DNA of 64,000 nt. Source: Draconibacterium orientale (GTDB lineage Bacteria; Bacteroidota; Bacteroidia; Bacteroidales; Prolixibacteraceae). Made by a program: the position numbers and the translations under genes. The stretch covers positions 2,294,001-2,358,000 of the forward strand of contig NZ_CP007451.1 in the NCBI RefSeq assembly GCF_000626635.1, given 5' to 3'. Under the pieces are notes generated by a model. That model had not been told where the DNA came from and did no database searches. It saw only the letters and a program-made list of their open reading frames with translations. Positions 1 to 64,000 of this stretch are shown here, piece by piece (the stretch's first letter is position 1; each line of letters starts with the position of its first letter).

Positions 1-1
1 T

Positions 2-316
2 AATGATACGGTCAGGGAATCTTTTGATGAAAAAAGTATTGTATTTACCGACGACAGTACGTCTTATGTTGATATTTCGGATTATGTGGAACTTCATTTT
101 TCTGAAAAGTCAAGCGAAAAGCTCACCAAAGAAACATTGCGTTGGGTTCATATTACAATAAGCAATGCTAAACGAAACTTCCTTGGTAATTACCACAAGA
201 TTAAGGGGAAATACCTTCAAATGTATTTGAATGAGTTCGTCTACAAGCTAAACCGGAGGTATTTTGGAGAAAAACTCTTTGACAGGCTGGTTATTGCTGG
301 AATTACTGGACTATGA
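2..316 (+). CDS. IS1595-family transposase, C-terminal part (cut by window edge)
   Basis: The reading frame is open from the first bases of the window to a TGA at 314-316, so only the last 104 codons are present and the true start lies outside. The piece around residues 50-75 (HITISNAKRNFLGNYHKI, then KYLQMYLNEFVYKLNRRYF) matches the end of the DDE domain of IS1595/ISXO2-type transposases, where the last catalytic Asn/Glu sits in an 'ISNAKR' type motif. The protein would cut and join DNA to move its element. No terminal inverted repeat was identified downstream, so the element's right end is not defined. It is followed by a gene-free repeat region. Confidence 0.75.
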   Translation, partial: NDTVRESFDEKSIVFTDDSTSYVDISDYVELHFSEKSSEKLTKETLRWVHITISNAKRNFLGNYHKIKGKYLQMYLNEFVYKLNRRYFGEKLFDRLVIAGITGL

Positions 317-1196
317 CTAAATACGGATATTCAAACTTACAATAATCGCCGCTGCGATAGCCAAACTTCTCAAGTTCAACATGCTTTTCAAATTTTTTGT
401 TTTCATTGTTATAGATTCTAATGAGTATAAAAAAGTATCTACCTGGGAAACAGCAATTACTTAAATAATGTTTAAAGAAGGGGTAAAAAAAATAGACAAA
501 AAATTTATAATGCTATCTAAGGTGTCGAATAGTCCGTAAAATAAGGTGAATTGACAAAACGTTAAAAGGGGTTAAAAAATAATGTTGACACAAATAATTC
601 TTGCTACGCGATTTTGTAAATCGTTCCTCAGCCTAAACGGCTGAAAAAAAATTAGCAGTAATGTTACAAGACCTTCAAGGTTTCAGAAACCTTGAAGGTC
701 TGATAAAGGAATAAACCTCAGTGATAGCCTCACCTGGAGTGAGACCATCACCAAAGAGCGGTTATAAACCGCTGAACCCGGAAATCATTCTGTGCAAATC
801 AGCGTAATCTGCTAGCCATTTCTTTTCAGCGTAAATCAGTAGAATCGGTGTTATCCGCGTTTCGATCAACTTTGCCAGTGATAGCCTCACTTAGCGTGAG
901 ACCATCTGATTATAAATCGGAATCAGCGGAGTTTTTTAGACCTTCAAGGTTTTCCAAAACCTTGAAGGTCTGATAAAGGAATAAACCTCAGTGATTGCCT
1001 CACCTGGAGTGAGACCATCACCAAAGAGCGGTTATAAACCGCTGAACCCGGAAATCATTCTGTGCAAATCAGCGTAATCTGCTAGCCATCTCTTTTCTGC
1101 GAAAATCAAAAAAAATCAGTGTTGTCAGCGTTCTACCCAGTTTTGACAATTGATAGCCTCACTCTAAGTGAGGCTATCAATTGGGGTGAAGGCACA
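317..1196. repeat. Gene-free repeat region with a duplicated ~157 bp unit
   Basis: No convincing gene is seen here. A unit at 671-827 recurs almost unchanged at 940-1097. Each copy holds a perfect hairpin built on CTTCAAGG/CCTTGAAG, a 'GTGATAGCCTCACC' block, an AGCGGTT-ATA-AACCGCT hairpin (757-773 in copy one) and a tail ending in CTAGCCAT. Between the copies, near 879-906, is a diverged GTGATAGCCTCACTTAG block. Relatives of these pieces occur at 21530-21606 and 30051-30347, so this is a dispersed intergenic repeat family. What spreads it is not visible. Confidence 0.8.
1147..1183. repeat. Perfect 17-bp palindrome, GATAGCCTCAC family
   Basis: The arm CAATTGATAGCCTCACT (1147-1163) is exactly complementary to 1167-1183, with a 3-nt loop. 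A second near-identical hairpin is at 21570-21606, and a diverged one that holds another palindrome is at 30051-30150. It lies between the direct-repeat region and the clpX terminator. Confidence 0.85.
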
Positions 1197-1229
1197 AAAA
1201 AAACCGAACTGAAAAGTCCGGTTTTTTAA
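1197..1229 (-). terminator. Rho-independent terminator of clpX
   Basis: Read on the minus strand, an A-run is followed by the stem ACCGGAC/GTTCGGT (one mismatch) and a run of T. It sits about 20 nt past the clpX stop codon and closes the clpP-clpX unit. Confidence 0.75.
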
Positions 1230-1248
1230 TGCTATATTTTATAAGCTA

Positions 1249-2481
1249 TTAGCTTGCTTTTAATCGTCGGATACCCGATTTGTCGATCTGGCTTTCGGCG
1301 TATTCTTTGGTGATGTGCAGTTCTGAAATTTCTTCCGATGGCGCATCAAACATGGCGTCGTTCATAATGTTTTCACAAATCGAACGCAAACCACGCGCTC
1401 CGAGTTTAAACTCAATGGCTTTGTCGACGATGTATTCCAGTGCCTCTTCGTCGAATTTCAGTTCAATATCATCAAGCTTAAAAAGTTTTGTGTATTGTTT
1501 GATCACCGAATTTTTTGGCTCGGTTAAAATGTTGCGCAGTGTTTCTTTGTCCAATGGATTTAGGTAAGTAAGCACCGGCAAACGACCGATAATCTCGGGG
1601 ATCAGCCCAAATGATTTTAAATCCTGTGGCGAAACATACTGAAGCAGGTTTTCGCGCTCGATGCGGTCGGCATCTTTGGCAGCGCTGTAACCAATTACTT
1701 TTGTATTTAGTCGGTTGGCAATTTTGCGCTCGATACCATCAAACGCACCACCACATACAAACAATATATTTTTTGTATCAACAGGAATCAGCTTTTGTTC
1801 CGGGTGTTTACGTCCTCCTTGCGGTGGAACGTTTACGATGGAACCTTCGAGCAGTTTTAACAAACCTTGCTGAACGCCTTCGCCTGAAACATCGCGTGTA
1901 ATCGATGGATTATCACTTTTACGTGCGATCTTATCAATTTCGTCAACAAAAACAATTCCGCGTTCGGCAGCTTCCACATTGTAGTCGGCAGCCTGAAGCA
2001 AGCGTGTTAGCAAACTTTCAATGTCTTCGCCAACATAACCGGCTTCGGTAAGCACGGTTGCATCAACAATCGTAAACGGAACATGTAACATTTTTGCAAT
2101 GGTGCGAGCCAGTAAGGTTTTTCCGGTACCGGTTTCGCCAACCATGATGATGTTCGATTTCTCAATCTCGGTTTCATCATCATCAACTTTCTGTGTCAGT
2201 CGTTTGTAATGATTGTAAACTGAAACTGAAAGTACACGTTTGGCGCGATCTTGCCCGATAACGTATTGATCAAGAAAATCTTTGATCTCTTTTGGCTTCA
2301 GCAGTTTGATGTCATCCAAATCAAAAGAGCTTGATGTTTTCACCTCTTCCTGGATAATTGAATGAGCTTGCTCGGCACAACGGTCGCAAATGTGTCCGTC
2401 AATCCCTGCAATCAGAAGATTTACTTCCTTCTTTTCCCGTCCGCAAAACGAACACTTGTCCATCTTTTCTTTATTTGACAT
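1249..2481 (-). CDS. clpX: ATP-dependent Clp protease ATP-binding subunit ClpX
   Basis: ClpX is a hexameric AAA+ unfoldase that feeds substrates into ClpP in the cytoplasm. The 410-residue protein is the usual length. Residues 1-50 form the zinc-binding adaptor domain with Cys10, Cys13, Cys32 and Cys35. The Walker A motif GETGTGKT is at 115-122, Walker B VFVDEI at 177-182, and the pore loop GYVG at 148-151. The sensor region [18 protein letters not shown] follows. The start codon overlaps the clpP stop as TAATG, so the two are translationally coupled. A terminator follows the gene. Confidence 0.98.
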
Positions 2482-3155
2482 TATTTGTTATTTCTCACTA
2501 AAATTTCATCAATCATACCATAATCTACTGCTTCCTGCGCGGTCATCCAGTAGTCACGGTCTGAGTCTTTTTCAATTTGTTCCAATGTTTGTCCCGAGTG
2601 GTTGGCAATTATGGTGTATAATTCTTTTTTGATCTTCAGAATCTCACGGGCAGTGATCTCAATATCCGAAGCCTGGCCCTGAGCACCACCCATTGGTTGG
2701 TGGATCATGATGCGGGAATGTGTTAATGCCGAGCGTTTTCCTTTCTGTCCGGCTGTCATCAACACTGCTGCCATTGAGGCTGCCATACCGGTACAGATTG
2801 TAGCTACGTTGGCCGAAATGTATTGCATGGTGTCGTAAATGCCTAAACCGGCATAAACGGAACCTCCCGGCGAGTTAAAATAGATCTGAATGTCTTTCGA
2901 CGGATCGGTTGACTCGAGGAACAGCAATTGTGCCTGAATAATGTTAGCTACAGTATCGTCGATGGGTACGCCAAGAAAAATAATACGGTCCATCATTAAA
3001 CGCGAGAACACATCCATTGATGCGATGTTTAACTGGCGCTCTTCGATAATTGTTGGCGAAATATAACTGCCGTAGGCCGATGTATATCTGTCCATTGTTA
3101 AGCTGCTGATACCGGCATGCTTTGTTGCGTATTTTCTAAATTCGTTGTTGTCCAT
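2481..3155 (-). CDS. clpP: ATP-dependent Clp protease proteolytic subunit ClpP
   Basis: ClpP is the serine peptidase chamber that pairs with ClpX. The protein has 224 residues. The catalytic triad is Ser127 in GMAASMAA, His152 in MIHQPMGG and Asp201 in SDRDYW, with the family's usual spacing. The first ~25 residues correspond to the propeptide and axial region. It follows tig after a 117-nt gap and overlaps clpX by one base. The tig-clpP-clpX order is common in bacteria and groups folding with degradation. Confidence 0.98.
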
Positions 3156-3179
3156 TTTTTATAAGTACTTGTAAAAAAA

Positions 3180-3217
3180 TAACTTTGTAAATACGTTTAT
3201 CACGATTCACAAAGTTA
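3180..3217 (-). promoter_or_regulatory. Candidate clpP promoter with inverted repeat
   Basis: On the minus strand TAACTTTG (plus-strand CAAAGTTA, 3210-3217) fits the Bacteroidota -7 box TAnnTTTG. The same bases form the right arm of an inverted repeat AACTTTGT (3181-3188) / ACAAAGTT (3209-3216), which could be an operator. No good -33 TTG is seen at the usual spacing, so this is tentative. Confidence 0.35.
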
Positions 3218-3221
3218 TAAA

Positions 3222-3250
3222 AAAGATTTATGCTGAAACACTCAGCAAAA
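3222..3250 (-). terminator. Weak hairpin after tig
   Basis: On the minus strand TGCTGA/TCAGCA forms a 6-bp stem with a 5-nt loop, followed by a T-rich stretch. It lies about 25 nt past the trigger factor stop and could end or attenuate that transcript before clpP. Confidence 0.4.
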
Positions 3251-3272
3251 TATTTTCAGATGATTGCAGCGC

Positions 3273-4635
3273 CTATTGAGCGGCTTGCATCATTTCGTTG
3301 AATTTTTCCTGCGATACTTCTTCTTCCTGAACAGTAACTTTTTCTTTTACCACTTCTACCACTTTGTCTTCCAGCAATTTTTTGTAGATACGTTCTTTTT
3401 CTTCAGGTTTTTTCAAGCATCATTTTTGCGAACGATTCCAGCTGCTCCTCAGGTGCATCGTAGATTCCGTACTGTTGGAACTGTGCCATTGCCATTTTCT
3501 TGGCAAAGTCTTCTGCTTCTTCAGCTTCAATTTTCAGTTCGTTTTCTTTTGCAATGGCATCTTTAATCAATTGCCATTTCAAGTCGAGAATAAATGCAGG
3601 GAATTCGTTTTCGATTTGCTCCTGTGTTAATTCTTTGTTTACAGCTACCAACCAACGCTTCAAAAACTCTTCCGGCATTTCCAGATCCGTTTTTTCAACC
3701 AGCGCGTCGCGGGTGTCTAATGCAAATTTATGATCAGATGAGAATACCAGGTTTTTGGCCAGGTCATCTTTAATTTTTGTTTTGAAATCCTCAAGCGTTT
3801 TCACCTCAGTTTCTTCGCCGTAAAGTTTTTTGAACAACTCCTCGTTCAACTCAGCTTTCTGGAACTGAAGAATTTCAGTAACGGTGTATCTGAAATCGCT
3901 TTCCAGTGTTTCGGCTTCTTCATGCTTAATGTTAAGCATGTGCGCCACTTCGTGGTTATTTTCAAACGCTTTTACCGGGTTGAAAACGATGATATCGTCT
4001 TTTTTGCAACCAACAAATGCATTTTTAATTTCTTCGTCTTTGATTTTGTCAACTGCTAAAAGCACACCTTCAGGAGCAATTCCGCCTTCCACTTCGTTGC
4101 CTTCGGCATCAAGCTGAACAAAGTTACCGCGAACAGTGCTGTCTTCTTTTGCTTCTTCGGAAGGAACATTTTCTCCCAGTTGAGAAGCTGCCATGTCAAC
4201 CTGCTGCTGAATCATGTCGTCAGAAACTTCAATGTTGTAGTACGTGTATTTGTTGCGTTTGTCGAGCGATACGTTTACCTCGGGAGCCAAAGCTACGTCG
4301 AAAGCAAACTCAAACGACTCATCTTTTTCCCAGTCAATTGGTTTTTGCTTTTCCTCGTTTGGCATTGGTTCGCCTAGTACAGGAAGTTTTTCATCAATCA
4401 TGTATTTCGACAGGTTTTGAGAGATCAGTTTATTTATCTCTTCAACCAAAACAGCTGTTCCAAATCTTTTCTTAATAAGGCCTGCCGGTACTTTTCCGGG
4501 GCGGAATCCTGGAATTGTAGCTTTTTGACGATAGTCTTTTAAAACATCGGCAACTTGTTTTTCATAATCAGTTTTTTCGATGGTAAGGTTGATTACCGCA
4601 TTAACCTGGTCGATGTTTTCTAAATTAATATTCAT
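3273..4635 (-). CDS. tig: Trigger factor (Tig), with one frameshift near its C-terminus
   Basis: Trigger factor is the ribosome-bound chaperone and peptidyl-prolyl isomerase that meets nascent chains. The ribosome-binding signature appears as PGFRPGKVP near residue 40. I start at 4635 (MNINLENIDQ); the longer frame to 4683 adds 16 unlikely residues that run toward the tRNA terminator. The frame stops at 3403 after MMLEKT. If one A is removed from the six-A run at 3408-3413 (sense strand), it continues as PEEKERIYKKLLEDKVVEVV and on to a TAG at 3273-3275. That gives 453 residues, the usual family length. Sequencing error, a real mutation or recoding are all possible. Confidence 0.9.
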
Positions 4636-4666
4636 GATGATAAATTTATTTATACCCCTAAAATGC

Positions 4667-4711
4667 AAAAAACGCCAACCCATTTATAAAATTAGGGTCG
4701 GCGGTTTTTTT
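4667..4711 (-). terminator. Terminator after tRNA-Leu
   Basis: On the minus strand an A-run and CCGCCGACCC pair with GGGTTGGCG followed by TTTTTT, with a loop of about 13 nt. It lies directly past the 3' end of tRNA-Leu and before tig, so it separates the tRNA from the chaperone gene. Confidence 0.7.
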
Positions 4712-4714
4712 GAG

Positions 4715-4795
4715 TGCGGATGAAGGGACTCGAACCCCCACACCATAGGTACTAGATCCTAAGTCTAGCGCGTCTACCAATTCCGCCACATCCGC
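4715..4795 (-). tRNA. tRNA-Leu (anticodon UAG)
   Basis: The minus strand folds as a cloverleaf. The acceptor GCGGATG pairs with CATCCGC, the anticodon arm is CTAGA-CTTAGGA-TCTAG with UAG at the anticodon position, and the T arm contains GGTTCGAGTCC. A long variable arm is present, as expected for leucine tRNAs. The discriminator base is A. The CCA end is not encoded (the next bases are CTC). Confidence 0.95.
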
Positions 4796-4806
4796 GAATT
4801 GCGGCG

Positions 4807-4835
4807 CAAAGATATATAAAAAATTTATTCTGCAA
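4807..4835 (-). promoter_or_regulatory. Promoter of tRNA-Leu
   Basis: On the minus strand the -7 box TATCTTTG (plus 4807-4814) fits TAnnTTTG, and TTG (plus 4833-4835) lies exactly 18 nt upstream as the -33 element. This is the primary sigma promoter pattern of Bacteroidota. The tRNA-His promoter in this window has the same 18-nt spacing. Confidence 0.7.
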
Positions 4836-4930
4836 TAACTTCAGCAAGAAAAATTCTAAATTCTATTTTGTCTGTAGGTAAATGGCATTTAGTTTGTTGA
4901 TATCTAAAGTGTCAAGTCAATCAAAAAATT

Positions 4931-5026
4931 CAGGTTCGTCATTCCGTCCGTCAGCTGACGGATTCGGAATCTTTATTCCTTAAAGGATGCTGAAATAAAT
5001 TCAGCATGACGTAAAAAAGTAACCTG
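4931..5026. repeat. Palindromic intergenic repeat, GTCAT...ATGAC type
   Basis: The outer arms CAGGTT/AACCTG and GTCAT/ATGAC enclose a perfect 14-nt palindrome CCGTCAGCTGACGG and a hairpin ATGCTGAA/TTCAGCAT. A related element is at 52498-52586. It sits between the tRNA and the end of oxyR. Confidence 0.6.
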
Positions 5027-5038
5027 GTTGACCTTATT

Positions 5039-5980
5039 TTAGCGCCATTCTACAATTGTTCCGCGTTTTTCGTCTTGTAATTCTTTTGGAACCGAGTCTT
5101 TAATTTCGCGCCAAAGCAGGTTAATTAATTTGTGTTTTGCATAGTGCCGCGAATATACCAGGCTAACTTCGCGCAACGGTTTTATGCTGGTGAAATTCTC
5201 CACGTTGTAGGCTCTTTTTTGCGACATGGTAGCTTTTGCCAATTCCGGAATAAGCGTTATTCCTCCTTCGCGGTCAACAATATTCATTAATGTTTCCAAC
5301 GATCCGGCTTCAAAATGGAATGGCAACTGGCTATCGGTAGTACCCAGATACGAACACAGGTTTACAACCTGATCGCGGAAACAGTGCCCGTCGCTCAGCA
5401 GCCATATTTCGGGTGTTGCAATATCCTCAACCGTAATTTCTTTTTGTTGGTGCAGCTTATGTCCGCTGTTGGCATAAATCAGCATTTCCTCGTAAAACAA
5501 GGGTTTCTCCAGTATCTTTTCTTCGTGAAGAGGAGTTACAAGAATACCAACGTCGATAAGGTCTTTGTGCAAAAGATTGATAATATTTTCGGTGGTTGCT
5601 TCCACCACTTTAATGAAAATATTGGGGTATTTCTTTTTGTAGTTTCCAACAAAAATAGGCAGTAGGTAAGGGGCCAGCGTTGGAATAATACCAATGCGTA
5701 ACATCCCCGAAACCTGGTTTTTATGGTCTTTTACGATGTTGTTTATTTCTTCGGCCTGTTTTAATACCACCCGCGCCTGTTCGATAATACGAACACCAAC
5801 ATCGGTTGGAATAAGCGGTTGTTTACTCCTGTCGAAAATGATAATTTCGAGGTCTTCTTCCAGCTTTTTAATTTGCATGGAAAGGGTAGGCTGTGTAATA
5901 AAACATGCCTCGGCAGCTTTGCCAAAATGACGATGAGTGTCAACGGCAGTTATGTACTCTAATTGGGTTAGGGTAATCAT
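5039..5980 (-). CDS. oxyR: LysR-family hydrogen peroxide sensor OxyR
   Basis: This is a LysR-type transcription factor of 313 residues. The winged helix-turn-helix fills residues 1-60 (FGKAAEACFITQPTLSMQIK) and the effector domain follows. Cys200 and Cys209, in GHCFRDQVVNLC, match the spacing of the peroxide-sensing pair Cys199/Cys208 of E. coli OxyR. Such proteins form a disulfide under peroxide and activate catalase or peroxiredoxin genes. No peroxidase gene is adjacent, so the regulon is elsewhere. A weak -7-like TATCTTTA lies upstream. Confidence 0.92.
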   Translation of the reverse strand: MITLTQLEYITAVDTHRHFGKAAEACFITQPTLSMQIKKLEEDLEIIIFDRSKQPLIPTDVGVRIIEQARVVLKQAEEINNIVKDHKNQVSGMLRIGIIPTLAPYLLPIFVGNYKKKYPNIFIKVVEATTENIINLLHKDLIDVGILVTPLHEEKILEKPLFYEEMLIYANSGHKLHQQKEITVEDIATPEIWLLSDGHCFRDQVVNLCSYLGTTDSQLPFHFEAGSLETLMNIVDREGGITLIPELAKATMSQKRAYNVENFTSIKPLREVSLVYSRHYAKHKLINLLWREIKDSVPKELQDEKRGTIVEWR

Positions 5981-6095
5981 GGCGTAAGTCGATTTTTGAT
6001 TTAAAGATAGAAAAAATCTATAATAATGAGCCTTAAGTTGATGTTAATTCAATTTAGTAAAATAAATACTCTTTTAAGGTGTTGAAAATTAATTG

Positions 6096-6611
6096 CTAAG
6101 TGCAGGTTTGCTGGCGGTACCACTCGAATGCGGCAACCGACAAGGCATTGGAAATATTTAACGATTTGCAGCCTCCGGGCATGGGTATATAAACACTTTT
6201 ATCGGCCCTGTTAATAATGTTTTCCGGAAGGCCGTGCGATTCGCTTCCGGCAAGCAATATGGTTTTTGGTGGCAGTTTTTCGCGGTAAATATTTGTGGCT
6301 CCATCGCAGGTTTCCACAATGGTGAGCTGAAACCCGGTACCCAACAGTTCAATAAAATCGTTTTCAGAAATAAAACGCCATTTCATTTGGTCGTACGAAA
6401 AACCGGCGGTCTTTTTAATTTTCGATTCCCGATGATTTTCCGATTCGCGCACAAATAAAACTTCCTGCGCTCCAAGATTATGGGCCAGCCGGATGATTTT
6501 ACCGATATTCTCGGAATTCGACAAGTGCCATGCTGCAATGATTATCGCACTGCTTTCGGGGTATTTTTCGTCGTTTTTGGCATTAAAAAACTTTACTGAA
6601 TTGGTATTCAT
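6096..6611 (-). CDS. TrmH/SpoU-family RNA 2'-O-methyltransferase
   Basis: This is a SPOUT-fold enzyme predicted to methylate a ribose in tRNA or rRNA using S-adenosylmethionine. All three SpoU motifs are present: SENIGKIIRLAHNLGA (motif 1), LLAGSESHGLPE (motif 2) and IPMPGGCKSLNISNALSVAA (motif 3, the knot). At 171 residues from the ATG at 6611 it is a minimal single-domain member without an N-terminal substrate-binding domain. The longer frame to 6686 would add 25 residues and run into the divergent promoter region, so I reject it. The exact target nucleotide cannot be read from sequence. Confidence 0.88.
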   Translation of the reverse strand: MNTNSVKFFNAKNDEKYPESSAIIIAAWHLSNSENIGKIIRLAHNLGAQEVLFVRESENHRESKIKKTAGFSYDQMKWRFISENDFIELLGTGFQLTIVETCDGATNIYREKLPPKTILLAGSESHGLPENIINRADKSVYIPMPGGCKSLNISNALSVAAFEWYRQQTCT

Positions 6612-6658
6612 GATAATAAACCGGCTTTTCTTCGTTACTGTTAATAGGTTTAAAATAC

Positions 6659-6666
6659 TATTTTTG
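6659..6666 (+). promoter_or_regulatory. -7 promoter box before the lipoprotein gene
   Basis: TATTTTTG fits TAnnTTTG and lies 40 nt before the ATG at 6707. No clear TTG is found at the -33 position. Confidence 0.4.
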
Positions 6667-6706
6667 TACAAGTGGTGAATTGCCAAAAATAAACATTTAA
6701 AAACGA

Positions 6707-7504
6707 ATGAAGATTTCTGTTCAATACCTGGTACTTTTAGTACTAATAATTTTTGTTTCCTGCGGCCCGTCGGATGAAGATAAGGCGCGTGTAAAGATCG
6801 ATCTGGCTAAAAATCTATTGGTTAAAAACGACACTGCCGAGGCAATTCGCCAGTTAGACAGTATTCCGAAATTGTACCCCGAAGCGATGTATTCGGCTAA
6901 CGCCGCAAAAAACCTGTTGCAGGAAGTTCGTTTTGAAGTAATGCAGCGGAATGAAGCCGAGCTGGATTCGGTTGAAGTGCAGGTTGCAGAGCTGGAAAAA
7001 TCGTTTGTAAAAGAAAAGACCGAGTTCGACCGGTATTCGCAATACACGCACAAACGCCAGACTTTTACCCGGGCATGGGACCGTTCGTACATTCAGGTGC
7101 ATTTAGATGAACGCGGTGAATTGTATCTGAGCAGTAATTACCATGGCGAAAACTGGTTGAATCATACCGGGCTCAGGGTTTATGATAGTGGCGATGATGC
7201 CAAAACGGATACGATTCCGATTGGTTCGGTTGACAACCACCGCAGTGATTTTATGGAAGCCAAGTGGGAAAAAGTATCGTACCGAAACGGAAAAGATAAT
7301 GGTGTAATTGAGTTTATTGCCAACAACGTAGATCGCAATCTGAAAGCTGTTTTTCTGGGTAACGAATATTATTACATCATTCTGGAAACTTACGATAAAG
7401 AGGCTGTTCGCGATGCGTTGGCCTTGTCGAAAGCCATAAAAAAGCGCAATAAACTGCAGCAGGAAATAAAAGCATTGGGGCAAAAAATTAATATTCAGCA
7501 ATAA
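6707..7504 (+). CDS. Lipoprotein of unknown function with coiled-coil segment
   Basis: The 265-residue protein starts with a lipoprotein signal (hydrophobic core VLLVLIIF, then VSC with Cys19 as the acylation site). Residues ~20-75 (KNLLVKNDTAEAIRQLD) read like a helical tetratricopeptide-type repeat. Residues 75-105 are charged and likely coiled coil, and a beta-rich domain of ~130 residues follows. The C-terminal helix is again coiled-coil-like. It is divergent from the methyltransferase gene and 11 nt upstream of a SIMPL-domain gene, so the two are probably co-transcribed. I do not recognise a named family. Confidence 0.8.
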   Translation: MKISVQYLVLLVLIIFVSCGPSDEDKARVKIDLAKNLLVKNDTAEAIRQLDSIPKLYPEAMYSANAAKNLLQEVRFEVMQRNEAELDSVEVQVAELEKSFVKEKTEFDRYSQYTHKRQTFTRAWDRSYIQVHLDERGELYLSSNYHGENWLNHTGLRVYDSGDDAKTDTIPIGSVDNHRSDFMEAKWEKVSYRNGKDNGVIEFIANNVDRNLKAVFLGNEYYYIILETYDKEAVRDALALSKAIKKRNKLQQEIKALGQKINIQQ

Positions 7505-7515
7505 TCAGAAAGTGT

Positions 7516-8217
7516 ATGAAAAATTCAACGGCAATAATATTAGGTATTTTTATGGTGCTGGCTTTCGGCGTTTTTGGTGTGTTTTTTAAACAATCGCGGC
7601 AGCAGCAGCAAACGGTAAAGGTGGTGGGCTATGCTACACACGAATTTGAAAGTAACGTGGTGAAATGGACCGTGAGCCTTTCGCAGCGTGTGTCGATGTC
7701 GGGCACCGAAGAAGGTTACCGTTTGATGGGTAAAAAACTCGAAACATTCAAAAAAGTGTGGGAGAAAACGGGAATTGCCACCGAAGAGTTTAAAGTGTTT
7801 CCGATAAATGTAAATCGCGAGTATTCAAACGGCGGACATTCGGGCTATAGCCTCACGCAACGTATTTATATTCTCTCGAACGATTTAAAAGAGATTGAGC
7901 AGATTGCTATCGATCCGGCAGTTTTTGTAAATGCCGGCCTGGCTTTTGATAATTCGCAAATGGAATTTTTTAGCACCGAGCTGGAAGAGATTAAAAAGGA
8001 ATTGCTTGGAGCTGCCACACAAAATGCCCGCGAACGCGCCGATTTAATTGTGTCAACCACCGATTTAAAAGTTGACAAACTTCTGTCGGCACGCAGTGGT
8101 GTTTTTCAGATTACCGAACCGTACTCAACAGAAGTGGCCGGTTATGGTGTACACAATACCAGTTCGCCCACCAAAAACATAAAAGTTACTGTATCGGCCG
8201 AATTTTCGTTAAAATAG
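7516..8217 (+). CDS. SIMPL (DUF541) domain protein
   Basis: An N-terminal membrane anchor (AIILGIFMVLAFGVFGVFF, residues 6-24) is followed by a SIMPL/DUF541 domain, seen in VKVVGYATHEFESNVVKWTV, the central SLTQRIYILSNDL strand and the helix LGAATQNARERADLIV. Such proteins are envelope-exposed and of poorly defined role; some members are linked to stress or signalling. At 233 residues it is of normal size. It follows the lipoprotein gene by 11 nt. Confidence 0.85.
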   Translation: MKNSTAIILGIFMVLAFGVFGVFFKQSRQQQQTVKVVGYATHEFESNVVKWTVSLSQRVSMSGTEEGYRLMGKKLETFKKVWEKTGIATEEFKVFPINVNREYSNGGHSGYSLTQRIYILSNDLKEIEQIAIDPAVFVNAGLAFDNSQMEFFSTELEEIKKELLGAATQNARERADLIVSTTDLKVDKLLSARSGVFQITEPYSTEVAGYGVHNTSSPTKNIKVTVSAEFSLK

Positions 8218-8305
8218 GAAAAACCCAGATTCGTATTTTTAACCTCACAATTTAAAACCAAAACAACCAACTTATGAGTGGCCAACCAACAATTTGTGTA
8301 TTCGC

Positions 8306-8878
8306 ATGAGCCCTAATCACGTCAGAGCTAAACAAGCAAAACTTATTCGCTATTTCCGAAAGATACACCGGGTAACAGGCCTTCTGTTAGTTGTGTTTTT
8401 CTTATTCGTAGCGGTATCCGGAATTTTATTAACGTGGAAAAAGAACAGTGGCGGACTAATTCTGGCCGAATCGCAAACCGGAACAACAACCAGGCTTAGC
8501 GAATGGCTGCCCATCGATAGTTTGCATACCCTTGCATTACGGGTTTATCACGATTCTATTTCGGCAGAAAGTGTTCCCGAATTGAGTAAAATAGATGTTC
8601 GGCCAAACAAGGGGATGGTGAAATTTGTGTTCGAAGATGGTTATTGGGGCATTCAGCTGGATGGTGCCACCGGGGAGGTTTTGCACATTGAGCGCCGCTG
8701 GTCGGATTTAATTGAAAATATACACGACGGTTCTGTTCTCGATCACTGGTTTCGCACCGATGGCGGGTTAAAACTTTTCTATTCCAGCATTACCGGCTTT
8801 GCTTTGTTGTTATTTTGTGTAACGGGATTTTGGCTGTGGTATGGGCCAAAACGTATGCGTAGAAGGATGGAGCGTTGA
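8306..8878 (+). CDS. PepSY-associated transmembrane protein
   Basis: The protein has 190 residues with two membrane helices, the first in HRVTGLLLVVFFLFVAVSGI near the start and the second in SSITGFALLLFCVTGFWLWY near the end. An external loop with a PepSY-like strand pattern (IQLDGATGEVLHIERR) and the motif IHDGSVLDHWF lies between them. Short PepSY_TM proteins of this kind resemble the iron-uptake or reductase PiuB group, and His residues near the helices may bind heme; this is by analogy. I choose the ATG at 8306; the TTG at 8294 adds only MCIR. Two genes upstream encode envelope proteins, but an 88-nt gap separates it from them. Confidence 0.78.
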   Translation: MSPNHVRAKQAKLIRYFRKIHRVTGLLLVVFFLFVAVSGILLTWKKNSGGLILAESQTGTTTRLSEWLPIDSLHTLALRVYHDSISAESVPELSKIDVRPNKGMVKFVFEDGYWGIQLDGATGEVLHIERRWSDLIENIHDGSVLDHWFRTDGGLKLFYSSITGFALLLFCVTGFWLWYGPKRMRRRMER

Positions 8879-8949
8879 TGACGCAGGTTTTTCGGATGAC
8901 TAAAAAAAATGAAAAACAAGGTGTAAAATAAAGTGTTGCGAGATTTGGA

Positions 8950-10539
8950 TTATCCTTTACGTTTAATCTTTAATTTCTGCCCGATGTACAATCCCCGGTC
9001 ATTCTTCAGCTCATTTAAGCGCATGATCTCATCAGCCGAAATTCCTGCATATTTTTGGGCAATGTCCCACAACGTATCGCCTTTACGTACGGTGTAATAT
9101 TCAAAATTCGGATCAAGAGGTTTTGTAGTGCGCGTTGTTGTTGGCGCTGATGTTTTGCCAATGGAAGCTTGTTTTTGAGCAAAACTCATAGTTGTTACCT
9201 GCTGGTATTTTTCCTTGTCTTTTTCAGGAACGTAAATAGCCAGTTTCTGCCCCACACGAATTATGTCGCGATTAATGTTGTTCCAATACCGTAAATCGGA
9301 AGCACGTACATGAAACCACGACGAGATAAAACCAACATTGTCGCCCGCTTTAACGGTGTAAACAACCTTTGCTTTTCCTTTAATGTCAACAGGCGTAAAA
9401 TAGCTGCTGTTGCTTGTTGTCGGGTCCATTAAGGTATTGTTTGGGAAGTATTTATTGCACTCGTAGGCAAAAATTGCAGTGTCCAGATCAACAAAATCCA
9501 AAATCACATCGTTTGGCAGAACCAATGGATAGGGTTTGCTTTCTTTGGCCGGAATCACATCGCGACGATACATCGGATTAAGGGCACGCAGCTGTTCCTT
9601 TTCGATATTCAGTTTTTCGCTTACCTGATCAAAATGCAGGTAGTCGTTCACCATTACCGTGTCAACCGATAGTTCTATTTCGGGGAAACGTGGTACTAAG
9701 TTGTGTTCCTTGTAATATTCGAAGGTGTAAGTTGCCGCAATAAATGCAGGTACATAACCTCTGGTTTCGCGTGGTAGGCGGTAGTAAATTTCCCAGTAAT
9801 TCCGTTTTCCACCCGAGCGGCGGATGGCACGGTTTACATTCCCCGGGCCGCAATTGTATGCTGCAATTGCTAAGTGCCAGTTGCCGTAAATATCATGCAG
9901 TTTGGTGAGGTAACGGGCAGCGGCATCGGTGGCTTTTATCGGGTCGCGGCGCTCGTCAACAAACGAGGTTATTTCCAGTTTCATGTTGCGGGCCGTGCCG
10001 TACATAAACTGCCACAAACCATTTGCGCCAACCCGCGAGCGGGCCGTTGGGTTTAATGCCGACTCAATAATGGCCAGGTATTTTATCTCCAGCGGCATAT
10101 CGTATTTATCCAGCGTTTCCTCAAAAATAGGGAAGTAGTAGGCCGATAAACCAAGCATCACTTCAACCAGGTCGCGACGCTTTTCGGTGTACATTTTTAT
10201 GTAGTTGTTTACCACCGAATTGTATGAAAGGTCAACAACCTGTTCAATTTCTTTTAAACGGTTAATGTAAACCGAATCGGGCAGATTTTTAGGGTAGTTG
10301 GCGGTTCTTACTTCCGAATTGCTGAAATTGAAACGGTTCTGAATATCCCACGAACTCATCATGCTGTCCATCTGATCCGAAAAAATGGGATTCAGCATAT
10401 CATCAACATCCAATGCGTTAAAACCGGTAGTATCTGCTTCCAGTTGTAAATCGTCTAATGTAAGTGCTGTGTCAATTTCCTGTGCCAGCACACTGGTGAA
10501 TAATAATAGCGAAAATATGTAACTGATAATATATCTCAT
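8950..10539 (-). CDS. Membrane-bound lytic murein transglycosylase (MltD type) with two LysM domains
   Basis: This is a periplasmic enzyme that cleaves peptidoglycan to form 1,6-anhydromuropeptides. A signal peptide (cleavage after LAQ, residue 20) is followed by an SLT domain at ~136-265 with catalytic Glu159 in IIESALNP and the motifs GLWQFM and AYNCGPGN. Two LysM peptidoglycan-binding domains follow, near 390-436 (VVYTVKAGDNVGF) and 480-527 (EYYTVRKGDTLWDIAQKY). The 529-residue length is normal. It is one base from the DUF5683 gene, downstream of parA-parB, a gene order often kept in Bacteroidota. Confidence 0.93.
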   Translation of the reverse strand: MRYIISYIFSLLLFTSVLAQEIDTALTLDDLQLEADTTGFNALDVDDMLNPIFSDQMDSMMSSWDIQNRFNFSNSEVRTANYPKNLPDSVYINRLKEIEQVVDLSYNSVVNNYIKMYTEKRRDLVEVMLGLSAYYFPIFEETLDKYDMPLEIKYLAIIESALNPTARSRVGANGLWQFMYGTARNMKLEITSFVDERRDPIKATDAAARYLTKLHDIYGNWHLAIAAYNCGPGNVNRAIRRSGGKRNYWEIYYRLPRETRGYVPAFIAATYTFEYYKEHNLVPRFPEIELSVDTVMVNDYLHFDQVSEKLNIEKEQLRALNPMYRRDVIPAKESKPYPLVLPNDVILDFVDLDTAIFAYECNKYFPNNTLMDPTTSNSSYFTPVDIKGKAKVVYTVKAGDNVGFISSWFHVRASDLRYWNNINRDIIRVGQKLAIYVPEKDKEKYQQVTTMSFAQKQASIGKTSAPTTTRTTKPLDPNFEYYTVRKGDTLWDIAQKYAGISADEIMRLNELKNDRGLYIGQKLKIKRKG

Positions 10540-10540
10540 C

Positions 10541-11200
10541 TTAAAAAGTAAAAGTGCAACTTACACCATAAACGTATTGAAGATTCTGGTATTGCATTGT
10601 GGGCTGCCAGTTAAAAGTAAGGTCTTCGCTGATATCAAAATCGTACAAGTGTGCATCTACACTGGCATCGATAATATTCAGTCCGTAAAACCCAATAATG
10701 CTGATAATTAGCAAGTCGCGATTACGCCGGTAGTAACTTTGTTGTTTGTCGAGACCGGTTTTAAAATTGTTGTAATACGTGGCGTTATTTAGGTCGTAAT
10801 ACTGTGTGGCCTCCAAATCCATATACGAATTTGTTGGATCCTCTTCACCGTATGGTCCATCGCCATCTGTTAAATCGGCATAGGCCTGACGCATAATTTT
10901 GTAGTTGTCGTTATTCCAGTGAATAAAATAACCAATGGTTCCGAAACCGGCATAAATCAACGGAATTTTCCAGTATTTTTTGTTGTACGCCTGTCCAAGT
11001 CCCGGTAAAAATGTTGAATAGAGGGTGGCTTTTTTAGGCGAATGTTCAGTCTTTCCAGTTACTTTATTTGCCTGTGCAATAAAAGCAGAATCCTGCGCAG
11101 TTGTTTGCCCCAGCAAATTAATGCTGAAGAACAATGGCAGGCTAAGAAGCAATATTTTAGAAAAAAAAACGCGTTTAATCACACTAATAATTTTGCGCAA
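10541..11200 (-). CDS. DUF5683 membrane-associated protein
   Basis: The 219-residue protein has a signal or anchor sequence (ILLLSLPLFFSINLLGQ) and the DUF5683 signature PKKATLYSTFLPGLGQAYN followed by KKYWKIPLIYAGFGTIGYF. This is a Bacteroidota-specific family of unknown function. It lies between parB and the lytic transglycosylase, one base before the latter, which suggests a link between chromosome partition or division and wall remodelling. That link is inference from order only. Confidence 0.85.
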   Translation of the reverse strand: MRKIISVIKRVFFSKILLLSLPLFFSINLLGQTTAQDSAFIAQANKVTGKTEHSPKKATLYSTFLPGLGQAYNKKYWKIPLIYAGFGTIGYFIHWNNDNYKIMRQAYADLTDGDGPYGEEDPTNSYMDLEATQYYDLNNATYYNNFKTGLDKQQSYYRRNRDLLIISIIGFYGLNIIDASVDAHLYDFDISEDLTFNWQPTMQYQNLQYVYGVSCTFTF

Positions 11201-11240
11201 AAATAGAAAATACCCTTAGTAATTGTGTGATTCTTAAGGT

Positions 11241-12107
11241 TTATTTTTGATTTTCAAATATTTTAACAATTCTTTCCAGATCGGCTTCCGACTTAAAAGG
11301 AATGGTAATCTTTCCTTTTCCTTTCTCGTTCATCGAGAAGTCGATTTGTCGGCTGAAGATTTTGTCGAGTTGGGTTTTAATTAGTTTAAATTCTTTTGGG
11401 AACTTAGGTTTTTTAGGCTCGTCTGTTTTTTCTTCAGTTGAATTTAAATCGCGAACAACCTCTTCTACTTTCCGAACCGAAAGCCCGTGTTTGATAATTT
11501 GCTCGAAGATCATTATTTGCGTATCGGCATCATCAATATTAATGATGGCACGCGCATGACCCATCGATATTTCTTTGTCGATTAGTCCTTTCTGAACAAT
11601 GGCCGGAAGTTTTAACAAACGCAGGTAGTTGGCAATGGTAGAGCGCTTTTTACCCACGCGGCCGCTCAGTTCTTCCTGCGTGTATTCCAACTCGTCCATC
11701 AGGCGTTGGTAGCTTAGTGCAATTTCAATGGAGTCGAGGTCTTCGCGCTGAATGTTTTCAACCAACGCCATTTCCAGCATACCATCGTCTTTGGCTTTAC
11801 GCACATAAGCCGGAATTTTATTCAGTCCTGCCAGTTGCGATGCCCTGAAACGTCGCTCACCGGCAATAATCTGGTATTTATTGTCGCCAACTTTTCGTAA
11901 GGTAATGGGCTGTATCAATCCAATTTCTTTGATCGAGGCCGAAAGCTCTGCCAGTGCCTCTTCATCAAATTTCGAGCGGGGTTGAAAAGGATTTGCTTCA
12001 ATCTTGCTTAATTCAATTTCATCCAGTCCGGCGCCTTGCTGCATTTTTTCAGCATCGTCGATCAATGCGCCTAATCCTCTTCCAAGTGCATTCCTTTTTG
12101 CCATCAT
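11241..12107 (-). CDS. parB: Chromosome-partitioning protein ParB
   Basis: ParB is a CTP-dependent DNA clamp that loads at parS and helps segregate the chromosome origin. The N-terminal domain carries NPFQPRSKFDEEALAELS and the CTP-binding box AGERRFRAS. The central helix-turn-helix includes GRVGKKRSTIANYLRLLKLP and IDKEISMGHARAI. The C-terminal ~50 residues form the dimer domain. At 288 residues it is full length. The start may be either of two adjacent Met codons (12107 or 12104). It follows parA by 16 nt. I did not find a parS site nearby by eye. Confidence 0.96.
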   Translation of the reverse strand: MMAKRNALGRGLGALIDDAEKMQQGAGLDEIELSKIEANPFQPRSKFDEEALAELSASIKEIGLIQPITLRKVGDNKYQIIAGERRFRASQLAGLNKIPAYVRKAKDDGMLEMALVENIQREDLDSIEIALSYQRLMDELEYTQEELSGRVGKKRSTIANYLRLLKLPAIVQKGLIDKEISMGHARAIINIDDADTQIMIFEQIIKHGLSVRKVEEVVRDLNSTEEKTDEPKKPKFPKEFKLIKTQLDKIFSRQIDFSMNEKGKGKITIPFKSEADLERIVKIFENQK

Positions 12108-12123
12108 ACTTACTTAAGAATGT

Positions 12124-12924
12124 TTAATTTATAACAACATTGTCTTTCGACATTTTAGTCATAGCATTGCGCTGTAATATTTCGCGCGCCAGGTTCATGT
12201 GGTTAATTGCTCCTTTCGAGCTTGCATCGTAAAGTACCACCGGTTTTCCGTAGCTGGGTGCTTCACTTAGTTTTACGTTACGCTGAATAATGGTGTCGAA
12301 GACCATCTCCTGGAAGTGGTGTTTTACCTCTTCCAAAACCTGGTTCGACAGGTTTAAACGACCGTCGTACATGGTGAGCAGGAACCCTTCGATTTCCAGT
12401 TCCGGGTTCAGGCGGTTCTGAATGATTTTAATCGTATTCAGCAGTTTGCCAAGTCCTTCAAGCGCAAAATATTCGCACTGTACAGGAATGATTACTGAGT
12501 CAGACGCTGTAAGGGCATTTACCGTAATTAATCCCAATGATGGTGAGCAGTCGATAAAAATAAAATCGTACTTGTCTTTCAGTGTTTCCAGGGCCGATTT
12601 TAGCACTTTCTCGCGGTTGGGCAGGTTTAGCATTTCAATTTCAGCACCAACCAAGTCAATGTGAGAAGGAATTATATCCAGGTTGTCGATACCGGTGTGT
12701 AAAACCGCCTTGTCGGCTTCTATTTCATTTACAATACATTCGTAAATACTTGATTGCACGTTTCTCAGGTCGAATCCTAACCCCGATGTGGCATTTGCCT
12801 GCGGATCGGCGTCAATAATCAGAACCTTCTGTTCAAGTACTGCCAGACTTGCAGCCAGATTAATAGTTGTGGTTGTTTTACCAACTCCTCCCTTCTGGTT
12901 TGCTAACGAAATTATTTTTCCCAT
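12124..12924 (-). CDS. parA: Chromosome-partitioning ATPase ParA (Soj)
   Basis: This Walker-type ATPase binds DNA as a dimer and is moved by ParB. The deviant Walker A, KGGVGKTTTTINLAASLA, is near residue 11, with the signature lysine. IIDADPQANATSGLG is at ~37, and FIDCSPSLGLITVNAL is the Walker B region. The 266-residue length is typical. It is the first gene of the parA-parB-DUF5683-transglycosylase unit. Confidence 0.97.
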   Translation of the reverse strand: MGKIISLANQKGGVGKTTTTINLAASLAVLEQKVLIIDADPQANATSGLGFDLRNVQSSIYECIVNEIEADKAVLHTGIDNLDIIPSHIDLVGAEIEMLNLPNREKVLKSALETLKDKYDFIFIDCSPSLGLITVNALTASDSVIIPVQCEYFALEGLGKLLNTIKIIQNRLNPELEIEGFLLTMYDGRLNLSNQVLEEVKHHFQEMVFDTIIQRNVKLSEAPSYGKPVVLYDASSKGAINHMNLAREILQRNAMTKMSKDNVVIN

Positions 12925-12955
12925 TTATAGCGTCTTTTTTATTCTTGAGCGGTTT

Positions 12956-12983
12956 CAAAGTTAACAATTTACCATTAACCAAA
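12956..12983 (-). promoter_or_regulatory. Candidate promoter of the par unit
   Basis: On the minus strand TAACTTTG (plus 12956-12963) matches TAnnTTTG, with TTTG (plus 12980-12983) 16 nt upstream. The spacing is 2 nt shorter than in the tRNA promoters of this window, so this is moderate support. Confidence 0.45.
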
Positions 12984-13047
12984 GTGTAATTTTAAAGGCA
13001 TGCCGGGGGATAAATTGATAAGCACTTGGATTTGAACCCAAAAGCGT

Positions 13048-14043
13048 TTAAATTTTTTGCGATTTCATTTCTTTTTTCAGCTGTGTTTGATCAACCGGAA
13101 CAACTCCTACTTTCTCGCATACCAATCCACCTGCCAGGTTCGACATCTGTGCTATTATTTTTGGCGAAAGTCCGGCCGCCATTGCCAGGCTGGCCACTGC
13201 GATTACCGTGTCGCCGGCTCCTGATACATCAGCAATATCACGAATAGCAACCGGATAATACTGCTCTTCATCGCCATTGATGATAAATATTCCCAGTTCT
13301 GAAAGGGTTATTAGTATCAACTTTAATTGTTGCCCCGTTTTAAAGGTTTCGGCTGCTTTTTTCAGGCCTGCCAGATCGCCTTTCTTAAGCGGGAAGCTTG
13401 TGCCTTCAACAAACTCTTTAAAATTGGGCTTAAAGAGCGATACATTTTTATAATTAGTAAAGTTTTGCTTCTTCGGATCAACAGAAGTTGGGATGCCTTT
13501 TTCCTGTGCCAGGTCGTTAATGGTTTTAAATAAATTTGGCGTAACCACGCCTTTGTTGTAATCAACAAAAACGATCACATCAACCTGCTGTGTTTCCAGC
13601 TCTGTTTTTATGGCGTCAATCAATCTGTTTTCCATTTCTTCTGAAATGTACTCAATGGATTCCTCATCGATCCGAACAATTTGTTTGCCGGCACTAATTA
13701 CCCGGTTTTTTACTGTTGTATTTCGCGAAGGATCGATAAATATCCCCTCGGCAGAGACCTTACGTTTATCTAAAAGATTTAGGAATTCCTTACCATTGTC
13801 GTCGTCGCCAACCACGGCAAAAAGTTTTGGAGTAGCTCCCAGTTCCTGAATATTTCGGGATACGTTTGCCGCGCCGCCAAGACGGTTTTCACGCGTTGTT
13901 ACAGATACAATAGGAACCGGAGCTTCAGGTGACAAGCGATCAACTTTTCCCCAAAGATAGGTGTCAACCATAGCATCGCCAATTACAAGGGCGCGTATAT
14001 TTGAAAACCGGTTGAATATTTCGTTTACTTCTGCTTTGTCCAC
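13048..14043 (-). CDS. rfaE1: PfkB-family kinase, D-glycero-beta-D-manno-heptose-7-phosphate kinase type (RfaE1)
   Basis: This is a ribokinase-fold sugar kinase of 331 residues. The N-terminal region VIGDAMVDTYLWGKVDRLSPEAP and the GGAANVSRNI motif are typical of the kinase half of HldE/RfaE. The PfkB signature appears as DVSGAGDTVIAVASLA near residue 265, with Asp as the catalytic base. The adenylyltransferase half found in fused HldE is absent, so this is the separate kinase that makes heptose-1,7-bisphosphate for lipopolysaccharide core. It stands between parA and priA; a -7 box TAGTTTTG (plus 14062-14069) lies upstream. Confidence 0.88.
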   Translation of the reverse strand: MDKAEVNEIFNRFSNIRALVIGDAMVDTYLWGKVDRLSPEAPVPIVSVTTRENRLGGAANVSRNIQELGATPKLFAVVGDDDNGKEFLNLLDKRKVSAEGIFIDPSRNTTVKNRVISAGKQIVRIDEESIEYISEEMENRLIDAIKTELETQQVDVIVFVDYNKGVVTPNLFKTINDLAQEKGIPTSVDPKKQNFTNYKNVSLFKPNFKEFVEGTSFPLKKGDLAGLKKAAETFKTGQQLKLILITLSELGIFIINGDEEQYYPVAIRDIADVSGAGDTVIAVASLAMAAGLSPKIIAQMSNLAGGLVCEKVGVVPVDQTQLKKEMKSQKI

Positions 14044-14441
14044 AAAATAATTTTATGAGCACAAAACTAAGAAAAAACAACGGTAGAAAAATGTAAATAC
14101 GAGAAACTTATTGTGTTTTTCTGATCCTGGATCCTTGATGCTGGATTCTGGATTCTAGATGTAGGATGCTTGATACTTGATGCTTGATACTGGTGACTGG
14201 AAGCTAGTGGCTAGGAGCCAGCAGCTTTTAGAGTAATAATATCCAATATTCAACTTAAAATTACCAACAAGGAAGACTGTTGGAAATTGGGTATTGATGA
14301 TTCAATATTGGATATTCGTTTTTGATTCTTGATGCTGGTTGCCCCGACGCTTCCGGTCGGGATTTGGCTGTGGCCGATTTTCAATTCGCTTCGTTCAACT
14401 GGATGCTGGATGCTGGATTCTCAATACTGGATGTTTGATTG
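14044..14441. repeat. Gene-free stretch with GATGCTGG-like low-complexity repeats and a stem-loop
   Basis: Degenerate copies of 'gatgctggattctg'/'gatacttgatgc' fill about 14125-14220 and recur at 14398-14440. Between them AATATCCAATATT (14238-14250) pairs exactly with 14304-14316, and an inner hairpin CCAACA/TGTTGG (14264-14283) lies inside. No coding potential is seen. Repeats of this type are common between genes in Bacteroidota. Confidence 0.6.
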
Positions 14442-16913
14442 CTAGGACGGATCGACATCGATATTAAAAACGCAACTGCTGTTTGACGGAAGATGCCTAA
14501 CCGTTTTTACGGCAGCGGTAATTTCTTTTTTTACCAGATCGAGATTTAGTTTGCGATCAATTTTTATCCAAATCTCTTTGTGGTGCCACAGTTGAATACG
14601 GCTGATCAATGGATATTCCGGTCCCATAACCACCAGCTGTTTGTGTTTACGCAGGTGCTGTGCCAGTTGGTTGGCGGCACGGTCAACGCTTTGAACATTT
14701 TTGTGTTTCACCACAATTTTCACCAATCGGAAGAATGGCGGATATTTAAACAGTTGGCGTTCTTCAAACTGCTCTTTTAGTGTGGCCTGGTAGTTTTGTT
14801 CGCGAATCAACTCAATTAGCGGATGATCGGGCTGCGAGGTTTGAATCACCACTTTCCCCTGTTTGTGCTTTCGTCCGGCGCGGCCTGCTACCTGCGAAAT
14901 AAGCTGGTAAGCACGCTCGTGTGCCCTGAAATCGGGGAAGTTAATCAGGTTGTCGGCATTTAAAATTCCCACAACGCTCACGTGTTCAAAGTCCAGTCCT
15001 TTGGTCACCATTTGTGTCCCGATCAGGATATCTGTTTTTCGCTCCTCCAGGTTTTTAACGATTTTGGCAAAGGCATTTTTCGATTGCGTAGTATCCAAAT
15101 CCATACGCGCAATCCGTGCATTTCGGAACAAGGGTTTCAGCTCGTCCTCAATTTTTTCGGTGCCGTAACCCCGTGTTTTTAATTCGGGCGAACCGCAATT
15201 GTCGCATTTGTCGGGCAGTTGGTAGCTAAACCCACAATAGTGGCAACTTAACCGCCGCTTGTATTTATGGTAGGTAAGGCTTACGTCGCAATTGCGGCAT
15301 TTGGGAATATCGCCACACGAGAAACATTCAACGTAAGGCGAATAACCACGCCGGTTTTGGAAAAGTATGATCTGCTCATTTTTCTCCAGCGCTGTTTCCA
15401 TCATTTCAAACAGTTCGGGCGTTAAAAACGAGCGCATTTGTTTGCGTTTGTAGGCGCGTTTTATGTCGGCAACCAGAATCTCGGGAAGCTCCATTTCCGA
15501 GTGGCGCTTCATCAGGTTTACCAGTCCGTATTTGTTTTTAAGTGCGTTGTAATACGATTCGAACGAAGGAGTTGCCGAACCCAACAATACTTTTGCATCG
15601 TTCTGGTAGCCCAAAACTACGGCCATATCGCGGGCGTTGTAGCGTGGTGCCGGATCGAATTGTTTGAACGAATTTTCATGCTCTTCATCAACGATAACAA
15701 TTCCCAGTTTCGAGAAAGGTAAAAACACAGCCGAACGAGCGCCCAAAACTACCTGATAGCCTTCTTTAGGATTGTTGTTGAACTGCAATACTTTCTCCCA
15801 AATTTCAACACGCTCCTGGCTGTTTAGTTTCGAGTGGTAAATGCCGACTTTATTCCCGAATACGTTTTTCAGGCGTTTTACGATTTGTGTGGTAAGCGCA
15901 ATTTCCGGAACGAGGTACAAAGCCTGCCTTCCGGTTTTTATCATTTCATCAATCAGATGGATGTAGATTTCCGTTTTGCCACTGGCTGTAATTCCGTGAA
16001 TCAGCGTTACCTGCTGCGTTTCGAAAGTGGTTTTTATTTCTTCGTAGGCTTTTGCCTGGTATTTATTCAGCAGGTTAATACTTACCTGTTCGATTTTTTC
16101 CTCTTCCAGCCGCGAGACCTGTTTTTGGCGCTCAACAAGTAGTTTCTTTTTTACCAGCTCTTTTACCAGGTTGCCCGAAAAAGCAGTTCCGGCCAGCAAT
16201 TCTTTTTTTGGGATTTCATTTATCTGATCGTCAGAAAATACATTCGTTACCGTGCAAAAATGAAAAAGTAGCTCCTGTTGTTTTTTCGCGCGTTTCAACG
16301 CATCGGCCTTTTCCTGAAGTATTTTTTCAGAAGAAATACTGCTGTGCAGTTTTACAAAGGCTTCTGTTTTTGGTTTGTATTTGCTGCTGATTTTTTCCTC
16401 GGCATAAACCACTTTTTTGTCCATCAGCGAGCGGAGTGCCTGGTACGAAAATTCAGTTCCCAGTTTATGTTCTATATCCGAAAGTTGCGAAACATCTTCC
16501 TGCAGTTGCCGGATGATCAGTTCTTCTTTTGGGCTAAGGGTTACCGGTTCGTCAATACCGGTTAAGAAAAGTTTCGATTTGCTTTCGAGTTTTAACCCGG
16601 TAGGCAGAGCAGCCCGAAATACGTCGCCCAGTGTACAGCAATAATACTGCGCCAGCCATTGCCACAATTTAAAATTTACCGGAAAAATTATGGGATGTTC
16701 ATCCAGAATTTCCTGAACTTCTTTTACCTCCATATCCTCCGGCTTTTTATCCGAGAGGGAGATGACCAGAGCTGCGTACAATTTCTTTTTGCCAAACTGC
16801 ACAATAACCCGTTTCCCGGGAGCAATCTCGCTCTCCAGCGATGCAGGTACTTTGTAGGTAAAGCTATCGTGCAGCGACAGGGGTAATATAACTTGTGCAA
16901 AAAGTTGAGGCAT
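14442..16913 (-). CDS. priA: Primosomal protein N' / replication restart helicase PriA
   Basis: PriA is a 3'-5' DNA helicase that reloads the replisome at stalled forks. The 823-residue protein has the N-terminal 3'-BD (QVILPLSLHDSFTYKVP). Walker A is GITASGKTEIYIHLIDE, the DEEH box is in IVIVDEEHENSFKQ, and two zinc sites are formed by eight Cys (CFSCGDIPKCRNC and CHYCGF...CDNCGS). Helicase motif VI follows (QVAGRAGR). It lies between rfaE1 and ispH, with short gaps and no obvious operon partner. Confidence 0.97.
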   Translation of the reverse strand: MPQLFAQVILPLSLHDSFTYKVPASLESEIAPGKRVIVQFGKKKLYAALVISLSDKKPEDMEVKEVQEILDEHPIIFPVNFKLWQWLAQYYCCTLGDVFRAALPTGLKLESKSKLFLTGIDEPVTLSPKEELIIRQLQEDVSQLSDIEHKLGTEFSYQALRSLMDKKVVYAEEKISSKYKPKTEAFVKLHSSISSEKILQEKADALKRAKKQQELLFHFCTVTNVFSDDQINEIPKKELLAGTAFSGNLVKELVKKKLLVERQKQVSRLEEEKIEQVSINLLNKYQAKAYEEIKTTFETQQVTLIHGITASGKTEIYIHLIDEMIKTGRQALYLVPEIALTTQIVKRLKNVFGNKVGIYHSKLNSQERVEIWEKVLQFNNNPKEGYQVVLGARSAVFLPFSKLGIVIVDEEHENSFKQFDPAPRYNARDMAVVLGYQNDAKVLLGSATPSFESYYNALKNKYGLVNLMKRHSEMELPEILVADIKRAYKRKQMRSFLTPELFEMMETALEKNEQIILFQNRRGYSPYVECFSCGDIPKCRNCDVSLTYHKYKRRLSCHYCGFSYQLPDKCDNCGSPELKTRGYGTEKIEDELKPLFRNARIARMDLDTTQSKNAFAKIVKNLEERKTDILIGTQMVTKGLDFEHVSVVGILNADNLINFPDFRAHERAYQLISQVAGRAGRKHKQGKVVIQTSQPDHPLIELIREQNYQATLKEQFEERQLFKYPPFFRLVKIVVKHKNVQSVDRAANQLAQHLRKHKQLVVMGPEYPLISRIQLWHHKEIWIKIDRKLNLDLVKKEITAAVKTVRHLPSNSSCVFNIDVDPS

Positions 16914-16964
16914 AAAAAATATTTGCCTAAAAGTACGGGATTTTATGGAATGAACGGAAGAATC

Positions 16965-17828
16965 TTAATCGAAGTTGCTGTGGATCCATTTTTCCACATC
17001 TTCCATCAGCCAGTTAGGTGTTGAGGTAGCCCCACAGATACCCACCGACTTAACGCCTTCGAACCATTCTTTTTTGATTTCATCGATTCTGGTGATGAAA
17101 TACGAACCATCATTTACCTCTTTGCAAATGGTGTACAAATATTGTCCGTTGGAGCTTTTTCTGCCGGCAACAAACAAAATCATATCAAAACGTTCGGCAA
17201 ATTTTTTCAGGTTGGGAACGCGGTTCGACACCTGACGGCAGATGGTATCTTTTATTTCAACCGGAACGCCCGGCTCTGTGGTTTCTTTTACTTTTTGGGC
17301 AATGGCATGAAAATCTTCAATTCGCTTGGTAGTTTGCGAGTACAGCGAAACCGGACGGCTTTTGTCGATCTTGTCAACATCGGCAATACTTTCAATAATA
17401 ATGGCATTGTGTTTGGTTTGCCCGTTGAGGCCTTCAATTTCGGCATGCCCTTTTTTACCGTAAATAACTACCTGGCCTTCCATTTGCGAATGTTTGGAAT
17501 ACGAGCTTTTAACTTTCTCCTGAAGTGTAAGCACAACCGGACAAGTCGCATCAATCAGTTCCACGTTGTTGGCTTTAGCATACTCGTAGGTCTCCGGCGG
17601 TTCGCCATGGGCACGGATTAATACCTTACAATTGCTGAGGGTAAAAAACTTCTCTTTCGAGATGGATTTTAATCCCATTTTCTCGAGGCGCTCCACTTCC
17701 ATTCCGTTGTGAACGATGTCGCCCAGGCAGTACAATTGCTTTGTCTGCTTCAATTCATCCTCCGCTGCTTTGATTGCGTTGATCACGCCAAAGCAAAATC
17801 CCGATCTTCTATCTATCTCAACAATCAT
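16965..17828 (-). CDS. ispH: 4-hydroxy-3-methylbut-2-enyl diphosphate reductase IspH
   Basis: IspH is the last enzyme of the MEP isoprenoid pathway, a 4Fe-4S protein that makes isopentenyl and dimethylallyl diphosphate. The cluster ligands are visible as Cys12 (GFCFGV), Cys95 (DATCPVV) and Cys196 (DTICRQV). Substrate-binding His residues lie in DIVHNG and RAHGEP, and GHAEIEG gives the catalytic Glu region. The 287-residue length is normal. Its ATG overlaps the cmk stop by 4 nt (ATGA), so it is translationally coupled to cmk. Confidence 0.97.
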   Translation of the reverse strand: MIVEIDRRSGFCFGVINAIKAAEDELKQTKQLYCLGDIVHNGMEVERLEKMGLKSISKEKFFTLSNCKVLIRAHGEPPETYEYAKANNVELIDATCPVVLTLQEKVKSSYSKHSQMEGQVVIYGKKGHAEIEGLNGQTKHNAIIIESIADVDKIDKSRPVSLYSQTTKRIEDFHAIAQKVKETTEPGVPVEIKDTICRQVSNRVPNLKKFAERFDMILFVAGRKSSNGQYLYTICKEVNDGSYFITRIDEIKKEWFEGVKSVGICGATSTPNWLMEDVEKWIHSNFD

Positions 17829-18523
17829 TTTCCTTCAGTAATTTCTTTTACTTTGTTAACGGCCCAGTCCAGTTGTTGTTCGCGCGTTAGCTCACTATTA
17901 TCAAGAATTAATGCGTCGCCGGCTTGTTTTAAGGGACTTACGGCGCGTGTAGAATCAATTTTGTCGCGCCCTTCAACATTGGCTAAAATCTCTTCGAAGT
18001 TTACCTTGTCGCCTTTTTCGGTGAGTTCGAGGTAGCGGCGTTGTGCACGAATTTCGGGCGAGGCGGTCATAAATATTTTCAGCTCGGCATCGGGGAAAAC
18101 CACAGTGCCAATATCGCGGCCATCCATAACAATGCCTTTGTTTTTACCGTTTTCGCGTTGCTGGCGCACCATTTCGTGGCGCACTTCGGCAATGGTACTT
18201 ATGGGGCTTACATTTTCAGAAACTTCCAACTGCCGGATTTCATCTTCCACATTTTCTCCATTCAGGAAAGTGGTGTTTTTACCGGCTTTTTCGTCCCATT
18301 TAAAAGTGATTTTTATGTCTTTCAACCCATCGATAACCTTTTGTGTGTCGGGAATTTTATTCTCGATCCAGCCCTTGCGAAGGGCAACCAAAGTTACCAC
18401 ACGGTACATGGCTCCGGTGTCGATATAAACGTATCCAAGGCGCTTGGCAAGTGATTTGGCCATGGTGCTTTTGCCGCAAGAGGAGTGGCCATCGATGGCT
18501 ATGATAATCTTTTTGTCGTTCAT
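17825..18523 (-). CDS. cmk: Cytidylate kinase Cmk
   Basis: Cmk phosphorylates CMP and dCMP with ATP. The P-loop is GHSSCGKSTMAKSLA near residue 12. IDTGAMYRVVTL binds nucleotide, VMDGRDIGTVVFPDAELK is the hallmark of the family, and TASPEIRAQRRYLEL is the lid region. I start at 18523 (MNDKKIII); the longer frame adds eight residues with no support. It lies between porQ and ispH, the porQ-cmk-ispH order seen in many Bacteroidota. Confidence 0.96.
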   Translation of the reverse strand: MNDKKIIIAIDGHSSCGKSTMAKSLAKRLGYVYIDTGAMYRVVTLVALRKGWIENKIPDTQKVIDGLKDIKITFKWDEKAGKNTTFLNGENVEDEIRQLEVSENVSPISTIAEVRHEMVRQQRENGKNKGIVMDGRDIGTVVFPDAELKIFMTASPEIRAQRRYLELTEKGDKVNFEEILANVEGRDKIDSTRAVSPLKQAGDALILDNSELTREQQLDWAVNKVKEITEGK

Positions 18524-19172
18524 GTTTCTTTTAGGAATTTGAGGCAAAGATGGGGAATTTTTAATTAAGATTCAATTGTCTGTTTTAGGTGATTCTAAAT
18601 AAATTTTAGAGAATTAAAATTCTTTTCGAGATGTATGTTTTTATTGGTTGCGAATATGCTAGAGGTCGGTTGTTGTGTTTGACTGTAGATCAATATTGTA
18701 GATTTTGTCCTTATGCCGGACAGGCAGTTCCTTTTGCATTCGATCAAAAGGAACCAAAAATCTTGTCAAAAAATAACCTTTGCGTTTTTTCAATGTGGCG
18801 GGTTAGCCCGACTGACGGATTTTTGACGAGCCCGCACCAAGTTTGGCTTCAGGTCCGCCTTCGAGAAAAAGCGTTAAGAAAATAAATGAAGAGAACGTTA
18901 AAAAATCAAGTCTGTTCGACGCTCGTTAGCCCTGAGGGAGGAAGGGCTAAAAGGAGGAGTTTTTTGATTTTAGTGAATGGAATTTATTTTTAGCTTTTTA
19001 TCGTCAGCGGTGGCTTTTTTGAATCCTTTTTCATGTGATTAGGATTGTCCAAGTTTGGCATCACATGTAATTCGCAAGCTCATTTCAGCTATAGGAAAAA
19101 GTATTTCCTGTCTGGAAAGACGATTGTTTGATGAAAACTGGAAGGTGGTTTAGAAATATCAGATTAGTTCAA
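18524..19172. other. Intergenic region with decayed repeat, no gene seen
   Basis: The stretch holds a perfect hairpin GTTCCTTTTG/CAAAAGGAAC (18727-18754) preceded by 'tgccggacaggca', then GC-rich 'cgggttagcccgactgacgg'. It looks like a degraded dispersed repeat. The only open frame (18631-18885) has no recognisable protein features. Confidence 0.5.
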
Positions 19173-20201
19173 TTAGAAATTATTGTTCAGGTTAACCGCT
19201 ACCGAAAACAGGTTGGACGAGCCGGCCAGATGGAAACGCGAAATGGCATAATCAAAATGAAAGCGTTTGATTTTTAATCCGAATCCGGCAGAAAGGCCAA
19301 CCGTAGAAGCCTTGTTGTCGAATTTTAGCTCCTGGCGGCGCTGGTAATTGTAGCCCACACGCAGGGTGAAATTCTCCGAAGGAAGTAGTTCGGCTCCCAG
19401 TACTAGGTGGCGCATGGTTTGTTTGGCAAAACTCTCCTCGCGCTGGTGAATGGTTTCGCCGTTAAAATCCTCTTCTTCATCGCTTGATGCCAGATCCCAG
19501 TGGTTAAGGTGTTGCAAAGTAGCCGAGAAAATAAGCGGGGCGTGTTGTAAGCGCTTGCTTATTCCGGCCTGAATGTTCAACGGAATGCGTTCGCGGTCGG
19601 CGCCATCGTAATACGTGGAAATTTGCGTGCCGATGTTGCGCACCACCAAAGCCACGTTTGTATAGCCGTCTTTGCTGGCGAAACTGGCTCCCAGGTCGGC
19701 GGCAATTCCAAGCGATTGGTAGCTTTCGAACGACGATAAAATCGGTTTCAGGTTGATGCCGTAATTCAATCGTTTATAGCGGTTCGAATAAATAAGGTTC
19801 AGTGCATATTCGGCAGCTTTAAAGGTTATTCCGGTAAGTTCTCCGGCTTCAGTGGCTTCGTCGAACTGCCCGTAATTGATGTAGTGCATGCCCACCGCAA
19901 AATTGCCGATTCCATCGTAGGTTTTGGCATACGAAGCATAGCCGTAATTTACATCGGCAAGGTAATTAACGTAATTCACCAAAACGCGGTGGTCCATTTC
20001 TTTGTGCAGCAGTGCCGGGTTGGTGTATGGAAGGTTCAGGTCGCTTGAATCCATGATCGCAACTTGTGTTCCTCCCAGGGCAGCAATACGCGCCGAGTTG
20101 GTCAGCTCCAGAAACTGGTAGGTATATTCACCTCCAATTTGAGCCTTTCCCGCAACTACCGAAAAACAAAAGAATATGAAAAGGTAAATTTTTCGCTTCA
20201 T
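19173..20201 (-). CDS. porQ: Type IX secretion system protein PorQ
   Basis: PorQ is an outer-membrane beta-barrel protein needed for type IX secretion, thought to act with PorU/PorV at the cell-surface sortase complex. The 342-residue sequence has a signal peptide (cleavage after GKAQ, ~residue 21). It carries the conserved TYQFLELTNSARIAALGG and NPALL motifs near the N-terminus, then many alternating beta strands typical of the PorV/PorQ barrel family. It sits upstream of cmk in the usual Bacteroidota order. The presence of PorQ predicts other por and spr genes elsewhere in the genome. A -7 box TACCTTTG (plus 20229-20236) lies 28 nt upstream. Confidence 0.9.
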   Translation of the reverse strand: MKRKIYLFIFFCFSVVAGKAQIGGEYTYQFLELTNSARIAALGGTQVAIMDSSDLNLPYTNPALLHKEMDHRVLVNYVNYLADVNYGYASYAKTYDGIGNFAVGMHYINYGQFDEATEAGELTGITFKAAEYALNLIYSNRYKRLNYGINLKPILSSFESYQSLGIAADLGASFASKDGYTNVALVVRNIGTQISTYYDGADRERIPLNIQAGISKRLQHAPLIFSATLQHLNHWDLASSDEEEDFNGETIHQREESFAKQTMRHLVLGAELLPSENFTLRVGYNYQRRQELKFDNKASTVGLSAGFGLKIKRFHFDYAISRFHLAGSSNLFSVAVNLNNNF

Positions 20202-20386
20202 GGGCGATCATCATTTTTTCTAAAACGCCAAAGGTATTTAATTATTATTATCGGTGGAAACAGATCGGGGGGAATTATCGGTGTTGGAATGGTGCTGATG
20301 TATTTGGAACGCAGATGACTGTGATTTTGCTGATTTTTGCCAGAGTAATTGCCGCGTTTTTGTGGGTAACACTGCTGTTACGTGCA

Positions 20387-20590
20387 GAAATACGAGAAAC
20401 CAATAAGAAATGCAATTGTACCGCCCGGAAATGGAAAAAACCAATCAGAAATGCGAAAAACGGGCGAGAAATGCCATCGTACCAGCCGGAAATGCAAAAA
20501 ACCAGCGAGAAATGCGATTGTACCAGCCGGAAATGCGAAAAACCAACGAGAAATGTAAAAAACCGGCGAGAAATGCGACACGACGCGGTA
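20387..20590. repeat. Tandem array of ten 20-21 bp units
   Basis: The core GRAATG occurs at 20387 (as GAAATAC), 20407, 20428, 20448, 20468, 20489, 20509, 20530, 20550 and 20570, so spacing is 20 or 21 bp throughout. Two unit types are mixed: GAAATGCGAAAAACCAACGA (20 nt) and GAAATGCGATTGTACCAGCC plus G (21 nt). Beyond the array two ATTCC-GGGAC blocks 40 bp apart (20592, 20632) continue a similar rhythm. The surrounding 20202-20849 has no credible gene; several frames stay open only because the repeat lacks stops. Confidence 0.8.
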
Positions 20591-20849
20591 GATTCCAAAT
20601 CCGGGACGTTTCTTCCGTTTCTGTCTGGTAAATTCCATTTCTGGGACAGATTCCCGAAAGAATACAGGGAGATAGCAGAAAAGGAGGCTTGCGAAGCATT
20701 TCTGCAAGGAAAAGAAAGGGCTTTCCGGGTTTTTCTGAAATTCTGAAGGCCTTCTGGCTCTTGTTACGTTAACTTCTGATGTTTTTTAGTTGTAGCACAT
20801 TTGACGCAACCAACTATTAAGAATTTGCATCTTTCGATAAAACAAAATT

Positions 20850-21281
20850 ATGAAAGTCTTAAAATTATTAATTGGAACGATTATTATCGGATTGACTCTT
20901 ACTTATTGTGATAAAGAAACTGATAATTCATCAACTGTTTGTGACAAATCAGTAATCGTAGATGAAGACCAGTACAATAATGAACCAAATGACCAACTTA
21001 CAATAATTAGTGCTGAATTAGATAATGATTGTTTAAAAATAAATTTTGCATCCAGTGGGTGCAGTGGAAGTTCTTGGGAAGTAAAGTTAATTGATTCTGG
21101 AGTTATCCTTTATTCCGACCCACCTCAAAGAAATTTAAGATTGTCATTGAAAAATCAAGAATTGTGTGATGCATATATTGGAAAAGAAATAACATTCGAC
21201 ATTGGTGATTTACGAATCAATAGAGATAAGGTCTTGCTAAACTTAACGAACTCAGGTGACCAGATTTTATACGAATACTAA
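20850..21281 (+). CDS. Small AT-rich putative lipoprotein, function unknown
   Basis: The 143-residue protein has a short signal ending in a lipobox (LTYC, Cys20), a Ser/Thr/Asp-rich linker, and a compact domain with NDCLKINFASSGCSGSSWEV and NQELCDAYIG. Three of its Cys lie in that domain and could form a disulfide. Base composition is clearly more AT-rich than the genes around it, which suggests recent arrival. GTTGTAGCAC (20789-20798) upstream and GTGCTACAAC (21340-21349) downstream form an inverted pair around it. I do not recognise a named family. Confidence 0.7.
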   Translation: MKVLKLLIGTIIIGLTLTYCDKETDNSSTVCDKSVIVDEDQYNNEPNDQLTIISAELDNDCLKINFASSGCSGSSWEVKLIDSGVILYSDPPQRNLRLSLKNQELCDAYIGKEITFDIGDLRINRDKVLLNLTNSGDQILYEY

Positions 21282-21352
21282 AAGAGCAATTTCGGATAAA
21301 ACTTATATGAACTATAACATGTCGAAATGCAATAAAAACGTGCTACAACACA

Positions 21353-21463
21353 GTACATATTGCAGGGTGGGGTTCGGTGGTACGCCAACTGCGGATTCTC
21401 GCATCGCAGTTCCGTGTCCTTCGGACAGGAACGCTCTCCGAAATCCACCCCGACAACATGTAC
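21353..21463. repeat. Branched inverted-repeat element
   Basis: The arms 21353-21377 (starting GTACAT, with GGGTGG) and 21438-21463 (ending ATGTAC) pair imperfectly over about 25 bp. Inside are two tight hairpins: ACTGCG/CGCAGT (21388-21410) and GTTCC-TGTCC/GGACA-GGAAC (21409-21432). The fold is a three-way junction. It follows the AT-rich lipoprotein gene. It could be a mobile-element end, a recombination site or a structured RNA. Confidence 0.6.
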
Positions 21464-21529
21464 CAACCGAAGTCATGCATAAAGCTCCTTTCTAAAAATA
21501 ATGGATACCCAGATTTCCGCTGTGGCTAT

Positions 21530-21606
21530 GCGCTTAGCGGCTTTAAACCGCTTAGCGCGTAAAGAAACCATATTGATAGCCTCACTCTGGGTGAGGCTAT
21601 CAATAT
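21530..21606. repeat. Two palindromes of the dispersed repeat family
   Basis: GCGCTTAGCGG (21530-21540) pairs with 21548-21558 with one mismatch. A 16-bp perfect palindrome on the GATAGCCTCAC core spans 21570-21585 / 21591-21606. The second lies 1 nt from the stop codon of the aldo/keto reductase gene and could act as its transcription end, although no T-run follows. The rest of 21282-21607 contains no gene. Confidence 0.75.
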
Positions 21607-21607
21607 A

Positions 21608-22462
21608 CTAAGTCAAAGGTAGCCGCTCGGGCCAGATATTCGGCAACTCGCCGCTAAATCCCATTTCGGGTAGATTGTCGATCAGGTTCATTTCTTCCGG
21701 AGTGAGTTCAAAGCCAAATACATCCAGGTTGTCAAGAATCCGTTCGTGAGTAGTTGATTTTGGTATCACCACTACCTCGTGCTGCGTAATCCAGCGCAGG
21801 CATACTTTTGCGATCGATTGTTGATGGTTTTGCGCAATCTGTTTCAATGTTTCATTGTGGAACACACGTCCGCGTGCCAGTGGCGACCAGGCTTCAGGCA
21901 CAATACCGTGTTTTTTGCAATAGGCTGTTAACTCCGGCTGCCAGTAACCCGGGTGAAACTCGATTTGGTTGATCGCCGGTTTTACCTTAGCCGATTGGAA
22001 CAAGGCTTCAAGATGTTCCTGCCAAAAGTTGCTCACACCAATCGATTTTATTTTGCCTTCGGCCTGCAGTTCTTCCATGGCGCGCCAGGTGTCGGCATTG
22101 GTTTCTTGCCAGTTGTTGTAGTTGCGCGCATTTGCGGGCCAGTGTATCAGGTACAGGTCGATATAATCCAGATCGAGTTTTTTCAACGATTTTTCCAGCT
22201 CTTTTTTGGTTGATTCGTACCCCAGGTAATCGCGCCACAATTTGGTGGTTACAATAATTTCTTCGCGCGGAATGCCACTGGCCTTAATTCCTTTGCCAAC
22301 GGCTTCTTCGTTAAAGTAAAAAGCTGCCGTGTCGATTAAGCGGTAGCCATTCTGAAGGGCAAATTGTACCGCATCAATTGCTTCCTGTTCGGTTGATTTG
22401 TAGGTTCCAAAGCCAATTATGGGCAGTTCGTTTCCGTCGTTTAAAAGTAGGTTTTTCATCAT
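21608..22462 (-). CDS. Aldo/keto reductase
   Basis: This is an NADPH-dependent oxidoreductase with the (beta/alpha)8 aldo-keto fold, 284 residues. The catalytic tetrad is visible as Asp44, Tyr49 (DTAAFYFNE), Lys74 (TTKLW) and His107 (LIHWP). The cofactor region has VVIPKSTTHERILDNLDVF, the usual phosphate-binding motif of this family. The sequence groups with the 2,5-diketo-gluconate or methylglyoxal reductase-like branch, but the true substrate cannot be told. It is not closely linked to a neighbour. The start could be either of two adjacent Met codons. Confidence 0.92.
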   Translation of the reverse strand: MMKNLLLNDGNELPIIGFGTYKSTEQEAIDAVQFALQNGYRLIDTAAFYFNEEAVGKGIKASGIPREEIIVTTKLWRDYLGYESTKKELEKSLKKLDLDYIDLYLIHWPANARNYNNWQETNADTWRAMEELQAEGKIKSIGVSNFWQEHLEALFQSAKVKPAINQIEFHPGYWQPELTAYCKKHGIVPEAWSPLARGRVFHNETLKQIAQNHQQSIAKVCLRWITQHEVVVIPKSTTHERILDNLDVFGFELTPEEMNLIDNLPEMGFSGELPNIWPERLPLT

Positions 22463-22499
22463 CTGTATATTGTAAGCAGTGTTGCTGTTTGGGTTAAAG

Positions 22500-23000
22500 T
22501 TAGAAATTTTCCTTTTTCAATTCGTCAAAAACCTCGAGTACCACCGGACAGGTTTCGCAGTTTTTGTGCGACAGTTCGAGAATTTGGTAAAAGCGTTTCC
22601 GGTCGGTGTGCGGGTATTCGCGGCAGGCTTTCGGTCGGCTTTCGTACACCATGCAATAATTGTCGGGCAGCAGAAAAGGGCAGGGATGTTCGTTAAAAAC
22701 AAAGTCGCCGTCTTCGTCGGTTTTTATGTATTGCGCCATAAAATCGGCCACTTTCATTTTCAGGTGTTTGGCCAGTCGCTCAATGTCTTTGTCAATCAGC
22801 CGCGGACCAATTGTTTGGCAGCAGTTGGCACAATCCAGGCAGTCGAAATTATCAAACGCCTCATAATGCAGCGTATGCACCACATCGTCGAGCCGTTTGG
22901 GTTTTTTCTTTTTCAGCTTTTTCAACAAAGCATTGGTTTCGGGCCGGCCTTTATCGGTAAGCTGTTTTAATTCTTCGGGTGTTTTATAATTGATGTTCAT
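22500..23000 (-). CDS. YkgJ-family cysteine-cluster protein
   Basis: The 166-residue protein carries the zinc- or iron-binding cysteine pattern of the YkgJ/CxxCxxCC family: CLDCANCCQ near residue 55, CPFL in the middle, YCMVYESRPKACREYP, then a Cys pair in KNCETC. The role of this family is unknown; Fe-S or Zn binding is predicted. I start at 23000 (MNINYKTPEEL); the longer frame runs into the repeat upstream. It lies 37 nt upstream of the aldo/keto reductase gene on the same strand. Confidence 0.85.
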   Translation of the reverse strand: MNINYKTPEELKQLTDKGRPETNALLKKLKKKKPKRLDDVVHTLHYEAFDNFDCLDCANCCQTIGPRLIDKDIERLAKHLKMKVADFMAQYIKTDEDGDFVFNEHPCPFLLPDNYCMVYESRPKACREYPHTDRKRFYQILELSHKNCETCPVVLEVFDELKKENF

Positions 23001-23025
23001 TATGGTTGCAATTTTAATAAAACTT

Positions 23026-23300
23026 TCTTTACCCCTCACCCTATCAGGAGCTCCCCTCATGAGGGGAGCCGGCTAATTGGAACATTTGCAGCTTTACATC
23101 AACGCATTTTTCCCTGTTTAGGGAAAATGCGACAGGCAAAAGGGTAGGGTTTGTGATATTTGAAATTTAAGGGTTCTTTACCCCTCAGCCTGTCGGGAGC
23201 TCCCCTCACGAGGGGAGCCAGCTAATTGGAGCATTTGCAGCTTTACATCAACGCATTTTTCCCTGTTTAGGGAAAATGTCGACAGACAAAAGGGTAGGGG
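23026..23300. repeat. Two ~125 bp direct repeats with GC-rich palindromes
   Basis: The unit at 23026-23149 recurs at 23175-23300. Each has the hairpin [20 protein letters not shown], the block 'gctttacatcaacgcatttttccc' shortened here to its core TTTTTCCCTGTTTAGGGAAAA (a second hairpin), and ends TACCCCTCA/GGGTAGGG that are inverted to each other. It fills the space between the YkgJ gene and the EamA transporter gene. Confidence 0.75.
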
Positions 23301-23318
23301 CAATCTTCAAAATCCAGT

Positions 23319-24242
23319 TTATTTCCGGTGTACCTCAACTGCTTTCAGGCGCCCGTTCGTATCTTTCTTTTTGAGTTGTGAGAGGAACAGCCCCGAGACA
23401 ACTACAATAATTCCAACGATTTTTTGAAGCCCCAATTCTTCTTTCAGAATTAAAAACGCCAGAATGGCTACAAACACGGGAATAAGATTGGTGTAGGTGT
23501 TCGACCGGGTTACGCCAAGTTGCCGCACGCTTTGCGTAAAAAACACAAAAGCCAGTGTTGACGAAAATACCGCCAGCAGAAGAATGGCTCTGAATGCCTG
23601 CGGGTGAAACGGCGTTTGAAGGAAGTCCTTTAAATCGATGCTGAGCCAGATGGGTAAAAACAGGAGTACGCCTATAATATTCTGATAGGCAAGAATAGTA
23701 AGCGTATTGTAACGCGAAGCCAGACTTTTTAAAACCAGAGCGTAACCAATGGCCGACAAAACGGCCATAAACTCCAGGCTAACGCCCAGTGGCGACGCAT
23801 CGAAGCGAAAGTTGCCATTTAATACAACCAACGCCACGCCGGCAAACGACAATGCCAGGCCGATTGTGTTCATTAAACTCAGTTTTTCTCTGTAAAAATA
23901 CCAGGCAGCAATTGGCGTAAACAGTGGAATTGTAGCCACAATAACCGCTGCCACTGTTGACGAAACGTATTGCAAGCCATAACTTTCGCCTAAAAAATAA
24001 AGAAAGGGTTCGAAAAATGCGATAAGGAAAAAAAGTTTGTAATCCTTTTTCGCAGGTTTTTGCAGGCGTTTTAAAAGACGAGCAATTATAACGATTAGAA
24101 ATGCCGAAATAAGCAGCCGGAACAAAACAACAGTGATCGGTTTGTAGGCTATAAATGCAATTTTAAACCATACAAAAGAAAAGCTCCAGAAGAAAATAGC
24201 CCCCAGAGCCGACAAGGATGCCAGCAATTCTTTATTCTTCAT
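23319..24242 (-). CDS. EamA-family (drug/metabolite) transporter
   Basis: The 307-residue inner-membrane protein has ten predicted helices in two EamA halves (first half ~10-150, second half ~160-295). Typical features are GAIFFWSFSFVWFKIAF at the start, the helix pair with VSSTVAAVIVATIPLFTPI, and LGVTRSNTYTNLIPVFVAIL in the second half. Substrates in this family range from amino acids to metabolites and cannot be assigned. It is divergent from the sugar isomerase-like lipoprotein gene. Confidence 0.9.
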   Translation of the reverse strand: MKNKELLASLSALGAIFFWSFSFVWFKIAFIAYKPITVVLFRLLISAFLIVIIARLLKRLQKPAKKDYKLFFLIAFFEPFLYFLGESYGLQYVSSTVAAVIVATIPLFTPIAAWYFYREKLSLMNTIGLALSFAGVALVVLNGNFRFDASPLGVSLEFMAVLSAIGYALVLKSLASRYNTLTILAYQNIIGVLLFLPIWLSIDLKDFLQTPFHPQAFRAILLLAVFSSTLAFVFFTQSVRQLGVTRSNTYTNLIPVFVAILAFLILKEELGLQKIVGIIVVVSGLFLSQLKKKDTNGRLKAVEVHRK

Positions 24243-24375
24243 ATTTCAACGATTAAAGCGACTAAAGTAACGATTAATGCCTCAGCAAATTTGGGAATAA
24301 TAGCGTAAAAAAGCCATCTTTGTAAACAAATCACAGTTTTGTGACAAGATTTAAATACCTAAAACCAATTTAAAA

Positions 24376-25290
24376 ATGATTTCAAAAAGAATGAGTTTAA
24401 AACTAGTAGCAGTAGTTGCTGTTGCTTTGCTGTTTATGCAAGGATTAACGTCGTGCAATTCGGCTCCGAAAAAGGCAGATGAAAAAAGTGCTGAAGTTAA
24501 AAAGGAACAGTTTATCGGGCTTCAACTTTATTCGGTTCGCGACGACATGGGAAAAGATGTAGCCGGAACACTTAAGGCAGTGGGCGAAAGCGGTTATAAA
24601 TTTGTTGAAACGGCAGGTTATGGCGATGGACTGATGTATGGCATCGATCCGGTAGAGTTTAAAAACCTGTGCGAAAGCAACGGCCTGCAATTTTTGGGAG
24701 CACACACCGGACAAGCTGTTCCGACTGAAGAAACCTGGGACGAAACCATGGCCTGGTGGGATACCTGTATTGCCGCACACAAAGCAGCGGGTGTAAAATG
24801 GATCGTTCAACCCTGGATGGGCGGTTCGGCCTACGAAAGCCTCGAGGGTTTAAAAGACTACTGCGAATATTTTAATGCCGTTGGCGAAAAATGTAATGCC
24901 GCCGGTATTCGTTTTGGTTATCACAACCACGACCAGGAATTTACTACTGAATACGAAGGCAAACCGCTTTACGACTGGATGCTGGAATTAACCGACCCTG
25001 AAAAAGTGATGTTTCAGCTCGATTTATACTGGATTGCAGAAGGAGGAAAAAATGCCCTTGATTATTTCGAGAAGTACCCGGGACGTTTTGAGCTGTGGCA
25101 CATAAAAGACGAAAAAGAACTGGGCGAAAGCGGAAAAATGGACTTTGCCTCGGTTTTTGCCGAACGCGAAAAATCAGGTGCTAAATATGGTATTGTTGAA
25201 GTTGAGCGTTACAATTTCGAGCCGATTGAAAGCTGTAGAAAAAGTATGGATTATTTAAAGTCGCAGGATTACGTTGACTTTTACGAGTAA
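24376..25290 (+). CDS. Sugar phosphate isomerase/epimerase-like TIM-barrel lipoprotein
   Basis: The 304-residue protein starts with a lipoprotein signal (LTSC, acylated Cys near residue 27). It continues as an AP endonuclease 2/xylose isomerase-like TIM barrel: IGLQLYSVRDDMGKDV, GYHNHDQEF, FQLDLYWIAEGG and the metal-binding ELWHIKDEK and YGIVEVERY. His, Asp and Glu residues at the barrel ends fit a divalent-metal site. Such secreted family members act on sugars or polyols. It is a single gene closed by a strong terminator. Confidence 0.88.
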   Translation: MISKRMSLKLVAVVAVALLFMQGLTSCNSAPKKADEKSAEVKKEQFIGLQLYSVRDDMGKDVAGTLKAVGESGYKFVETAGYGDGLMYGIDPVEFKNLCESNGLQFLGAHTGQAVPTEETWDETMAWWDTCIAAHKAAGVKWIVQPWMGGSAYESLEGLKDYCEYFNAVGEKCNAAGIRFGYHNHDQEFTTEYEGKPLYDWMLELTDPEKVMFQLDLYWIAEGGKNALDYFEKYPGRFELWHIKDEKELGESGKMDFASVFAEREKSGAKYGIVEVERYNFEPIESCRKSMDYLKSQDYVDFYE

Positions 25291-25307
25291 GAAAAGTTAG
25301 ATAAGCA

Positions 25308-25353
25308 ATAAAAAAGCGGTTGTTCGAATTTAATCGGGCAACCGCTTTTTTTT
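25308..25353 (+). terminator. Rho-independent terminator after the isomerase-like gene
   Basis: AGCGGTTG (25315-25322) pairs with CAACCGCT (25339-25346) across a 16-nt loop, followed by a run of eight T counting the last stem base. Confidence 0.85.
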
Positions 25354-25514
25354 ATCTGTTTTAAAAGGGAAAGAGCCCGTATCGAAATTCAGGTGGATTT
25401 TGCTTCTCTAAATCAATTCAATTCATTATTAATTATCGACGGCACTACAGCTCTATAATCAGCTGCGAAAACAGTGTTGTAAAAAATACCATTCAAAATT
25501 TAATTCATTTTGAG

Positions 25515-25543
25515 TTGTGGAAAGAATAAAATATTTATATTTG
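25515..25543 (+). promoter_or_regulatory. Promoter of tRNA-His
   Basis: TATATTTG (25536-25543) is a perfect TAnnTTTG -7 box and TTG (25515-25517) lies 18 nt upstream. The tRNA begins about 10 nt past the expected start point. Confidence 0.7.
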
Positions 25544-25559
25544 CACCCGCAAACAAAAT

Positions 25560-25634
25560 GGTGGTTGTAGTTCAGTTGGTTAGAACGCCGGATTGTGGTT
25601 CCGGAGGTCGTGGGTTCAAATCCCATCATCCACC
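25560..25634 (+). tRNA. tRNA-His (anticodon GUG)
   Basis: This is a cloverleaf with anticodon arm CCGGA-TTGTGGT-TCCGG and anticodon GUG. An extra 5' G (25560) can pair with the discriminator C (25634), the G-1:C73 pair that marks histidine tRNAs. The T arm is GTGGG-TTCAAAT-CCCAT. The acceptor GTGGTTG/CATCCAC has one T-T mismatch. CCA is not encoded. Confidence 0.95.
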
Positions 25635-25635
25635 C

Positions 25636-25672
25636 TGCAAAAGCTTCAGATTTTATCTGGAGCTTTTTTTAT
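25636..25672 (+). terminator. Terminator after tRNA-His
   Basis: AAAGCT-CAGAT pairs with TCTG-AGCTTT, ending in a run of seven T. It lies directly past the tRNA. Confidence 0.7.
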
Positions 25673-25850
25673 GCTCTCCCGGTTTATTAAAAAACGGAAA
25701 AGTAATTTCTTTAGCTCCGTTCGTCCTATGCTGTTCAGGCACAGGTTTAAAACATTTTTTCTCTTTTGTGATATACTTTCATGGGGCGACCCCTTATTCA
25801 GTCTAAATATAAATTGCCATATCCTGATATTTAACACATTGAAGTATCTG

Positions 25851-25858
25851 TATATTTG
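25851..25858 (+). promoter_or_regulatory. -7 promoter box of the octaheme operon
   Basis: TATATTTG matches TAnnTTTG and lies 31 nt before the ATG at 25890. No clear -33 TTG is at the 18-nt spacing used by the tRNA genes, which may mean an activator is needed. Confidence 0.5.
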
Positions 25859-25889
25859 AGTATGTTTATGCTTGAAAAAATCTTAATCA

Positions 25890-27500
25890 ATGGTTAAAAA
25901 GATAATAATACCTTTAATTGTAGTGGTTGCAATAATAGCAGCCATCCAGCTTTTTCATAAAGAAAAGCCGTTTTACGATTTAAAGCTGGAGAAATTACGT
26001 CAGGAATATGCAATAAAACCTGTCCCCTCGGTTGAACATAGCAAATTTAAGGTGCTTCAGGCTGACTTTGAAACACCGCAGGAAGTAACGGAGGCATGTC
26101 TTACCTGTCATACCGAAGTTCATAAGGAAATAATGGGGTCAAGTCACTGGAACTGGGAGCGTATCGCGTATGTTGAGGGACGTGGAATTCGTGCAATCGG
26201 GAAAAAGAATCTTTTAAATAATTTCTGTATTGGGTCGCAGACTAATGAGCAGGCATGTGCAAAATGCCATATTGGTTTTGGAATGAATAATGATCATTTC
26301 GATTTTAAAAATGCCCGCAATGTTGACTGTATGGTGTGTCACGATAACTCGGAAGAATACCAGAAAGGAACTTCCATGGCAGGTTATCCCGATCGTAGTG
26401 TGAACCTCAGTAAAGTTGCACAAAGTGTAGGGCAACCAACAAAAAATAATTGTGGTGCATGCCATTTTTATAGTGGTGGTGGAAATAATGTAAAACATGG
26501 CGATTTGGAAGCAGCTCTAATTGCAACCACGCGCGATGTAGATGTACACATGGCTGCCAACGGATTAAACATGAGTTGTGTTGATTGTCATACGGCAGAA
26601 AATCATGTGATGAAAGGTAAGCTTTATTCGGTGTCGGCTGATAATATTAACCGCCTGAATTGCGAAGATTGTCACACCAACATGCCACACTTTAACCAGA
26701 TGTTGAACAGACATACTGCAAAAGTTGCATGTCAAACGTGTCATATTCCAACCTATGCAAAAGAGAATGCCACAAAAATGGAATGGAACTGGTCGGATGC
26801 CGGTAAACTAAAAGATGGTGAGCCATATATGGAAAATGATTCATTAGGTAACCACACTTATATGTCGATTAAAGGTTCGTTTAAATGGGCTCGAAATATA
26901 CAGCCCGATTACCTTTGGTTTAATGGTACTGCCGATCATTATATGATGGGAGATACGATCGGGGAAATTCCGGTGCAGATGAACAAGCTGTTTGGCGCAC
27001 ATGACGATCCGAATTCAAAAATTATTCCGGTAAAGATTCATGTTGGCGATCAGATTTACGATAAGAAATACAATATTTTAATTCAGCCAAAACTATTTGC
27101 AGAAGAGAAGGGAGATAGTGCTTATTGGAAGGATTTTGACTGGGATCAGGCTTCAGAGGCAGGAATGAACAGACTGGGATATCCCTACAGTGGAGAATAT
27201 GGTTTTGTAAGAACGGAGATGTACTGGCCGGTAAACCACATGGTAGCGCCAAAAGAACAGTCTGTTTCGTGCGCCGAATGCCATACCAGAAGTAGTGGTC
27301 GACTGGAAAAACTCACCGGGTTCTACTTGCCCGGACGCGATAATAATCCAATTCTCGATGGCATTGGTCGCTGGCTAATTATTCTGGCGCTGGGCGGTGT
27401 AATCGTTCATGCGGCTATCCGTATTTTCTATTCGTTAAGTAATAAGGAGTACGAAACGGAGATAATTGACTACGAGAATCAGAATAATCAAAAACAATAG
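25890..27500 (+). CDS. Octaheme c-type cytochrome, tetrathionate reductase family
   Basis: The 536-residue multiheme protein has eight CxxCH heme sites (CLTCH, CAKCH, CMVCH, CGACH, CVDCH, CEDCH, CQTCH, CAECH), the number and order of the Shewanella octaheme tetrathionate reductase family. An N-terminal hydrophobic stretch (residues 4-20) and a C-terminal helix (WLIILALGGVIVHAAIRIFY) anchor it at both ends, unlike the soluble Shewanella protein. The heme domain should face the periplasm. Enzymes of this family reduce tetrathionate, nitrite or hydroxylamine; which one is used here is not known. A cytochrome b gene starts 2 nt after the stop, so the pair can draw electrons from quinol. Confidence 0.9.
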   Translation: MVKKIIIPLIVVVAIIAAIQLFHKEKPFYDLKLEKLRQEYAIKPVPSVEHSKFKVLQADFETPQEVTEACLTCHTEVHKEIMGSSHWNWERIAYVEGRGIRAIGKKNLLNNFCIGSQTNEQACAKCHIGFGMNNDHFDFKNARNVDCMVCHDNSEEYQKGTSMAGYPDRSVNLSKVAQSVGQPTKNNCGACHFYSGGGNNVKHGDLEAALIATTRDVDVHMAANGLNMSCVDCHTAENHVMKGKLYSVSADNINRLNCEDCHTNMPHFNQMLNRHTAKVACQTCHIPTYAKENATKMEWNWSDAGKLKDGEPYMENDSLGNHTYMSIKGSFKWARNIQPDYLWFNGTADHYMMGDTIGEIPVQMNKLFGAHDDPNSKIIPVKIHVGDQIYDKKYNILIQPKLFAEEKGDSAYWKDFDWDQASEAGMNRLGYPYSGEYGFVRTEMYWPVNHMVAPKEQSVSCAECHTRSSGRLEKLTGFYLPGRDNNPILDGIGRWLIILALGGVIVHAAIRIFYSLSNKEYETEIIDYENQNNQKQ

Positions 27501-27502
27501 CA

Positions 27503-28144
27503 ATGAGTAAAATATATATTTATAAGGGGTTTAATCGTTTCTGGCACTGGACGCAGGCAGCATTAATCTTTTTCCTGACAGTAACCGGTTTCGAAGTTCA
27601 TGATTCAATTCATTTATTTGGCTACGAAAAAGCTGTGTACTTTCATCGTATTGCTTCGTATGCCTTTTTGGTACTCATTGCCTTTGCCATATTCTGGCAT
27701 GTAACTACAGGTGAGTGGAAACAATATATTCCCAATGTAAGCAAGCTTTCGGCACAAATAAAGTATTATACCAGCGGCATATTTAAGAAAGAACCACACC
27801 CAACAAAAAAAACGCAGGTTAGTAAGTTAAACCCGCTTCAGGCTTTTACCTATCTGGGATTTAAGCTTGTTTTGGTACCCATGATGGTGATTTCGGGCTT
27901 GTTGTACATGTTTCATAAAACGGTAGATGGCAATAACGAGATTGTAATTCGCGATATTAGCCTTGGAAGTATTGCAAACTGGCATTCATTCGGCGCGTTC
28001 TTATTGGTTGCTTTTGTAATCGTTCATATATACATGACTACCACCGGGCACACTTATACATCTAATTTAAAAGCAATGATTACAGGATACGAAGAGTTAG
28101 ATGATGAAAAAGTTGCAGATGACGAAAAGAATAAAGCGGAATAG
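27503..28144 (+). CDS. Membrane cytochrome b (four-helix, b561/hydrogenase cytochrome b type)
   Basis: This 213-residue protein has four membrane helices. Candidate heme-ligand His residues lie in RFWHWTQ (helix 1), YFHRIASY (helix 2), FWHVTTG and NWHSFGAFLL...VHIYMTTTGH (helix 4). This layout fits the Ni/Fe-hydrogenase or formate dehydrogenase cytochrome b family, which oxidises quinol and passes electrons to a periplasmic partner. The partner here is the octaheme cytochrome, 2 nt upstream. The acidic C-terminal tail (EELDDEKVADDEKN) is cytoplasmic. Confidence 0.88.
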   Translation: MSKIYIYKGFNRFWHWTQAALIFFLTVTGFEVHDSIHLFGYEKAVYFHRIASYAFLVLIAFAIFWHVTTGEWKQYIPNVSKLSAQIKYYTSGIFKKEPHPTKKTQVSKLNPLQAFTYLGFKLVLVPMMVISGLLYMFHKTVDGNNEIVIRDISLGSIANWHSFGAFLLVAFVIVHIYMTTTGHTYTSNLKAMITGYEELDDEKVADDEKNKAE

Positions 28145-28187
28145 AGAAAATGGAATCAATTATAAAATACAATAAATATCAAAAAAA

Positions 28188-28706
28188 ATGAGGTCGAAAA
28201 AATATATGAATCCTTATCTCGCAGGTTTTCTTTTAGGCTTAATTTTATTGGCCACCATTTACATAACCGGTAGAGGACTTGGAGCAAGTGGAGCGATGAA
28301 AAGTGTTGTTATTGAAAGCGTTAATACCGTGGCACCACAGCATGCCGGGAACACGCAATTTTACAAAGAATATGCAGCCGAACATCCCAACGGTCCTTTA
28401 CGCTCGTGGCTGGTTTTCGAGGTGTTGGGCGTTATTATCGGTGCTTTTTTATCAGGAGTAATGTCTGATCGCATAGGATGGAAACTCGAAAAAGGGCCAA
28501 AAGCAACCAATGCCATGCGAATTGTAGGAGCCATAACCGGCGGTGCCCTTTTTGGCCTGGGGTCGCAACTGGGGCGCGGATGTACCAGCGGGTCGGCATT
28601 GAGTGGAATGGCAGTGATGTCGTTTGGAGGAATTATTACCATGATGTCTATTTTCGGAATGGCATATATGCTGGCTTTCTTCTTCAGACGATTGTGGCTG
28701 AAATAA
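28188..28706 (+). CDS. YeeE/YedE-family transporter subunit (half-size)
   Basis: The 172-residue protein has four or five membrane helices and the family's conserved motifs: GRGLGASGAMK near residue 28, and GSQLGRGCTSGSALSGMA near 125. In the E. coli-type thiosulfate importer (TsuA/YeeE) such Cys residues contact the substrate. As a half-length protein it probably works with the next YeeE gene. It follows the cytochrome b by 43 nt and belongs to the same operon. Confidence 0.88.
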   Translation: MRSKKYMNPYLAGFLLGLILLATIYITGRGLGASGAMKSVVIESVNTVAPQHAGNTQFYKEYAAEHPNGPLRSWLVFEVLGVIIGAFLSGVMSDRIGWKLEKGPKATNAMRIVGAITGGALFGLGSQLGRGCTSGSALSGMAVMSFGGIITMMSIFGMAYMLAFFFRRLWLK

Positions 28707-28742
28707 TTATAAATTTTTACAACCGAAAAAAACAATATTATT

Positions 28743-29942
28743 ATGGCACCATTAGTTCCTGAAATAATTGGCAACGAATTTAATTTTGTAATTGCATTGC
28801 TTATTGGTGTTGCCTTTGGGTACACCCTTGAGCAGGCAGGTTTTTCCAGTACCAAAAAGCTGGTTGGTTTGTTTTATGGTTACGATTTTACCGTATTACG
28901 TGTTTTTTTTACGGCCGGCGTAACAGCAATGATAGGAGTTTTGTTATTGGCACACTTTGGGCTGCTCGATATAAGATTGATTTATGTAAATCCCACTTTT
29001 CTGTGGTCGGCACTTGTAGGAGGAGCAATTATGGGGGCCGGATTTATTATTGGCGGTTTTTGCCCCGGCACAAGTGTTTGTGCGGCATCGATTGGTAAAC
29101 TCGATGGATGGGCATTTATTTTTGGAAGCTTGATCGGAATACTTGCTTTTGCAGAATTTTATCCTATTCTGGAGCCCATTTATCTGGGAAAAGCGATGGG
29201 GCCGGTTCGCATCGACGTATTCTTTGGCCTGTCGCCGGTTGCATGGGCTTTTATATTAACGGCAATTGCAATACTCGCTTTTTACGGAACTACGTGGGTA
29301 GAATACCGGGTTCGCAAAAAACAACTGAAATTTAGCCCTTTAACAATGCGCAGAACTTACCTGGTGTCTGTTGTTCCATTTGTTTTTATATTGTTGGCTG
29401 TGGTAATTCCATCGCGAAACGATAGAATTCAAAAACAAGTTGCCGACAAAAAAGAACAGGGCAAATGTGTTTTTAAAGAAATATCGGCAGATAAACTTGC
29501 CGATGAGTTGGTTAATAATTACTACAAAGTAAATTTAATTGATGTGCGAACGAAGGAAGAATTTGAGAGCGGTCATTTACCACTGGCCATTAATATTCCA
29601 TTAAGCGAGTTTCTTGATCGGAAGTACGAGGATTATTTCAAACAAAAACACAAAACAAATATTTTCTATTCGAACGATTCTGCCACACACAAAGAGGCAT
29701 GTTTAACGGCGCAGTTTGTTGGCAAATCGAATAACCTGATTTTGAAAGAAACGGCCGATGATTTTGAGCGAATAATATTCCATGCTCAAAAACCGGAGCC
29801 TCTGGCTGGTAAAGAAGCCTACGAAGAATATTTGTTTCGGTCGGGAGCTGCGCGTAAACTTACCGAATTACAAACAGCATTCGAAAACCTGAATAAACCG
29901 GTAATAAAAGAAGTGATAAAAGCTACGGGCGGGTGTAGTTAA
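28743..29942 (+). CDS. YeeE/YedE-family transporter fused to a rhodanese-like domain lacking the active-site Cys
   Basis: Residues 1-225 form the membrane part with GGAIMGAGFIIGGFCPGTSV (Cys107) and Cys113, the second half of a YeeE/YedE permease. Residues ~245-345 are rhodanese-like (LIDVRTKEEFESGHLPLAINIP). The active-site loop reads FYSNDSATHKEA, so the catalytic Cys is Ser310; Cys320 is near by. A classical sulfur transfer at that site is therefore unlikely, and the domain may only bind. The protein ends GGCS. The gene is the last of the operon and is followed by a terminator. Confidence 0.88.
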   Translation: MAPLVPEIIGNEFNFVIALLIGVAFGYTLEQAGFSSTKKLVGLFYGYDFTVLRVFFTAGVTAMIGVLLLAHFGLLDIRLIYVNPTFLWSALVGGAIMGAGFIIGGFCPGTSVCAASIGKLDGWAFIFGSLIGILAFAEFYPILEPIYLGKAMGPVRIDVFFGLSPVAWAFILTAIAILAFYGTTWVEYRVRKKQLKFSPLTMRRTYLVSVVPFVFILLAVVIPSRNDRIQKQVADKKEQGKCVFKEISADKLADELVNNYYKVNLIDVRTKEEFESGHLPLAINIPLSEFLDRKYEDYFKQKHKTNIFYSNDSATHKEACLTAQFVGKSNNLILKETADDFERIIFHAQKPEPLAGKEAYEEYLFRSGAARKLTELQTAFENLNKPVIKEVIKATGGCS

Positions 29943-29970
29943 AAACAAACGAAAATAGAAAAGGATAAGA

Positions 29971-30006
29971 AAATCCCGGAGAACAACTCTTCGGGATTTT
30001 TATTTG
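29971..30006 (+). terminator. Terminator of the octaheme operon
   Basis: AAATCCCG pairs with CGGGATTT, followed by a T-rich tail. It lies 30 nt past the last stop codon. Confidence 0.8.
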
Positions 30007-30050
30007 GATTACGCCGAAAAGAGATTGTTAGCAGATAATACTACTCGTTG

Positions 30051-30347
30051 GTGATGGTCTCACTCAAAGTAAAGAGAGTCCGGGGCTGTATATGATTAAA
30101 TTAAACAGCCCCGGACTTTAAGCTTCTCTCACTCCAGATGAGGTTATCACTAGAGAAGCCCAGAATAATTTTCGGGTCCAGCGGTTTATAACCGCTGATT
30201 ATTTGTGCATAAAAGGAGAGTCCGGTGCTGTATATGTTTAATGTATACAGCACCGGACTCTAGAGTTTCTCTTACTCCAGGTGAGGTTATCGCCTGGTTG
30301 CTGTTTCTTTATCAGAGCTTCAAGGTTTCGTAAACCTTGAAGCTCTG
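30051..30347. repeat. Cluster of palindromes, one nested in another
   Basis: The outer arms GTGATGGTCTCACT (30051) and GATGAGGTTATCAC (ending 30150) hold an inner perfect 13-bp stem AGTCCGGGGCTGT (30077-30089/30105-30117). Next is CAGCGGTT/AACCGCTG (30179-30197). Then comes an 18-bp perfect stem AGAGTCCGGTGCTGTATA (30217-30234/30244-30261), and last a 16-bp perfect stem on AGAGCTTCAAGGTTT (30313-30347). The inner two stems differ by G-C versus T-A at the same pair, so both arms changed together. No gene is seen in 29943-30423. Confidence 0.85.
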
Positions 30348-30423
30348 TAAATTTTTATTGGAATCATTTTTGTAAAGCGTTCTGCTGTATTTATTGTTAT
30401 ATTCGAAATTAAAACAGAAACGC

Positions 30424-31587
30424 ATGTCAAAGATCCTGGTAATAGACGACGAGAGAAGCATCAGAAATACGCTAAAAGATATTCTCGAATACGAGAAATA
30501 TGAAGTAGATCTGGCAGAAGATGGAACAAAAGGAATTGAGAAAATTCGTTCGGCCGAGTACGATATTGTACTTTGTGATATAAAAATGCCGGGACTGGAT
30601 GGCATTGAAGTCTTGGAACGCCTGGTGGTTTTGGCTCCCGACACTCCGGTGGTGATGATCTCGGGTCACGGAAATATTGATACCGCTGTTGATTCGATAA
30701 AAAAGGGAGCTTTTGATTATATCGAGAAGCCATTGGATTTGAACCGCTTGCTGATTACTATCCGCAACGCCATGGACAAATCAACGCTGGTTACCGAAAC
30801 CAGAATTCTGAAGAAAAAGGTTAATAAGAAATTCGAGATTATTGGCGAATCAAAAGCCATTACCGATATTATTCAGATGGCCGACCGCGTTGCTCCAACC
30901 GATGCACGTGTTTTAATTACCGGTGCCAACGGATCGGGAAAAGAGCTGGTCGCCCGCCGGATTCACGATCAAAGTAACCGCGCATCAGGTCCGTTTGTTG
31001 AAGTGAATTGTGCGGCTATTCCTTCAGAATTGATCGAAAGCGAGTTGTTCGGTCACGAAAAAGGTGCATTTACCTCGGCAGTAAAACAGCGTAAAGGAAA
31101 ATTTGAGCAAGCCAATGGCGGAACACTTTTCCTGGATGAAATTGGGGATATGAGTCTTTCGGCACAAGCCAAAGTTTTACGTGCGCTGCAGGAAAGTATT
31201 ATCAGCCGTGTTGGCGGCGATAAACACATAAAAGTGGATGTTAGGGTAGTGGCCGCTACCAATAAAAACCTGGCCAACGAAATCGATCAGAATAAATTCA
31301 GGGAAGACCTGTACCACCGCTTAAGTGTGATTCTGATTCATGTTCCGACGCTTAACGAACGCCTCGACGATATACCACTGCTTGCCAGCCATTTTATCAA
31401 ACAAATTTGTGGCGAGTACGGAATGCAGGAAAAAACCATTTCGGAAAAGGGCATTAAAGAGCTGCAAAAAATTAACTGGACCGGAAATATTCGCGAGTTC
31501 AGAAATGTAATTGAAAGGCTGATTATTTTGTGCGACCAGGAAATTACCGATGCCGATGTGCTAAAATTTGCAGCACCTTTAAAATAG
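30424..31587 (+). CDS. NtrC-type response regulator with AAA+ domain, without Fis DNA-binding domain
   Basis: The receiver domain is at residues 1-120 with phospho-acceptor Asp52 (LCDIKMPG) and Lys102 (EKPLD). The sigma-54 AAA+ domain has Walker A GANGSGKE (167-174), Walker B TLFLDE (234-239) and a sigma-54 contact loop reading GAFTSA (214-219) rather than the usual GAFTGA. The protein ends at residue 387 right after the AAA+ lid, so the C-terminal Fis helix-turn-helix of NtrC is absent. I start at 30424; an upstream TTG/ATG frame adds ten residues. No histidine kinase gene is adjacent, so its sensor is elsewhere. Confidence 0.9.
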   Translation: MSKILVIDDERSIRNTLKDILEYEKYEVDLAEDGTKGIEKIRSAEYDIVLCDIKMPGLDGIEVLERLVVLAPDTPVVMISGHGNIDTAVDSIKKGAFDYIEKPLDLNRLLITIRNAMDKSTLVTETRILKKKVNKKFEIIGESKAITDIIQMADRVAPTDARVLITGANGSGKELVARRIHDQSNRASGPFVEVNCAAIPSELIESELFGHEKGAFTSAVKQRKGKFEQANGGTLFLDEIGDMSLSAQAKVLRALQESIISRVGGDKHIKVDVRVVAATNKNLANEIDQNKFREDLYHRLSVILIHVPTLNERLDDIPLLASHFIKQICGEYGMQEKTISEKGIKELQKINWTGNIREFRNVIERLIILCDQEITDADVLKFAAPLK

Positions 31588-32008
31588 AATTCTTTAAATT
31601 ATTCCTCAATCCTAAAACAACTTTACTGATTTGTTGTTAAGTATTTTACAAAGAAGTTAATAACGTTCTGTAATGTTCGTTATTAAAGATATTAGCCTCT
31701 GGTTTCGGAAGTCAATTTGTCATGGCGTATTATTAATCTTTCCCTCGGGAAAATATTTTCTTCCGTTTTCAGAGGCTTTTCTTTTGCAAATTTCCCAATG
31801 ATTATAAATAGAAATTTCACGCAGAGAACGCTAAGTTTTCGCAAAGAACGCAAACATACTTTAAATCCTTGGCGAACTTTGCGCTCCTTCCCTCCTTTGC
31901 GTGAAAAGATATCAACTTTTGAATAACTCCATAGGAGTTCGATTTTAGTAAGAATCCGAAAAACAAAAGTACACAACCCGGTACGGGTTGGATTGCCATT
32001 ATCTCGGT
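31588..32008. other. Gene-free region with stem-loops and a repeat remnant
   Basis: A 9-bp inverted repeat TTAATAACG/CGTTATTAA (31657-31686) is followed by the structured segment described at 31694-31781. After that a repeat with inverted ends TTTCACGCA (31815-31823) and TGCGTGAAA (31898-31906) encloses 'acgctaagttttcgcaaag'-like text, a common Bacteroidota intergenic repeat. No gene is supported. Confidence 0.6.
31694..31781 (+). ncRNA. Possible structured RNA with terminator-like 3' end
   Basis: Three stems nest: AGCCTCTG (31694-31701) with CAGAGGCT (31770-31777); CGGAAG (31706-31711) with CTTCCG (31760-31765); and the hairpin TTTCCC/GGGAAA (31739-31752). The outer stem is followed by TTTTCTTTT. 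No promoter box was found just upstream, so it may be the 3' end of the regulator mRNA rather than a separate RNA. Confidence 0.35.
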
Positions 32009-32755
32009 CTAAAACTCAACCTTGAACAGGTAGAAAATCACATTCAGAATAATGTAAAGTAAGATGATCAGCGCCAGTCCGTAAACGTTAAAAACGATTA
32101 GTAAAATGGCTGATAACGCCAGGAAAAGGTAACGATACCAGTTGTCTTTTAAACGCAGGTTTTTCACTTTCAGTGAAAACATGGGCATATTAATCACCAT
32201 CATCCCCGACATGAAAATACCCAGAAGAACCAGGTTTTTTGTGGAATAAAGCGATTGGAAAATATCGTGGTATTTCGGGAACTCGAGCATCAAGCCCAAC
32301 GAAGCCCAAAATATTCCGTTCGATGGAATAGGCAAACCTCTAAAAAATGGTTCGTCGCTGGTAAATACATTAAATTTTGCCAGGCGGATAGCACCAAAAA
32401 CCGGGACTAGAAATGCCGAGAAAAGAATTATCCACTGCCACCATTCGCCACTAATTTCATGTATGGGTTGGTTCTTCCCGAACATCGCAAACTCCAGTAA
32501 GGTAAAGAGAATAGCTCCCGGAGCCACTCCAAACGACACCAAATCGGATAAGGAATCGAGCTGTTTACCGATTTCAGAATAGGCTTTTAAAGCACGAGCC
32601 GCCAGCCCGTCGGCAAAGTCGAAAACCGAGGCGGCACAAATAAAAATACCGGCCCAGATCAGGTGCCCGTCGATGGCAAAAATGGTTGCAACTACTCCTG
32701 ATAACAGGTTGAGGGTGGTAATAAAATTGGGTATCTGTTTAATAATGTTCTTCAT
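32009..32755 (-). CDS. pssA: CDP-diacylglycerol-serine O-phosphatidyltransferase
   Basis: This membrane enzyme makes phosphatidylserine from CDP-diacylglycerol and serine, the route to phosphatidylethanolamine. The CDP-alcohol phosphatidyltransferase motif D-G-x2-A-R-x8-G-x3-D-x3-D is seen in ADGLAARALKAYSEIGKQLD followed by SLSD. The 248-residue protein has seven or eight membrane helices. It is 13 nt downstream of cdsA, which supplies its substrate CDP-diacylglycerol, so the pair forms a phospholipid unit. Confidence 0.93.
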   Translation of the reverse strand: MKNIIKQIPNFITTLNLLSGVVATIFAIDGHLIWAGIFICAASVFDFADGLAARALKAYSEIGKQLDSLSDLVSFGVAPGAILFTLLEFAMFGKNQPIHEISGEWWQWIILFSAFLVPVFGAIRLAKFNVFTSDEPFFRGLPIPSNGIFWASLGLMLEFPKYHDIFQSLYSTKNLVLLGIFMSGMMVINMPMFSLKVKNLRLKDNWYRYLFLALSAILLIVFNVYGLALIILLYIILNVIFYLFKVEF

Positions 32756-32768
32756 TTGTTAATACGCA

Positions 32769-33596
32769 TTACACGTTTCCGGTAAAAATGAGCCAAATAA
32801 AAATTGCAGGGATAACAAAAAGCAAACTATCCAGGCGGTCTAAAAATCCACCGTGTCCGGGCAAGAATGTTCCCGAGTCTTTTATATCTATTTCGCGTTT
32901 TATCTTCGATTCGAATAGGTCGCCCAGGGTGCCGAAAACCGCAGTAAGTACTGCAATTGCTATCCAGCTAACCATGCTCACCGCCGGAAATAGTACAGCA
33001 TTTACTATTCCCATAATTATGGCAAAAACGGCTCCACCAATCAGTCCTTCCCACGATTTTGCGGGCGATATATTCTTACACATTTTATGTTTGCCAAACT
33101 GTGTTCCCACCAGGTAAGCTGCCGAATCGTTTATCCACAAAATAAAATACACGCCAACCATTATCCACGGGTAAAAGGTATTTTGCCCGTTAACCGACGT
33201 GTGTACTACAAAGTTCATCAAACTAAAGGGCAGGGCAATGTAAGCAAAACCCAGTGTACTCGAACCTGCATTCTTTAGGGTGTCTTTGTCGCTTCTGAAA
33301 ATTTCGACAATAAGCAGAATAACCACTATGGCAATAAAACTAAAGCCAAACTGGCGCGGCAGATAGTTATTCGATAAGGCAAAACAAATGAGGAAAAAGA
33401 TAACGCCAAAAATGCTTCCGATAATGCGCGAAGGATGATGGCCCGCTTTTTCCACCATGGCATAAAATTCGTATTGGGTAATAAATAACAGCGTTGCAAA
33501 TACCACTGCAAAAATGATCGGATGCAGCAGTGTTCCACCCAGCATAACGGCTATATAAATAATTCCGGTTAGAGAGCGTTTAAGTAAATTACTCAC
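32769..33596 (-). CDS. cdsA: Phosphatidate cytidylyltransferase
   Basis: This enzyme makes CDP-diacylglycerol from phosphatidic acid and CTP in the inner membrane. The 275-residue protein has about eight helices and the CdsA signature near the C-terminus: FESKIKREIDIKDSGTFLPG then HGGFLDRLDS. It overlaps the DUF2007 gene by 8 nt and precedes pssA. Confidence 0.95.
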   Translation of the reverse strand: MSNLLKRSLTGIIYIAVMLGGTLLHPIIFAVVFATLLFITQYEFYAMVEKAGHHPSRIIGSIFGVIFFLICFALSNNYLPRQFGFSFIAIVVILLIVEIFRSDKDTLKNAGSSTLGFAYIALPFSLMNFVVHTSVNGQNTFYPWIMVGVYFILWINDSAAYLVGTQFGKHKMCKNISPAKSWEGLIGGAVFAIIMGIVNAVLFPAVSMVSWIAIAVLTAVFGTLGDLFESKIKREIDIKDSGTFLPGHGGFLDRLDSLLFVIPAIFIWLIFTGNV

Positions 33597-33798
33597 CTTT
33601 TAATTCTTTGATTAGGTTAATAGCTTCGTTGCGGTTTTCTTCGGCAACATAAATTTTGTACTCGCCAAAATTCTGGTATGCCGAATCGTGTTGGTTAAGA
33701 ACAACAATTTTTATTCCGGCACTTTCAAGCAGGTCTTTGGCCATTTCCGCTTTGTATTCGTGTGCTGTCATAAAAATCATTTCCCAACCTTTTTCCAT
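33589..33798 (-). CDS. DUF2007-domain small protein
   Basis: The 69-residue protein resembles the DUF2007 (putative signal-transducing) family. It opens with a strand-helix (MIFMTAHEYKAEMAKDLLES), followed by AGIKIVVLNQHDSAYQNFG and a second strand IYVAEENRNEAINLIKEL. It is cytoplasmic, with no membrane helix. It overlaps the start of cdsA by 8 nt, so the two are translated together. Function unknown. Confidence 0.8.
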   Translation of the reverse strand: MEKGWEMIFMTAHEYKAEMAKDLLESAGIKIVVLNQHDSAYQNFGEYKIYVAEENRNEAINLIKELKGE

Positions 33799-33847
33799 GC
33801 TGCAAAGTTAACAAAATCTGGTTTCCGAGAAGTTAAATAGTGTGAAG

Positions 33848-34462
33848 CTAGTAGAGAAACACATGCAGTTCGCGCGGTCCGTGAGCTCCCATCACCAGCG
33901 TTTTTTCGATATCGGCAGTTCGGCTTGGGCCGGTAACTAAGGTAATTTGCGAAGGCAACTGATCGGGATATTTCTCGCGGATTTTTGCGTAAGCAGTATG
34001 CAGATAATCAACAAGCTGATCTTTACGGGCAATAACAATGTGTTGCGGCGGATACACCGATAATTGGCGGCCTCCCAGTAAGGCAGAACTTACCATTACC
34101 GATCCGGTGTGGGCAACTAAAAATTCGCACGATGTTATTCCTGCCTCAATGGCTTGTTGTCTGTTTTCGAAGTTTTGATGTTGAATTCCGTTTTTTGCCA
34201 GTAATTCCTGAAGTTCATCTTCAGCGCAAACCACTTCCGTTTCAGGAATATTCTGCAAAACTGTTTTTAGCTTTTCAACCAGCTCTTCTTCTGATTTGCA
34301 CAAATAGACACTCCCGTTTACCGCCTCCATATTTTCTTTAAATGCCTGACCTAAAGATCTTTCAATAGCGTGATAAACGGGAGCGTCAAAATCTGGCATT
34401 TCCGGCTCGGGGTGAATGGCGTTTTTCAGCCTGTTTAGTATTTCTTCTCGAGCCGTTGCCAT
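33848..34462 (-). CDS. LUD-domain (LutC/YkgG) protein
   Basis: The 204-residue protein has the LUD fold used in lactate-utilisation and related proteins. ITSCEFLVAHTGSVMVSSAL, the QLSVYPPQHIVIARKDQLVD strand and LVTGPSRTADIEKTLVMGAHGP carry the family's Gly-rich motifs. In LutC the domain is part of lactate oxidation; no lutA or lutB is adjacent, so the role here is open. Its ATG directly follows the ftsH stop as TAAATG, so the two are co-translated. The combination ftsH-LUD is common in Bacteroidota. Confidence 0.88.
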   Translation of the reverse strand: MATAREEILNRLKNAIHPEPEMPDFDAPVYHAIERSLGQAFKENMEAVNGSVYLCKSEEELVEKLKTVLQNIPETEVVCAEDELQELLAKNGIQHQNFENRQQAIEAGITSCEFLVAHTGSVMVSSALLGGRQLSVYPPQHIVIARKDQLVDYLHTAYAKIREKYPDQLPSQITLVTGPSRTADIEKTLVMGAHGPRELHVFLY

Positions 34463-36541
34463 TTATTCTTTCGTTGTTTCTTCTTCGTGATTTTCTTCTG
34501 CTTTTGCTTTCGTGTCTTCGATAAGATCTGTTTTTACAGGTTCTTCACCGTTACCGTTTCCATTTTCAGAAATTACGTGTTTTTTATCCCACGGGCGTTT
34601 TCCAAAAATTTCTTCCAGATCTTCACTAAATATCACCTCGCGTTCAAGCAGTAAATTAGCCAGTTTTGCGTGTCCTTCCGAATTTTCTTTCAGCACTTGT
34701 TTCGCACGTTGATACTGACTGTCGATCAGGATTTTCACTTCCTCGTCGATCAGTTCGGCCGTTTTTTCGCTGTATGGTTTGGTGAATGAATAATCCGACT
34801 GGCCGGTTGAATCGTAAAAGCTTATGTTTCCTACTTTTTCGCTCATACCAAAAATGCTCACCATAGCATACGCCTGTTTGGTAACTTTTTCGAGGTCGTT
34901 TTGTGCTCCCGACGAAATTTTACCAAAAGTAATTTCCTCCGCTGCACGTCCGCCCAGTGCCGATGCCATTTCATCCAGCAATTGATCTTTTGTGGTGATC
35001 GAGCGTTCTTCAGGCAAATACCAGGCAGCTCCCAGCGCTTTCCCGCGAGGAACGATAGTTACTTTAACCAGCGGATGTGCATATTCCAGCAACCAGCTTA
35101 TTGTTGCGTGGCCTGCTTCGTGGAAAGCAATTGTTTTCTTTTCTTCCTGCGAAATGATTTTATTTTTCTTTTCCAAACCACCGATAATACGGTCAACGGC
35201 ATCAAGGAAATCCTGTTTAACAATAGCATCTCTGTTTCTGCGGGCAGCAATTAAGGCCGCTTCGTTACAAACGTTGGCAATATCGGCACCCGAAAATCCC
35301 GGTGTTTGTTTAGCCAGAAAATCAACTTTTACCTCTTCGCTCAGTTTTAACGGACGAAGGTGAACGTTGAAAATCTCGCCACGCTCATTCAGGTCAGGTA
35401 ATTCAACGTGAATTTGGCGGTCGAAACGTCCGGCACGCATTAATGCACGGTCCAGAATATCGGCACGGTTGGTAGCCGCCAGAATGATTACCCCGCTGTT
35501 GGTATCGAAACCATCCATTTCGGTAAGTAGCTGGTTTAGCGTATTTTCACGCTCGTCGTTCGATCCCATGTTTGGGTTTTTACCACGGGCACGACCAATG
35601 GCGTCAATCTCGTCGATAAACACAATACACGGTGCTTTTTCTTTGGCTTGTTTAAACAAATCGCGAACACGCGATGCTCCAACTCCCACAAACATCTCTA
35701 CAAAATCGGAACCCGACATGCTAAAAAACGGAACGTTTGCTTCGCCGGCAACGGCCTTTGCCAACAAGGTTTTTCCGGTTCCCGGAGGGCCAACCAACAA
35801 TGCGCCTTTTGGAATTTTACCACCAAGTTTGGTATATTTTGCCGGGCTTTTCAGGAATTCTACAATTTCTTCCACTTCCTGTTTGGCCTCTGCCAGTCCG
35901 GCAACATCTTTAAAGTTTGTCGATACTCTCTGGTCTTTGTCAAAAACTTTGGCCTGCGATTTTCCTACATTGAAAATACCTCCTGCGCCACCTCCTCCTG
36001 CGCCACCACGGCTCATTCTACGGAAAATCCACCACCACAGTAATATTATCAGTACAAAAGGCCCGATCGACCAAATAATGTCGCGCGCCCAATTCTGCTC
36101 ATCTTCGTACACCGGAAAGACTTTGTCTTGCATGTTTTCCTGTGCAACCTTAAGGTCGTCGGCAAAATTTTCAATTGGTCCGGTATTCAGCTTAAAGTGC
36201 GGGCCAATATCTGATGGTTTCGAGAAGTTTCCTTCAAACTGCGATTCGTAATTTTTTACCCGATCTTCTTTCAAATAAATCCGGGCAATTTTTTCATTAA
36301 TTACTACAATACGTTTTACATCGCCGTTTTGCAGCATTGTTTTTACCTCGGGCCACGAGGTGTCAACCGGGCCTTTGCTGGTGCTGATGTAATATTGTAC
36401 AATAAGAAAAACAACAGCTATAATTCCGTAAATCCAATAGGCATTGAATTTTGGCGGCTTGCCGTTGTTTTTGGGATTTAACTTCCCAAAAGGGTTGTTC
36501 AGATTGTTCTGGTCTTTTTTGTTATTTTGTTTATCTGTCAT
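34463..36541 (-). CDS. ftsH: ATP-dependent zinc metalloprotease FtsH
   Basis: FtsH is a membrane-anchored AAA+ protease that degrades membrane and regulatory proteins. The 692-residue protein has helix one at ~33-53 and helix two at ~154-174 with the periplasmic domain between. Walker A GPPGTGKT is at 251-258, Walker [12 protein letters not shown] near 307, the second region of homology [17 protein letters not shown] follows, and the zinc site HEAGH is at 474-478. A Lys/Glu-rich tail follows. It lies 6 nt after rsfS and directly before the LUD gene. Confidence 0.97.
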
Positions 36542-36547
36542 GGTCTT

Positions 36548-36913
36548 TTAATCTTCTTCAATTTTAGTAATTTTTGCATCAGCCCAAAGTTCTTCAAGGT
36601 TATAAAACCGGCGTGCATCTTCCTGGAAAACATGCACCATTACATCTCCGTAATCCAACAATATCCAAATTGCATTTCGGTAGCCATCGCGATGCCATAC
36701 ATCCTGTCCGGTAATTTCTTTTACCGTTTGTTCTACCGAGTGTGCAATGGAATCAGCATGTGTTGAGGAGGTTCCGTGGCAAATAATAAAATGTCCACAT
36801 TCTGTGTGGCCGATACTTTCCAGATCAACGTGTTTTATCTCTTTTCCTTTTATCCGATGAATACCTTCAAGAATTGCTTCTATTAAAACCTTTGATTCTT
36901 CTGCTTTATTCAT
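36548..36913 (-). CDS. rsfS: Ribosomal silencing factor RsfS
   Basis: RsfS binds ribosomal protein L14 and blocks subunit joining under nutrient stress. At 121 residues it is of normal size, with the family motifs KEIKHVDLESIGHTECGHFI, CHGTSSTHADSIA and the helix WILLDYGDVMVHVFQEDARRFYNLEELWADA. The gene is 6 nt from ftsH. A -7 box TATCTTTG (plus 36933-36940) lies about 20 nt upstream of the start. Confidence 0.94.
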   Translation of the reverse strand: MNKAEESKVLIEAILEGIHRIKGKEIKHVDLESIGHTECGHFIICHGTSSTHADSIAHSVEQTVKEITGQDVWHRDGYRNAIWILLDYGDVMVHVFQEDARRFYNLEELWADAKITKIEED

Positions 36914-36978
36914 AAAAAATTATTGTACCCTACAAAGATAATCTTTTTGTCCATTAACCATTTTTAAAGAGAATGGTT

Positions 36979-36986
36979 TACTTTTG
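36979..36986 (+). promoter_or_regulatory. -7 box just before birA
   Basis: TACTTTTG fits TAnnTTTG and ends 7 nt before the ATG. If used, the transcript would have almost no leader. Confidence 0.35.
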
Positions 36987-36993
36987 AATTTAT

Positions 36994-37734
36994 ATGTTTT
37001 TAACGGACAAAAATATTATTGTTTTTAATGAGCTCGATAGTACCAACAACTATGCCAAGCAACTGGTAAAAGAAAAGGCGGCTCAAGGTACTGTCGTTTT
37101 GGCACATTACCAGGAAAGTGGACGTGGGCAGGTTGGTAATTTTTGGGAAAGCGAACGCGATAAAAATTTGCTTTTTAGTGTGATTCTATACCCCGGTTTT
37201 TTAGAAGCTGGAAAACAGTTTTACATTTCGAAAGTGGTTAGCCTGGCTTTGGCCGACGTACTTAAACAGCATTTAAATGACGTGAAAATTAAGTGGCCCA
37301 ACGATATTTATGTGGGCGAAAAGAAAATTGCCGGCATTTTAATTGAAAACACGTTGAAAGGGATGGCGCTTGATTCATCGATAGTTGGCGTTGGGGTGAA
37401 CGTAAATCAGGAGCAGTTTCTTTCGGATGCACCCAATCCGGTTTCGATGAAACAGCTTTTGAAAAAAGGATTTGAAATTCAGGATATTTTAAAAGCTTTT
37501 TTGCAGAAGCTTGAGAATTATATCGAGATTTTGCGTGAGGGAAGACTCGAAAAAGTAGATGCGGAATATTTTCAAGCTTTATTCAGAAACGAGGGTTTGC
37601 ACCCGTACCGGAAAGACGGCAAAGAGTTTAGCGCCAGAATTGCAGGCATTGGCAGTTTTGGGCAACTTCAGTTGGAAGAACCCGACGGAAATGTAACAGA
37701 ATATATGTTTAAAGAGGTGGAGTTTGTTGTTTGA
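36994..37734 (+). CDS. birA: Biotin-[acetyl-CoA-carboxylase] ligase (BirA, no DNA-binding domain)
   Basis: BirA attaches biotin to carboxylase carrier domains through biotinyl-AMP. The 246-residue protein is a class I ligase with only the catalytic and C-terminal domains. ELDSTNNYAKQLVKE is the start of the catalytic region, ESGRGQVGNFWES holds the biotinyl-AMP loop, and KWPNDIYVGEKKIAGIL is the biotin-binding motif. The N-terminal helix-turn-helix that lets E. coli BirA repress genes is absent. It is divergent from rsfS with an 80-nt gap. Confidence 0.94.
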   Translation: MFLTDKNIIVFNELDSTNNYAKQLVKEKAAQGTVVLAHYQESGRGQVGNFWESERDKNLLFSVILYPGFLEAGKQFYISKVVSLALADVLKQHLNDVKIKWPNDIYVGEKKIAGILIENTLKGMALDSSIVGVGVNVNQEQFLSDAPNPVSMKQLLKKGFEIQDILKAFLQKLENYIEILREGRLEKVDAEYFQALFRNEGLHPYRKDGKEFSARIAGIGSFGQLQLEEPDGNVTEYMFKEVEFVV

Positions 37735-37836
37735 AACAGATTGTTAGAGATTGAAAAAAAGATTGAATTAGATTGATTAATTGAAGAATTGTTGAATGCT
37801 ACTTTGCAAAATAATGAGTTACATTCAACCATAATA

Positions 37837-37888
37837 TCTCAGCGTTGCTCTGTGAAAATCTCTGTGTTACTCTGTGGTAAAAAAATTG
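37837..37888. repeat. Intergenic 'CTCTGTG' repeat remnant
   Basis: Repeated TCTCAGCGTTGCTCTGTG and CTCTGTGTTACTCTGTGG text lies in the gap 37735-37978, which has no gene. Such text is common between genes in Bacteroidota. Confidence 0.4.
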
Positions 37889-37978
37889 CCTACTAATTTG
37901 CCAGCTGCCTATTCCTTCTAAAATCTACAATCGTTAATTATCATTCGAAATTCCTTCTGTGCTGAAAACTGAAAACTG

Positions 37979-38428
37979 CTACTGATAAGGCAACCTTGAA
38001 AGTGTGTCGGCCAATTGATTGATACCTTCTTCTAGTTTACTTCCGGCCATCATTTTAATCATCATGCTCATTTCGGCATGCAGTGTAAGGCGCATTTTTG
38101 TTTTGTATTCATTAACCGGCATTAACTGAATCCAGAAAGTAAAACTCAGTGGTAAACCACCCGAACTTTCTACTTTTATCGTTTTAAATGGCTCGCGGTT
38201 AACGATCTTAATTTCGGCAACTCCCAGCCCGGTAATATTGAATTTACACGAATCGCGGTCCGACTCAAAATCGGTAATTTTAATCTGGGGTACCTTCTCA
38301 GTTATTTTCTCTATCAAGCCTGAATTGAGGTATGTCGATAGGTTTTCGAAATTCGACAGGTAATTAAAAACCACCTGTTGATTTTGTTCGATAACTTTTA
38401 CTTCGCTAACGTATTTGTTGAGTGCCAT
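37979..38428 (-). CDS. SRPBCC-family protein (START-like fold)
   Basis: The 149-residue protein fits the SRPBCC lipid- or ligand-binding fold: VFNYLSNFENLSTYLNSGL opens the helix-grip, SCKFNITGLGVAEIKIVNRE gives the strands, and the C-terminal helix is EEGINQLADTLSRL. The ligand is unknown. I start at 38428 (MALNKYVSE); the longer frame adds eight residues that overlap the terminator. It follows pyrE on the same strand after a hairpin. Confidence 0.82.
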   Translation of the reverse strand: MALNKYVSEVKVIEQNQQVVFNYLSNFENLSTYLNSGLIEKITEKVPQIKITDFESDRDSCKFNITGLGVAEIKIVNREPFKTIKVESSGGLPLSFTFWIQLMPVNEYKTKMRLTLHAEMSMMIKMMAGSKLEEGINQLADTLSRLPYQ

Positions 38429-38435
38429 ATGTTTT

Positions 38436-38476
38436 AATAAAAAATCCCGCACCCAATAACCATTAGGAGCGGGAAA
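38436..38476 (-). terminator. Terminator after pyrE
   Basis: On the minus strand CCCGC (plus 38469-38473) pairs with GCGGG (plus 38446-38450) across an 18-nt loop, followed by ATTTTTT. It lies between pyrE and the SRPBCC gene, so the latter may depend on read-through or its own promoter. Confidence 0.65.
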
Positions 38477-38499
38477 TATTTAATGTCTTTTCTTTCCGG

Positions 38500-39132
38500 T
38501 TATTTTCCCCAGTTTGCAGGGTCTTCGCGCCACTCCATCAGCGACTCCACCTGATCTTTTGTAATGTCGCCTCTTTCCAGCGAAAAGTCGATCAGGATCT
38601 GGTAACGGCTCAACGAAGTAAGTTCGATACCTGCTTTCTGGAAGTTTTCTTTTGCCAATGGGAAATTATATGTAAAAATTGATACCATTCCCACAACATC
38701 GCCACCAAAGTTGTTAACTGCTTCGGCAGCTTTCAAGCTACTGATTCCTGTTGATACAAGATCTTCTACTACAACAACCTTTTTGAACGGTTTAAGGTCG
38801 CCCTCAATCAGGTTTTCCAGTCCGTGTCCCTTTGGTTTCGAACGAACATAAATGAATGGAAGTCCCAGTTTATCGGCCACCAGCGCGCCAATTGCAATAG
38901 CTCCGGTGGCTACCCCGGCAATCACTTCTGCTTCCGGGTATTTTTCCTGAATCAGCTGTACAAACGCATCGCGAATGAAAGAGCGGGTTTCAGGATAAGA
39001 AAGCGTTTTTCTGTTGTCGCAATAAATTGGAGATTTCCAACCCGATGCCCATGTAAATGGATTATCTGGTTGTATCTTTATGGTGTTAATTTCAAGTAAT
39101 CGCTTGGTTACTTCAGTTTGTATATTTTCCAT
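38500..39132 (-). CDS. pyrE: Orotate phosphoribosyltransferase
   Basis: PyrE makes OMP from orotate and PRPP in pyrimidine synthesis. The 210-residue protein carries the PRPP-binding motif VVVVEDLVSTGISS near residue 120, SPIYCDNRKTLSYPETR early, and RSKPKGHGLENLIEG, the flexible loop. I start at 39132 (MENIQTEV); the longer frame includes 39 residues that overlap the divergent Nudix gene. The spacing between the two starts is only 22 nt, so their control regions must overlap. Confidence 0.95.
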   Translation of the reverse strand: MENIQTEVTKRLLEINTIKIQPDNPFTWASGWKSPIYCDNRKTLSYPETRSFIRDAFVQLIQEKYPEAEVIAGVATGAIAIGALVADKLGLPFIYVRSKPKGHGLENLIEGDLKPFKKVVVVEDLVSTGISSLKAAEAVNNFGGDVVGMVSIFTYNFPLAKENFQKAGIELTSLSRYQILIDFSLERGDITKDQVESLMEWREDPANWGK

Positions 39133-39154
39133 AATTATGTGCAATTTTAATTCA

Positions 39155-39781
39155 ATGCAAAAGTATAAAGTTTTTTTGAATGAAAAGAGGATCGGTTTTG
39201 TGCCGGGCTCGAATATAACATTGAGTAAACTAAGCGAAATATTGACCAAAAACAGCGGTATTGACGCGATAAAAGGTTATCTGCAGAATTTTGAAAACAG
39301 TGATAATCAGGAAACTGTTGTAGAACATCCTGAAGTTGAGCTTTTGTTTCAAAATTTCAGATCAGCATTTTTACAGATTAATGCTGCCGGAGGAGTTGTA
39401 AAACGTGACGGGAAATTGCTTTTTATTTTCAGAAACGGTAAATGGGATCTGCCAAAAGGAAAAATTGACAAAGGAGAAAGTAACGAAACAGCTGCTTTGC
39501 GCGAAGTAGAAGAAGAATGTGGAGTTACGAATCATTTCATTGTAAAAACGCTGCCATCAACTTATCACATTTACAAATCGCCGTACAAAAAAACATTCGG
39601 GCAGTGGGTTTTTAAAGAAACGTTTTGGTTTGAAATGGACTACAGCGGGACGGAAACACCGGTTCCACAACTGGAAGAAGGAATTACTGAAGTGCGTTGG
39701 TTTCAACCAAGTGAGTTGGATGTTGTGCTCAAAAATACCTATGAAAACTTAAAATCGCTAATCGGACTTTACCGGCTTTGA
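39155..39781 (+). CDS. Nudix hydrolase
   Basis: This 208-residue protein hydrolyses a nucleoside-diphosphate-linked compound. The Nudix box is complete: GKIDKGESNETAALREVEEE and then CGV. The ~75 N-terminal residues form an unassigned segment, and the C-terminal part has the usual strand set (FKETFWFEMDYSG, EVRWFQPSEL). I choose the ATG at 39155; an in-frame ATG at 39137 is possible. It is divergent from pyrE and its 3' end overlaps the thioredoxin-like gene by 13 nt in tail-to-tail orientation. Confidence 0.9.
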   Translation: MQKYKVFLNEKRIGFVPGSNITLSKLSEILTKNSGIDAIKGYLQNFENSDNQETVVEHPEVELLFQNFRSAFLQINAAGGVVKRDGKLLFIFRNGKWDLPKGKIDKGESNETAALREVEEECGVTNHFIVKTLPSTYHIYKSPYKKTFGQWVFKETFWFEMDYSGTETPVPQLEEGITEVRWFQPSELDVVLKNTYENLKSLIGLYRL

Positions 39782-41190
39782 TTGCGCTGACGCATAAACA
39801 GCTCGTTACGCAGCCACGTGCCAAATTGTTGTTCGAAGCCGTTGAGTGGCGCTTTGGCATCGTCAAAAACCACCTGGTGTTTTTCGTTTAGCAGAAAGCA
39901 TTGTGGAAACGACCGGACTTTATATTCTTCAATGGCTTCATTTTCAGTGTCGATAAGGATAGTTGCCGGCACCTTGTTTTCGTCAAAAAAACGGTCGATT
40001 CCTGCTCTGTCAGTGTTTCGAAGCACCACAAAAATTTCAAGGTTTTTATTGAATAGTTCGTTCAGGCGGCTCAGGTATTTTAGGTGCTCCTGGCAAATAA
40101 CAGTTTCCACGTCGGCAAAAACAAGGTATTTAAATTTCTCCTGGCTGTCGTTCGTACAAACCTTATTCCCGTTAATGTCGCTTAAACAAATCGCCGGAGC
40201 TTCGCTTCCTTTTTCCAGAAATACGATTTTGGCCGCAACGTTTTTGGCCGCCTCACGAATTTTTGTTCCCCGGTTGCCTGTAAAATGTTTGTTGGCAATC
40301 ATATTCTTAATGGCTTTCACCGAAAATTCTTTGGAGTAAAAACCATCGTGCAGCATTTTTAATAACACCAAATCGGCCATGGTGCCCGTTAGCTCATATT
40401 TCTCAGCAATAAAATCAAGCAAGGCGTTTATGTTTTCGCTGGCAACTGCAGCCGATACTTTTGCTCCGCCAATGGCTTTTGCCGAAAAGCTCAATTGCTT
40501 GTCGAAGGTTTTGTCGAATAAAGTTTTAAACGACTGATGCCCCCAGAATTCAGGTGAAATCGACTGAAAAATAGCTGAATAATCTTCAGGACTCATTCGG
40601 AAAATATCAGCTTCGATAAGCTGTAATCGCAATTTTTTGTGCAGCTCAAAACTCTCCGGGCCTTTTTCGGGAAAAGCCTCGTTAATACCGGCTTTCAGTC
40701 GGTTAAAGGCCGTTTCGGATTGCTGGAAATATAAGGCGTTAAAATCTTTATCGGTCAGTTCGTTAAGTTTCTGCTCAAAGCGGCTGATTTTGTCGTTGAG
40801 CATTTCGCCGTTGTTGGTATAAATCCAAAACGAAATGGGTTGAAAGTAGGGATTTTTTTGGTCGGCAAACGATTTCTTTTTAAGAGGCGGAAGTTTAAGA
40901 TCGATGGTTTTTCCGGGCTCCAGCAAGAGCATTCCGCGGTAAATGCCAAATTCAGAAAAAGTAAAAACCGGCGCGTCAGTTTGTAAGGATGCCTCGCTCG
41001 TTCCTTCGCTGTTAAATGTTAAAGTGAAAGCCACTTTGTTGTTGTTCGAAATCGGGTCGGCAAAGGCGTAAAAAGTAAGCTTTTCGTTGGCGTAGTCAGC
41101 ATTGGTGCAACGAATAGTTGTTGCCGTTGCATTTAACGCGAAATACAGCGAACAGATCAGGATTATAAAAACACGCAGGCTATTGGTCAT
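39769..41190 (-). CDS. Thioredoxin-fold exported protein lacking a CxxC active site
   Basis: The 473-residue protein has a signal peptide (FIILICSLYFALNATA) and a long N-terminal region with the pattern of Bacteroidota TlpA-like proteins. The C-terminal thioredoxin-fold domain, from ~335, has the motifs GSEAPAICLSDINGNKVC, YLVFADVETVICQEHL and VPATILIDTENEAIEEYKV (cis-Pro loop). At the active-site position only one Cys is present (ETVICQEH) instead of CxxC, so normal dithiol chemistry is unlikely. It overlaps coaD by 4 nt (ATGA). Confidence 0.75.
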   Translation of the reverse strand: MTNSLRVFIILICSLYFALNATATTIRCTNADYANEKLTFYAFADPISNNNKVAFTLTFNSEGTSEASLQTDAPVFTFSEFGIYRGMLLLEPGKTIDLKLPPLKKKSFADQKNPYFQPISFWIYTNNGEMLNDKISRFEQKLNELTDKDFNALYFQQSETAFNRLKAGINEAFPEKGPESFELHKKLRLQLIEADIFRMSPEDYSAIFQSISPEFWGHQSFKTLFDKTFDKQLSFSAKAIGGAKVSAAVASENINALLDFIAEKYELTGTMADLVLLKMLHDGFYSKEFSVKAIKNMIANKHFTGNRGTKIREAAKNVAAKIVFLEKGSEAPAICLSDINGNKVCTNDSQEKFKYLVFADVETVICQEHLKYLSRLNELFNKNLEIFVVLRNTDRAGIDRFFDENKVPATILIDTENEAIEEYKVRSFPQCFLLNEKHQVVFDDAKAPLNGFEQQFGTWLRNELFMRQRNQSR

Positions 41191-41672
41191 TGACGTTTTT
41201 TAATTTTAAATTCGCTCATATCCAGTCCTTTGGGTAGAAACATGCTTGCATCGCCGCCATGCGAAACAATATCGCGGATAATGCTGGCGTTAACCGGTGT
41301 ATGTTCCGGCAGGGTGAGCAGAAATACCGATTCAATTTCGGGGTGCATCTTTTTATTTACCTGGGCAATGGCACGTTCGTATTCAAAATCGGACGAGGTG
41401 CGAATACCGCGTAAAATGTATTTTGCTCCCACTTCTTTGCAGAAATCTACGGTCAATCCTTCGTGTAAGCGAACTTCAACTGTTGGTTCGTCTTTAAAAA
41501 CCTGGTTAATCCACTTCATCCTTTTTTCAACAGGAAAGAACGATTTCTTATTGGCGTTGTAACCAATCATGATATAAATTTTGTCGAACATTGAAATGGC
41601 ACGTCGCACAATCGACTCGTGTCCTACTGTGAAAGGATCAAAAGATCCGGGAAATATGGCTATTCTTTCCAT
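41187..41672 (-). CDS. coaD: Phosphopantetheine adenylyltransferase
   Basis: CoaD makes dephospho-coenzyme A from 4'-phosphopantetheine and ATP. The 161-residue protein has the nucleotidyltransferase start AIFPGSFDPFTVGHESIVRR with the HxGH motif (TVGH), LRGIRTSSDFEYERAIAQVN, and the C-terminal IIRDIVSHGGDASMFLP. I start at 41672 (MERIAIF), because the eight residues before it have no support. The stop overlaps the next gene's start as ATGA. Confidence 0.96.
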   Translation of the reverse strand: MERIAIFPGSFDPFTVGHESIVRRAISMFDKIYIMIGYNANKKSFFPVEKRMKWINQVFKDEPTVEVRLHEGLTVDFCKEVGAKYILRGIRTSSDFEYERAIAQVNKKMHPEIESVFLLTLPEHTPVNASIIRDIVSHGGDASMFLPKGLDMSEFKIKKRQ

Positions 41673-41736
41673 TTTGAATCGTTTAAAGTGCATCAAAATT
41701 AGCTAAAAATGCGAAGTGTAAAAACGAAGGTGGCGG

Positions 41737-43952
41737 TTAGTTTATTGCCTTTGCCCGGTTTGAACTCACAAACAGGATGTTGCCCAGGTCGTTGTAGCCT
41801 TCGCTGAATTCTTCAATATTTTTCAATGCATCGGTAGTGAATCCAATTATTGTAAGGTCGGCATCGGCCGAATATTTCATAATTTTGCTTTTCCGGTCGC
41901 CCGATTCGTAGGGTACCATCGAAATATTCGACGGGCTGATTGGCAACCTTCCGGCTTTTATCAATTCCATCAATTGTTTGCGTTTTTCCTCCATGTCTTG
42001 TTCGGGGTAAAGCGCGTATATTTTAATTTTCCTTTTTTCCATTCAGGGTGGCCTAAAATAATGTAGCCCAACAATATCATCAGGTTGGCATTCACATAAT
42101 CTTCAGGGCGAATCCAGATATGAATTTCTTTTTTATACCCAAAACTTTTGTATGAAGTATTCAGAATACAAATGTCGAACCCGGCCGATTCAACGATCTG
42201 GTAATTCCCCGTAATTTCTTTCAGATTACCCGGATCGGTTCTTGAGAATTCAAAAAGAATAAGGTTGTTTCCCTTGCCCGATATCCCGGAAAGCTGCACT
42301 ACTTGCGCAATTGCCGAAGTGTATGATGGCGAGATTATGGTGTCGAGATAAACACGGTTTTGGCTTCCTGCCGAAAGTTGAATCAGGCGGTCGAGCACTT
42401 GTTTTGATTCATTCGTATTTTTCTCGTTCAATAGTCCTTTAATAAAGTGGATGTAGGTTCCAAAGCCGTATTTGTACGAAATCCAGCGCATAATATCGAA
42501 TGCCGAGCGGCGTTTAAAGGTGTCGTGCGAAATACAAACACCAAATGGTCGCCAGCTTTTGTCTTTTTCGCTGTCGGCACGTTGCAGCATAATTTGCAAC
42601 TGGCGGCTAAGCTGGAAGATAACACCACGGAACAATTTGTTTAATCCCTGGTTCTCCTCGTTATTTAGCATGATAATGTAATAGATCATGGCCATAATTA
42701 CCACTGAAACTGCTGCGTAGGTGGCATTCATTTGAAACATTAACCACAACGACGAAAGTGTTCCGATAAGCGATAAATGCCAGCTTGAACGGAAGGTTGG
42801 GCGATAAGCCGGATCGGCAGCAAAGTGTTCCAGTAACGAGATGAGGCAGATGGCGCTGTAAGTTACCATAAAGAACATGGAGATGATTTGAGCTACAAAA
42901 TCAACATCGCCAACAACAACAAAAACAAATGCAATGGCAATGGTAATCAACGATCCGTTTATGGGTTCGTTATCGGTTTTTCTTCCTTTGGCAAACCAGC
43001 GGTTTATGTGCCCCTGCGGAAAAATATCGTCGTAGCCAATGGCCTGTAAGGTTCGTGGTGCAACCATTATGGAGCCAAGCGCCGAACTTAATGATGCAGC
43101 TGCCAGCCCGATCGGGATTATTGGTCCCCAAATGGCAATTTTACTCATAATCAACTGGTCGGCTACCAAATCTTCAGGTGTTGCCGAAATGGCAAATTTA
43201 TACGCAATGGCAACATAAACCAGCATGCCCACTACAGTTGCCCACAAGGTTCCGCGCGGAATGGATTTTTTGGGATCTTTTAAATCACCTGAAAGCCCTA
43301 AGCCCGCTGCAAGCCCGGTAAATGCCGGGAAGATGATGGTGAATACAAAGAAGAAATTCAGGTTATTGGGAATTTTGCTGTGAAAATTAACCACTTCGGG
43401 TTTTATCGTTGAGTCGCCTAAAAAAAACATGGCAATTGAAGTCAGTAAAATGGCAACTACCACATACAGCGCTTTCATACCCACATTTGCGCCTTTTGTG
43501 AGAATTAATCCCGAAAGTAAAACCATGGTTGGAATGGAAATCCAACGCCGGTCGGGGATGTAAAAATTATACGTTTCGCCAATCCATTTTATTACCGGCT
43601 CAAACGCCTCGCCAAAAGCAATAACATAAAAAGCTACACTAATAGCTTGCGAAAGGTATAAGGCAATACCGATGGCTCCGCCAATATTCAGCCCGAAAGA
43701 GCGGCTGATAATGTAATAAGCACCACCGCCCTGCACCCGCTGGTTGGTAGCAATTTCGGCAACGGCAAAAGCCGTGGGAATTGTAACAATATGTCCGAGG
43801 GCAACAATGCCAATTACGCCGATAAAACCAACCTGCCCAACAGCCCAGCCAAAACGTAAAAATAAAATTGCCCCAAGTATGGTAGAAAGTGCCGTTAGAA
43901 AAACCGGCAGGGTGCCAAATTTTGCATTAGTGTTTACCAGCGATTTTGCCAT
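41737..43952 (-). CDS. SLC12-like amino-acid/cation-chloride permease, with one frameshift
   Basis: The N-terminal part (660 codons to the first stop) is a 12-helix APC-superfamily transporter. It has GAILFLRFGWAVGQVGFIGV at the start, GGGAYYIISRSFGLNIGGAI, and FPAFTGLAAGLGLSGDLKDP, the pattern of cation-chloride cotransporter-like proteins. The frame breaks after GHPEW at a six-A run (sense; plus 42033-42038). One added A restores KKRKIKIYALYPEQDMEEKR and on to the stop at 41737, giving 738 residues, as is usual for this group. The downstream piece (41737-42042) is its C-terminal cytoplasmic domain, not a gene. Substrate unknown. Confidence 0.85.
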
Positions 43953-44048
43953 AGTAATTCTGTTTGTCGTTTTAAAGGTGAAATATAATTCTGAAATTTC
44001 AAACGTTTTCAGGAAATTTAGTCGGATCGAAATAAATTCGAAATAGGT

Positions 44049-46337
44049 TTATAACGGGTAGTTATTGAAAAAATTCTGATTGGATGTTTTTACCAGCACT
44101 TTAGCATCAGCAGGTTTTACTAAAAGGTTATCAACCGAAACATATTCATCGTTAACCAGCAGTTGCAATGTGTCTTCGGGGCGGAGTTGTACCATTTCCG
44201 AAACGCGAATCCAGCCGTTACAAGTATCGTGCACCTGGCGTGTATTCATGCGTTTGTAAAACTTCTGCCGGCCGTCTGCATCAAAAACTTTCACCTCAGC
44301 TTTGGGCATGTCGTATTTCCGGTTGTCAACATAAAGCCAGAAAGACAATTCGTATTTCCCTTCCGGAAATTGGGCGTCAATCTTTTTGTCGAGTAAAAGC
44401 TGCTGGCCTTTTCTGCTGAAAAAAGAGGCGTTTCCACTAAAAACGGTTTTAGCAGAACCGTCTTCAAAACCATTAAAAAGTATGGAGTTAATAGTAGTAT
44501 CAGTTGAAATTTCTCCAAACGATTTTAGATTCGGAATCTCACTCTCAACTTGTTTGTGCCACTCTGCATAACTATCATGAAAAACGGATAATGGCAGTCG
44601 CGACAAGGTGACGTATTTGTCTTCCCAAAAGACCTCGGCTTTGCTTTGCAGCCATTTTTCGCGGTCGTTCAATGTTTCTTTTGTGCAAACCAGCAAAATG
44701 GGTTTGTCGTTCATATCGTCGAGCCGGGTTTTTCGAATGGCCGGAGTTGCCAGTAGTTGAATACTGCTGAGTGCCTGCGAATACGAAAGCCTTGGCGAAA
44801 AACTTTGTATAAGCGGAATTCCGGTGTGGTACGAACATTTCATGGCCTCGGAAAAACCATTCAGGCTGTGCTCAAACAGCAGTTTGTCGCCGCAGGTGCT
44901 GGCAAAGGGCAAAAAGAAAATGGCCTGAAACTCATCGGGATTTACTTTTGCTTCCTGAAAACGTGCGAGGTATTCGCTGTCGATCGATTCAAATTTGTCG
45001 TTTGTATTTAGCAATCCGCGGGTACTTCGTTTTATATTCACTCCGGCGTCGATAGCCCAGTAGCCAATTGCGAAAACCAGCAATGTGGTGGCTAAAACCG
45101 GTAATTTTTTCATTTTTAACAAACGGAATATGCGGTAAATAAACCAGGCGGTGTAAACGGTGAATACATAATAAAAAATCCATGAAAAGCGTCCCAGTGC
45201 CCGAAATTGTTTTAACGGAGGCAGCACATCCAATAGCCATCCGAAACCATATTTAAACGGAATGCACATTGAGAAAAAAAGAATAAGGATGGAAGCGTAG
45301 AAAAATACTTCGATCTTTTTTGTGGGTTTAAAAATCTTCCAGCTGCTTTTCTTTTTGCTTATCAGATTGTAAAAACCGGTTATGAAAATTGATACCGCAA
45401 GTAAAGTGGCCGGCAGCCCAACATAAGCGCGTCCTTCCCATTGAAAATTCATGTTGATATGATTCCCCAGAATACTTTTTAGTTGCGAACCCGGAGGCAG
45501 AAAGATGCTAAAAAAGTTGGCGTGGTAAACGTAAAAACCGTAAGGATTATCTGGCCGGTCGGAAACCCAGTCGGTTGCCGAAACCAGTCCTTTTACAATA
45601 AGTAAAGGGAACACTGCAATTGCCACTAAATACAGGCCGGTTTTCCAAAATCCTGACAGGTTTTTTCGGTGGTTCCAGCATTCCACCATCAATACGCCGA
45701 ACAGTAAAATGCTATAAAAAGCCACAAAATAAGCGCTTGTGAATCCTCCGATTAAGGCTGCAAGAACCAGAAATACCGACCAAAGTATTCGTTTGTTGCC
45801 CTGCCGCCAACGAATAAGGAAGTACCAGAACATGGGCAGGAAAACGGCATAAACCATTTCGAAATGGCCATGTATCCGATCGAATTGCGGACTCAGAAAC
45901 AATATAATGAGCGATATTATTCCGGCATACCAACGCGGTAGCGAATAGTGCCGGAGAATCAGAAAAATAAAGGGCAGCGCCAGCAGAAAAAGCGCCAGCA
46001 TCGTCAGGTTTAAAATGGCCACTCCGTGGTTGGCAACCGGGTAAATATGTTTGTCGATAAACTTTACAAACTGCACATAAAGCGGATGCGAATTAATGTA
46101 TTGCAAATGGTCGCCGTAAGGGTAGTTTATTCCATCGTGGCGAATGCCATCGTCGTATTTTAAATAGTAAGAGAAATTGAAATAGCTTTTTAGTGCATCA
46201 CCACCTTTCGAATATAAAACAGAGTTGGGGTGTTGAAAAACGGGCTTAAGTTGCACGAACAGTATCAGTGTGGCAATCGCCATCAGAAATATTATTGCTA
46301 TTCCGTTTTTTTTCATTTCCGGCTTTTTATGAACCAT
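44049..46337 (-). CDS. Large multi-helix membrane protein, GT-C-like, with C-terminal external domain
   Basis: The 762-residue protein has about eleven membrane helices in residues 10-430. The first external loop carries DALKSYFNFSYYLKYDDG and GINYPYGDHLQY, a layout typical of GT-C or YfhO-like polytopic glycosyltransferases. Residues ~440-760 form an external domain, the last part with a beta-sandwich look (FEDGSAKTVFSGNASFFSR, EGKYELSFWLYVDN). I do not name an enzyme. It is 18 nt downstream of the next glycosyltransferase gene, with which it should act in surface glycan or glycolipid assembly. Confidence 0.75.
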   Translation of the reverse strand: MVHKKPEMKKNGIAIIFLMAIATLILFVQLKPVFQHPNSVLYSKGGDALKSYFNFSYYLKYDDGIRHDGINYPYGDHLQYINSHPLYVQFVKFIDKHIYPVANHGVAILNLTMLALFLLALPFIFLILRHYSLPRWYAGIISLIILFLSPQFDRIHGHFEMVYAVFLPMFWYFLIRWRQGNKRILWSVFLVLAALIGGFTSAYFVAFYSILLFGVLMVECWNHRKNLSGFWKTGLYLVAIAVFPLLIVKGLVSATDWVSDRPDNPYGFYVYHANFFSIFLPPGSQLKSILGNHINMNFQWEGRAYVGLPATLLAVSIFITGFYNLISKKKSSWKIFKPTKKIEVFFYASILILFFSMCIPFKYGFGWLLDVLPPLKQFRALGRFSWIFYYVFTVYTAWFIYRIFRLLKMKKLPVLATTLLVFAIGYWAIDAGVNIKRSTRGLLNTNDKFESIDSEYLARFQEAKVNPDEFQAIFFLPFASTCGDKLLFEHSLNGFSEAMKCSYHTGIPLIQSFSPRLSYSQALSSIQLLATPAIRKTRLDDMNDKPILLVCTKETLNDREKWLQSKAEVFWEDKYVTLSRLPLSVFHDSYAEWHKQVESEIPNLKSFGEISTDTTINSILFNGFEDGSAKTVFSGNASFFSRKGQQLLLDKKIDAQFPEGKYELSFWLYVDNRKYDMPKAEVKVFDADGRQKFYKRMNTRQVHDTCNGWIRVSEMVQLRPEDTLQLLVNDEYVSVDNLLVKPADAKVLVKTSNQNFFNNYPL

Positions 46338-46355
46338 TTACGATAGATGGCTACA

Positions 46356-47926
46356 TTAAAGTTTAAAAATACTGACGTTTTTGTATTCCCCAATTTTATT
46401 TTGAAGATAGGGAGTAAACTCCTGGTGGTTTATTTTATCGATGTCGTTAACAATTAGATATTTTGCTCCGATCGATTTGAACTCTTCAATTCGTTCTTTG
46501 GGTTTCCCTTTGGTAGGAACGTAACCATAATCGGTAAATCCTTTTTGGTCCATTAAAACAAGCGAAATGTTTATGCTGTTATCCGGAATGCTAATAACCA
46601 TATCGTTCCGGTTAATGCCTATTGAGCGTAAATATGGCGTAATTGATTCAAACGCTTCGAAAGTTCTCCTGTAATTGTATTGTTTGTAGGCGTATAATTC
46701 CTTCTCAGCTTCATCAAGCGCAACGTCATATTTTACTATCGGATCGTTTACATCGTATTTTAACCTGTTTGTCATCGTTGTTAAATAGATTAATAGCGAT
46801 ACTCCAATTATTGCGGTAGATTTAAAAATCATGCTGCTAAATACCATTTTAAACCTGGTTCGAAGTTCATGCAGAAATCCCAATAAAATAAGAGGAATTA
46901 TAATGAGCAGATTAATAAGATAGTAGTCGTGTACATCGAAAGCCTTAAACCATAGAAAAATGTACAACATTACACCCAGAAAAGTTATGGGTATAATAAG
47001 CAGGTATTTGTTCCCTTTGTTTAGCCAGAAAACAATATTTATAACGAAAAGTGTACCAACAACAGCCAGCGCTTTTTTGTTAAAAAATGATGGGAGTAAA
47101 GTAAAATAAAGGTTTTTCCATATCTCGTTTCGTTGTTCCGCATTTAAATCCCATATCGGGAACAGGTCTTGTAAAAAGATTCGGTTGTTATTGGAATTAT
47201 AATAATCAGTATACCGTACCCAAATAAAGAGAATTGCAATAACAGGGAGATAAGGAAGAAATCTGCTTAACAGGGCTTTGCCGTTAATTCCATTTCTTCG
47301 AATGTCAGAATAGCTTTGTAAAACCTGGAATGAAAAAAAGCAAGCACTATAAGTAATGAAGTCACTTTTAACAATCCGGCAACCGTAAAAAACAGTACTG
47401 ATAATACTAACCATTTCTTTTTACCTGTATCGGTAAATAACAAGTAGCACCAAATTCCTGTTAATGAAAGCCCAAAAGCCGGAGCATTGGGAAGAAAGTT
47501 GTTGGTATAAAATACCAGTGCCGGAGATGTAAACAGAAAGATGGGAATAAACGCTGCCCAAAAGTTATCTTTAAGTATTCTGTAAGATATTTTGTAAAGC
47601 GAGAATAAACCGCTAAAAACAAGTAGAATATTAATAGATCGGTAAATGAAATAATGTTTGCCAAATAAAGTCCACAGTTTGGCAACAGCGAAATAGATTA
47701 TCGGAAACTCCGAAATTGTTTTTCCGTTACCTTGCGGGCCGGTCCAGTGTACCTCCGGCTTAAAAAAATTCAATCCCTCCTGGAAATAGTTTTGGGTTAT
47801 CGACAAACAATCAGCAGCCCTCCACATGTGTGGTAACCAAGGTCCTTTAAAAATAATTTCGTGGTAGTTATATAGTAAACTAATAAGGATTAAAAAGAGT
47901 AGAAATAGTGCATCTCGTTTCTTCAT
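46356..47926 (-). CDS. Membrane glycosyltransferase (GT39/ArnT-like), with one frameshift
   Basis: The upstream frame gives helices and an external loop (GPWLPHMWRAADCLSITQNY, FFKPEVHWTGPQGNGKTISE) of a GT39-type mannosyl or sugar transferase. It ends early at 47267. The downstream frame (to 46356) carries further helices and an external C-terminal domain. Adding one base in the seven-T run (sense; plus 47333-47339) joins them as LIVLAFF-SFQVLQSYSDIR, giving a protein of about 523 residues. The stretch is unlikely to be two genes since neither half is complete. Start at 47926 or 47947. It follows the GT2 gene and probably uses its lipid-linked sugar. Confidence 0.8.
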
Positions 47927-47933
47927 TAGTGTA

Positions 47934-48680
47934 TTATTTGTGATCAAAAATCTTGTTCTTAATCAAACCCCACTTCTGCAAACGAAACTGGCAAGCAGTT
48001 CTTAAAACGCCAATAGCATAAATGGTACTGTTTTTAATGCTGATCGATGAGGCATCATCGAAATATTTTGTTGGGCACGTTATTTCGGCAATTTCGTAGC
48101 CGGCATACCATATTTGGGCCAGCATTTGGTTGTCGAAAACAAAACTATCGGAATTGGCATTATAGTTTACCGCTTCTAGCACTTCGCGCGAAAATGCCCG
48201 GTAACCCGTGTGGTATTCTGATAGTTTGGCATCGAGAAGAATATTTTCAATAAAAGTAAGCAGGCGGTTGGCCATGTATTTTATCAGTGGCATGCCTCCT
48301 TTCAGTGCTCCCGTTCCTAAAATCCTCGATCCCAAAACAACGTGGTATAAATCGTTTGCAAGTAAATTAGCCATTGCCGGAATTAATTTCGGAGTGTATT
48401 GGTAATCGGGGTGAAGCATAATAACAATGTCGGCACCCAGTTCGAGCGCTTTGTTGTAGCACGATTTTTGGTTTCCGCCGTAACCTTTGTTTTGCTCGTG
48501 CACTACAATGTGTTGAATGCCGAGTTTTTTGCCTACTTCAACGGTGTCGTCGTTACTTAAGTCGTCAACAAGTATAACTTCATCAACAATCGAAAAATCA
48601 ATCTCGTTGTAGGTGATTTCAAGTGTTTTGGCAGCATTATAGGCCGGAAGCACCACAACTACTTTTTTGTTGCTGATCAT
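47934..48680 (-). CDS. GT2-family glycosyltransferase, dolichol-phosphate-mannose-synthase type
   Basis: The 248-residue cytoplasmic enzyme has the GT-A start VVVVLPAYNAAKTLEITYNE, VDDLSNDDTVEV, NKGYGGNQKSCYNKAL and a metal-binding Asp in MLHPDYQYTPK. These match polyprenyl-phosphate sugar transferases (DPM1-like), which load a sugar on undecaprenyl phosphate. The next two genes are polytopic membrane proteins of the type that use such donors. That pairing suggests surface glycan or lipid A-type modification. Confidence 0.88.
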   Translation of the reverse strand: MISNKKVVVVLPAYNAAKTLEITYNEIDFSIVDEVILVDDLSNDDTVEVGKKLGIQHIVVHEQNKGYGGNQKSCYNKALELGADIVIMLHPDYQYTPKLIPAMANLLANDLYHVVLGSRILGTGALKGGMPLIKYMANRLLTFIENILLDAKLSEYHTGYRAFSREVLEAVNYNANSDSFVFDNQMLAQIWYAGYEIAEITCPTKYFDDASSISIKNSTIYAIGVLRTACQFRLQKWGLIKNKIFDHK

Positions 48681-48785
48681 TAGGTTTAAAGTTTTACACC
48701 ATAAAAATAAAAAGAGTTGGCAGAATTTATTGTTAATAGCGAAGTTTTGTTTGCCGGGTTATTTATCAGCTACTTGTTTTTAGGT

Positions 48786-51191
48786 TTATTTCTGAATTTT
48801 GCGCAGCTTAATTCTCCCGGCCAGGCGCGTTGCAAAAGTGGCAAAAGCAACAACTGAAACGGACGAAATTGGCATTAAAATAGCGGCTACCACCGGCGAA
48901 AGATTTCCGCTGAGGGCAAAAGCAATTCCGACAATATTGTAGCAGAACGAAATAAGGAAGCTGAGTTTTACAATGTTCAGCGATGTTTTGGTGAAGCGGA
49001 TAAAATTAGCCAGCCGGTTAAATTGTTCGGCTTCCAGAACAGCATCGCTGGCAGGCGAGAAATGGTAAACTTTATCGGCAATTGTTAAGGCCACATCGCT
49101 TTGCATCAGCGCACCGGCATCATTCAGCCCGTCGCCCGTCATCAATATGGTATTTCCCTTGTTTTGTAGCGACTTTATAAATGCGGCTTTATCGCCGGGT
49201 TTCTGATTGAAAAGCATGTGCTCCCGATCAAAAAACGATGACAGATTTTCAGCTTCAGCATCATTATCACCCGAAATAAGGAAAAGGTTAAAACCTTGTT
49301 TCAACGCGCTTAATACGTTTTTAAAACCTGTTCGATACTGGTTGCTAATGGTAAAATGGCCTTTCAGTTCATCTTCGATAGCCACATAAACCACCGATGA
49401 TTTTTTCTTTTGCGACTTGGGAGTATTCGTTACATACTCTTCCGATCCGATCCGCAGATTCAGGTCGTTTACTTTCCCAAAAATTCCACGTCCGGCAACT
49501 TCTACAAAATGCTCCGGGTTGTGGTATGCTGATCCGTTAAACGATTGCGAAAGTGCCGCACTCAGTGGATGTGTCGATTGACGCGTAAGTGAAAAAACAG
49601 CTTCTTTTTCCGATGCTGAAAGTTCGGAGCCGGAATACTCCACCTTGTTTTGGTTGGGCTGGGTTAAGGTGCCCGTTTTATCGAAAACAATGCTGTTAAT
49701 GTGCGAAAGTTTTTCAATAATATCGGTGTTTTTAATGTACAAACCGCGCTTGCCAAAAATGCGCATGGTGTTGCCAAAGGTAAACGGAATGGATAGCGCC
49801 AGCGCACACGGACAGGCAACAATTAGTACCGCTGTAAAAACAAAAATGGCCGTATGATATTCGCCGCGAATTGCCCAAAACGTAAAACCGAAAATGGCAA
49901 TGGCAATTACAATCAGCGTGAAGTATTGGCTAATGCGGTCGGACAACGTTTTTAGCGAGTCGCTGGGTTTTTCGTACGATTTATCCTGGTTCCACAGTTT
50001 GGTGAGGTGACTTTGATTCACCTCTTTTTTCACCTTAATGCGAATGATTCCGCCCATTTGGCGGCCGCCGGCATAAATAAAGTCGCCGGGCTTTTTAACA
50101 ATTGGTGTCGATTCGCCGGTAACAAAACTGTAATCGATTCGGCCTTCACCATCAACCAGTTCGGCATCGGCAGGAACCAGCTCTTTGTTACGAATGATCA
50201 GTTCATCATCCACTTCTATTTTTTCAATCAGAATACTTTCTTCAATCTGCTTGTTGATTTTGGTAACGGCAATGGGGAAATACGATTTGTAATTTCGGTC
50301 GAACGAAAGCGCTTCGTAAGTTTTGCTTTGGTACCATTTGCCTACCAGCAGAAAAAAGATGAGGCCCGATAAGCTGTCGCTGTAACCCGGCCCGCCGGTA
50401 AAAATTACCTCGTAACTGGTTACCAGGAAAAGTACAATTATTCCCAATGCGATTGGCAAATCGATGCTGATGTTCTTTTTCAGCAGGTTTTTAATGGCCG
50501 AAATGTAATAATCGCTGCCGCTGTAAAACGCCACCGGAATTACCAGAATGTAACTGAGAATACTAAACAGCGATTGCAGTTTGTCGCTCAGCGGTTCGCC
50601 GTTAAAATAGGCCGGCAAACTGTAGGTCATTACGTTGATAAAAACAAAACCTGCAACGCCAATTTTATACAACAGCTTTTTGTACGATTTGTCGTCTTTT
50701 TTATCGCTTAAACTTTGCGAAAGGTCGGGGATGTAATGAATGGATGCCAGCAACTCAACCACTTGGCGCAGCGAAATTTCCTTTTCGTCGAAAGTAATGT
50801 CAACCTCTTTGCGGGTAAAATTTACAAACGAATGGCGGATGCCCTTGTGAAGTTTGTGCAGGTGTTCGAGCAACCAAATGCACGATGCGCAGTGGATTAC
50901 CGGTACATAAAATTTTACTTTCGAAATGCTGCCTTCAGAAAACGAGATCAGCTTTTCCTTTACTTCATCGTTGTCGAGAAATGCATATTTATTACCAAAT
51001 TCGGTGGTGGTTTCCACTTTTATCCCCGGTGTTTCTTCCAGGTTGTAGTAGTTGTAAAGTTTGTTTTCGTTCAGCAGCTGATACACCGTTTTGCAACCGC
51101 TGCAACAAAAATTCAGCTCGTTCCATACCACCGGATTACTTCCGCAATCGGCACCACAATGTACACAGCTATTCTCCTCCTTTTTCGCCAT
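48786..51191 (-). CDS. ccoI: Copper-translocating P1B-type ATPase (CcoI/FixI type)
   Basis: This protein exports copper across the membrane to supply cbb3 oxidase. An N-terminal Cys-rich zone (SCVHCGADCGSNP and FCCSGCKTVY) is followed by a heavy-metal domain with CASC. The P-type core follows: CPC in IVACPCALAL, phosphorylation site FDKTGTLTQ, HP motif in STHPLSAAL, and TGDGLNDAGALMQSDVALTI. I start at the ATG at 51191; a GTG at 51212 is possible. The CcoI identity rests on its place at the end of the cco cluster and on the Cys-rich N-terminus. Confidence 0.92.
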   Translation of the reverse strand: MAKKEENSCVHCGADCGSNPVVWNELNFCCSGCKTVYQLLNENKLYNYYNLEETPGIKVETTTEFGNKYAFLDNDEVKEKLISFSEGSISKVKFYVPVIHCASCIWLLEHLHKLHKGIRHSFVNFTRKEVDITFDEKEISLRQVVELLASIHYIPDLSQSLSDKKDDKSYKKLLYKIGVAGFVFINVMTYSLPAYFNGEPLSDKLQSLFSILSYILVIPVAFYSGSDYYISAIKNLLKKNISIDLPIALGIIVLFLVTSYEVIFTGGPGYSDSLSGLIFFLLVGKWYQSKTYEALSFDRNYKSYFPIAVTKINKQIEESILIEKIEVDDELIIRNKELVPADAELVDGEGRIDYSFVTGESTPIVKKPGDFIYAGGRQMGGIIRIKVKKEVNQSHLTKLWNQDKSYEKPSDSLKTLSDRISQYFTLIVIAIAIFGFTFWAIRGEYHTAIFVFTAVLIVACPCALALSIPFTFGNTMRIFGKRGLYIKNTDIIEKLSHINSIVFDKTGTLTQPNQNKVEYSGSELSASEKEAVFSLTRQSTHPLSAALSQSFNGSAYHNPEHFVEVAGRGIFGKVNDLNLRIGSEEYVTNTPKSQKKKSSVVYVAIEDELKGHFTISNQYRTGFKNVLSALKQGFNLFLISGDNDAEAENLSSFFDREHMLFNQKPGDKAAFIKSLQNKGNTILMTGDGLNDAGALMQSDVALTIADKVYHFSPASDAVLEAEQFNRLANFIRFTKTSLNIVKLSFLISFCYNIVGIAFALSGNLSPVVAAILMPISSVSVVAFATFATRLAGRIKLRKIQK

Positions 51192-51211
51192 TTCCCAGGG
51201 TCCGTTTTCCA

Positions 51212-51973
51212 CTAATCTACTTTACAACAATCGCCTTTTGTTTCGGTATGCATTGCCGCACTTTCTTTCTCCAGACTTTTTTCAAATTTCTGCTCAATTT
51301 TTTGTTTTGGCGGACTCAAATAAGGGATGCCCAAACTCAATCCACGCAATACAAACAGAATTCCAACCACAACAACCAGTACCGGAATTAGTTTGTTGAT
51401 TCTTTTTCGTACTGCTAAGCTCAAAACGTTTCCTGCCAGCGAAATAGCCAGCAACATGGGAATTGTTCCCAAACCAAAAAGAATCATATACAGCGAACCT
51501 TCTGCAATACCGCCTGTACCAATGGCTCCGGCAATGGCCATATAAACCAGTCCACAAGGCAGCAGTCCGTTTAGCATGCCAATAAAAAACAAACTTTGGA
51601 AAGAGCGGATGGAAAACATTTCGGCAATCTTCTTTTTCAGTTTGCCCACTGCCGAAAACCAGCTTTTATCCATTTTGTACTGGTTTTTAAACAGTTTTGG
51701 GAAAAGCACCGAAATAATCATCAAAGCACCCATAATCACCGATACTTTTTGCTGAAAGCCGATGAGTTGAAGCCCTTGCCCGAGAAGCCCGAAAATGGCT
51801 CCCATAATTCCATAGGTTAAGGTGCGCCCCAGGTTATAAAGGGTTCCTCCGAATATTTTTTGCGCAACGGTGTTGCCGTGAAGTGGCAAAGCTATGGCAA
51901 TGGGGCCACACATGCCGGCACAGTGAAAACTGCCCATCAAGCCTAATATAAGTGCTGAAATAAAAATTGTCAT
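51212..51973 (-). CDS. TauE/SafE-like (DsbD-family) membrane protein
   Basis: The 253-residue protein has six or seven helices with two conserved Cys motifs, SFHCAGMCGP near residue 16 and NGLLPCGLVYMA near 140, as in the cytochrome c maturation or sulfite-exporter-like family found in cco clusters. The tail ends HTETKGDCCKVD, a Cys pair that could bind copper. It lies between ccoH and ccoI in the oxidase assembly group. A role in copper handling or redox supply for oxidase assembly is likely, but the exact function is not known. Confidence 0.82.
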   Translation of the reverse strand: MTIFISALILGLMGSFHCAGMCGPIAIALPLHGNTVAQKIFGGTLYNLGRTLTYGIMGAIFGLLGQGLQLIGFQQKVSVIMGALMIISVLFPKLFKNQYKMDKSWFSAVGKLKKKIAEMFSIRSFQSLFFIGMLNGLLPCGLVYMAIAGAIGTGGIAEGSLYMILFGLGTIPMLLAISLAGNVLSLAVRKRINKLIPVLVVVVGILFVLRGLSLGIPYLSPPKQKIEQKFEKSLEKESAAMHTETKGDCCKVD

Positions 51974-52022
51974 GGCGCTGATTATATGAACAAAAGGTTG
52001 TAATTGATTAAAGGTAGTGAAT

Positions 52023-52463
52023 TTACTGAATATTTACCGGGCGATCAACTTCGTAACGTAAACCGTTGGTGTACCACGTGAATTTTAAAATGTAACGACC
52101 GGCTATCAGCTCGGATTTTGGAAATTGGATCGAATTGTTTCCCGCTAAAACTTCGTGCTTAATGTCTTTTGTGTAATCCGACGGGCGATACAACTGCATA
52201 TTACCGGAATCGATTTTTGTTGCCAGTTCATTTTCAATGCTGATTACCAATGCCTCGTTGTTCAGGTTCACATCAAACGAGCGGGCAAATGGTTTCGACC
52301 GGGCATTTACATTCATCTGTTCGGTATGATCAACACCTTTTTCGTAATAATTTTTATGCACCAGGTTTACCGGCTGGCGCACCGCAAATACAATAAAAAC
52401 GGCCGATCCGGCTAAAAACAACGCCAGAAAAAGAAATATTCCTGTTCCCCAATTAAACTTCAT
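52023..52463 (-). CDS. ccoH: FixH/CcoH oxidase assembly protein
   Basis: The 146-residue protein has one N-terminal membrane helix (FNWGTGIFLFLALFLAGSAV) and the FixH pattern with NLVHKNYYEKGVDHTEQMN, then a beta-rich domain (FDVNLNNEALVISIENE, YILKFTWYTNGLRYEVDRP). FixH helps build or stabilise the cbb3 oxidase. It is between ccoG and the TauE/SafE-like gene. Confidence 0.9.
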   Translation of the reverse strand: MKFNWGTGIFLFLALFLAGSAVFIVFAVRQPVNLVHKNYYEKGVDHTEQMNVNARSKPFARSFDVNLNNEALVISIENELATKIDSGNMQLYRPSDYTKDIKHEVLAGNNSIQFPKSELIAGRYILKFTWYTNGLRYEVDRPVNIQ

Positions 52464-52497
52464 TTTTTTCCTGTTTATTATTTCTGTTCCTTTTTAT

Positions 52498-52586
52498 GTC
52501 ATCTCGATCCGTCAAATGACGGAGAGCAATCTGTTGCAATTTAGCTTTTATGATACAGATTTCTCCTCATTCTTCGTCGAAATGAC
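52498..52586. repeat. Palindromic repeat, GTCAT...ATGAC type
   Basis: The outer arms GTCATCTCGA and TCGAAATGAC surround an inner CCGTCA/TGACGG hairpin. It is related to the element at 4931-5026. It fills most of the 178-nt gap between ccoH and ccoG. Confidence 0.6.
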
Positions 52587-52641
52587 AAGGTCTTTAATTT
52601 GTCACTTTACTGAAAACTGAGACTGTCAACTTTCAGTTTTC

Positions 52642-54003
52642 TCATGGCCCTACAAACGTGGCCTTGTAGGTTTCAATTAATTCATTATTGCTGAAAACAC
52701 CAAACTCAACCTCGGTTTTGTCGCTGGTAACTTCGCTTTTTGGCAAGAAAAGAATAAATGTTGATTCGTACATATCCTGATCTTTCAAAATTATCGTGTT
52801 TCCGGCCGTTTGAATTTTGCCATCATGAGAGATAACACGCAATTCAAGTGGAAGTTCGTCGTGTGTTTTATTTACAATTTTAATGTTGTAAACGTTCGAC
52901 AGCGTTGAGTCCTGCTCCTGGTAAAGCAAACCCGGTGTGCGCAGAATCGTTGTTTCCAATACCGGCCTCGTAAATAGCGTGTAAACAAAAAACGAGAAGA
53001 TCAACAGCAGCACCATCGAATACGCCCGGTTGCGCGCATTCCATATTGAATTTTGCTGACCTTTTATCTGGGCTTCAGAAGCGTAGCGAATTAAACCCGG
53101 AGGTTTTCCGGTGACATGCATAATTTTGTTGCACTGATCGATACAAGCGGTACAGTTAATACACTCCAGCTGCGAGCCATTGCGGATATCAATTCCGGTT
53201 GGGCACACTGAAATGCACTGTTTGCAATCGGTACAATCGCCATCGCCATGTCCGCCACGCGGTTCGCCGCGCACATAATCGTAGGTAACGGCAATCGATT
53301 TCGAGTCGAGCAGAACACCCTGCATGCGTCCGTAAGGGCAAACCATGGTGCAGATTTGTTCGCGGAAAAACGAATACACCCAATAAAAGAATGCCGAAAC
53401 CAGCAGCATAACCAAAAAGCCGGAAAGGTTCTGGCTAATCGGTTCCTGAATCATTTCAATCCAACGTTCGCTGCCAATAAACCACATCAGAAAAACATTG
53501 GTCATGGCAATCGATATCAGAATGAAAATACCGTGTTTAAGTGTCTTCTTGAATATTTTTTTTGTGGTCCACGGACTGTTATCCAGTTTATGGCGCTCGC
53601 GGTAATCGCCTTCAATCAGGTATTCAATTTTACGAAATACCATTTCCAGAAATATGGTTTGTGGACAAGTCCATCCGCACCATAACCGGCCAAATGTTAC
53701 CGTAAACAATACAACAAAAAGCACAAACGAAAGCATTAACAATGCCAGAATAAAAGTATCCTGTGCCCAAAAAATGGCTCCGAAAATGATAAACTTGCGG
53801 TTAGCTATGTCGAGCAGAATCAGCGGATTGCCATTAATTCGAATAAAGGGTACGCCTACCCAAAACAACAACAAAAAGTAGCTAACTATTGTACGCCGGG
53901 AGAACCATTTTCCCGAAGGCTTTTTGGCATATATCCATTTTCGTCCGCCCCGCTCGTTCCAGTTTATGGGGTAGTCTCTGAAATCGACTTTTTGGTTTGC
54001 CAT
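52642..54003 (-). CDS. ccoG: CcoG (RdxA/FixG) iron-sulfur copper reductase
   Basis: CcoG is a membrane protein with two [4Fe-4S] sites that reduces Cu(II) for cbb3 assembly. The 453-residue protein has five or more helices, VTFGRLWCGWTCPQTIF, then CTDCKQCISVCPTGIDI and CINCTACIDQCNK. The C-terminal external beta domain is FixG-type (NTIILKDQDMYESTFILF). I start at 54003 (MANQKVDF). It is downstream of ccoP. Confidence 0.93.
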   Translation of the reverse strand: MANQKVDFRDYPINWNERGGRKWIYAKKPSGKWFSRRTIVSYFLLLFWVGVPFIRINGNPLILLDIANRKFIIFGAIFWAQDTFILALLMLSFVLFVVLFTVTFGRLWCGWTCPQTIFLEMVFRKIEYLIEGDYRERHKLDNSPWTTKKIFKKTLKHGIFILISIAMTNVFLMWFIGSERWIEMIQEPISQNLSGFLVMLLVSAFFYWVYSFFREQICTMVCPYGRMQGVLLDSKSIAVTYDYVRGEPRGGHGDGDCTDCKQCISVCPTGIDIRNGSQLECINCTACIDQCNKIMHVTGKPPGLIRYASEAQIKGQQNSIWNARNRAYSMVLLLIFSFFVYTLFTRPVLETTILRTPGLLYQEQDSTLSNVYNIKIVNKTHDELPLELRVISHDGKIQTAGNTIILKDQDMYESTFILFLPKSEVTSDKTEVEFGVFSNNELIETYKATFVGP

Positions 54004-54070
54004 ATGTTCAATTTGCATATAAAAAAGATGGGAAACACTGTTCCCCACCATTTTTCGAGGTATTTATTTT

Positions 54071-54643
54071 TTACTCACATTTTTCTCCTTGCGGCTCTTT
54101 CGCATTGGCCGGATTTGTTCCTCTGAGTGTCATAACGTAACTGGCCACTTTTTGGATCTTCTCATCGCTTATTTGCGTTTTATAAGCGGTCATTCCTTTT
54201 GCCGGCACACCATTTTTAATGGTATTAAAAGCACTCTCAAAATCGCACCCGTGCAATGTGTAATCATCCGTCAGGTTTGGTCCAATTGCATTTCCTTCGC
54301 CATTCATGCCGTGGCAGGCCATACATGCTAAATCGGTGTAAATTTGCTTTCCTTCAGCTAGCGATTCTTCATCGGTAAAAGCCACAAGGTCGTCGGCCGA
54401 AATTGATGCGATCTGGTATTTTGCATCGTGCTGCATCGATTTGTGCGCATATTCTTCATCCTGCAGGTTGCCTTCTTTTAACCAGAAGTAATAAGCGCCG
54501 TAAATTATCGACCAGCCAATGGTAATATAAAACAACATCATAATCCATCGTGGCGGCGGATTATCCAACTCCTTAATGCCATCATAATCGTGGTCCATCA
54601 GGTGCTCATCCTGCTCCAATATTTGTTTGTTTTTATCTGACAT
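54071..54643 (-). CDS. ccoP: Cbb3 oxidase subunit CcoP (monoheme form)
   Basis: The 190-residue protein has one N-terminal membrane helix (WIMMLFYITIGWSIIYGAYY) and a single cytochrome c domain with CMACHG and KGMTAYKTQISDEKIQKVAS carrying the axial Met. Typical CcoP has two hemes; this one has one. A similar cytochrome c domain is fused to the end of the CcoNO protein, so the second heme may be supplied there. It follows ccoQ by 11 nt. Confidence 0.92.
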   Translation of the reverse strand: MSDKNKQILEQDEHLMDHDYDGIKELDNPPPRWIMMLFYITIGWSIIYGAYYFWLKEGNLQDEEYAHKSMQHDAKYQIASISADDLVAFTDEESLAEGKQIYTDLACMACHGMNGEGNAIGPNLTDDYTLHGCDFESAFNTIKNGVPAKGMTAYKTQISDEKIQKVASYVMTLRGTNPANAKEPQGEKCE

Positions 54644-54654
54644 AGCTGTATTTT

Positions 54655-54843
54655 TTAAGTATTGATAGGATTAGAATCGCCATCTGTTAGAATTGAATTC
54701 TTTATATCTTCCATTTCCTGGTTGGGAATGCGCATGGTGCGAATGAAGATCACAATAAAAAGCATTACAAAAATGAGTAATCCAATGATGTAAAAGATCT
54801 GGATTCCTTCGATATTTGTTAATAGATTACTTACTATCTTCAT
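54655..54843 (-). CDS. ccoQ: CcoQ-like cbb3 small subunit
   Basis: The 62-residue protein has one membrane helix (FYIIGLLIFVMLFIVIFIR) and a short polar tail, as in CcoQ. It overlaps the ccoNO end by 17 nt, in the usual NO-Q-P order. Confidence 0.8.
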   Translation of the reverse strand: MKIVSNLLTNIEGIQIFYIIGLLIFVMLFIVIFIRTMRIPNQEMEDIKNSILTDGDSNPINT

Positions 54844-57310
54844 TTTCCTTGTTTTGTAGAGTTGTTAATACGTAGCTTGTTAGCTGTGTAATCTGTTTCT
54901 CGGAATATTGCGTTTTATACGGCACCATTCCCTTCGCTACATTTCCTTCCGAAATTGAATGGAAAACTTCCGCAGGCGAGTTTCCGTGCAGCCATTCGTC
55001 ATCCACCAAACTTGGAAATGTTGCAATTCCTTTTCCTTCCGGGCCATGACAGACTACACAGGTTGTTTTAAACATTTTCTCTCCGGCAGCCAGGTCTTCA
55101 GCACTGGTTAAAAGCTTAACCTCTTTCTGGTCGGTGGCTTCTGTAAATGATTCCGAATGTAGTTCAACTTCGGCAACTTCCGGCTGCTCCGAAATGTCTC
55201 TTCCCAGCTTGTGCATGTAGGCAATCATTGCAACGATTTGCTTTTTTGCATCGGTTTCAATACCCGATGCTTTTAAGTCGGCAACAATTCCTTCGGCTTG
55301 CGTAAGGTAATCGTCAACGGCTTTTTCGTCGTATCCTTCGGGGTAAGGAACGCCCAGCGTTTGCATGGCCCTGATCTTTTTCGGAGTTAGCGAAAGATCG
55401 GTGTTTTTAACCGCCAGCCACGCATAATTCGGCATTATCGATTGTTCGTTCATCTTTTGCGGATCCATAAAGTGGTTGTAGTGCCAGGCCGCATTTTTGT
55501 ACATCGGTCCGCCAACCACTCCGGCGCGCGCCAAATCGGGGCCGGTACGTTTCGATCCCCACTGGAACGGATAGTCGTAAACGAACTCGCCAATTTTCGA
55601 GTATTCGCCATAACGATCGGTTTCCCAGCGGAACGGACGAACCATTTGCGAGTGACACACGTAACAACCTTCTTTTACGTACAGGTCGCGACCCTCCAGC
55701 TCAAGCGGCGTATATGGTTTTACCGAATCGATTGTTGGTACGTTCGATTTTATAAATATCATTGGAATAATCTCAACAGCTCCACCAATAGCGAGGGCAA
55801 TAAATACCAGGATAGAGAAACGAACGCCTTTTCTTTCCATCCATCGGTGAACGGTTTCTTTCATCGGGTTGCGGGCTCCGGCCAGCACAAGGGCAGGTGC
55901 TTCGGCAGCTTCGTCGTTAACAAAACTTCCGGCAGCCATTGTTTTTGCCAGGTTGTAAACCATGATAAAGAATCCAACAAGGAACAGAATTCCGGCAGCC
56001 ACACGTGCCATATACATTGGTATCAGCTGTGTTACTGTTTCCAGGAAATTCGGATACTGCAGGAAACCTTCAGGGGTGAAGTTTCTCCACATCAGCCACT
56101 GTGTAACGGCTGCCCAGTAAAGCGGGATGGCATAAATTAAAATTGCCAACGTTGACAACCAAAAGTGAGTATTGGCTAATTTCTCAGAGAATAGTTTTGT
56201 TTTAAACAGTTTTGGAACCAGCCAGTAGAGCATACCAAATACAAGACCTCCGTTCCAGCCCATACCACCAATGTGTACGTGAGCGATGGTCCAGTCGGTA
56301 AAGTGGGTAATTTGGTTTACTGATTTCAACGACATCATCGGGCCTTCGAAAGTTGACATACCGTAAGCCGTTACAGCAACTACCATGAACTTCAGTGCGG
56401 CACTATCGCGAACACGATCCCAGGCACCACGTAGGGTGAGCAGACCGTTTATCATTCCTCCCCAACTTGGTGCTATAAGCATTATTGAGAATGTAGTACC
56501 CAAAGCCTGTGCCCAGTTAGGCAACGCCTGATACAACAAATGGTGTGGCCCTGCCCACATATATAAAAATATAAGCGACCAAAAGTGAATGATCGACAGT
56601 TTGTACGAATAAATTGGACGGTTGGCCGCTTTGGGCAGATAATAATACATTAAGCCCAAAAACGGAGTTGTAAGGAAAAATGCCACGGCGTTGTGGCCGT
56701 ACCACCATTGTACTACTGCGTCTTGTGCTCCTGCATAAATGGAATAACTTTTAAACAATGATATTGGCAACTCGAAAGAGTTTACCACGTGCAACATGGC
56801 CACGCCAAGGAAAGTAGCCAGGTACCACCAAATGGCTGCATAAATATGCTGAACACGACGAACAACAATTGTCCCGATCATGTTCCAACCAAAAACCACC
56901 CAAATAATGGTAATCAAAATATCAATTGGCCATTCCAGTTCGGCATATTCTTTCGAGGTGGTAAATCCGGCCAGCAGCGTAACGGCTGCAAGAACAATGA
57001 TAAGTTGCCAGCCCCAAAAGTGAATTTTGCTTAAAGTATCGCTAAACATTCGGGTTTTCAGCAACTTCTGCATCGAGTAATACACTCCGGCAAAAATGGC
57101 GTTTCCTACAAATGCAAAAATAATGGCGTTGGTATGCAGTGGCCTCACTCTTCCGAAAGTGGTAAATTCGAGACCAAAGTTGAATACTGGGAAGGCGAGC
57201 TGTGCCGCAGCCAAAATGCCTACCAGTACGCCAACAACACCCCAAACCAGGGTGGCCAGAATAAACAACTTAACGATTTTGTTGTCGTAATTAAATTTTT
57301 GATTTTCCAT
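54827..57310 (-). CDS. ccoNO: Fused cbb3 oxidase subunits CcoN-CcoO with extra cytochrome c domain
   Basis: This 827-residue protein is the catalytic subunit of a cbb3 oxidase. Residues ~1-460 are CcoN with heme and CuB His residues (His59, His206, His256-257, His344, His346). CcoO follows with heme site CYVCH (549-553) and PFRWETDRYGEYSKIG. From ~730 a further cytochrome c domain with CVVCH (751-755) and KGMVPYKTQYSEKQI closely resembles CcoP's domain. CcoN-CcoO fusion is known in Bacteroidota; the third domain is less usual. It overlaps ccoQ by 17 nt and ccoS by 20 nt. Confidence 0.95.
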   Translation of the reverse strand: MENQKFNYDNKIVKLFILATLVWGVVGVLVGILAAAQLAFPVFNFGLEFTTFGRVRPLHTNAIIFAFVGNAIFAGVYYSMQKLLKTRMFSDTLSKIHFWGWQLIIVLAAVTLLAGFTTSKEYAELEWPIDILITIIWVVFGWNMIGTIVVRRVQHIYAAIWWYLATFLGVAMLHVVNSFELPISLFKSYSIYAGAQDAVVQWWYGHNAVAFFLTTPFLGLMYYYLPKAANRPIYSYKLSIIHFWSLIFLYMWAGPHHLLYQALPNWAQALGTTFSIMLIAPSWGGMINGLLTLRGAWDRVRDSAALKFMVVAVTAYGMSTFEGPMMSLKSVNQITHFTDWTIAHVHIGGMGWNGGLVFGMLYWLVPKLFKTKLFSEKLANTHFWLSTLAILIYAIPLYWAAVTQWLMWRNFTPEGFLQYPNFLETVTQLIPMYMARVAAGILFLVGFFIMVYNLAKTMAAGSFVNDEAAEAPALVLAGARNPMKETVHRWMERKGVRFSILVFIALAIGGAVEIIPMIFIKSNVPTIDSVKPYTPLELEGRDLYVKEGCYVCHSQMVRPFRWETDRYGEYSKIGEFVYDYPFQWGSKRTGPDLARAGVVGGPMYKNAAWHYNHFMDPQKMNEQSIMPNYAWLAVKNTDLSLTPKKIRAMQTLGVPYPEGYDEKAVDDYLTQAEGIVADLKASGIETDAKKQIVAMIAYMHKLGRDISEQPEVAEVELHSESFTEATDQKEVKLLTSAEDLAAGEKMFKTTCVVCHGPEGKGIATFPSLVDDEWLHGNSPAEVFHSISEGNVAKGMVPYKTQYSEKQITQLTSYVLTTLQNKENEDSK

Positions 57311-57512
57311 GAGTTGGATAATTATTTTTTATTATTCTTTTTTCTTCATTGGTTTCCGGTTCCGATTCCACATCGTCGTCGTCAAAAAGCATCCGCATCG
57401 ATGGAGTTTCGCTATCGTCGTACTGCCCCGACCGAACCGACCAGATAAAAGCACCCAAAAAAATGAGCGCCACCAGTAAACTTACTCCTATAAGCAGATA
57501 AAAGATGTTCAT
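57291..57512 (-). CDS. ccoS: CcoS oxidase maturation protein
   Basis: The 73-residue protein has one N-terminal helix (FYLLIGVSLLVALIFLGAFI) and the CcoS hallmark FIWSVRSGQYDD, followed by an acidic tail (MLFDDDDVESE). CcoS is needed to insert heme and copper in CcoN. It overlaps the start of ccoNO by 20 nt, and its ATG directly follows the cytochrome c stop as TAAATG. Confidence 0.9.
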   Translation of the reverse strand: MNIFYLLIGVSLLVALIFLGAFIWSVRSGQYDDSETPSMRMLFDDDDVESEPETNEEKRIIKNNYPTHGKSKI

Positions 57513-58388
57513 TTATTCCTCTTTGCCGGCCCGGCTAATTTTAAAAATCTGAAATACTACATAGCCAATGGTTCCCCAGGCTCCCAAAACAGCTGCTAAA
57601 TACGACAGCAAAAGCCAGGTTTGTATATTGTCGTTGGTTGACCAAAGCACTTCTTCTTTAATCAATACCGGAGTAGGTTTTGGCTGTCCTACTTTTGAGG
57701 CGTCAAGCACCACATCTTCGGTAATAAATCCTTCTCCCAAGTCTATAACCAGCGTTACCATTCCCTGTTCGTCACCAATCAGAGTTTCAGGAATGGCATA
57801 TTCTGCACGTCCTTCGTTGTTGGTAAGCACCTCTCCGATAGGGAGTATTCCGAATGCTTTTTGCGCACCAATTGTAATTGGCGTTTCGGCAAGTGCAACA
57901 TAAACACTATCCTTATTCTGGTATTCTGCGAAAACTTCAACAACGCGCTCAGCTTCGTTTACCGAAGCCAGTACTTTTGCTTTTTTTGGCGGTTCTTCTA
58001 CCAGTAATGCTTCGGTATCAGGGCTGTAATTGCGAATGTAATTTACCAAACGCCAGCGGTCGTCTTCCGAAAGAGTGGTTTCGAATTGTGGCATACCACC
58101 GCGCCCGTGTGTAATTTTATAAAACAACTCGCCCTCGGTGTTGGCCTGCATTTGGTCGCTGGTTACATCGGGTGGGGGAGGAACCAATGGTAATCCGTTG
58201 TTTTTCCCCGCATCGCCGTGGCACGATTTACAATTGAGTAAGTAGAGGTCTTTTCCCTTTTTTACATTGGCGAGGTTATATTCTGATGGGTTCTCAATAT
58301 TTTTCTGATCTTCAGGAACCAACCATTCCTGAGCCATTCCCTGCTGGGCAAGAAAAAGGATTGCTACAACTAATAATTTGATCTTCAT
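57513..58388 (-). CDS. Membrane-anchored monoheme cytochrome c
   Basis: The 291-residue protein has a signal peptide (cut after GMAQ, residue 20), one heme c site CKSCHG at 53-58 and axial Met in RGGMPQFETTL. A beta-rich domain spans ~140-240 and a C-terminal membrane helix near 255-280 (WLLLSYLAAVLGAWGTIGYV) ends the protein. It is directly upstream of ccoS and 6 nt downstream of the NrfD gene. It likely takes electrons from the NrfD/ferredoxin module and passes them toward the oxidase. Confidence 0.85.
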   Translation of the reverse strand: MKIKLLVVAILFLAQQGMAQEWLVPEDQKNIENPSEYNLANVKKGKDLYLLNCKSCHGDAGKNNGLPLVPPPPDVTSDQMQANTEGELFYKITHGRGGMPQFETTLSEDDRWRLVNYIRNYSPDTEALLVEEPPKKAKVLASVNEAERVVEVFAEYQNKDSVYVALAETPITIGAQKAFGILPIGEVLTNNEGRAEYAIPETLIGDEQGMVTLVIDLGEGFITEDVVLDASKVGQPKPTPVLIKEEVLWSTNDNIQTWLLLSYLAAVLGAWGTIGYVVFQIFKISRAGKEE

Positions 58389-58394
58389 GGTCTT

Positions 58395-59756
58395 TTATTT
58401 TTTCGGTTCAGCAAGAATTTCTTTGTCAATACCTTTTTCCTCGGCGTACTCCCAAATCGTGATTACCGGGAACATTTTGGCCAGTACAGTAATAATAAGC
58501 AGCGCGGCCATAAAAGAGAAGATGGTAATCATGATCTCGATGCTGGTTGGCGAATAATGTTTGAAATAGTCGGGCACATTCTGTACCGGTAAAAACGGGT
58601 GTTCCAGCGTTGGAACAACAATAATATATCGTTTTAACCACGAGGCAATAAGCACAAAAACAGAAATAATCGTTAATGGTAAAGGTTTTCTGAAAAACGG
58701 GAAAAGCATCAAAAGTATAGGTAGAATTAATCCCAGCATTTGTGCCGACCAGAACATCGGAGCATAACTACCGGTGAACAGGGTGCGCAGGTGAATTCCT
58801 TCAGCCGTTTTCATTTTGTAGGCCGGTACCCAAAATTCGTTGATGTTGAAATACAGGTAAACCAGGCAAACAAAAACCAGCAATTTTCCCATGTAATCGA
58901 AATGCAACTCTTCAAAATAGTCGCCTAAACGGTAACGAACCCTATAGGCATACATTAATATAACAACAGCTGCCGCACCGGCCACAAAAGCGCCGGCCAC
59001 AAAGTAGGGACCGAAAATGGTGGTATCCCAACCCGAACGAAGAGTGGCTGCAAATAACCACGATGTAACGGTGTGAATGGATAAACCAACCGGAAGAATA
59101 AGTATCATAAGCACGCGCATGGAATGTGCTACGAGCTTGTATTGTTTGTCATTTCCTTTCCAGCCAAGTGACAGTATTTTATATACCTGCATTTTCCATT
59201 TCGGAATATCGTCGCCACCACGGTCGCGCAACAATGCAAGGTCGGGAATGAGCGGGATATAATATAACAGTACCGAAATGGTTAGGTAAGTGGTTACAAC
59301 TGTAACGTCCCAGATAATTGGTGAAGCAAAACGTCCGTGCAAAAATACGTTGAGAAAGCGGTCGGGACGCCCCATGTCCATTACAATAATAATTCCGGCA
59401 AGTGCTACTGCTGCAATTGCAATTTGCTCGGCTACCCGCGAAATGGGTTTCGACCAACTGATTTTTAAAAGTTGTAGCGAAGAACTGATTAGAAATCCGA
59501 TCAAACTAACAGCCACAAAAAACACAAAGTTAGCGATGTACATTCCCCACGAAACGTAGTCGCGCATACCGGTAACTCCCAGTCCGTCGCGAATTTGTAT
59601 TCCCCAGCCCCACAAACCAACGGCGGCAAACATTACCAGTATGAAATACCAAAAATGCGTGAGCTCATCGCGTTTTACAATCGAGCGGGTAAGGTCGAAA
59701 GTTATCTTATCCAGTAATTTCCGGGATTCTTCCGGCGATTTTGTTTTTTCCATCAT
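58395..59756 (-). CDS. NrfD/PsrC-family polytopic membrane quinone-binding protein
   Basis: The 453-residue protein has about ten helices and the NrfD/PsrC pattern (MRDYVSWGMYIANFVFFVAV, SLIGFLISSSLQLLKI, MRVLMILILPVGLSIHTVTS). NrfD-type proteins oxidise or reduce quinone at the membrane. It lies between the ferredoxin gene (16 nt) and the cytochrome c gene (6 nt). The length and order are close to the ActC subunit of alternative complex III and to polysulfide reductase membrane subunits. The start may be either of two Met codons. Confidence 0.9.
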   Translation of the reverse strand: MMEKTKSPEESRKLLDKITFDLTRSIVKRDELTHFWYFILVMFAAVGLWGWGIQIRDGLGVTGMRDYVSWGMYIANFVFFVAVSLIGFLISSSLQLLKISWSKPISRVAEQIAIAAVALAGIIIVMDMGRPDRFLNVFLHGRFASPIIWDVTVVTTYLTISVLLYYIPLIPDLALLRDRGGDDIPKWKMQVYKILSLGWKGNDKQYKLVAHSMRVLMILILPVGLSIHTVTSWLFAATLRSGWDTTIFGPYFVAGAFVAGAAAVVILMYAYRVRYRLGDYFEELHFDYMGKLLVFVCLVYLYFNINEFWVPAYKMKTAEGIHLRTLFTGSYAPMFWSAQMLGLILPILLMLFPFFRKPLPLTIISVFVLIASWLKRYIIVVPTLEHPFLPVQNVPDYFKHYSPTSIEIMITIFSFMAALLIITVLAKMFPVITIWEYAEEKGIDKEILAEPKK

Positions 59757-59772
59757 TTAAAGTTTAGTCGGT

Positions 59773-60690
59773 TTATGAGTGGTGATCTTCAATTTCGCCC
59801 TGAAATGGGAAAGCCCTGTCTTTTGGTGGCAGGTAATAAACACGCGGTTTAGTTCCCAGCTCTTCCATTAAAGTATAAGCAGCATTGTCTTTAATTAATT
59901 TGCTGAAACTGGTAGTTTCGTGTGTGGTTCCGTTGGTAACTGCATCTTCGTTTTGGTCGCCAAACCAGTAAACACCGTTGGGGCACGACGAAACACAGGT
60001 TGGTAATTTGCCATCGCGTAAACGGTCGGCGCTAAACAAACACTTCGAAATGGTACCTTTTTTCTGCGGAACGTTGGCTTCAATATTATAAGTTACGCCT
60101 TCGTATTTTTCGGCATCGCGTGGCTCGAACCAGTTAAAAACCCTTGCCGAATACGGACAGGCCGCAATACAGAAACGACAGCCGATACAGCGTTCATTGT
60201 CGATAAGCACAATACCGTCTTCGCGTTTAAAAGTTGCGTTAACCGGGCATACTTTTGTACATGGCGGGTTATCGCAGTGCTGACACGGTTTTGGCATGTA
60301 ATACGGAGCGGTGTGCTCGGCATCCTGCATTTGTAATACATTAATATGGTGTTGCTCCGGACGTAACTGGTGGTGGTTTTGGCAACCCTTCATACATTCG
60401 CGGGCATTGCGGCATTTCGACAAATCGATAACCATCACAAATTTGCGGTTTGGTAAACCTTGTCTTCCCCGCTTCTGATTTTCCGAAAGACTTGGCATAT
60501 CAGCAGGTTTAAGCTGTGCCTTGCTAACTTCAACAAGTTCTCCGCTCGATGTAAGCAGCTTAATTGTGTCTCCCGAGGCGGTCTCCACCTGGTTGCATGA
60601 ACTTAAAAGACTGGAGCCTCCAACTAGTCCGGCTGCACCAACCGACACACCCAACTTTTTCACGAAACTTCTGCGTGATTTATTTTCCAT
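59773..60690 (-). CDS. Exported 4Fe-4S dicluster-type ferredoxin protein (DmsB/NrfC-like)
   Basis: The 305-residue protein starts with a Tat signal (SRRSFVKKLGVSVGAAGL) and a lipobox (LSSC). It carries four sets of Cys: CRNARECMKGCQNHH, CQHCDNPPCTKVCPVNATF, CIGCRFCIAACPYSARVF and CLFSADRLRDGKLPTCVSSC, fitting several [4Fe-4S] clusters. It would pass electrons between the NrfD protein and another partner. No molybdopterin subunit is adjacent. It is the first gene of the leftward respiratory cluster. A possible operator lies upstream at 60719-60742. Confidence 0.9.
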   Translation of the reverse strand: MENKSRRSFVKKLGVSVGAAGLVGGSSLLSSCNQVETASGDTIKLLTSSGELVEVSKAQLKPADMPSLSENQKRGRQGLPNRKFVMVIDLSKCRNARECMKGCQNHHQLRPEQHHINVLQMQDAEHTAPYYMPKPCQHCDNPPCTKVCPVNATFKREDGIVLIDNERCIGCRFCIAACPYSARVFNWFEPRDAEKYEGVTYNIEANVPQKKGTISKCLFSADRLRDGKLPTCVSSCPNGVYWFGDQNEDAVTNGTTHETTSFSKLIKDNAAYTLMEELGTKPRVYYLPPKDRAFPFQGEIEDHHS

Positions 60691-60718
60691 AAACAGGCAT
60701 TTTTTTTAGAACTATGGT

Positions 60719-60742
60719 GCTGAAATCAATGCTTATTTCAGC
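60719..60742. promoter_or_regulatory. Inverted repeat before the ferredoxin-cbb3 cluster
   Basis: GCTGAAAT (60719-60726) and ATTTCAGC (60735-60742) are exact complements 8 nt apart. It lies 29-52 nt upstream of the ferredoxin start. It could be an operator or an RNA hairpin in the leader. Confidence 0.5.
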
Positions 60743-61019
60743 TAAATTTAGTTTCTCAACCTCACGAATTTATAAAATAAGTGCAAAGCAGCAAACTAAT
60801 CCGGCTAGTTCAATAATAAAATACCAAATTGACTTTAAATGTTATAAGTGAGTAAGTTACAGTGTTTTTATGTATTTGTAAAATTTTATTTTTGCTATAA
60901 TAACTTGATATTTCATGAGATAGGTTTTAGGACTGATAAAATATCTTTTTTGGGGGTGAACAAATGCATTTTCATGTTGTTTATAAAGGATTTTTTTGAA
61001 GGCCTTGGCGCTGCTTAAA

Positions 61020-61035
61020 CGTGATCAATGTCACA
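61020..61035. promoter_or_regulatory. CRP/FNR-like binding site between two oxidase groups
   Basis: cGTGAtcaatgTCACa fits the palindrome TGTGA-N6-TCACA at nine of ten positions. It lies about halfway between the divergent ferredoxin (60690) and SCO (61364) genes. Oxygen- or redox-sensing CRP/FNR proteins commonly act on such sites. The rest of 60691-61363 is AT-rich and gene-free. Confidence 0.55.
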
Positions 61036-61363
61036 CATAAATATGCTGTAAAACATGTTTATAAATTAAGCCCTGGTGGTGGATGGGTGGCTTAAAGTTA
61101 TAGGATTCCCTGAAAATTCATACAGCACAGCTTTTATATTTTTTAGCGTAAATATTGATCAAAAGAAGTCAATTCGTAAAAAATCAAAAGAAACTTATTC
61201 TTTACATAAACATTATCAGTCTTTTGTGGTTTTAAGATATGAAAAAAGTTAAAAAGGTATTATTGTGTTTCGTTGAATACAGGAGTTTGTAAAACTTAAA
61301 AACGATAATAACGTACTACTGATTTAAAAACTAAATAAACCTTGCCGTATTGATCTGGCTTTT

Positions 61364-62179
61364 ATGAAAAATACTGTAACCTATATTACCACGTTTCTTG
61401 CAGGTATGTTTCTGTTACTTGCCAACATTTCAAATGCTCAAAGTGTAATTAATCCTGCCGCTACCGACGATGATGTTGAAATTGGGGTTGTAGAACATCT
61501 TGACGATTATTTACCCGATAGCATTTCGTTGATTAATGAAGCCGGCGATCAGGTTTGGTTGTCCGATCTTATTGATAAGCCAACAATTCTGAATTTTGTG
61601 TATTACCGTTGTCCCGGAATTTGCAGCCCGCTGATGGAAGCAGTTGCCGGGGTGATGGACAAATCGGACCTTGTTCCCGGAGAAGATTACCAGGTGTTGA
61701 CGATTAGTTTTGATCCGCGTGAAACAATTGATTTGGGAATCAGGAAAAAAACAAATTACCTGCAGCTGATGAATAATCCCGACAAAGTGGAAGAAGCCAA
61801 AACAGGCTGGTTGTTTTTTGTTTCCGACAGTGCAAGCATTGTGAAGGCTACAACCGCAACAGGGTTTAAATACAAAAAAACAGGTAACGATTTTCTGCAT
61901 GCCGCATCGTTAATCGTTGTAAGCCCTGAGCGGAAAATTACCCGTTATTTAAACGGGCTGTACTTTTTACCGTTCGAATGGAAAATGGCCATTGTTGAAG
62001 CATCGAAAGGCCAGTCGGGACCAACATTGAATAAAGTACTTCGGTTTTGTTATTCCTACGATCCGCAAGGACAAACATATGTATTAAATGTAACTAAAGT
62101 AAGCGGAACCATAATTATGTTTTTCGCGCTGGTTTTACTGCTGTTTCTGGTATTAAAACCAAAGAAAAAAGTAAATTAA
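61364..62179 (+). CDS. SCO1/SenC/PrrC copper chaperone
   Basis: The 271-residue protein has a signal peptide and a thioredoxin-fold SCO domain. The copper ligands are Cys83 and Cys87 in CPGIC and His179 in DFLHA, with FDPRETIDL and VYYRCPG around them. A C-terminal membrane helix (TIIMFFALVLLLFLVL) anchors it. SCO proteins deliver copper to CuA or CuB of oxidases. It is 10 nt before the subunit I gene. Confidence 0.93.
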   Translation: MKNTVTYITTFLAGMFLLLANISNAQSVINPAATDDDVEIGVVEHLDDYLPDSISLINEAGDQVWLSDLIDKPTILNFVYYRCPGICSPLMEAVAGVMDKSDLVPGEDYQVLTISFDPRETIDLGIRKKTNYLQLMNNPDKVEEAKTGWLFFVSDSASIVKATTATGFKYKKTGNDFLHAASLIVVSPERKITRYLNGLYFLPFEWKMAIVEASKGQSGPTLNKVLRFCYSYDPQGQTYVLNVTKVSGTIIMFFALVLLLFLVLKPKKKVN

Positions 62180-62189
62180 ACTAAACTTT

Positions 62190-63803
62190 ATGCATACAAC
62201 AAATGCTGTTAATGGAGCAAACTACCTCACCTATCAGGGAAAGTACAAAGGTTTGCTCGGATGGATTTTTTCCACTGACCATAAACGTATTGGTCTTCTT
62301 TATTTGTATTCGATAGCTACCATGTTTGCAACTGGTGTTTTGCTGGGGCTTGCCATGAAATTTGAATTGCTGGCGCCCGGAAAAACAATTATGGATGCGC
62401 AAACCTACAACGCTACGTTTACCGTTCATGGTGTTATAATGATTTTTATGGTTGTTGTGCCCGGTTTACCCGCGGTTTTCGGAAACCTGATGTTGCCTAT
62501 AATGATTGGTGCAAAAGATGTTGCTTTTCCAAAACTCAACCTGCTCTCGTGGTGGCTTTATGTAACCGGCGTGGTTTTGGTGCTTTGTGCATTGCTGTTT
62601 GGCTCGGGAACTCCCGACACCGGCTGGACCTTTTACGCACCTTACAGTTTTAAAAGCGGAACCAACCTGCTGCCTGCCATATTCGGGGCATTTGTATTGG
62701 GTTTCTCGTCCATTCTTACCGGACTAAACTTTTTGGTGACCATTCACCGCTTACGTTGCCCCGGCATGAAATGGACCAAACTTCCTTTATTTGTTTGGAC
62801 ACTCTACGGAACAGCCTGGATTCAATTACTGGCAACTCCGGTTGTGGGTATCACTTTGGTGTTAGTTGCTCTTGAACGAGTTTTCGGAGTTGGTGTTTTC
62901 GATCCGGCACTGGGAGGCGATCCTGTTTTGTATCAGCACCTGTTCTGGATTTATTCGCACCCGGCAGTTTATATTATGATTTTGCCTGCCATGGGAGCCA
63001 TTTCCGAAATTATTCCAACCTTTTCGCAAAAACATATTTTTGGTTACAAAGCAATTATTGCTTCCACTATGGCCATTGCATTTGTGGGCTACCTGGTTTG
63101 GGGCCACCACATGTTTACAGCCGGAATGAGTGGAACAGCACAATATTATTTTTCACTCCTCACATTTATTGTTGCCATACCAAGTGCAATAAAAGTATTT
63201 AACTGGATATCGACGATGTATAAGGGGGCGATCAATATCCAAACGCCCTTTTACTGGGCAGTGTCATTTATTTTTGTGTTTATGGTTGGTGGTTTAAGCG
63301 GCCTTGTTTTGGGTGCTCTGGCGACCGATATTTACGTGCACGACACTGCCTTTGTTGTTGCCCACTTCCATTACATTGTTTTTGGAGGAACAGGCTTTGC
63401 CTTTTTTGCGGCAATGCACTACTGGTTCCCAAAAATATTTGGAAGAATGTATGATAAGGCCTGGGCCAATGTTGGCTGGCTGATTTTCACCATTGGTTTT
63501 CTGGCGTTGTATTCGCCCATGTTCTATTTGGGAATGATGGGGATGCCAAGGCGTTATTACGACTACCTCGAAGAGTTCCATGGAGGAAATATCCTGAGCA
63601 CTATTGGCTCGTGGGTATTGGTAACCGGTTTTATCATCATTGTTACCAATCTGATTCGCTCGGCGCGAAAAGGAGAACCGGCCGAAATGAATCCGTGGCA
63701 CAGTAAAACTCTGGAATGGACAGTTACTTCGCCGCCACCTGTATTAAATTTTGAGAAAGAACCTGTTCTGGGAGAAAAAGACGGACCTTATAACTATGAC
63801 TAA
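62190..63803 (+). CDS. Cytochrome c oxidase subunit I (A2-type heme-copper oxidase)
   Basis: This 537-residue polytopic enzyme has 12 or more helices and the heme-copper ligands: His80 (heme a), His257 in YSHPAVY (255-261), His306-307 in GHHMFTAG, and His392/His394 in VAHFHYI. The Glu of the D-channel in HPEVY is replaced: YSHPAVY is the signature of A2-type oxidases, as in Rhodothermus marinus. It follows the SCO gene and is followed directly by subunit III. CuA-bearing subunit II is not seen in this window. Confidence 0.95.
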   Translation: MHTTNAVNGANYLTYQGKYKGLLGWIFSTDHKRIGLLYLYSIATMFATGVLLGLAMKFELLAPGKTIMDAQTYNATFTVHGVIMIFMVVVPGLPAVFGNLMLPIMIGAKDVAFPKLNLLSWWLYVTGVVLVLCALLFGSGTPDTGWTFYAPYSFKSGTNLLPAIFGAFVLGFSSILTGLNFLVTIHRLRCPGMKWTKLPLFVWTLYGTAWIQLLATPVVGITLVLVALERVFGVGVFDPALGGDPVLYQHLFWIYSHPAVYIMILPAMGAISEIIPTFSQKHIFGYKAIIASTMAIAFVGYLVWGHHMFTAGMSGTAQYYFSLLTFIVAIPSAIKVFNWISTMYKGAINIQTPFYWAVSFIFVFMVGGLSGLVLGALATDIYVHDTAFVVAHFHYIVFGGTGFAFFAAMHYWFPKIFGRMYDKAWANVGWLIFTIGFLALYSPMFYLGMMGMPRRYYDYLEEFHGGNILSTIGSWVLVTGFIIIVTNLIRSARKGEPAEMNPWHSKTLEWTVTSPPPVLNFEKEPVLGEKDGPYNYD

Positions 63804-63804
63804 T

Positions 63805-64000
63805 ATGGCTGAACATCAACATGCTCATGTGGAGCACCCCGACATGTACGATCCTGAATCGTCGAAAATCGGAATGTGGCTGTTTATTTTTACCGAACTG
63901 CTGTTGTTTGGCGGCCTGTTTATTGTTTACTCGGTTTATCGTTATCTGAATCCCGACGCCTTTCACCTGGCGGCTGAAGAACTAAATACCTTTATTGGCG
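63805..64000 (+). CDS. Cytochrome c oxidase subunit III, N-terminal part (cut by window edge)
   Basis: The frame starts with a His-rich leader (MAEHQHAHVEHPDMY), then KIGMWLFIFTELLLFGGLF, the first helix of subunit III, and runs to the end of the window. An in-frame ATG at 63796 overlaps subunit I and is possible. It begins 1 nt after the stop of subunit I. Confidence 0.88.
   Translation, partial: MAEHQHAHVEHPDMYDPESSKIGMWLFIFTELLLFGGLFIVYSVYRYLNPDAFHLAAEELNTFIG

Follow-up and report, generated by a model that had tools for sequence, protein, structure and literature searches.

Which enzyme passes electrons from menaquinol to cytochrome c oxidases in the Bacteroidota is only partly explained by the textbook complexes, cytochrome bc1 and alternative complex III (ACIII), which leave this route unaccounted for in many members of the phylum. 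The question is raised by a locus of Draconibacterium orientale within a 64,000-nucleotide stretch of contig NZ_CP007451.1 (the window), where genes for an iron-sulfur (Fe-S) protein, an NrfD-like membrane protein and a monoheme cytochrome c, here called the trio, adjoin operons for two oxidases (Table 1). In our reading the trio is quite probably one membrane-bound menaquinol:cytochrome c oxidoreductase, ACIII-like in its work and yet a separate, much smaller enzyme.

Table 1. The trio and the adjoining oxidase genes; positions refer to the window unless stated otherwise.
Feature	Position	Strand	Description
Fe-S subunit gene	59773..60690	-	305 aa; NrfC/DsrO-like; predicted to be Tat-exported and probably lipid-anchored at C32
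NrfD-like membrane subunit gene	58395..59756	-	453 aa
Monoheme cytochrome c gene	57513..58388	-	291 aa
ccoS-like small protein gene	57291..57512	-	73 aa; between the cytochrome gene and ccoNO
ccoNO fusion with extra C-terminal cytochrome c domain	54827..57310	-	827 aa; PRK14485, ccoN and ccoO above cut-offs
ccoP	54071..54643	-	FixP_N and single heme c (domain search)
ccoG	52642..54051	-	TIGR02745 above cut-off
Rest of cbb3 cluster: ccoH-like, small membrane protein and ccoI-like P-type ATPase genes	48786..52463	-	
SCO-like copper chaperone gene	61364..62179	+	First gene of divergent caa3 operon; PF02630
A-type cytochrome c oxidase subunit I gene (coxI)	62190..63803	+	Profile matches
coxIII, coxIV, cytochrome-bearing coxII, ctaB	L006:5751-8929		Beyond the window, after coxI

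The compact layout described in the initial annotation, with gaps of 6–16 nt, was confirmed, on the minus strand: by ORF coordinates, 16 nt separate the Fe-S and NrfD genes and 6 nt the NrfD and cytochrome genes. The trio also runs straight into ccoS-ccoNO, as had been claimed, the cytochrome stop codon abutting the ccoS start without a gap (TAA-ATG) and ccoS overlapping the start of ccoNO by 20 nt. The ccoS label rests on what we take to be CcoS features, the family being assigned from the translation without an HMM match. The ccoH-like and ccoI-like genes, in a block that recurs in many cbb3-linked relatives, carry names that we likewise presume from their sequence, as do coxIII, coxIV, coxII and ctaB, genes that recur beside the trios of relatives. 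Two features lying outside its coordinates had been missed in the initial annotation: the caa3 operon that runs divergently from 61364, beginning with SCO and coxI, and a complete ACIII encoded elsewhere in this genome. In the divergent promoter region, the CRP/FNR-like sequence GTGA-N6-TCAC at 61021 was considered and rejected; it occurs once in the window and in one of ten relatives (L095), there at another distance.

The three products correspond to the exported multi-cluster Fe-S protein, NrfD protein and anchored cytochrome c originally described, as borne out by Pfam matches, motifs and hydropathy. The Fe-S subunit begins with a twin-arginine start (SRRSFVKK), has what we take to be a lipobox-like motif, LSSC, ending at C32, and matches Fer4_11 and related Pfam families. 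It consists of Fe-S domains only, and the molybdopterin-like B1 domain of ActB was absent in a Pfam search. Fourteen of its Cys are invariant, motifs I and IV have A96 and S220 where their second Cys would stand, and the four Cys of motif III (C168, C171, C174 and C178) are all invariant in 46 Fe-S rows; the motifs presumably correspond to individual clusters as in NarH. The cytochrome has a signal-like N-terminus, one CxxCH in a heme domain (about residues 39–119), an Ig-like beta domain (about 135–217) and a C-terminal helix (about 257–290). All 54 aligned rows keep C53, C56 and H57 of the CxxCH as well as M99. The heme domain resembles several others, with ActE one of its best matches. Mean pLDDT in AlphaFold2 models was 82.6 for the Fe-S subunit and 92.5 for the cytochrome.

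The NrfD subunit matches PF03916 at 1.2e-34 and has about ten hydrophobic segments in our reading of a hydropathy scan. Its S145, D150, D127 and R376 align with Ser164, Asp169, His139 and Arg395 of Rhodothermus ActC and are invariant in the 31 rows of one alignment and the 15 rows of another. From the roles given to the ActC residues in the available portion of the source paper (PMC8076601), D127, S145 and D150 are putative quinone-site equivalents and R376 a putative gate, together with K375. As in the NrfD/PsrC superfamily, a PF03916 protein is thus paired with a multi-Fe-S subunit, and the pocket Ser is kept (S145).

The trio recurs as a unit. The order Fe-S, NrfD and trio-cytochrome match, whether heme-bearing or heme-less, is kept in 75 of 80 loci from named relatives, and because this order recurs across relatives, the arrangement is not due to chance. 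Using tblastn on 31 genomes of the order, the same order with a heme-bearing cytochrome was found in 26 of 32 relative loci; one of the 26 is a split form (L069), and at L041 the Fe-S gene is split across two frames. The six remaining loci comprise one with NrfD alone (L050), three at contig ends (L055, L051 and L071) and two with a heme-less anchor (L062 and L070). In a sample of the phylum, only 8 of 296 genomes, that of D. orientale included, had a match at E 1e-75 or better; the family is therefore mainly confined to this order.

The initial annotation tied the trio to cbb3 rather than to an A-type oxidase. This is wrong, because caa3 is the commoner neighbour: coxI was found within the first six same-strand downstream genes at 28 of the 80 loci, and ccoNO within the first five at 18, with SCO at a contig end in one further locus. 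Among genomes holding both, the trio NrfD gene lies no more than 12 kb from A-type coxI in 11 of 19 and from cbb3 genes in 4 of 18; for ActD, the corresponding figures are 9 of 19 near A-type coxI and 0 of 7 near cbb3. A true ACIII lies downstream of the trio only at L146 among the 80 loci. Another 25 loci were classed as “other”, although a ccoI- or ccoG-like gene is present at two of these (L118 and L122).

These neighbourhoods bear on two other views of the trio. One holds that it is a general NrfCD-like quinol dehydrogenase for a periplasmic cytochrome pool supplying oxidases, nitrate/nitrite enzymes and other acceptors, which we consider possible, if tentatively so. Such a role would fit the trios found beside unrelated terminal reductases, an association that the initial annotation had named as counting against its own reading and that does hold for a small part of the loci: genes for a NarG-like protein and a diheme cytochrome neighbour the trio at two of the 80 (L138, where they lie downstream, and L159) and in one genome of the order (L060), assigned by size and order only at L060 and with Pfam tests of the neighbours at L159 only. 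It would also fit the trio subtypes that combine a heme-less anchor with a separate small cytochrome c, and the 5 of 32 trio-type genomes in which neither an A-type nor a cbb3 oxidase passes our own cut, two of which (G022 and G058) have weaker COX1-family matches above the family cut-off. However, no other neighbour comes close in frequency to the oxidase operons, which adjoin the trio at 47 of 80 loci with the SCO gene at a contig end included, and the trio and ACIII replace each other in oxidase-bearing genomes, as described below. The second view is that electrons run in reverse, the cytochrome taking them from a periplasmic donor and passing them towards quinone, with the oxidase linkage being incidental. 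While the related QrcABCD works in that direction according to the accessible part of the report (PMC13059093), no donor enzyme was seen in the trio or the window's oxidase operons, and the trio lies directly upstream of a same-strand oxidase operon in 46 of 80 loci, which makes reverse flow improbable.

Further evidence that the trio is a menaquinol:cytochrome c oxidoreductase came from its distribution relative to ACIII. D. orientale itself was expected to have no full ACIII or bc1 elsewhere. This expectation failed for ACIII, a complete set of which is present at L007:5320-13438, 1.08 Mb from the trio (ActC was identified by PF03916 and ActD by PF11821, the other subunits by order, size and motifs); for bc1, the genome gave no match to PF00355 (Rieske) or PF00033 (cytochrome b) at 0.001. 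Across the order, 43 of 149 genomes carry a caa3/A-type or cbb3 oxidase, with classes cut by eye so that COX1 matches weaker than 1e-105 (NO-reductase-like, other or fragments) were excluded, and with G014 scored as A-type from a partial ORF. Trio-type NrfD alone was found in 20 of the 43, ACIII alone in 14, both in 7 and neither in 2, such that 41 have one or the other. Absence of ACIII here means no ActD match, and trio-type NrfD was likewise cut by eye, excluding matches below 43% identity (the sister family, ActC and weaker matches; the next value below 44% was 39%). Fisher tests, which ignore the kinship of the genomes, gave p = 7.6e-14 for the trio occurring with an oxidase and p = 1.2e-4 for its avoiding ACIII within the 43; these genomes span 37 family labels, and the 20 with the trio only span 19. 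Among genomes with these oxidases, the trio and ACIII thus mostly stand in for one another, and it is in the 20 trio-only genomes that the textbook complexes leave the menaquinol-to-oxidase route unexplained here.

A complete ACIII in D. orientale might suggest that the Fe-S and NrfD proteins are unrelated passengers and that the cytochrome is an oxidase donor fed by ACIII. We give this very little credence, given that trio-type NrfD is kept without an ActD match in those 20 genomes, 19 of which have all three genes; the other, G057, shows only the NrfD gene. Rieske and cytochrome b matches occur together in just one trio-only genome (G020), as a gene pair. PF03264 (NapC/NrfH) quinol dehydrogenases are present in 21 of the 23 genomes searched, 19 of them above the cut-off. 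Routes from quinol to cytochrome other than the trio are therefore possible, and NapC/NrfH-type enzymes are candidates for one.

The initial annotation described the trio as a minimal ACIII. ACIII has six conserved subunits, ActA-F, as stated in the available text of one study (PMC5928083), and the trio operon preceding the cbb3 genes does lack the multiheme ActA and the molybdopterin-like ActB1, as well as ActD and ActF. An ACIII-like job is suggested by structural matches, the ActE-like heme domain and the genomic replacement of ACIII; descent from ACIII by loss of ActA, ActB1, ActD and ActF is a different matter, and we consider it unlikely. The case for descent is that the trio shares ACIII's genomic slot and ActE-like heme domain, and that ActC is a homologue of its NrfD and the closest solved chain to it (E 1.6e-51); solved-structure matches of NrfD at E 0.1 or better are confined to ACIII (four ActC and one weak ActF), and those of its profile at E 0.01 or better are to four ActC and two ActF. 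Nevertheless, the best NCBIfam models are DsrO for the Fe-S subunit (183.4 bits, below the cut-off of 200) and DsrP for NrfD (138.7 bits, below 350). The position of C171 is T in the ActB of the same genome, motifs I and IV are each one Cys short, and by sequence the near-quinol [3Fe-4S] signature of ACIII was not found in the trio Fe-S subunit, whose motif III is complete. ActC, represented by only four rows, also forms its own 100/100 clade on a long stem, unmixed with trio rows. Two NrfD trees were built; the p-AU for one trio clade was 0.0496, and in one tree the DsrP rows L192, L194 and L203 have very long branches and are likely wrong reading frames. No rooting was drawn from either tree.

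For the trio as a separate oxidoreductase, we infer that the three proteins form a single complex, and we likewise infer its electron direction and path as well as any proton coupling. Oxidation of menaquinol would take place at a periplasmic-side site of the NrfD subunit, and electrons would cross the membrane-proximal Fe-S clusters of the exported subunit and the one heme of the anchored cytochrome before reaching heme c domains in caa3 (CoxII-c) and cbb3 (CcoO, CcoP or the CcoNO tail). Both distal Fe-S sites, each one Cys ligand short, may be reduced or bypassed. According to the accessible part of one study, the ACIII of Flavobacterium johnsoniae can do without the monoheme ActE, and its electron flow to aa3 requires ActA (PMC8552683); therefore, the trio cannot copy that path exactly. 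In D. orientale, where it coexists with ACIII, the trio is perhaps an oxidase-dedicated or low-oxygen branch.

On balance, we lean towards a broader proposal: that, beside bc1 and ACIII, there is a third widespread complex III, a compact Fe-S/NrfD/monoheme-c complex that is the main menaquinol:cytochrome c oxidoreductase for caa3 and cbb3 in a large share of Bacteroidales/Marinilabiliales, in which case the task can be done without the multiheme part, the molybdopterin-like part and the second NrfD subunit that ACIII has. If so, the trio would be a natural minimal counterpart of ACIII, in which it could be asked which ACIII parts (the heme wire, the second NrfD subunit or the Mo-like domain) serve electron transfer and which proton movement, and annotations naming such genes DsrOP, NrfCD or ACIII would be corrected. 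No description of the trio was found in a search of mostly open-access literature on it and on related topics.

Among known systems, ACIII of Rhodothermus marinus and F. johnsoniae is alike in its Fe-S (ActB2-like), NrfD (ActC-like) and monoheme cytochrome (ActE-like heme domain) components, in adjoining cytochrome c oxidase operons and in the quinone-site Ser and Asp. It differs in its Fe-S ligands, with Thr in the D. orientale ActB where trio motif III has a full Cys set and with two other trio motifs one Cys short, and the trio cytochrome is anchored by an Ig-like domain and C-terminal helix. DsrMKJOP likewise combines a Tat Fe-S protein (DsrO), an NrfD-like protein (DsrP) and a cytochrome c (DsrJ), and supplies the best NCBIfam models, both scoring below curated cut-offs; however, the trio cytochrome is monoheme rather than triheme, and its context is oxidase rather than sulfur; visual inspection of the nearby ORFs in the window turned up no DsrM or DsrK. 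A looser precedent is the DsrOhPh-tetrahaem locus of cable bacteria (pACIII), for which the term “candidate alternative complex III” has been used (PMC11976967; PMC13047784). In the available text of these papers, its Fe-S, NrfD and c-type cytochrome proteins are proposed to link quinone to periplasmic cytochromes in hosts without a known complete complex III. By that description, which is the basis of the comparison, pACIII has an extra one-helix protein, a phylogenetic position near DsrP and a tetraheme cytochrome where the trio cytochrome has one CxxCH, its host belongs to the Desulfobulbaceae, and oxidase operon linkage is not mentioned. The molybdopterin-free NrfC/NrfD pair is shared with NrfABCD and with lone NrfCD clusters, such as that of Melioribacter roseus, believed to take electrons from quinol and supply them to c-type cytochromes of the periplasm (PMC3534657). 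In the portion of that source available, the partners of the NrfCD clusters are multiheme cytochromes together with a hypothetical Fe(III) reductase (for NrfABCD, the link is to nitrite) rather than O2 reductases, and a dedicated anchored monoheme cytochrome, present in the trio, is not mentioned. With cytochrome bc1, the trio would share the quinol:cytochrome c oxidoreductase role, but has neither Rieske protein nor cytochrome b. The best reading is that the trio is a distinct, stripped-down menaquinol:cytochrome c oxidoreductase in ACIII's slot, which relatives often seem to use instead of bc1 or ACIII.

Three adjacent genes encode an Fe-S protein, an NrfD protein and an anchored monoheme cytochrome c (hereafter, the trio), in that order on the minus strand and with intergenic gaps of 16 and 6 nt. 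Coordinates and gaps confirm the initial annotation's description of a closely spaced set that runs straight into ccoS-ccoNO: the cytochrome TAA directly abuts the start codon (ATG) of a ccoS-like gene of 73 aa, which overlaps the start of ccoNO by 20 nt. There follow a ccoNO fusion that carries an additional cytochrome c tail, a one-heme-c ccoP, ccoG and more cbb3 oxidase genes. Starting 0.67 kb from the Fe-S gene, a SCO-coxI-coxIII-coxIV-coxII-ctaB (caa3, A-type oxidase) operon runs along the plus strand and extends beyond the window end. A PF00115 search of the genome found only two COX1-family genes; these are ccoNO and coxI, so the trio is placed between them. At 54071-57310, the additional C-terminal cytochrome c domain of the ccoNO fusion and the single heme c of ccoP look as if a heme domain had shifted between the two subunits. 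Long-form FixO-bearing ORFs (813-857 aa) occur in 11 of 22 genomes.

Coordinates of the trio genes in the window
Feature	Position	Strand	Product length
Fe-S protein	59773-60690	minus	305 aa
NrfD protein	58395-59756	minus	453 aa
Cytochrome c	57513-58388	minus	291 aa

The assembly is one contig of 5.13 Mb, with the window at G000:C1:2294001-2358000, and contains three NrfD genes by PF03916. A full alternative complex III (ACIII) elsewhere in the genome, named by the initial annotation as a finding against its view of the trio, was looked for and is present, complete, at L007:5320-13438. Its actC was assigned by PF03916 and its actD by PF11821; from order, size and motifs, we take four other genes to be actA (six CxxCH), actB, actE and actF. 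No oxidase genes were found beside it within the 20 kb read. The third NrfD gene (L008:8950-13478) is paired with a four-motif Fe-S protein and lies between two glycine-cleavage-H-domain proteins, one with a weak phosphate-binding-protein-like match under the cut-off; an apparent sensor kinase and response regulator follow on the same strand. Neither a Rieske protein nor a bc1-type cytochrome b was found in the genome.

Across 149 genomes of the order, including that of D. orientale, NrfD was matched in 51 at a threshold of 1e-10; the trio type, defined by at least 43% identity, comprises 33 matches in 32 genomes. FixO was found in 22/149, ActD in 23/149 and, at our E-value cut, A-type COX1 in 33/149. 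The 43 genomes with either oxidase, spread over 37 family labels, include 20 with trio-type NrfD without ActD, 14 with ActD without trio-type NrfD, seven with both (the D. orientale genome being one) and two with neither (G010, G136). With kinship ignored, Fisher tests gave p 7.6e-14 for association of trio and oxidase across the 149 genomes, and p 1.2e-4 for mutual avoidance of trio and ActD among the 43. All three trio genes are present in 19 of the 20 genomes that have trio-type NrfD but no ActD, and G057 has NrfD alone; in G017, the Fe-S gene is split over two frames. Neither oxidase passed our cut in five of the 32 trio-type genomes (G016, G022, G036, G058, G070). In a phylum sample, the trio family occurs in 8/296 genomes, own included.

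Other quinol routes were sought by Pfam search. Among the 20 genomes, PF00033 matched in one (G020) and PF00355 in three (G020, G053, G100), G020 alone having both. There, the gene immediately after a Rieske-like gene encodes a cytochrome b whose fused tail contains 11 CxxCH (L179:1601-4704); six genomes besides G020 have PF00033 matches in ORFs of 907-928 aa. PF03264 (NapC/NrfH) was matched in 21 of the 23 genomes searched, 19 above the cut-off; of the 20, G057 and G064 have no match, and G002 and G134 weak matches only. Because PF03264 proteins occur in most genomes searched, the trio is the leading but not the sole candidate quinol route.

In the order set, where many assemblies are fragmented, trio NrfD and A-type coxI are no more than 12 kb apart in 11/19 genomes that have both; for cbb3 the count is 4/18. 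ActD is near A-type coxI in 9/19 and near cbb3 in 0/7. A second set consists of the 80 best-matching named loci among at least 535 relatives; the closest named relatives include Maribellus and Draconibacterium of the Prolixibacteraceae. Among these best 80, Fe-S, NrfD and trio-cytochrome-like proteins are consecutive in 75. Downstream lies a caa3 operon in 28 (in L098 via cbb3 genes first), cbb3 in 18, SCO at a contig end in one and a true act operon in one (L146); six loci end too early, and 25 plus L138 have other genes. The proposed tie to cbb3 rather than an A-type oxidase is therefore not upheld, with 28/80 named loci leading to caa3 versus 18/80 to cbb3. Divergent caa3 with downstream cbb3 is common to our locus and L083, L084, L085 and L091; in L086, the caa3 genes are divergent too, and the sequence stops before cbb3. 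In caa3-linked loci, a 120-170 aa protein often lies between the trio cytochrome and SCO (e.g. L119:7853-8233, with no Pfam match). The initial annotation had also named unrelated terminal reductases beside the trio in relatives as evidence against it, and this holds in small part: NarG-like genes adjoin the trio in L138, L159 and, by size and order, L060. In L138:5531-11949 and L159:13317-19325, the genes after the trio encode a diheme cytochrome, a NarG-like protein of 1203 aa (molybdopterin domains Pfam-checked in L159) and a NarH-like protein that has a single CxxCH. In some other-gene loci, the cytochrome is divided between two proteins, a heme-less anchor and a small cytochrome c (L143, L148, L129 from sequence; L135, L140, L144 by BLAST label); three genes of about 450, 130 and 300 aa recur upstream (downstream in L140).

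The Fe-S protein starts with a twin-arginine motif and contains LSSC, which is presumably lipobox-like. Fourteen Cys are invariant across 46 aligned rows. Of the 30 rows in one set, 29 have Ala instead of the second Cys of motif I and 26 have Ser instead of that of motif IV; a pattern scan of 75 Fe-S proteins from named loci gave 69/75 and 60/75, motif IV being unscorable in 3. Assuming the NarH ligand scheme, the two membrane-proximal cluster sites are complete and the two distal sites have three Cys each. In ACIII, according to the available part of PMC5928083, the cluster near quinol is [3Fe-4S] and by implication accepts electrons first; what the distal wire does is an open question.

NrfD residues S145, D150 and R376 align with Rhodothermus ActC Ser164, Asp169 and Arg395, D127 with His139 and K375 with Glu394; none of these five trio residues varies in alignments of 31 and 15 rows. 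The roles of these ActC residues are as described in the accessible portion of PMC8076601. A gate role for R376 is a proposal; in Qrc, growth and activity persisted with the R358A variant (PMC13059093, partial text). In an unrooted tree with few ActC rows and faulty DsrP rows, ActC forms one 100/100 clade separate from the trio, and a sister NrfD family likewise forms such a clade. In this family (L171-L178; NrfD identity about 33-38%), 4/8 loci (L171, L172, L174, L178) include a heptaheme cytochrome plus a gene the size of a b561-type cytochrome (Pfam-checked in L171 only). A DUF5777 beta-barrel protein is also encoded in L171, and several of the loci have a heme-less anchor and small cytochrome c.

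In the predicted structure of the trio cytochrome (mean pLDDT 92.5, 54 rows), three parts can be told apart: a heme domain, an Ig-like beta domain and a helix at the C-terminus. Both CxxCH and Met99 are fully conserved. ActE is among the top sequence and fold matches of the heme domain, after a cytochrome c552; the middle domain gave no strong match, with Big_1 in 2/54 rows.

The trio is most likely a compact menaquinol:cytochrome c oxidoreductase supplying caa3 and cbb3; we infer its electron direction, assembly and proton coupling. It would act like ACIII, yet is not an ACIII member, because it is without ActA, ActB1, ActD and ActF and its Fe-S ligand pattern differs. Of the earlier view of a minimal ACIII without ActA or a molybdopterin-like part, the ACIII-like role is supported and the absence of those parts stands, but membership does not. 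In Flavobacterium johnsoniae ACIII, aa3 requires ActA, not monoheme ActE (PMC8552683, in the part available), so electrons leaving via the trio's single heme would take another path. The literature searched on trio topics gave no account of this trio, and Table 1 and the taxonomic section of a 2021 survey of NrfD complexes list no oxidase-linked trio of this kind. A similar idea has been put forward for cable bacteria, where a set of Fe-S protein, membrane protein and tetraheme cytochrome has been called a “candidate alternative complex III” (available parts of PMC11976967 and PMC13047784). In the accessible text of PMC3534657, NrfCD pairs that occur alone are presented as quinol:acceptor reductases.
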